A stretch of DNA of 20,810 bases from a virus. Shown piece by piece: positions 1 to 20,810 of this stretch. The stretch covers positions 1 to 20,810 of the IMG/VR virus record IMGVR_UViG_3300046451_001932; one strand, written 5' to 3'. A model generated the notes under the pieces. The model was not told the origin of the DNA. It worked only from the letters and a program-made list of their open reading frames with translations, and searched no databases. Position 1 is the first letter of the stretch, and each line of letters starts with the position of its first letter. The position numbers were made by a program, and so were the translations under genes.

Positions 1-2
1 GT

Positions 3-239
3 AAGACTGTCTCTCAAAAAGGCGATGCAATGGAACCACCTAAAGTAGTAGACGGGGATAAGAAACCCCTAACTAAAGCTGAACTAGCTAAGATAGGTAA
101 CGGTTCTCAGGGCGCAGTCAAAGTGTTTACCTACGAGTGGAATGCTGGCGGAAGATCCGGTACGTCTTGTATGTTAACTGATGTTCAGATAACTGACCTG
201 GTAGTCTACGAAGCAGAAAATGCTGAAGAAGAGTTCTGA
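3..239 (+). CDS. Single-stranded DNA-binding protein, C-terminal part (5' end outside window)
   Basis: The reading frame is open from the left edge, so this is the C-terminal 78 residues of a longer protein; the ATG at 30 is internal and has no convincing SD. The segment contains a proline-rich MEPPKVVD stretch, a GNGS turn, a strand containing FTYEWN, and a late VQITDLV strand. This pattern is typical of phage OB-fold SSBs of the T7 gp2.5 functional class. It ends in an acidic tail closing with phenylalanine (AENAEEEF). In T7 gp2.5 the acidic tail with its terminal aromatic residue contacts DNA polymerase and primase-helicase, both encoded downstream here. The stop codon overlaps the next ATG (TGATG), indicating translational coupling. 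SSB function is inferred from the C-terminal pattern and context; the DNA-binding core lies mostly off-window. Confidence 0.72.
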   Translation, partial: KTVSQKGDAMEPPKVVDGDKKPLTKAELAKIGNGSQGAVKVFTYEWNAGGRSGTSCMLTDVQITDLVVYEAENAEEEF

Positions 240-538
240 TGGGAAACGTTATAGACATCAAGTCAAGAGTTCCCTTAATACTACGGGAGGAGGGCGTTGA
301 CTTAGCCCTTCTCTCAGTCTTTTACTTCACCGATGAGTTCAGTAAGTTAGCTAAAGACTTAGAAGAAGAAGTTAGACACGCTTTAGTGCTGATGGTGTAC
401 CGTTATCTTGTAGACGCAGAGACTCATGGAGACTTAGAGTTAAACGAAAAAGGTTTTACTCTAACTACAGACGCGGGTGATAGACTGAAAAACTTAGTAA
501 AAGAAGCTATTAAAACAGAAAAAATAGTATTCAATTAA
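239..538 (+). CDS. Hypothetical protein, 99 aa
   Basis: A small soluble protein with no family I recognise. The ATG overlaps the SSB stop codon (TGATG), which supports this start. The sequence is mainly helical in appearance, with alternating charged and leucine-rich stretches (residues about 35-60 and 80-95), no cysteine motif and no membrane segment. Its position directly behind the SSB and in the replication block suggests an accessory role in DNA metabolism or host takeover, but nothing in the sequence specifies one. Confidence 0.7.
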   Translation: MGNVIDIKSRVPLILREEGVDLALLSVFYFTDEFSKLAKDLEEEVRHALVLMVYRYLVDAETHGDLELNEKGFTLTTDAGDRLKNLVKEAIKTEKIVFN

Positions 539-548
539 CGAGGTCATC

Positions 549-620
549 ATGTATAGTGGCACCAAAGAAAAAGAAGAGAAAGATCCTCCCACAATTCCGT
601 GGGGGGATCCACCAGTATAA
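549..620 (+). CDS. Possible 23-aa microprotein
   Basis: The ORF runs from an ATG at 549 to TAA at 618-620. A CGAGG SD-like sequence sits at 539-543, five bases before the ATG. It fills the gap between the preceding gene (ends 538) and the next RBS (635). The predicted peptide is Lys/Glu-rich at first, then Pro/Trp-rich (DPPTIPWGDPPV). The second half coincides with a strong hairpin (582-609), so the ORF may simply be a leader translated through a regulatory structure. The SD, spacing and fit to the gap favour real translation; the short length argues for caution. Confidence 0.45.
   Translation: MYSGTKEKEEKDPPTIPWGDPPV
582..609 (+). promoter_or_regulatory. Strong RNA hairpin inside the mini-ORF
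   Basis: The left arm GATCCTCCCAC (582-592) pairs with GTGGGGGGATC (599-609) over 11 base pairs. One pair is a G-U wobble, and the loop is six bases (AATTCC). No T-tract follows, so it is not a canonical intrinsic terminator. It lies 25 bases before the SD of the deoxyribosyltransferase-like gene. Likely roles are an RNase III-type processing site, a pause/attenuation structure or a translational control element; the choice between these is inference. Confidence 0.6.
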
Positions 621-634
621 CCTTAACTAAGAAG

Positions 635-640
635 AAGGAG
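635..640 (+). promoter_or_regulatory. Ribosome binding site fixing the start at 647
   Basis: AAGGAG six bases upstream of the ATG at 647. It argues against the in-frame GTG at 599, which lies in the right arm of the hairpin and has no SD. Confidence 0.85.
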
Positions 641-646
641 ACCGCT

Positions 647-1105
647 ATGAAGAGTGGAGTATACTTAGCAGGAAAGATGGAGAGAGTTTCTATAGAAGCT
701 ATGAAAGGCTGGAGACAAGAGGCTCAACGTTACTTCGATGAGGTAGACATTCCAGTATGGGATCCAACAAGACGGATACCTATACACCTTCAAATAGAAG
801 GTAATCTAGAAGACGAGAGAAAAACTATAGATACCTGCAGAAAAATATTTAAGATGGACTTACAAGACATCTGTAAAAGCACAGTGATATTAGCTGATGT
901 AAGACGATATAAACAAGGGGAGATTGGTATAGGTACATCAATGGAGCTAATGTTTGCACACACTAAAAATAAAATAATAATTCTATGGGCAGATAAAAAA
1001 GACCCTATCCATCCTTTTTTAGAAGCAATTGCCACAGAAAAGTATTATGATTTAGAGGAGGCAATGGAAGCTACAGAGGAATACTTCGATGACATTTACG
1101 GTTGA
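647..1105 (+). CDS. Nucleoside 2-deoxyribosyltransferase-like protein
   Basis: The 152-aa product has the layout of the small nucleoside 2-deoxyribosyltransferase family. It has an N-terminal strand and loop YLAGKM (residues 6-11) followed by GWR, then a DL..I..STVILADV segment (71-85), then a GIGTSME motif (94-100). In this family the Glu of the GT..E motif is the catalytic nucleophile, here E100. Late HPFLE and LEEA segments also fit. Members transfer or hydrolyse deoxyribose on nucleosides, so a role in nucleotide salvage during replication is plausible; some relatives only bind nucleotides. The AAGGAG SD selects the ATG at 647. The 3' end overlaps the next gene by 17 bases. Family call fairly secure; substrate unknown. 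Confidence 0.72.
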   Translation: MKSGVYLAGKMERVSIEAMKGWRQEAQRYFDEVDIPVWDPTRRIPIHLQIEGNLEDERKTIDTCRKIFKMDLQDICKSTVILADVRRYKQGEIGIGTSMELMFAHTKNKIIILWADKKDPIHPFLEAIATEKYYDLEEAMEATEEYFDDIYG

Positions 1106-1343
1106 AAAAGATGACAAGACTATAGGCATACACTTACTTTGTGATGATAATATATACGACGAGATAGAAATCATAATAGGTTCTGCCGAAGTATATATAA
1201 GACAATACGATGAGAGCAAAGAAGAATATGACTTGATCCGATTCAGCCCCAGAATGTTCGGTGAGATGTTAGTATCAATGGATAAGGGACCAGGGACTTA
1301 TGCAGACCCTGATATAGAAAATGAACTTAACAAATTTAAATAA
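1089..1343 (+). CDS. Hypothetical acidic protein, 84 aa
   Basis: A small acidic protein, no recognised family. It appears beta-rich in the first half (alternating hydrophobic strands around residues 11-40), followed by FSPRMFGEML and an acidic tail. The ATG at 1089 lies within the end of the preceding gene and has a GAGG SD at 1076-1079, nine bases upstream, so translation is probably coupled. No catalytic motif or membrane segment is seen. Confidence 0.65.
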   Translation: MTFTVEKDDKTIGIHLLCDDNIYDEIEIIIGSAEVYIRQYDESKEEYDLIRFSPRMFGEMLVSMDKGPGTYADPDIENELNKFK

Positions 1344-1392
1344 CTTATTAACATCTACCCTAATTTTTAATGATCAAGGTCACTGGCAGTCC

Positions 1393-1398
1393 GGAGAG
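1393..1398 (+). promoter_or_regulatory. Ribosome binding site favouring the start at 1402
   Basis: GGAGAG lies just before the ATG at 1402. An upstream in-frame ATG at 1321 would overlap the previous gene by 23 bases, lacks a good SD, and would add 27 residues with no homology to the domain. With the 1402 start, 1344-1401 becomes the longest plus-strand spacer between genes (58 bases). It is AT-rich at first, and I cannot identify a promoter in it with confidence. Confidence 0.65.
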
Positions 1399-1401
1399 AA
1401 G

Positions 1402-1818
1402 ATGGACTCAGAAAAGAACTTTGGCTTTCTGTACTGTGTCTATAATAAACAGGATAAAAAATATTATATAGGCATGAAACAGTATAAACGAGGCGGGAAG
1501 AAAACAAGAGCTCGCAAGTTAAAGAACGGTAAGACGGTGAGAAAAACTAACGAGAAGTACGGCTCACCCTCTAACTGGAAAGATTATATGACGTCCTCCA
1601 CTGAGTTACAGGGGGACGTTGTTACTAAAGGCAAAAAAGTATTTGCTTTTGTATGCATTAAAGAATATAAAACGAAAGGAGGGTTAGTCTACGCCGAAGC
1701 TAATCTACAACATAAGTTAGATGTTATGATTAGTGTAGACAAAAAGGGAGAGAAGCTCTACTACAATAAGGCAGTAGCAGCAATTAGATTTGTCCCAAAG
1801 GAGTATTACAACTTATAA
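1402..1818 (+). CDS. GIY-YIG family endonuclease (SegE-like)
   Basis: From the preferred ATG the product is 138 aa and is essentially one GIY-YIG nuclease domain. The first strand GFLYCVY (residues 8-14) supplies the GIY-like motif, and KYYIGMK (20-26) supplies YIG. A basic segment follows (30-52), then SNWKDYMTSS (57-66), a signature seen in phage SegE-type GIY-YIG proteins. A later helix with AEANLQ (98-103) gives the candidate metal-binding Glu99, and YYN (120-122) the usual late Asn. It could be a free-standing homing nuclease or a domesticated DNA-processing nuclease. It sits 14 bases before the DNA polymerase gene, while another GIY-YIG-like gene follows that gene. Fold assignment is good; biological role is inferred. 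Confidence 0.68.
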   Translation: MDSEKNFGFLYCVYNKQDKKYYIGMKQYKRGGKKTRARKLKNGKTVRKTNEKYGSPSNWKDYMTSSTELQGDVVTKGKKVFAFVCIKEYKTKGGLVYAEANLQHKLDVMISVDKKGEKLYYNKAVAAIRFVPKEYYNL

Positions 1819-1832
1819 GGAGGCGTTCGAAG

Positions 1833-3674
1833 ATGAAACTAGTCATTGATATCGAAGCTAACGGACTATACCACGAAGCAGAAACTATTTATTTAATCTC
1901 TACTATGGATGTAGATACAGGTACTATAGTTTCTTTCAGCGAGCACGACAAGGAACTAAAAGGTTTTACAGAGGCTAAAGAGTACTTAGACTCTGCTGAA
2001 CAGTTAATAGGCCACAACCTATTACGCTATGACCTGCCTGTTATGGATAAAATATTAGGTTGGAATTTCCCTGCAAAAAAAATCTACGATACTCTTATTA
2101 TGAGTAGACTTAACTGGTTCTCACGAGCTACTACCTATGGTAGACACTCACTAAAAGCTTGGGGTGTATTCTTAGGAGATAATAAGGGAGACTTTAAAGA
2201 CTTCTCTCAGTACACTCAAGAGATGAAGGAGTACTGTGAGCAAGACATTAAGGTTAACTTTAAAATCTACGAAGCCCTTGAAAAAGAAAGGGCCCGAGTA
2301 GATAAACAAAGTAAAGGTAAGTATAATAAAGCAATAGAGCTTGAGCATAAACTATCTTACTGGTCTTCGAAACAAGTACAGAATGGCTGGGTGATAGACG
2401 AAGAAGGGCTTAATGTACTTATAGATAAAATAAGTTTAGAAATCAAGGCAATAGAAGAACACGTTGAACCCCAACTAGGTACTATGGAGGTGTTAATAGA
2501 TAAAGAACCTAAGACACCTCGTTATACTAAGAACGGGCACTACACTGTAGCAACAGCAAGAATGTTATCCGATACCACAGGAGAGTACGTAGATACTTCT
2601 GATGCGTTAAGAGACGAGCCCCCTATACTACCAGGAGAAACCTTCCAACGTAAACAAGTAGTGAAGGCAAGGTTAGGTAATCAAGATCACCTAAAAGCTT
2701 TTATCATTAAGATAGGTTGGCAGCCAGATGAATGGAACTGGAAGAAAGTAGGTAGAGACTTTATTAAAGTGTCTGCTAAGTTAACTAGTAAATCTCTTAG
2801 TAAACTAGGGCTTATAGGCACTAACATAGACTCTTATTTTACTTTAAGGGCTCGCAAGTCTATTCTGGAGGGGTGGAAAGACTATATAATTAACGGTGTA
2901 GACGGACCAAGACTCTACGGAGACGTTATAGACTTGGGTGCTGCCAGCGGTAGGCAAACACATAAAATCGTAGCGAATATACCTAGCCCCAACGCTAAGT
3001 ATGGCACTGAGATTCGTACTTTGTTAACATGCCCAGCAGATAAGACTTTAATCTCAGCTGATGGAGCTTCTTATCAAGCAAGGATCATGGCTCATTTTGT
3101 TAAGGACCCTGAGTTCACCGATGAAATACTTGAAGGGGATATTCACCAGAAGAATGCTGAAGCTATAGGCTGTGAAAGAAAACTTGCTAAGCCTTTCTTC
3201 TTTGCTTGGGCCTTCGGCGCTGGAGGAGCTAAGCTAGGTAGAATCTTAGGTGTCAGCGCTAACGAAGGTGCTGCAGGTAAACAAAGGTTCTTAGATAGGT
3301 GGCCTCAGCTAGCAGACTTAACAGCAAAGGTACAGCAAGCTGCTGACAGAGGTTATCTTAAGGGTATAGACGGTAGAAGAATCTATACCCCTGAAGCTTA
3401 CAAAGCCTTTAATTATCTTATTCAAGGTACTGAGGCTATCTTAATGAAAGCGACTGTAGTAGACATAAACGAGGAGTTCAGCCGCTGTCAGATCTTCGCC
3501 AAACAACTACTATTCTACCACGATGAGTGCACCTGGGAAATAGATCCAAAGGACGCCCCAAGGGCGCATGATATAATAGAGCGTTGTTTCCAAAACTCCC
3601 CTAAGAAGTATGGAGTAGAGATAATGGAGGCAGGCGATATTAAAACAGGCAACAACTACATGGAGGTACACTGA
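1833..3674 (+). CDS. Family A DNA polymerase with 3'-5' exonuclease (T7 gp5-like)
   Basis: The replicative polymerase, 613 aa against 704 in T7. The proofreading domain has D6 and E8 (DIEAN), D67 (HNLLRYD) and D138 (CEQD), so the exonuclease acidic set is complete. Polymerase motifs are A (D410 in SADGASYQAR), GDIHQKN (435-441), B (R449, K453, F457) and C (H563-D564-E565). Two deviations stand out. Gln415 occupies the place of the usual motif A glutamate (T7 E480, E. coli Pol I E710, the steric gate). Phe461 replaces the usual O-helix tyrosine (T7 Y530). F457 corresponds to Pol I residue 762. About 60 residues (228-285) occupy the place of the T7 thioredoxin-binding insertion; thioredoxin use cannot be judged. 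AAGGAGG lies upstream of the ATG. The stop overlaps the next start. Confidence 0.95.
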   Translation: MKLVIDIEANGLYHEAETIYLISTMDVDTGTIVSFSEHDKELKGFTEAKEYLDSAEQLIGHNLLRYDLPVMDKILGWNFPAKKIYDTLIMSRLNWFSRATTYGRHSLKAWGVFLGDNKGDFKDFSQYTQEMKEYCEQDIKVNFKIYEALEKERARVDKQSKGKYNKAIELEHKLSYWSSKQVQNGWVIDEEGLNVLIDKISLEIKAIEEHVEPQLGTMEVLIDKEPKTPRYTKNGHYTVATARMLSDTTGEYVDTSDALRDEPPILPGETFQRKQVVKARLGNQDHLKAFIIKIGWQPDEWNWKKVGRDFIKVSAKLTSKSLSKLGLIGTNIDSYFTLRARKSILEGWKDYIINGVDGPRLYGDVIDLGAASGRQTHKIVANIPSPNAKYGTEIRTLLTCPADKTLISADGASYQARIMAHFVKDPEFTDEILEGDIHQKNAEAIGCERKLAKPFFFAWAFGAGGAKLGRILGVSANEGAAGKQRFLDRWPQLADLTAKVQQAADRGYLKGIDGRRIYTPEAYKAFNYLIQGTEAILMKATVVDINEEFSRCQIFAKQLLFYHDECTWEIDPKDAPRAHDIIERCFQNSPKKYGVEIMEAGDIKTGNNYMEVH

Positions 3675-4093
3675 TGTTTGTAGCAGAAGAAGTACAAGAA
3701 GCCATTAAAGATCGAGCAACCAGAGACAGTTATTTTAAGAGTAAATTTTACCCTAAGTACAGGACAGAAGGTTATCAAGTGTATTGGATAAACACTAGGC
3801 AACATGAAAACCTGACTCAAGGTTATATAGGGATAGCCCCCTTATGTAATCGTGCTATACAAAAGAGATACGACATAGAAGTATGGTACTATAATACTTT
3901 CGGAGACAAAGATATAAACAGAAAATATTTATTAGACAATATGATAGCTAACTACGCTGAGCTACAGTTTAATATATTGTACTCTGACTTATCTAAAGAT
4001 ATGGCTAACGCCCACGAAAGATTCTTAAGACCTGCCGGTAACTACTCTGATAGTAGAGATCTTAGTAACTGGAATACAAAGAAAGGAGGTTGA
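3674..4093 (+). CDS. Putative GIY-YIG nuclease
   Basis: The 139-aa product carries a weaker GIY-YIG pattern. QVYWIN (35-40) stands for the GIY strand and GYIGIA (50-55) for YIG. Arginines R60 and R65 follow at about the spacing of the family's catalytic Arg. The C-terminal part reads HERFLRPAGN...NWN...GG (114-139), close to the E..LRP..N..WN ending common in phage GIY-YIG proteins, which makes E115 the candidate metal ligand. It overlaps the DNA polymerase stop (TGATG), has GGAGGT at 3662-3667, and precedes the exonuclease. Its place suggests resolution or degradation of DNA, comparable to T7 endonuclease I in function but not in fold. Divergent, so moderate confidence. Confidence 0.5.
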   Translation: MFVAEEVQEAIKDRATRDSYFKSKFYPKYRTEGYQVYWINTRQHENLTQGYIGIAPLCNRAIQKRYDIEVWYYNTFGDKDINRKYLLDNMIANYAELQFNILYSDLSKDMANAHERFLRPAGNYSDSRDLSNWNTKKGG

Positions 4094-4094
4094 A

Positions 4095-4763
4095 ATGAAT
4101 GTTTATATTGATGGAGACCTAATGATACATCGTTGTGTATGGAATAACGATATACAAGGAATGAAAGACAAAGCAATAGACTTACTAGAAGATATAATGC
4201 ACGAAACCCAGGCAGAGAATGGGAGAATAGCCGTGGGAGGAGCTAATAACTTCAGGAAAGTTATTTATCCTAACTATAAAGGTAACAGAAAAAGAAACGA
4301 GGACCCTGAGGTAAAGGCTATGTTTTCAGCTGCATACACTTTCTTCAATGAAGAGTTAGAGTCTGTAGCTTCTGTGGGACAGGAAGCAGACGACTTATTA
4401 GCCATATGGCAGACCGAAGAGCCAGGTATAATAGTTTCTATTGATAAAGATATGCTTCAAGTCCCAGGTATCCACTTTAATAATGCAAAGTGGGAGTACA
4501 CCGAAATGAAAGAAGAGGAGTGTAATTACCTCTTACACAAACAAATTCTTACTGGAGACAGCTCTGATAATATCAAGGGCTTACCTGGTATAGGGCCTAA
4601 GAAGGCTGAAGCAATACTGGCGGGTAGGGGTAAAGACCTACGTAAAGCAGTGTGTCAGGCTTATAAAGATCAAATAGGGAAAGGATGGGAAGAAGAAGTT
4701 CAATTAAATACTGATCTAATTTACTTAAGAAGAAAGTTTGATGATCGTTATTTAATAGTTTAA
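4095..4763 (+). CDS. 5'-3' exonuclease / flap endonuclease (T7 gp6-like)
   Basis: The 222-aa product is a compact member of the FEN/PIN-like 5' nuclease family. Acidic clusters are D6 and D8 (YIDGD), E97-D99-D100 (EADDLL), D117 and D119 (SIDKDM), and D155 and D158 (GDSSDN). The helix-hairpin DNA-binding motif GLPGIGPKKA (162-171) follows directly. FRKVIYPNYKGNRK (53-66) matches the basic helical-arch region. T7 gp6 (about 300 aa) removes RNA primers and degrades host DNA; the same role is likely here. The protein is short, with most of the loss after the helix-hairpin-helix. An AAGGAGGT SD (4083-4090) overlaps the end of the previous gene. Confidence 0.92.
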   Translation: MNVYIDGDLMIHRCVWNNDIQGMKDKAIDLLEDIMHETQAENGRIAVGGANNFRKVIYPNYKGNRKRNEDPEVKAMFSAAYTFFNEELESVASVGQEADDLLAIWQTEEPGIIVSIDKDMLQVPGIHFNNAKWEYTEMKEEECNYLLHKQILTGDSSDNIKGLPGIGPKKAEAILAGRGKDLRKAVCQAYKDQIGKGWEEEVQLNTDLIYLRRKFDDRYLIV

Positions 4764-4774
4764 CTAGCAATGAA

Positions 4775-4780
4775 AAGGAG
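4775..4780 (+). promoter_or_regulatory. Ribosome binding site fixing the start at 4788
   Basis: AAGGAG at the right distance (seven bases) from the ATG at 4788. The in-frame ATG at 4770 lies inside the region needed for this SD and has no SD of its own, so the longer form is unlikely. Confidence 0.8.
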
Positions 4781-4787
4781 AGAGAGC

Positions 4788-6386
4788 ATGGCTAGATTTT
4801 TGAGACACGGAGCGTGCGATAAGTGCGGTTCAAGTGATGCGGTAGCTGTCTATGATGACGAAGCACCTAACAAGTGTATGTCTTGCGGACACCTACATAA
4901 AGTAACCGACGACTTTGAAAGAGAGAGAAACAAAATGAACACACAATTTAATGTGGTTGACCTACCTCATGGTACAATCGAAGATAGAAAAATATCTAAG
5001 GCTGTCTGTGAAAAGTTTAACGTGGTAAAAAGCGTTGATGCTGATGGGAGTACTGATAAAGTATACTACTCCTACTACAAAGATAAAACCTTGCTAGGCT
5101 ATAAGGTAAGAGGGCTACCTAAATCTTTTACTATAGCAGGGACTTTAGGTGATGAGCTATTCGGACAACATGCCTTTACCCCAGGCGGCAAACGGCTTGT
5201 CATCACCGAAGGGGAGGAAGACGCACTTGCTGTAGCCGAGTGTTCTAAGCAACAGTATAATCTTATTTATCCTGTTGTGTCTATTGCCAGCGCTAATAAC
5301 TTACGCGCCGTAGTAGAACAGCGTGAGTGGATAAGGTCTTTCGAAGAGGTAGTTCTCTTCACTGATCGAGACCCAGCTGGTAAAGCCGCCGTAGAAAAGT
5401 TAGCGTCTATTATAGGCTACGATAAGGTTAAGGTAGCTACTGCTAACAACAAGGATGCTAGTGAAGACTATACCCTGCTAGGTAAGAAACACGTTATGGA
5501 ATCCATATGGAACGCTCAAGTATATAACCCTCAGTTCATACTGACTAGTAATGACTTGTGGAAGTCCCTGGAAGAGTATAACAACATCAAGTCTAACCCT
5601 TATCCCGATTGTTTCTCTGAGTTGAATGACAAACTTAAGGGTATGAGGTTCGGCGAGATAACCCTATGGACTTCGGGTACAGGTGCAGGGAAATCTACCT
5701 TGCTAAGAGAAGTCATGTTAGACATAGTCTCTAATACTGATGAGAAGATAGGTATTATTTCCCTTGAAGAGTCTCCAGCAGAAACTGCAAGGAAGCTAGC
5801 AGGCATGGCACTTAACAGAAACCCTGCTAAAGAAGACATACCTATGAAGGAGCTTAAAGAAGGTTTCGATAAGGTATTTGGGGATGATAGAGTTCTTGTG
5901 TTAGACCATGCTGGCTCTATGTCTGATGGTATAGTAAATCAACTAGAGTATATGGCACTTAGAGGTTGTAAGTACCTCTTCATAGATCATATTACTATAC
6001 TAGTCTCTGAAGGAGCAGAGGGCCTTACAGGAAATGAAGCTATCGATAAGATAATGAATGACCTACTAAGAATAACTAAGCAACATAACGTATGGATAGG
6101 TTTAGTATCACATCTAAGAAAAATGCAGCAGACAGGTAAGTCTTTTGAGGAAGGACACATGCCTACAGTAGACGACATAAGGGGTTCAGGTTCTATAAAA
6201 CAAATCTCACATGACATAATTGCTTTTGCAAGAGACATCTCAAGTGAAGATGAGTCAGCAAGAAATACTATATCCCTTAAAGTATTAAAGTCCAGGTTCA
6301 CAGGTGATACAGGGCCTGCTGGAAAAGTAAAGTATAACTCAGACACGGGTAGGCTAGACCCAGTAGGTTCTGAAGTAACATTCTAA
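4788..6386 (+). CDS. Primase-helicase (T7 gp4-like)
   Basis: The 532-aa product matches the T7 gp4 layout (566 aa). An N-terminal zinc ribbon has C10, C13, C30 and C33. The Toprim primase core carries VITEGEEDAL (E142) and LFTDRD (D193, D195). The hexameric RecA-like helicase has Walker A SGTGAGKST (296-304), IISLEES (323-329), the Walker B/H2 strand YLFIDHI (396-402), VSHLRK (440-445) and DIRGSGSIKQ (463-472). It would unwind DNA and lay primers at the fork with the polymerase and SSB of this block. The C-terminus ends in SEVTF; the T7 protein also ends in phenylalanine, which contacts its polymerase. An internal ATG at 4935 could give a zinc-less form. Confidence 0.95.
   Translation: MARFLRHGACDKCGSSDAVAVYDDEAPNKCMSCGHLHKVTDDFERERNKMNTQFNVVDLPHGTIEDRKISKAVCEKFNVVKSVDADGSTDKVYYSYYKDKTLLGYKVRGLPKSFTIAGTLGDELFGQHAFTPGGKRLVITEGEEDALAVAECSKQQYNLIYPVVSIASANNLRAVVEQREWIRSFEEVVLFTDRDPAGKAAVEKLASIIGYDKVKVATANNKDASEDYTLLGKKHVMESIWNAQVYNPQFILTSNDLWKSLEEYNNIKSNPYPDCFSELNDKLKGMRFGEITLWTSGTGAGKSTLLREVMLDIVSNTDEKIGIISLEESPAETARKLAGMALNRNPAKEDIPMKELKEGFDKVFGDDRVLVLDHAGSMSDGIVNQLEYMALRGCKYLFIDHITILVSEGAEGLTGNEAIDKIMNDLLRITKQHNVWIGLVSHLRKMQQTGKSFEEGHMPTVDDIRGSGSIKQISHDIIAFARDISSEDESARNTISLKVLKSRFTGDTGPAGKVKYNSDTGRLDPVGSEVTF
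4935..6386 (+). other. Possible internal start giving a helicase-only short form
   Basis: ATG at 4935 is codon 50 of the primase-helicase, just after the zinc ribbon. A purine-rich stretch (AAAGAGAGAG) lies 7-16 bases upstream. T7 gene 4 makes two proteins, with the short 4B form starting at Met64 and lacking the zinc domain; the geometry is the same. The SD is weaker than that of the main start. Internal initiation is inferred. Confidence 0.4.
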
Positions 6387-6397
6387 GGAGAGAAAAC

Positions 6398-8818
6398 ATG
6401 AGCGGTATAGAAGAAGTAGCAAACTACCTCCGAGAGAGGGTCGAGAAAGTTAATCCTAATAATCCCAAGGCAAACTCTGGTGCAGTACTTCTTAAATTTT
6501 ATTCTAAGTTTAACGAAGAGGCAGAGAAAGTAGTTGTTATGGCAACAGACATAATACAAGCTTTCTTTTCCAGAGACACAAGGGCAGTACCAGCAGGTAA
6601 GGCCAAGCTCACAGCGCTATCCACGAGGATAGGGTCCACGATAACTAAGTACATAACAAAAGAAACAATGTCTTGGCGTAATGAGATATGTTTAGGGGAT
6701 CTGATGTTAGAAGCCTTCCTACAACGAGGCTATATAAAAATCTTTAGAGACCCAGGATTCTCTGAGTTAGATAAAGACGCACCGTTTATGGTTGAGCCTA
6801 CAAGCTATTGGGCTGAGATAAATATAATACCTATAGCAGAAGACAGGGACGTTCTTGTCGCAACCCACCACAACGAACCCGTAGAGATAAACAACTTGTT
6901 CAGAGGTGGAAGGCCCATTATTAAAGGTTGGGATGATGAAAACTCTAAAGAGTTTAATAGGTTACTTAACAGACCCTTTGTTAACGCAGCTAATAAGCTT
7001 GAACGACAAGCCTGGAAAGTAAATAAAAAGCTTTACGATGTTATCAATAGTAAGTTGTTAGATATTTTACCTAACATACCCGATATGCCTGAAGAAGGAT
7101 CTAAGTTAGATCTTAAGAACGCTTACCGGGCAATGAAGAAGAAAGATAATAAGAAAACCAGGGACCGTTATAACAAGACAGCTGCCTTGTGGAATAGAAA
7201 GCTTAATGTATTACGCTCTATGTCTAAGACTAACGAGATAAGAATAACTCTACGTAAGGCAGAGGCTATGTTAAACCTTGAGGTGTTCTATCAATCAATC
7301 GAGTTCGATTATCGTGGTCGCATCTACTATAGAGAACCTTTCCTAAACTACCAAGGTAGTGATATGGCTAGAGGGCTTATGATGTTTGCTGAAGGGGCCC
7401 AGCTGAACGAAGACGGAGTAGCAGCCCTGAAAGTACACACGGCTAACTCCTTCAATCAGAACTATAATATAAATGAAATACCTAGCTGGGTTGAGTGGAA
7501 CTACAAAGAGTATCTTGAGAAGGAAGGCTTAGATAATATCTCTGTAGATAAAATGTCTTTAAATGATAGGGTAATGTGGTGTGAGGAGAACGCTGACATG
7601 ATTCTTATGACAGCCACCGATAATACTATACATGACTGTGAAAAACCTTTTGTATTTTTAGCTTGTTGCTTTGAGTGGGCAGCCTTCGAAGCTGATCCTG
7701 AACATAAGGTCTGTATACCTACTCCTATTGACGGTACTTGTAACGGTTATCAACACTCAGCTGCGATAGCTAAAGATGGAGAAACAGGCTTGTACGTAGG
7801 TCTTGAGGATACTACTATCCCTGTAGACTTATACATACAAGTTGCTAAAGAATTATTATCTTCTGAGAAACAATTCTTTGAGGATAGAGGGATGAACTTA
7901 TCTCAGATAAGAAAAGGAATAGCCAAGCGGGCCACAATGACTAGGGCTTACTCGGCCGGAGAAGAAACAATAGCAGACAGTATGTTCAGTGATCTATATC
8001 AGTTCGGTTATGATATTAAGTTTAATATTTCTATGTTAGACTGTGAACACTTAGCTAAGAAAATAATAGAAGCTATTGCTAAGGTCTGTCCTGGTGGGCA
8101 GAAGACAATGAAGTACTTACAGAACCTAGCTGCCTACGAGCTAGGTATGTTCACAGTATATGATAAGAACGGAGATGTAGTCTCCCTCAACCAAAGAAGA
8201 AAGGATTATGAAAAGGCGAAGAAGATGAGAGCACAACTCAGAGAAGAACCAGATAATCTAGAACTACTTAAACAACTTAATGAGATCTCTAATGATATGA
8301 CCAGAAGAACTAGCGTTCTTGAAAGAGGTAACGGCAGTAATTATATTAGCTGGTCAGCCCCTTCAGGCTTCCCTATAAGGTACGAGTCTTTCTTAACAAG
8401 ATCAGAGAAATGTTTATCCACGTTAAGAGGAGTAGAAGGTGGTCAGAAGAGCCAGCCAGGTCGCATCAGACACGTAGCCCAGGTATCTACTGAACACGCA
8501 GATAAACGAGCGTTCGCAGCAGGCATATCACCTAACTACATTCACTCACAAGATGCAGCTCACATGGCTATAGTAATTAGTAAGTGGAATAAAGCCTTCG
8601 GCGCAGTACATGACTCCTTTTCCACTCATCCTAATGATATCAAGGAGTTATCCCAGATAACACGAGACGTGTTCAGGGAAATGTATGAGAAAGATAATGT
8701 GTTTGAACAGATAAAAGAAAACATCTTGTCTAAATCAGAGCAGTGTGATGTAGTAGTGCCTGATAACGGTGATCTAGAGATTGAGTTAGTCTCTGACTCT
8801 ACTTACTTTTTCGCGTGA
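6398..8818 (+). CDS. T7-type single-subunit RNA polymerase
   Basis: The 806-aa product is a phage DNA-dependent RNA polymerase (T7 gp1 has 883 aa; the N-terminal domain is shorter here). The FDYRGRIYY motif (303-311) corresponds to DWRGR of T7. Motif A has D445 in PIDGTCNGYQH. Motif B has K510 and Y518 in AKRATMTRAY, eight residues apart as in T7. Motif C has HSQDAAHM (716-723) and D739 in HDSF. The C-terminus ends in FFA, matching the conserved C-terminal foot. After motif B tyrosine there is Ser where T7 has Gly. AAGGAGAG precedes the ATG. The gene lies after primase-helicase, not at the early end as in T7, so it is probably not the first enzyme to transcribe the genome. Confidence 0.96.
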   Translation: MSGIEEVANYLRERVEKVNPNNPKANSGAVLLKFYSKFNEEAEKVVVMATDIIQAFFSRDTRAVPAGKAKLTALSTRIGSTITKYITKETMSWRNEICLGDLMLEAFLQRGYIKIFRDPGFSELDKDAPFMVEPTSYWAEINIIPIAEDRDVLVATHHNEPVEINNLFRGGRPIIKGWDDENSKEFNRLLNRPFVNAANKLERQAWKVNKKLYDVINSKLLDILPNIPDMPEEGSKLDLKNAYRAMKKKDNKKTRDRYNKTAALWNRKLNVLRSMSKTNEIRITLRKAEAMLNLEVFYQSIEFDYRGRIYYREPFLNYQGSDMARGLMMFAEGAQLNEDGVAALKVHTANSFNQNYNINEIPSWVEWNYKEYLEKEGLDNISVDKMSLNDRVMWCEENADMILMTATDNTIHDCEKPFVFLACCFEWAAFEADPEHKVCIPTPIDGTCNGYQHSAAIAKDGETGLYVGLEDTTIPVDLYIQVAKELLSSEKQFFEDRGMNLSQIRKGIAKRATMTRAYSAGEETIADSMFSDLYQFGYDIKFNISMLDCEHLAKKIIEAIAKVCPGGQKTMKYLQNLAAYELGMFTVYDKNGDVVSLNQRRKDYEKAKKMRAQLREEPDNLELLKQLNEISNDMTRRTSVLERGNGSNYISWSAPSGFPIRYESFLTRSEKCLSTLRGVEGGQKSQPGRIRHVAQVSTEHADKRAFAAGISPNYIHSQDAAHMAIVISKWNKAFGAVHDSFSTHPNDIKELSQITRDVFREMYEKDNVFEQIKENILSKSEQCDVVVPDNGDLEIELVSDSTYFFA

Positions 8819-8822
8819 GGTG
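8817..8822 (+). promoter_or_regulatory. Ribosome binding site fixing the start at 8827
   Basis: GAGGTG just before the ATG at 8827. The in-frame GTG at 8815 overlaps the RNA polymerase stop codon and has no SD. Confidence 0.7.
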
Positions 8823-8826
8823 TAAC

Positions 8827-9039
8827 ATGAAAAACAAAAACTATAACTGGAGATACTTACAGGGTATGAAGACGGTTACCGACGATATATACTGTAATAC
8901 ACTAGCTCTCCCCCAGACTCTGGCTTATACGCCAGAAATAAACGAGTGCTTTATAGCAGAACAACAAGATCCCGAGAAGGCCCGACAGGAAATAAGAATC
9001 CTTATGGCTAACCGAGGGATATTACCAGAAGGATATTAA
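8827..9039 (+). CDS. Small hypothetical protein, paralogue A (70 aa)
   Basis: A 70-aa protein with no recognised family. It shares a clear pattern with its downstream neighbour: KNYN near the N-terminus, then L.G, a Cys near residue 22, an L-x-L pair, and LAYTPEIN (LAFTPEIN in the neighbour). The two genes look like an old tandem duplication. After the shared block it continues with a charged helical tail. It sits between the RNA polymerase gene and the terminator and uses the GAGGTG SD at 8817-8822. Confidence 0.7.
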   Translation: MKNKNYNWRYLQGMKTVTDDIYCNTLALPQTLAYTPEINECFIAEQQDPEKARQEIRILMANRGILPEGY

Positions 9040-9041
9040 TC

Positions 9042-9302
9042 ATGGCAGAAAGAAAAAACTATAACACGGCAGCGCTGATGGGCGCAGATATAACTGATCT
9101 AGAAGTATGTGAAGATTTAAAATTAAATCCTAACTTAGCTTTTACTCCTGAGATAAATATAGCTGCACTTAAAGTGGTAAGACAAAGAAATATAAATGAC
9201 GCAATGAAAAGCGGTATGACAGAAAATGCAGCAGTTAAAAATGCTAATCAAGAGTTTAACAAGGCTAAAAGTTTAAACGAAGCGTTATTAAAAAGAGCGT
9301 AA
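9042..9302 (+). CDS. Small hypothetical protein, paralogue B (86 aa)
   Basis: An 86-aa protein, two bases after the stop of its paralogue. It shares KNYN, L.G, a cysteine, LKLNPNLAFTPEIN and a helical C-terminal region. The tail (residues about 40-86) is longer, rich in Ala, Asn and Lys, and probably a single helix. An AAGGAT SD lies in the end of the previous gene. It is the last plus-strand gene; its stop overlaps the A-rich flank of the bidirectional terminator. Function unknown. Confidence 0.72.
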   Translation: MAERKNYNTAALMGADITDLEVCEDLKLNPNLAFTPEINIAALKVVRQRNINDAMKSGMTENAAVKNANQEFNKAKSLNEALLKRA

Positions 9303-9305
9303 TAA

Positions 9306-9344
9306 AAAAACCCCAAGGAATCTAGTATGATCCTTGGGGTTTTT
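9306..9344. terminator. Bidirectional intrinsic terminator at the convergent junction
   Basis: A perfect 14-bp inverted repeat: AAAAACCCCAAGGA (9306-9319) and TCCTTGGGGTTTTT (9331-9344), around an 11-base spacer. The T-run on the right serves plus-strand transcripts; the A-run on the left gives a U-tract for minus-strand transcripts. It fills the 48-base gap between the last plus-strand gene and the last minus-strand gene. Confidence 0.95.
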
Positions 9345-9350
9345 AATTTT

Positions 9351-12300
9351 TTATTTAAGGTTGTATCCACTACCTTCTCTATCTTTTAACTTCTGTTTTA
9401 AACTCTTACTGTCTTTATCAATCTTTTCAATATTCCTAAGATGCATATGAATATCAACGGGGAGAGTAGTATATTTTTCTTCTACTATTAAAGGTTGGTT
9501 AGTAGCAGGGTCTATAGCAAAACCCCCGAAAGCCCCCCTTGTATCGGCTATATCTTGAATTACTTTTCTGCCTCTAATAGTCACTGTTACTGTTTTGTAA
9601 TCAACAACAGGGTCCCAAGGTACATACTCTTCCTGAATTTCCCCCCCAATTAGTTCAGGTTCAAATCCAGGAGCAATTCCTTGATGTTCCGCTAATATTT
9701 TAGTAAGATTATATAACTGTCTTGGCGTAACGGTTAAAGTTTTAGCTTGTTCAGCATTAAAAGAATCGAAAGGAATGTAACCATTGAGTATAGCAGCATC
9801 TAGAGTGTCTTTTATTTTTTGATCTGCTCTAGCTTTTTCTTTTTGTACAGAAGTTCTTCTTAATTGTTCTGGGGTATAAAAGTCATTAGAATTTAATCTA
9901 ATATGTAACTCATCAAAAAAATCGTTAACCGCAGAGTAATTGGCTACCCGACCATCCTCTACTCTAGTCTGAGAGCCAATATTAATACGTTTACCTTGAG
10001 GCATCAGCAATAAATCTTCTAATTGCAAATCAAATTTATCTAATGTTTTCTCATAAGTCTGATTAAGTATACTATTACCTAGGGTTAATAAGTCAAACAT
10101 AGCTATATTTTCATAGGAATTCTTAAACTTTAGAGTAGACCCTGCAGTAGTAATAGCTGCATCGTGAATAGGGATTATATTTAAAGGCTTTTTACCTTTA
10201 GGGGAGGCATGTAGTACTCCCAGCGTCATCATTGCAGCATCACCTGCTTGAATTAGATCTACAGGCAAAGCATTTCTTAGTTGAGTAGCTCTTCTACCAG
10301 GATAATCTTTGTAAGGATTACCTTTGAATATACCTTGGCCACGTTGTATCATTTCTCTTGCAGCTACAGTAGGAGCCGACGCACCTATATCTTCTTTTAT
10401 TCTTCTGTAACCTGCTCTTATTAACCCCCCGCCTAATTCTTTAGTTCTAAGTTCTAAGGCTTGAGTAACATCTTTATTAGCAATATATTCCGGTACAAAA
10501 TTATCTTTAGCTAGTAACAGGGGCTCCCCTAAAGGCCCTAACACTTCTGTTGAAACATTTAATACTCCCATTATTTCCCCTACTGCTTTCATAGTCCTTT
10601 GATAACCATTTAACTCGGACATATTACGGTTAGAAGCCACAACAAATATTGAAGCAATATCTTTTAATAATGCATCGGTATCTAATACTCCATCAGCGTT
10701 AGTGTACAAGGGATGTAATATATCTCCGCTTAAACCAGGAACTTTATCAAGCATATCTTGTGCTTCACTCCACATAAAGATAGGGCTTTTACCATAAAGA
10801 CCTGCTACTACTAATCCTCTAGCATAAATTTTAGCTGGATTAAGTCCTTTAGTGTCTCCCATCACTTTAAAAAATTTGTGGAAAGCATCGTTCTTTAAGT
10901 TGTCTTCTTCTGCGTTTAAAGCTAGGTTAATATCTCTATCAACGTTAGCGTAAATTTTATCTCTTAAATCTTTAAACTCACCATTGCTTTCATTTAATAT
11001 ACCAAGTATCATAGCTTCATTTTCAGCCCCAATATAAAGAGACATTAAAGAAGCATTAGATTGGGTAGCGTCTTGTTCAAAAGTGTAAGTAAACTTATGA
11101 GACCCACCATCATTTAACACTACGTTATTTAAAAATTGCATCTCAGAAAGTATAGTTATAGGGTATTGCCATTCTCCCTTACCTTCTTTCATAAGTTTTT
11201 GAATAAGTTTAGGTTGGCTACTGAATTCCCCTAATGGAGTGCCCGCTTTCCTAGCTTCAACAAAAGAATTTATAACTTTAGATCTTTCTAACGCTATATC
11301 TTTATTGGTTAAAGCAAAGGCAATAACGTTAGCAGGGGCATAAGCTTTAGAGGTTGCTTTCCTTTTAACGTCTTCTGTTTTGTACAGAGTTTCACCTAAA
11401 GCATAGAAGTAATCTAACAACTGCATATCTTTCTCAGGCAAAGCGTTTAATTTTTGTTGTATATGAAGGCCGTAAGCTTGGCCTGTTCTGCTAGAAGAAA
11501 AGATTGATTCAGCTAGTTTATTAAGTCTAGAAGGTTCTAAGTCTGCTTTGGTTAAAGTAATTCTATCTACGTTAGCAAAGTTAGCTATAGTTCTAGTCTC
11601 TCCTTTACCATTAACAGCATTAATATCTATAGGAACAGGGAAATACCTTTGAGTAGTAGGTGATTTAGAATAAGTTCCAAATCTAGCAAGACTATCTGTG
11701 TATCTAGGCATTAACAGGTCTCTATGTTTCCTGGCAACACCGGATAGTTTGTCTGTAGTTTCAAAGAAAGCCGCTTCTTCTCCACGGTCTCTTACTATTC
11801 TCCTATGTTTCTCTTCACTTCCTTCTGTAAAAGTGTCTGCAAGAGGATGAGTTGAAAATCCTTTCTCCGAGTCTATATATTCGTCTGATATAACTTGATT
11901 AAGAAAGGCATCTTGAAACATAAAGGCTACTTCGTTTACTCCATGCCCTACCATGTTCATTTCTTTTATAAAGGTACTACTAAAAGTTTCTCCTTCCATA
12001 GGAAGAATAGTGTTCCTAGTTCTTTTAATTAATTCATTAGTTTCTTTATTTCTAGTATTATTCATAGGGCTAGGGGTAGTGTCTGCTAAAACTTGCATGG
12101 TAGTTTTAGACCGCATATCATTAAAGAATAACTCATTAATTTTATCTATGTTAGAAACAAATTTATTTCTATCTGCATTTAAATCTAATCTAGATTTTTT
12201 AGCTTGAGGATTAGTTTCTACTTCACCTCCTTCTTTAGCTAGTTTAGCTTTTTCTAGATTGTTTTTACCGTGTTTATTTATTATAGCTACAGGATTGTTA

Positions 12301-13355
12301 TCAGTATTAAGGGGTACTATGTAACCTTTAGCGGTTACTCCGAAAGAAAAATAACCTTTATTAAACCATAATTGAATTAATTCTGCAGCCATTTCTTTTT
12401 CTGAATCAGTAACTTCTTCTCTTAAAGGTTTATTAGGGCTTAGCTTATTCATCTGTCTTACTAAAGTCTTTGCTACGTCAGCTTCGAAAGCTCTCATAAC
12501 AGGTTGTTTATTTAATGTAACCATAGCTTCTGCAAGTAAGTCTTTAGGAGATCTCCCCTCTGAAAACTCTGATTCAACTTGATTAGGGGAGATTACTCTA
12601 ACTGCTTTTTTCTTACCTTTATTCCTACGCAATAGCATAGCGCTACCAGTTGAAATTGCTACTTCTTTTTGTAAAGCATTAGCTATAGCAGTAGCATTTT
12701 CTCCTTTTCCTATACTTTCTAACAGTATAGAGCTAGGGTCTGATTGTTTGATGTACTGCATATTATCTATGTTAGCATAAACACGAGTCATAGTAGTTAA
12801 TAGAGCTCCGGGTAAACCTATTTGGATATTAGGGTTTTCAGTTATACCAAGGTTGTCTAGCATTCTTTGCTTAGACATTTCCCCTTCAAAAGGACTGCTT
12901 TCTTTTTCGTTGGGCTCTAGTATATCTTTAGTTAATACGGTAGCGGCTCGAGAAATACTAGCAGCATCTCCTGAGGTAAAAGCTTTTCTAGCAGTTGTAG
13001 TTAAAAAAGGGTTATTACTTTCTTGAGCTGAACCTAATGTTTGCACAGTTAATTCACTAAACCCTTGGTCTGCTTCTGCAGGGAATTGATCTAGATTAGG
13101 GTCAGTGCTCTGAGTCCTAAGGAACTCTGTCGTCCCCATAATAGGCATGACTACATTTTCAGGGTTAGCATTTCTGTTTATGTCTGCTTCTTGTTGTTGT
13201 TGGAAGTTGATCTCGGGCACTACATTTCTGTTAGCATCTTGAAACACTTCTTTAGGTGTAAAGGGAAGACGGCCATCTTTAATTTCTTTAGCTAACTCTA
13301 CTGCCGGCCCTTCAACTAGGTTAGGATCTACTTTGTTTAGATTTACAGTTACCAT
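9351..13355 (-). CDS. N4 vRNAP-like virion single-subunit RNA polymerase
   Basis: The 1334-aa protein has a Gln/Asn-rich N-terminal extension (about 450 residues) and then a polymerase core. Motif A is D762 in FEQDATQSN, preceded by a segment resembling the one before D559 in N4 mini-vRNAP. Motif B is K842...R846...Y854-G855 (ARGLVVAGLYGKS; N4 AKNPLTITIYGSG). Motif C is H1064-D1065 in IIPIHDAAIT, preceded by QAGDAAMMTLG (N4 GTGDGMMMQTL). GNSILNQTYEKTL (1093-1105) resembles GNPIKNVYESY of N4. A degenerate TxxGR site may be R570. Spacings between motifs lie near those of T7 and N4 enzymes. Oddities: Arg at the usual catalytic Lys position, and no Gly before R570. It is likely packaged and ejected for early transcription. 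N4 gp50 is far larger (about 3500 aa) but sits in the same genome position. Confidence 0.8.
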   Translation of the reverse strand: MVTVNLNKVDPNLVEGPAVELAKEIKDGRLPFTPKEVFQDANRNVVPEINFQQQQEADINRNANPENVVMPIMGTTEFLRTQSTDPNLDQFPAEADQGFSELTVQTLGSAQESNNPFLTTTARKAFTSGDAASISRAATVLTKDILEPNEKESSPFEGEMSKQRMLDNLGITENPNIQIGLPGALLTTMTRVYANIDNMQYIKQSDPSSILLESIGKGENATAIANALQKEVAISTGSAMLLRRNKGKKKAVRVISPNQVESEFSEGRSPKDLLAEAMVTLNKQPVMRAFEADVAKTLVRQMNKLSPNKPLREEVTDSEKEMAAELIQLWFNKGYFSFGVTAKGYIVPLNTDNNPVAIINKHGKNNLEKAKLAKEGGEVETNPQAKKSRLDLNADRNKFVSNIDKINELFFNDMRSKTTMQVLADTTPSPMNNTRNKETNELIKRTRNTILPMEGETFSSTFIKEMNMVGHGVNEVAFMFQDAFLNQVISDEYIDSEKGFSTHPLADTFTEGSEEKHRRIVRDRGEEAAFFETTDKLSGVARKHRDLLMPRYTDSLARFGTYSKSPTTQRYFPVPIDINAVNGKGETRTIANFANVDRITLTKADLEPSRLNKLAESIFSSSRTGQAYGLHIQQKLNALPEKDMQLLDYFYALGETLYKTEDVKRKATSKAYAPANVIAFALTNKDIALERSKVINSFVEARKAGTPLGEFSSQPKLIQKLMKEGKGEWQYPITILSEMQFLNNVVLNDGGSHKFTYTFEQDATQSNASLMSLYIGAENEAMILGILNESNGEFKDLRDKIYANVDRDINLALNAEEDNLKNDAFHKFFKVMGDTKGLNPAKIYARGLVVAGLYGKSPIFMWSEAQDMLDKVPGLSGDILHPLYTNADGVLDTDALLKDIASIFVVASNRNMSELNGYQRTMKAVGEIMGVLNVSTEVLGPLGEPLLLAKDNFVPEYIANKDVTQALELRTKELGGGLIRAGYRRIKEDIGASAPTVAAREMIQRGQGIFKGNPYKDYPGRRATQLRNALPVDLIQAGDAAMMTLGVLHASPKGKKPLNIIPIHDAAITTAGSTLKFKNSYENIAMFDLLTLGNSILNQTYEKTLDKFDLQLEDLLLMPQGKRINIGSQTRVEDGRVANYSAVNDFFDELHIRLNSNDFYTPEQLRRTSVQKEKARADQKIKDTLDAAILNGYIPFDSFNAEQAKTLTVTPRQLYNLTKILAEHQGIAPGFEPELIGGEIQEEYVPWDPVVDYKTVTVTIRGRKVIQDIADTRGAFGGFAIDPATNQPLIVEEKYTTLPVDIHMHLRNIEKIDKDSKSLKQKLKDREGSGYNLK

Positions 13356-16300
13356 TTAGTTTTCTCCTAATAATCTATTTAATATTTCTTCTTCAGCTTC
13401 TCTCGAAGCTTTAAACGCACCTATAAAAGGAGTTTTCTTAGCTATTCTCTCAGGGATATCCTCTAAGCCTTTAGTATACTCTGAGTAAGCAGTACTTAAT
13501 ACTGGAGATTGTTTTACTACTGTTTCAAAAGTATTTGATAACAACCCCATTCGCTCTCCTCGTCTAGACATTTCATTTATAGCTTCTACAGCCATAGCTG
13601 GAGTACCCATCCAACCAGTATATTCTGCTGCCCTCCACTCGGAGGTTCTAAACCAATCGGGATCTTCCTCATCATCATCTAACCAAGGAGCTTTTTCACC
13701 GTACACCATGTAATCTTTTAACATTTGAGCGGTCATTGCAAGGAGATAAGCTCCCATTATTGTTTTAAATACATCGTAGCTCATCCCCGGAGGGCCTTTC
13801 ATGATGTAATTATCCCAAGTTCTAGGGATAACATTAGCGGTAAAGTGAGAAATAAAACGCATGAACTGAGTAAACAGAGCGTAGTTAGAATCTTCCAACC
13901 ATCTTGGTGAGGAGCCGGGCTCAGGTCTAACAGAGAATTCATCAGTAAAGTTAGTAACCCCTGTTCTATACTGCCTTCTCATTTCTTCTATATCGTTATG
14001 GTCCATGATCTGACTTAAGTTCTGGCCCTCGCCTAACATATCTCCTTCTTCCATAAAACCTATAGGCTGAGCTCCCATTTTAGGGTCTCTTTTAGGGCCA
14101 ATAATATCCTGGTCTATCGCTTGTTTATCAGGATTATTTAATTTATTCATTATAGTAAGTATTTTACCTACGTCTACCCCATAGTAGTTAAGGTTATCTG
14201 AGGCCCATCTACCAGCGGGAGAAACAAAGCCTCTTTCCCTATCTACTCTAACTAGTTCTACCATTTTAGAGAGATTATTCCAAGCCATAGATGCTCTAGC
14301 AGCTCTGACAGCCATAGTTTGATTCTCAACTAGGTTTAACTTATATAATATAACAGTTAATTTTTTAAACTCTTTACTTTGTGTATTAACCCCTTCAAGA
14401 TAACTGATGTCGTTAGCGTCCGGGGCTAGTATACCTGTTTCAACAAGTCTTTGAATGTCAGCATCTTCTATCTTACTTTTTCTAGAAGAGCCTTTTAATC
14501 TGTTGCCACTAAGTAACACTACATCTGAACCTAATCCTAGAAAGAAAGTTTTAGCTGCAACTTTAATATACTTAAATGTTTGTTTTCTATCTAGCCCTAT
14601 TAAACCGTAAGTCATTTCACCTATATTAGCAAAGAAATTAGTATCCATGTAGCTAAGGGTTGAAGCGAATAAAGCAGTGTCTTGAGCCCAAGCTAATTTT
14701 TTATTTTTAATAGGCCTGTAATCTCCTCGAACCATAGCAAGGTAATCTAGCGTCATCATAGAAAACTCTAGTCTTTCTTGTTCTGTAATTTCTCCTGCTA
14801 CCTGGGCTTGTTTAAGAAGATAAGAAGCTACTTGCCCTTGTTTTCCGAACCTGTCTGTTACAGTTATTTCTCTGGCTATACTATCTAGTGTGTAGTCTAG
14901 ATTTTCTCTTATATTTTTTGAAACATAAGGGCTAAAATCAGGGTTATCAAACACCCCTGCTCTTCTCAGTCTTTCTCTCTGTTCCGTAGTTAATCTACCT
15001 CTTTCAGCAGCAAAAGCTATAGCATCGACTTCATCTTTTTTAAATTTTGTTTTACCTTTATTAGCTCTACGGGCGAGGCTAGGGTTATTAAAAAATTTAC
15101 CTCTGTAACCAGGGCTAGCTAGTAACAGTCGTTTAAAATTATCATCTATCGCTTTAGGGTTTATATTATTTGCTTTAAGAAAATAATTTTGTAGCTCATT
15201 TAAAGGTAAAGATATTTCTTTTTGCAGGTTTCTTCTTTCTACTTCTTCTTTAACTAGGAATCCTACTTTTTCTAAACCATCTTTGAATAGCTGTATTCTA
15301 TTCATTCTGTCTGTTATCTCTGTGGCAGTTAGCCCTTGTTGTGTTAATAAGTTTTCAAGTTGTAACTCAGACATAGAAAGTAAAGGGTAAAGCCCATTAG
15401 GTTTAACTTTAAAATCTCTTTCTATTTCTCTTTCATCAGGTATTTCTTTGAATAGTCTACTATGTATTCCTTTTTGTTCTGCTGATATTGTGTTGCCACC
15501 AAAGATTCTGAAGTTAGTACCTATCATTGCATTAAATTCTTGCATAAACCTATTAGAGGTACCATCTTTCTTTTTAACTTTTTCAATAGCAAAGTTTCTA
15601 AAGGCTTGCACAGCCCTTCTAGGGTTAGTCACGAGGCCTAATGCTTCCCTCCATCTTCTAGGTTCTGGAACATTAATAGTGTCTTGTTCTAGGTTATAAC
15701 GCCCGCCTTTATTATTAATCTCTTGTTGTATTTGATTTCTTCTGTCGGTAACAGTAAGTTTTTTACCGTCGTTTCTGGTTCTTGCTTCTTCTTCTGCTAT
15801 AGAAAATATACTTCGGGTGCTTTCATCTTCTAGGGTATTAGCATAAAGATCTAAGTTAATAGCATCTCTTGCTTTGAGTTCTCCTCGTATAGCAAAAGAC
15901 CCACCAATAATAGAACCTATAGTGCCTGACTCTATCATGCGATACATTAGTTCTTCGTAGTTTAATTCCTTGGAGGTAGTACCGGCAATACCTATGTCTT
16001 GAATAGCTTCCTGAACAGCTTCAGTCGCACCTTCTATCCCTGCTCTTTGACTTAAACGTTTAACCAAATCACTAAAATCTTTTTTAGCTACTAGCTGGCG
16101 AGCGGCAGCATCCTTTAAAGTTACCCCTGCTTCCTTAAGCACTACCATAGTCTCTCTATTATAGAGTTCTTCTAACTCTTTCTTAGACTTAGGTGTACCT
16201 TCTCCTTTAAATTTTTTATCTAACAAATCTATTATCTGTTCTTTACCTTCTTTAGTAAAAGCATTCCTACCTAGTTCCATAGACTTAGACAAACCAAAAC

Positions 16301-17558
16301 GATCTACTAAAGCTATAGCCATAGCTATTCCGCTAGCAGTCAAAGGATCTTTTTCTCCTTCAGGTTGGTCTTGATAAACACTAGACACTGCCATAACAAA
16401 GGCTGCCCCCGTAGCAGCTACTGCTGCACCAAGTGCAGGACCTATTAATGGAATAGGTGCTCCAGCGATAGCACCAACTTTAGCTGCACCGTAGATAATA
16501 CCTAACTGAGGGCCGTACTGTACAATAGTATTACCTACAAACCTGGCTGCATCGAAAGGGTTTCTTACTGACCACATGTCTGTAGTGTACCCTGCTTTTC
16601 TTAAATCTTCTTGTGTGTCTGCCGCCCAATCTTCTCCCCATTGTGTCATAGAGTCTGAGTTAACAACATCTCCAGCCCAAGCTGAGAAACCAGCAGCAGT
16701 ATTCTCTAACATATAAAAACTTTTTTCAGCAGAGTTCCATAGCTCTCCCCAAGCCCCTGGCTTTTCAGAATAGCTTTTATCGTTATTAAGATAAAACAAA
16801 GCAGTAGGAACTGAGTTGACTAACTCTGTTTTAGCTCTCTGATGAGCTAATAGGTCGCTTTCTAGCTCAGCTTTCTTCTCAGGGTTTTGTTCTGCTTCTG
16901 CTCTGATAGAAAGACTATTAATCATAGCCTCTAGTTGAGTGCGTTGAGCAGCAAAACCTTTACTAACATCTGACTTATCTCCAAACACAGCTTTAAGTTG
17001 TGATCTCTCGTTCCCAACTACTTGTTCTACCATAGCTCTGGCTTTATCTCCGGGGGTAAGGTTATTACCTTTACCGTTAACAAAGTCTATGTACTCTCCA
17101 GCGGATCTGTTAGCAACGTTCATAGCGTCTGCCCACTTACTTCCAGGTACAATCCTTTCAGCGTGGAGATAGTCAGATAGCCTAACTCCTGCAGGGTTAA
17201 CTATTTCCCCTAAGTCTCTGCCGTAGGGGTCTTTTTCTTTAGGCCCTGTGGTGTTAAAGTTTAACTCATCCATTAACTGATTTATCTGAGAAGTTTGTAC
17301 TTCCCCTGTACGGCTACCTACCCTAAGAGTCCCGTCAGGTTCTAGCCTAGACACCTCTCCGGCATCATAGCCGGGAACTCTGAGACTATCTTCTCCTAGT
17401 TTAAAAGTGTCTCCATCATACTGTTCTACAGTTTGCCCATCAAGTTCTACAGTAGGTAAATCATTAAAAGAAATATTATCTATGGATAATACTGGAGGGG
17501 CTTCCTCTGTCTCTTTAGGCGCAAACAGATCAGCCATTTGTTCATCTAGTTCAGCCAT
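13356..17558 (-). CDS. Large internal virion/ejection protein with N-terminal SNase-like domain
   Basis: A 1400-aa protein. Residues about 40-140 fit a staphylococcal nuclease fold: DGDTF (D48, D50), LRVPGYDAGE (R60, D65, E68) and DPYGRDLG (R114), followed by GVRLSDYL. These match SNase D21, R35, D40, E43 and R87; E68 to R114 is 46 residues against 44. A Gly/Ala-rich hydrophobic stretch (about 340-394) could enter a membrane. GATEAVQEAIQ and a long charged central region follow. A second hydrophobic segment, GAYLLAMTAQML, lies near the C-terminus. Size and position suggest a T7 gp16-like ejected core protein. An AGGAA SD precedes the ATG. The stop TAA directly abuts the ATG of the next gene in the same frame. 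Confidence 0.72.
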   Translation of the reverse strand: MAELDEQMADLFAPKETEEAPPVLSIDNISFNDLPTVELDGQTVEQYDGDTFKLGEDSLRVPGYDAGEVSRLEPDGTLRVGSRTGEVQTSQINQLMDELNFNTTGPKEKDPYGRDLGEIVNPAGVRLSDYLHAERIVPGSKWADAMNVANRSAGEYIDFVNGKGNNLTPGDKARAMVEQVVGNERSQLKAVFGDKSDVSKGFAAQRTQLEAMINSLSIRAEAEQNPEKKAELESDLLAHQRAKTELVNSVPTALFYLNNDKSYSEKPGAWGELWNSAEKSFYMLENTAAGFSAWAGDVVNSDSMTQWGEDWAADTQEDLRKAGYTTDMWSVRNPFDAARFVGNTIVQYGPQLGIIYGAAKVGAIAGAPIPLIGPALGAAVAATGAAFVMAVSSVYQDQPEGEKDPLTASGIAMAIALVDRFGLSKSMELGRNAFTKEGKEQIIDLLDKKFKGEGTPKSKKELEELYNRETMVVLKEAGVTLKDAAARQLVAKKDFSDLVKRLSQRAGIEGATEAVQEAIQDIGIAGTTSKELNYEELMYRMIESGTIGSIIGGSFAIRGELKARDAINLDLYANTLEDESTRSIFSIAEEEARTRNDGKKLTVTDRRNQIQQEINNKGGRYNLEQDTINVPEPRRWREALGLVTNPRRAVQAFRNFAIEKVKKKDGTSNRFMQEFNAMIGTNFRIFGGNTISAEQKGIHSRLFKEIPDEREIERDFKVKPNGLYPLLSMSELQLENLLTQQGLTATEITDRMNRIQLFKDGLEKVGFLVKEEVERRNLQKEISLPLNELQNYFLKANNINPKAIDDNFKRLLLASPGYRGKFFNNPSLARRANKGKTKFKKDEVDAIAFAAERGRLTTEQRERLRRAGVFDNPDFSPYVSKNIRENLDYTLDSIAREITVTDRFGKQGQVASYLLKQAQVAGEITEQERLEFSMMTLDYLAMVRGDYRPIKNKKLAWAQDTALFASTLSYMDTNFFANIGEMTYGLIGLDRKQTFKYIKVAAKTFFLGLGSDVVLLSGNRLKGSSRKSKIEDADIQRLVETGILAPDANDISYLEGVNTQSKEFKKLTVILYKLNLVENQTMAVRAARASMAWNNLSKMVELVRVDRERGFVSPAGRWASDNLNYYGVDVGKILTIMNKLNNPDKQAIDQDIIGPKRDPKMGAQPIGFMEEGDMLGEGQNLSQIMDHNDIEEMRRQYRTGVTNFTDEFSVRPEPGSSPRWLEDSNYALFTQFMRFISHFTANVIPRTWDNYIMKGPPGMSYDVFKTIMGAYLLAMTAQMLKDYMVYGEKAPWLDDDEEDPDWFRTSEWRAAEYTGWMGTPAMAVEAINEMSRRGERMGLLSNTFETVVKQSPVLSTAYSEYTKGLEDIPERIAKKTPFIGAFKASREAEEEILNRLLGEN
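13364..13368 (-). promoter_or_regulatory. Ribosome binding site for the vRNAP-like gene
   Basis: On the minus strand this reads AGGAG, eight bases before the ATG at 13355 and inside the last codons of the upstream gene. It supports separate initiation of the polymerase gene although both genes share a frame. Confidence 0.75.
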
Positions 17559-17566
17559 TAATTTTC

Positions 17567-20518
17567 CTACTGTTGTTTCTTTTTCTCACTAAGTAAATAA
17601 ATTAAAGAAAAATAAGGATTCTTATCTATGAATTTATTTATATTAACTAGAGAAGGGCTGTTATCTTCAACAAGCTTCTTATAAAGAGCGGATTCTTTTA
17701 TTCTATCAGGAATACTAGATGTAATTTTATTATTTTTGTCTAGTTCGAAATCGTAACCCTCAGTATTTAGTAACTGATCTGCTTTTCCTATTAACTCATT
17801 TACTTCTTTAAGAGTAGGGGCTAACTCTATTAAATTATTAATATCATTTTGATTAACATTAGCTAGTAATTTGCCTTGAGGAATACTTCCTCCTCTTACT
17901 ACCATAAAGTCTAATAGTCCGGCTAGAGTAGTGCCTTTTGCTATCTCACCTTCACGCGCAGCTATAGCAATAGGGTTAATATAACTATTAACCAGGTCAG
18001 TTTGGTCTAAACCTCTTTTAGCTGCGAAAGCCGCTATTGGGGCGGCAAAAGAACCGGCATCGCTAACGTCAGAAAAAGTGTTTACTAAAATAACTTGAGT
18101 ACTTTTAAAATCTTCGTCTGTACCCACTACTTTTTTAAGATTATCAAAATATTTTACAGCAGCGTTATTTGCATTCTCTAATACGTCCTTACTTGTTTCT
18201 GACCATTGAGCTTCGGTTCCACCTAAGGTAACAGTTTTATAAACAGCTTCACCGTTTTTATTACCAGTAACTACTTCATAATTACCTGGTGATCTTTTAG
18301 AAGGGAAAGCTTTGTATAATCTAGCACTTCCTTTTTCAGAAACCTTAATAGACTTCTCCCCTATACTCGCGTGTTTACCGAACTCAGTTAGGTTCTTTGT
18401 ATCGTTCATTAACTTAATAATAGCCGGTAAATCTTGTCTTAAAAAAGCTCTTTCTATAGCTGTTCGAGCACTAAGTTTATAACCTATTTTATTTTCATCA
18501 AATAAAGTTTTAAAGTTCTTGTAAGTATCTTTCATCCCAGAAGCCCCAGCTGTAGCCCGGGAAGCATCGGTCCTTTGTTGTAAGGTCTGTCTAAGCTTAA
18601 CATCATCAAGTACCTGCTTACCAGCAAATCTCATTGAACCCCCGTGGCTACCGCCTGATAATCTACCTCCAGCATAGTACAACATAGCTCTCATAACGTC
18701 TTGTTTGTTAAAACCAAATAATTCATTTATACTTTTAAATATATCTGTACCATCAGTTTTATTTCCGTCAGGGCCAGTTATTATTACTTTTCCTTTTGAA
18801 TCGTAAGCGTTAGTCTCGTAATCGTCTAACATTTCTACTGTATGTATACCGTCTGTAACAACTTTTCCATCTGGAGAAGTAATTACTTTTTCACTTAAAC
18901 GTTTAGTAATTACTTTTTCACTTAAACGTTTAGTAATCTCTTCATCATAAGTACTATCGGGTAAAGGGCCAACTGCAGGGGGTTGCTTTGTAATAAAAGA
19001 GTCTAACATTTTATTACGTGCTACTACTTTTGCGTCTTCTCTTCTTTCTAATAATGGTTTAAAATTTATAGCCTTATTAAAGTTTTCAGTAACTGCACCG
19101 GTTAAATTATTAAACCTATCTCCCACAGAAGAAAGAGGTTCTACAACATGGGGTCCAGGGACGTTTTGAATACTTGAACTTAATGTTTTTTTCATTTGGT
19201 CAACAAAATTACGAGTAGGATTATAACCTAACCTTACTGCTTCATCTTGTCTTAGTTTTTCATACTGGGAGATAGGCCCAGTAGCTGCCATAGTATTTTT
19301 AAGCCTGTAGTCTTTTCTTCCAGACTCTCGTCGTTCATCTTCTCTTTGAATACTTCTGCCTTGCTCTATCATTCTTGATATAATAGCATTATTAGCGGGT
19401 ATTTGAGCAGACTCTGCGGGTATAACTGCTTCTCCAGGGGTTAACATAGCTGGAACAGTATCATCAGCAGTTCCTCCAGGAGGATTACGCATTGCTTCAA
19501 CATTATCTAGTATTTCACCTACATTCATATCGCTGAGATTTCTGTCGGTAGGCCCTCTTCTACTTAGTATATCAAGATAGGTAGAGATGTCAGGTTGTAC
19601 CATACTATTTCCTTTATTATATCCTTTTATTACTACTCCTGGATTCTGAATAGCTTGTCTTTGTATTTGTCCTGCCTTTATTGCACTTAACGCGTTAGCA
19701 TCGATACCCATCGGCGCAGGTACAACAGAAATACTACTAGTATTAATGTCACCCCCAAGTGCAGGCACGACTGCACCACTATTTCCTTCCTCTAATCTTT
19801 GCGCTATTAAAGCTTGCAAAGCAGCATCATAAGGATCTTGTGTGGAAGGAGTATTTAATTGAGCAACTTCCATAGGTCTAGGTAAAGGAGGAAATCCATT
19901 TTCAATTTGACTAAAGTTAAAAACACCTGCTATAGTATCTTTACCTTTATCTGTTTTAATATAAGGAGGTTTTTCTGTTGTCCCAAAATCTTTAGTATAG
20001 CCTAAAATAAAGTTTAGATAATCAATAGTCTCTTGATTGTTAGGCACTCCGCCAATTTTAGAGACTGCACCGAAGCCTGCGTTATAAGCAGCAACAGCCA
20101 AGTCGTAGTCGCCATCATACCTCTTTAATAATGCCTGTAAGTAGTTCCCTGAAAAATCTAAATTAGTTTTTTCATTATGCATATTTGGTATTATAGCGTT
20201 AATCCAATTATTTTTTTCTTCTTTAGACAAACTCTCCCAAAAAGATTCTGGCCCTCGATCTTTTTCTTCTTTATTGGCTCTATCTGTATTATAAGCTTTT
20301 TCTAATTTATTATACGAAGGAGAAAATCCCTCAACCCCTATTCCGGGCTGTAAAAAGGTAGAAGGAAGGATCTGACCTAACCCTCTTGCGTTGTCTTCAG
20401 AGATTTTACTAGTGTCAAAAGAGCTTTCTCTAAAAACAAGTTTTTCAAATATACCGGGGTCTATCTTTCGATCGGCTGCTACTTTTTTAAGGTACTCTAT
20501 AATCTGTTGTTCATTCAT
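17567..20518 (-). CDS. Internal virion protein with lytic transglycosylase domain
   Basis: A 983-aa protein. Residues 1-175 are an SLT-type lytic transglycosylase: catalytic E31 in FRESSFD, ARGLGQILPSTF (44-55), and LQALLKRYDGDYDLAVAAYNAG (127-148). These enzymes cut peptidoglycan, and podoviruses carry them inside the capsid for genome entry, as in the T7 gp16 N-terminus. A disordered Pro/Gly-rich middle contains VPAMLTPGEAVIP (355-367), a motif recurrent in phage tail and ejection proteins. A 9-aa perfect tandem duplication (530-547) follows. The C-terminal half is charged and helical with no domain I recognise. The ATG has only a weak AGAAG-type SD. The stop lies eight bases before the next gene. 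Confidence 0.85.
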   Translation of the reverse strand: MNEQQIIEYLKKVAADRKIDPGIFEKLVFRESSFDTSKISEDNARGLGQILPSTFLQPGIGVEGFSPSYNKLEKAYNTDRANKEEKDRGPESFWESLSKEEKNNWINAIIPNMHNEKTNLDFSGNYLQALLKRYDGDYDLAVAAYNAGFGAVSKIGGVPNNQETIDYLNFILGYTKDFGTTEKPPYIKTDKGKDTIAGVFNFSQIENGFPPLPRPMEVAQLNTPSTQDPYDAALQALIAQRLEEGNSGAVVPALGGDINTSSISVVPAPMGIDANALSAIKAGQIQRQAIQNPGVVIKGYNKGNSMVQPDISTYLDILSRRGPTDRNLSDMNVGEILDNVEAMRNPPGGTADDTVPAMLTPGEAVIPAESAQIPANNAIISRMIEQGRSIQREDERRESGRKDYRLKNTMAATGPISQYEKLRQDEAVRLGYNPTRNFVDQMKKTLSSSIQNVPGPHVVEPLSSVGDRFNNLTGAVTENFNKAINFKPLLERREDAKVVARNKMLDSFITKQPPAVGPLPDSTYDEEITKRLSEKVITKRLSEKVITSPDGKVVTDGIHTVEMLDDYETNAYDSKGKVIITGPDGNKTDGTDIFKSINELFGFNKQDVMRAMLYYAGGRLSGGSHGGSMRFAGKQVLDDVKLRQTLQQRTDASRATAGASGMKDTYKNFKTLFDENKIGYKLSARTAIERAFLRQDLPAIIKLMNDTKNLTEFGKHASIGEKSIKVSEKGSARLYKAFPSKRSPGNYEVVTGNKNGEAVYKTVTLGGTEAQWSETSKDVLENANNAAVKYFDNLKKVVGTDEDFKSTQVILVNTFSDVSDAGSFAAPIAAFAAKRGLDQTDLVNSYINPIAIAAREGEIAKGTTLAGLLDFMVVRGGSIPQGKLLANVNQNDINNLIELAPTLKEVNELIGKADQLLNTEGYDFELDKNNKITSSIPDRIKESALYKKLVEDNSPSLVNINKFIDKNPYFSLIYLLSEKKKQQ
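18878..18931 (-). repeat. Perfect 27-bp tandem duplication in the transglycosylase gene
   Basis: Two identical adjacent 27-base copies (18878-18904 and 18905-18931), with six bases of a third. They encode KRLSEKVIT twice and keep the frame. Identity at every base suggests a recent duplication. Confidence 0.95.
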
Positions 20519-20532
20519 AAGATTACTTTCTT

Positions 20533-20810
20533 CTAATCAGCCTTATTTCTCTTCATCATCATGTCATAGAGCTTAGCATCATGTAGTTCATCTGCTCTTC
20601 GTTCAGCTTTTTCAACTTTAAAACTATCTAACTGTTTTTTAGATGAAGGGCCTCCAGACATAGGGCCTGCTACCCCTCCTCCAGGACCACTAAATGGCCC
20701 AATTTGATCAAGAATATAAGGTGAAAGTCTTAAAAAATTTTCTTTCATCTTATCTATTCCAGGACCATTAAATGGCCCAACTTGATCAAGAATATAAGGT
20801 GAAAGTCTTA
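20533..20810 (-). CDS. Pro/Gly-rich repeat protein, 5' end outside window
   Basis: The minus-strand frame is open to the right edge, so the ATG at 20748 is probably internal and the gene is longer than 92 codons. The visible part has a 26-aa unit, RLSPYILDQ(V/I)GPF(N/S)GPG, seen twice, followed by GGGVAGPMSGGPSS and a charged helical C-terminus ending MMMKRNKAD. I do not recognise a family. It lies 14 bases upstream of the transglycosylase gene, so a small virion or assembly protein of the ejection apparatus is likely. The Gly/Pro-rich repeat is probably unstructured or a linker. Confidence 0.7.
   Translation of the reverse strand, partial: RLSPYILDQVGPFNGPGIDKMKENFLRLSPYILDQIGPFSGPGGGVAGPMSGGPSSKKQLDSFKVEKAERRADELHDAKLYDMMMKRNKAD
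20680..20810 (-). repeat. 78-bp in-frame tandem repeat, cut by window end
   Basis: Bases 20683-20732 and 20761-20810 match at 48 of 50 positions with a 78-base period (26 codons). Both differences change the amino acid (Val/Ile, Asn/Ser). The array may continue beyond the right edge. Confidence 0.92.

Follow-up and report, generated by a model that had tools for sequence, protein, structure and literature searches.

The late region of this phage encodes a 1400-aa protein whose first residues resemble a staphylococcal nuclease (SNase), raising the question of what a nuclease domain might be doing at the front of a protein that appears to be carried in the virion. The window, a 20,810-nt stretch of viral DNA (IMG/VR record IMGVR_UViG_3300046451_001932, positions 1 to 20,810), encodes on its minus strand a late cassette of three large genes lying 0–8 bases apart, in the order 983-aa transglycosylase protein, 1400-aa SNase protein and 1334-aa polymerase-like protein. 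The first of these ejection-type proteins (17567..20518) has an N-terminal lytic transglycosylase domain (PF01464 SLT, E value 3.8e-13) and matches phrog_342 (internal virion protein with endolysin domain, E value 1.2e-10). The second (13356..17558) is an uninterrupted ORF with an ATG start, residues 496–554 of which match phrog_6958 (virion structural protein, E value 6.8e-9). Residues 340–400 of this protein are Gly/Ala-rich and nearly without charge, and a hydropathy scan placed its strongest hydrophobic stretch, a candidate membrane segment, at residues 376–394 (16377..16433, minus). The third gene occupies 9351..13355. An ordinary T7-like RNA polymerase gene, the second polymerase of the genome, converges on the cassette from the plus strand (6398..8818; PF00940, E value 1.9e-55; phrog_414, E value 8e-106). 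From the gene order, the transglycosylase and polymerase-like neighbours and the one PHROG match, we infer that the 1400-aa protein is present in the virion and ejected into the host.

The SNase domain spans residues 36–140 (17139..17453, minus), with support from AlphaFold2, Foldseek and profile matches, and residues 40–140 (17139–17441) read YDGDTFKL...SLRVPGYDAGEVSR...EKDPYGRDLGEIVNPAGVRLSDYL. Its metal-ligand and catalytic set aligns with that of thermonucleases: D50 (codon 17409..17411, minus strand, as are the codons that follow) with the metal ligand D21, R60 (17379..17381) with R35, D65 (17364..17366) with the metal ligand D40, E68 (17355..17357) with E43 and R114 (17217..17219), within a DPYGR motif, with R87. 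D50 is invariant in the family and in the thermonucleases, R60, E68 and R114 are likewise invariant, and D65 is kept in nine of the ten sequences of the family alignment (A4). The ORF translation places these residues where the first-pass annotation had put them (D48/G49/D50/T51, R60, D65, E68 and Y112/G113/R114). The near-family spacing that it described also holds, with five residues from R60 to D65 and three from D65 to E68, as in bona fide thermonucleases, while the turn from D50 to R60 is shorter than theirs (alignment A8); A66 and G67 are indeed present in place of T-P. The domain is acidic (10 K/R versus 19 D/E in residues 40–140), which is unusual for a DNA-degrading enzyme and counts against an active nuclease; the marine setting may explain this acidity.

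Taken alone, the window protein is recognised by none of the SNase family models: a Pfam search gave no match to PF00565 (SNase), and PHROGs and NCBIfam gave no significant SNase match; relatives and profiles were therefore needed to assess the domain. The curated PF00565 cut-off (21 bits) is missed by the window protein (no match) and by its relatives L002 (17.2 bits) and L006 (13.5 bits); remote-homology tests are positive, and the cut-off is a technical limit with no biological meaning of its own. The family profile (A4) matches staphylococcal nuclease 1syb in the PDB over the whole domain (E value 6e-5), and hhalign comparison of the family alignment with five annotated bacterial thermonucleases returned a probability of 96 (E value 2e-9, 98 columns). 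An SNase HMM built from thermonucleases and foturvirus domains only, with this family excluded, was run over 722 ORFs (≥60 aa, from 13 loci) and placed family members at ranks 1–8, the window domain scoring an E value of 0.0012 over residues 39–128. A single-sequence phmmer search of the PDB found only designed repeat proteins, headed by 'Cake' proteins, which we rejected as an artefact of summed sub-threshold repeats (each with an i-E value ≥15).

The AlphaFold2 model of the domain, built from ten sequences, has a mean pLDDT of 85.7 and a strand-helix order of E-E-E-E-H-E-E-H-H. All of the 50 Foldseek matches to the PDB that were listed are SNase or SND1 (Tudor-SN) structures (best E value 2.9e-4, probability 1.00, TM about 0.5), with SND1 domains ranking first. 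Structure prediction, which the first-pass annotation had proposed as a check, thus yielded an OB-type SNase barrel followed by helices rather than some other fold. On these profile comparisons and this model, residues 36–140 form an SNase domain, and profiles, predicted fold and gene context together support its placement at the front end of a large protein encoded in an ejection-type cassette. Nuclease activity can be lost while the fold persists, as SND1-type SNase domains demonstrate. Given the moderate TM and the SND1 domains ranking first, the fold is secure, but the fold alone is no proof of activity.

Conservation of the catalytic residues among relatives was also examined. Roseobacter phage CRP-7 gp34 is related to the 1400-aa protein across 98 % of its length (30–33 % identity; tblastn, alignment A1), and IMG/VR scans returned further relatives, all on uncultivated viral contigs; no prophage or cellular copies were found in 84,980 species genomes searched with the family alignment (A3). 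The comparison covered eleven distinct sequences (window, L001, L002, L003 (CRP-7), L005, L006, L007, L010, L011, L014 and L027). The D/R/D/E/R set is complete in ten of them, down to about 20 % overall identity, the exception being L014, which has Asn instead of D65, the second metal ligand. Loss of these residues in all relatives, which the first-pass annotation had regarded as grounds for abandoning its assignment, is therefore not what the family displays. All five catalytic columns fall within the 16 of 141 columns conserved in at least 90 % of ten relatives (p about 1e-5 for a random choice of columns, a value that is only indicative as the relatives are not fully independent). The sequence nearest to a textbook SNase is that of L002 (DGDTL...TRLENIDTPE...FFGRNLG), for which PF00565 is the best family (E value 0.007), and L006 matches phrog_452 (endonuclease, E value 5e-5). 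Proteins from L033–L037 were rejected as SNase relatives, having only the hydrophobic 350–544 region in common and no SNase motif.

Comparison of the window with L002 revealed two near-identical phages that differ in this cassette. BLASTn identity is 94.7 % up to position 9354 and 97.2 % from 18585 on, while the block between (9354..18585) retains only scattered patches at 67–80 % identity. This block takes in the polymerase-like and SNase genes together with the 3′ portion of the transglycosylase gene, whose 5′ portion lies in one conserved flank; the other flank holds the gene for the T7-like polymerase. The block has evidently been replaced as a unit, with chimeric assembly of one contig a possible source of the difference. 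The SNase proteins of the two phages are 42–44 % identical, and both versions keep the catalytic set.

A weak tblastn match led to a second case, the internal virion protein of Alteromonas phage H4/4, in which the SNase domain (DGDT...LRVGYINTPE...HFGR) scores 23.7 bits to PF00565, above the 21-bit cut-off. The same domain opens the large internal virion protein of phage R8W and of an environmental relative (L039). These foturvirus (Autographiviridae) domains keep the catalytic residues, and the proteins (H4/4 gp40 and R8W gp44) bear only the annotation 'internal virion protein'. Both lineages thus have an N-terminal SNase domain on a very large ejection protein, with the difference that the foturvirus domain belongs to a T7 gp16-like protein whose gene immediately follows a small endolysin gene of its own, as observed in H4/4 and R8W. 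Hhalign detected no homology between the 1400-aa protein and the foturvirus gp16-like proteins outside the SNase domain; only that domain aligns, and the fusion has thus probably occurred on two occasions. Independent joining of an SNase to the N-terminus of a large ejection protein in each lineage would be the simplest reading of these sequences, although distant common ancestry of the remaining parts of both proteins is possible.

In the annotation of H4/4 (L004 7501–13370, gp39/gp40), a −1 frameshift links the SNase-led gp16-like protein to a lysozyme-like ORF; this frameshift may be real or an annotation choice, and in R8W (L040) the two are separate genes. Apparent SNase-like domains were also seen, as profile or fold matches, in phrog_8809 (2317 aa, positions 1101–1212), BFVD entry A0A6J5NQ80 (1342 aa) and A7KUR9, and the combination of an SNase with a very large phage protein may be wider still.

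The third gene of the cassette returned no Pfam, PHROG or NCBIfam match. However, a Foldseek search of the PDB with its AlphaFold2 model, itself only modestly confident (pLDDT 65), placed RNA polymerases of mitochondria, of T7 or of the N4 virion in the first 27 positions (best E value 8.5e-5), pointing to a single-subunit (T7/N4-type) RNA polymerase fold at about residues 560–1200. Motif columns agree with this assignment: motif A contains D762, motif B K856/R860/Y868 and motif C H1064-D1065, and D762, Q765, S766, K856, H1064 and D1065 are invariant in the alignment of this protein (A5), homologues of which were found in L002, L003 (CRP-7 gp33), L005–L007, L010, L011, L014 and L027. No sequence similarity to the N4 virion RNA polymerase was detected (hhalign probability 0.2; no hit in a PDB profile search), and we therefore do not claim membership of that family; nor was a direct sequence match detected to the T7-like RNA polymerase of the same genome, likeness to which is visible by fold comparison alone. 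On the predicted fold, the 1334-aa protein is a candidate virion RNA polymerase outside the Schitoviridae, and it is this fold that makes the cassette look N4-like.

The domain and its cassette can be set against the closest known systems. The domain shares its predicted fold, its full catalytic set and its motif order (DGDT...R....D..E...DxYGR) with the SNase/thermonuclease family (PF00565), which includes the S. aureus nuclease and the phage GBSV1-NSN nuclease, the latter being a free phage SNase that is already characterized (PMC2390534). It differs from that family in being fused to a 1400-aa ejection-type protein rather than secreted or free, in having A-G for T-P between the D40 and E43 equivalents, and in a single-sequence divergence that takes it below the family cut-off. 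Roseobacter phage CRP-7 encodes direct homologues (gp33–gp35) in the same gene order, and its replication genes and T7-like RNA polymerase gene converge on them as in the window; its host is known (Rhodobacteraceae FZCC0042), and gp33–gp35 were published as hypothetical proteins. The ejection operons of DEV and N4 (Schitoviridae) end in a virion RNA polymerase (PMC10925440, PMC12633501), and here too the late operon ends in a single-subunit-type RNA polymerase gene and faces convergent early genes. Unlike N4, however, the polymerase-like protein has 1334 aa rather than about 3,500, and no SNase domain has been reported in N4 ejection proteins. T7 gp16, another large late protein with an enzyme domain at its N-terminus, carries a lytic transglycosylase there (residues 1–156; PMC8954989); in the window, by contrast, the N-terminal place goes to the nuclease domain, and peptidoglycan cutting to a domain of the 983-aa protein encoded just before. 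Homology to the T7 gp16 family beyond the enzyme domain was not found by hhalign against the foturvirus gp16-like proteins. Finally, crAss-like phages encode PDDEXK nuclease domains, one of them inside a large transcription-associated protein (PMC10136315), and so resemble the window in having a nuclease domain in a large, possibly co-injected protein alongside a virion RNA polymerase; the nuclease fold, the polymerase family and the phages are all different.

The reading that we prefer, and to which we give about an even chance of being correct, is that this is a lytic marine podovirus of the CRP-7 kind and that the 1400-aa protein is the middle one of its three ejection proteins, bearing a catalytically complete SNase that is packed, ejected and cuts nucleic acid near the entry point. 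The protein would be packed in the head and leave via the tail ahead of the genome, its hydrophobic middle part (376–394) presumably inserting it in the host envelope. The N-terminal SNase could then refold outside the virion, take up host-side divalent metal and, conjecturally, cut host DNA or RNA, or other incoming DNA, near the entry point. The N-terminal enzyme domain of T7 gp16 is periplasmic, and by analogy the periplasm would be the favoured location of the SNase domain; such a placement would speak for action where the DNA enters rather than for wholesale degradation of the chromosome. Comparative evidence in support of a nuclease is that the catalytic set is kept while the cassette is replaced between near-identical phages, and that the same architecture, apparently separately evolved, is found in foturvirus gp16-like virion proteins. 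A point against it is that phage DNA packed next to an active nuclease would be at risk in calcium-rich seawater if the enzyme were not kept inactive or unfolded.

The main rival to an active nuclease is a non-catalytic one, in which an SNase-derived OB fold serves a structural or nucleic-acid-binding role in the ejectosome, contacting the incoming DNA end or other ejection proteins. OB folds are a common binding module, SND1 domains are the closest structures among the 50 Foldseek matches listed, the domain is acidic, one metal ligand is missing in L014, and ejection proteins and genome share the head, all of which would fit binding. The five catalytic columns, however, would be needless for pure binding, yet they are among the most conserved of the domain and survive cassette replacement, and the foturvirus version, at 23.7 bits to PF00565, keeps them as well; we consider this alternative possible but not probable. 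An active nuclease could instead serve virion maturation and act on the phage's own DNA, trimming its ends or cutting DNA trapped at the portal. Although the protein would assemble beside packaged DNA and ion changes on ejection could switch a metal-dependent enzyme, SNase-type enzymes lack sequence specificity and there is no pointer to a defined cut site (the phage DNA ends lie outside the window), which makes such a role improbable. We find it similarly hard to credit that the 1400-aa protein is a late nuclease-bearing product that stays in the cytoplasm and only happens to be encoded beside the ejection genes. Its presence in the virion is deduced, and CRP-7 gp34 is annotated only as 'hypothetical protein', but its size and its place between the transglycosylase and polymerase-like proteins in a close-packed late operon, the PHROG virion structural protein match and the separate foturvirus example annotated as internal virion protein all argue for a virion location.

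Beyond the preferred reading of an ejected SNase acting near the entry point lies a broader and rather doubtful one, in which a nuclease and a phage-encoded single-subunit RNA polymerase, forming one exchangeable cassette, are both ejected along with the genome of a podovirus outside the Schitoviridae. Transcription of the entering DNA would fall to the polymerase while the SNase, at the site of entry, attacked nucleic acid of the host or DNA of a rival, an SNase having been recruited at least twice for this purpose. If true, takeover could proceed without host transcription, starting before any phage gene is expressed.

Enzyme domains known from podovirus ejection proteins cleave peptidoglycan, and in N4 there is a polymerase as well. 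If the preferred reading is correct, a nuclease that travels in the head and leaves it before the DNA would be a new kind of cargo, acting before any phage gene is expressed, and such phages may deliver a nuclease of their own to the host. The first-pass annotation knew of no described example. This still stands for the literature, in that a search with most subscription journals outside its reach found no paper describing an SNase in a podovirus ejection or internal virion protein; it does not extend to the databases, where H4/4 and R8W share the architecture and a 1342-aa uncultured-phage protein in UniProt has the automatic name 'SNase-like, OB-fold'. What is new is thus the location of the domain, not the domain itself, and two lineages share it. 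The finding poses the puzzle of how a metal-dependent nuclease might be kept in the head with the packaged phage genome and yet leave that genome intact, and the apparent double recruitment and the catalytic conservation despite the cassette swap make the role testable in cultured CRP-7 and in Alteromonas phages H4/4 and R8W.

Three further ORFs in the window were noted. A 165-aa SegE-type GIY-YIG endonuclease (1321–1818, plus; PF19835, E value 9.6e-22), a probable free-standing homing endonuclease, is encoded just before the DNA polymerase gene. A nucleoside 2-deoxyribosyltransferase-like protein is encoded at 641–1105 (plus; PF05014, E value 4e-5, below the cut-off). At the other end of the window, 20533–20808 (minus) encodes the C-terminal part of the next late protein, with the tandem repeat RLSPYILDQ[VI]GPF[NS]GPG.
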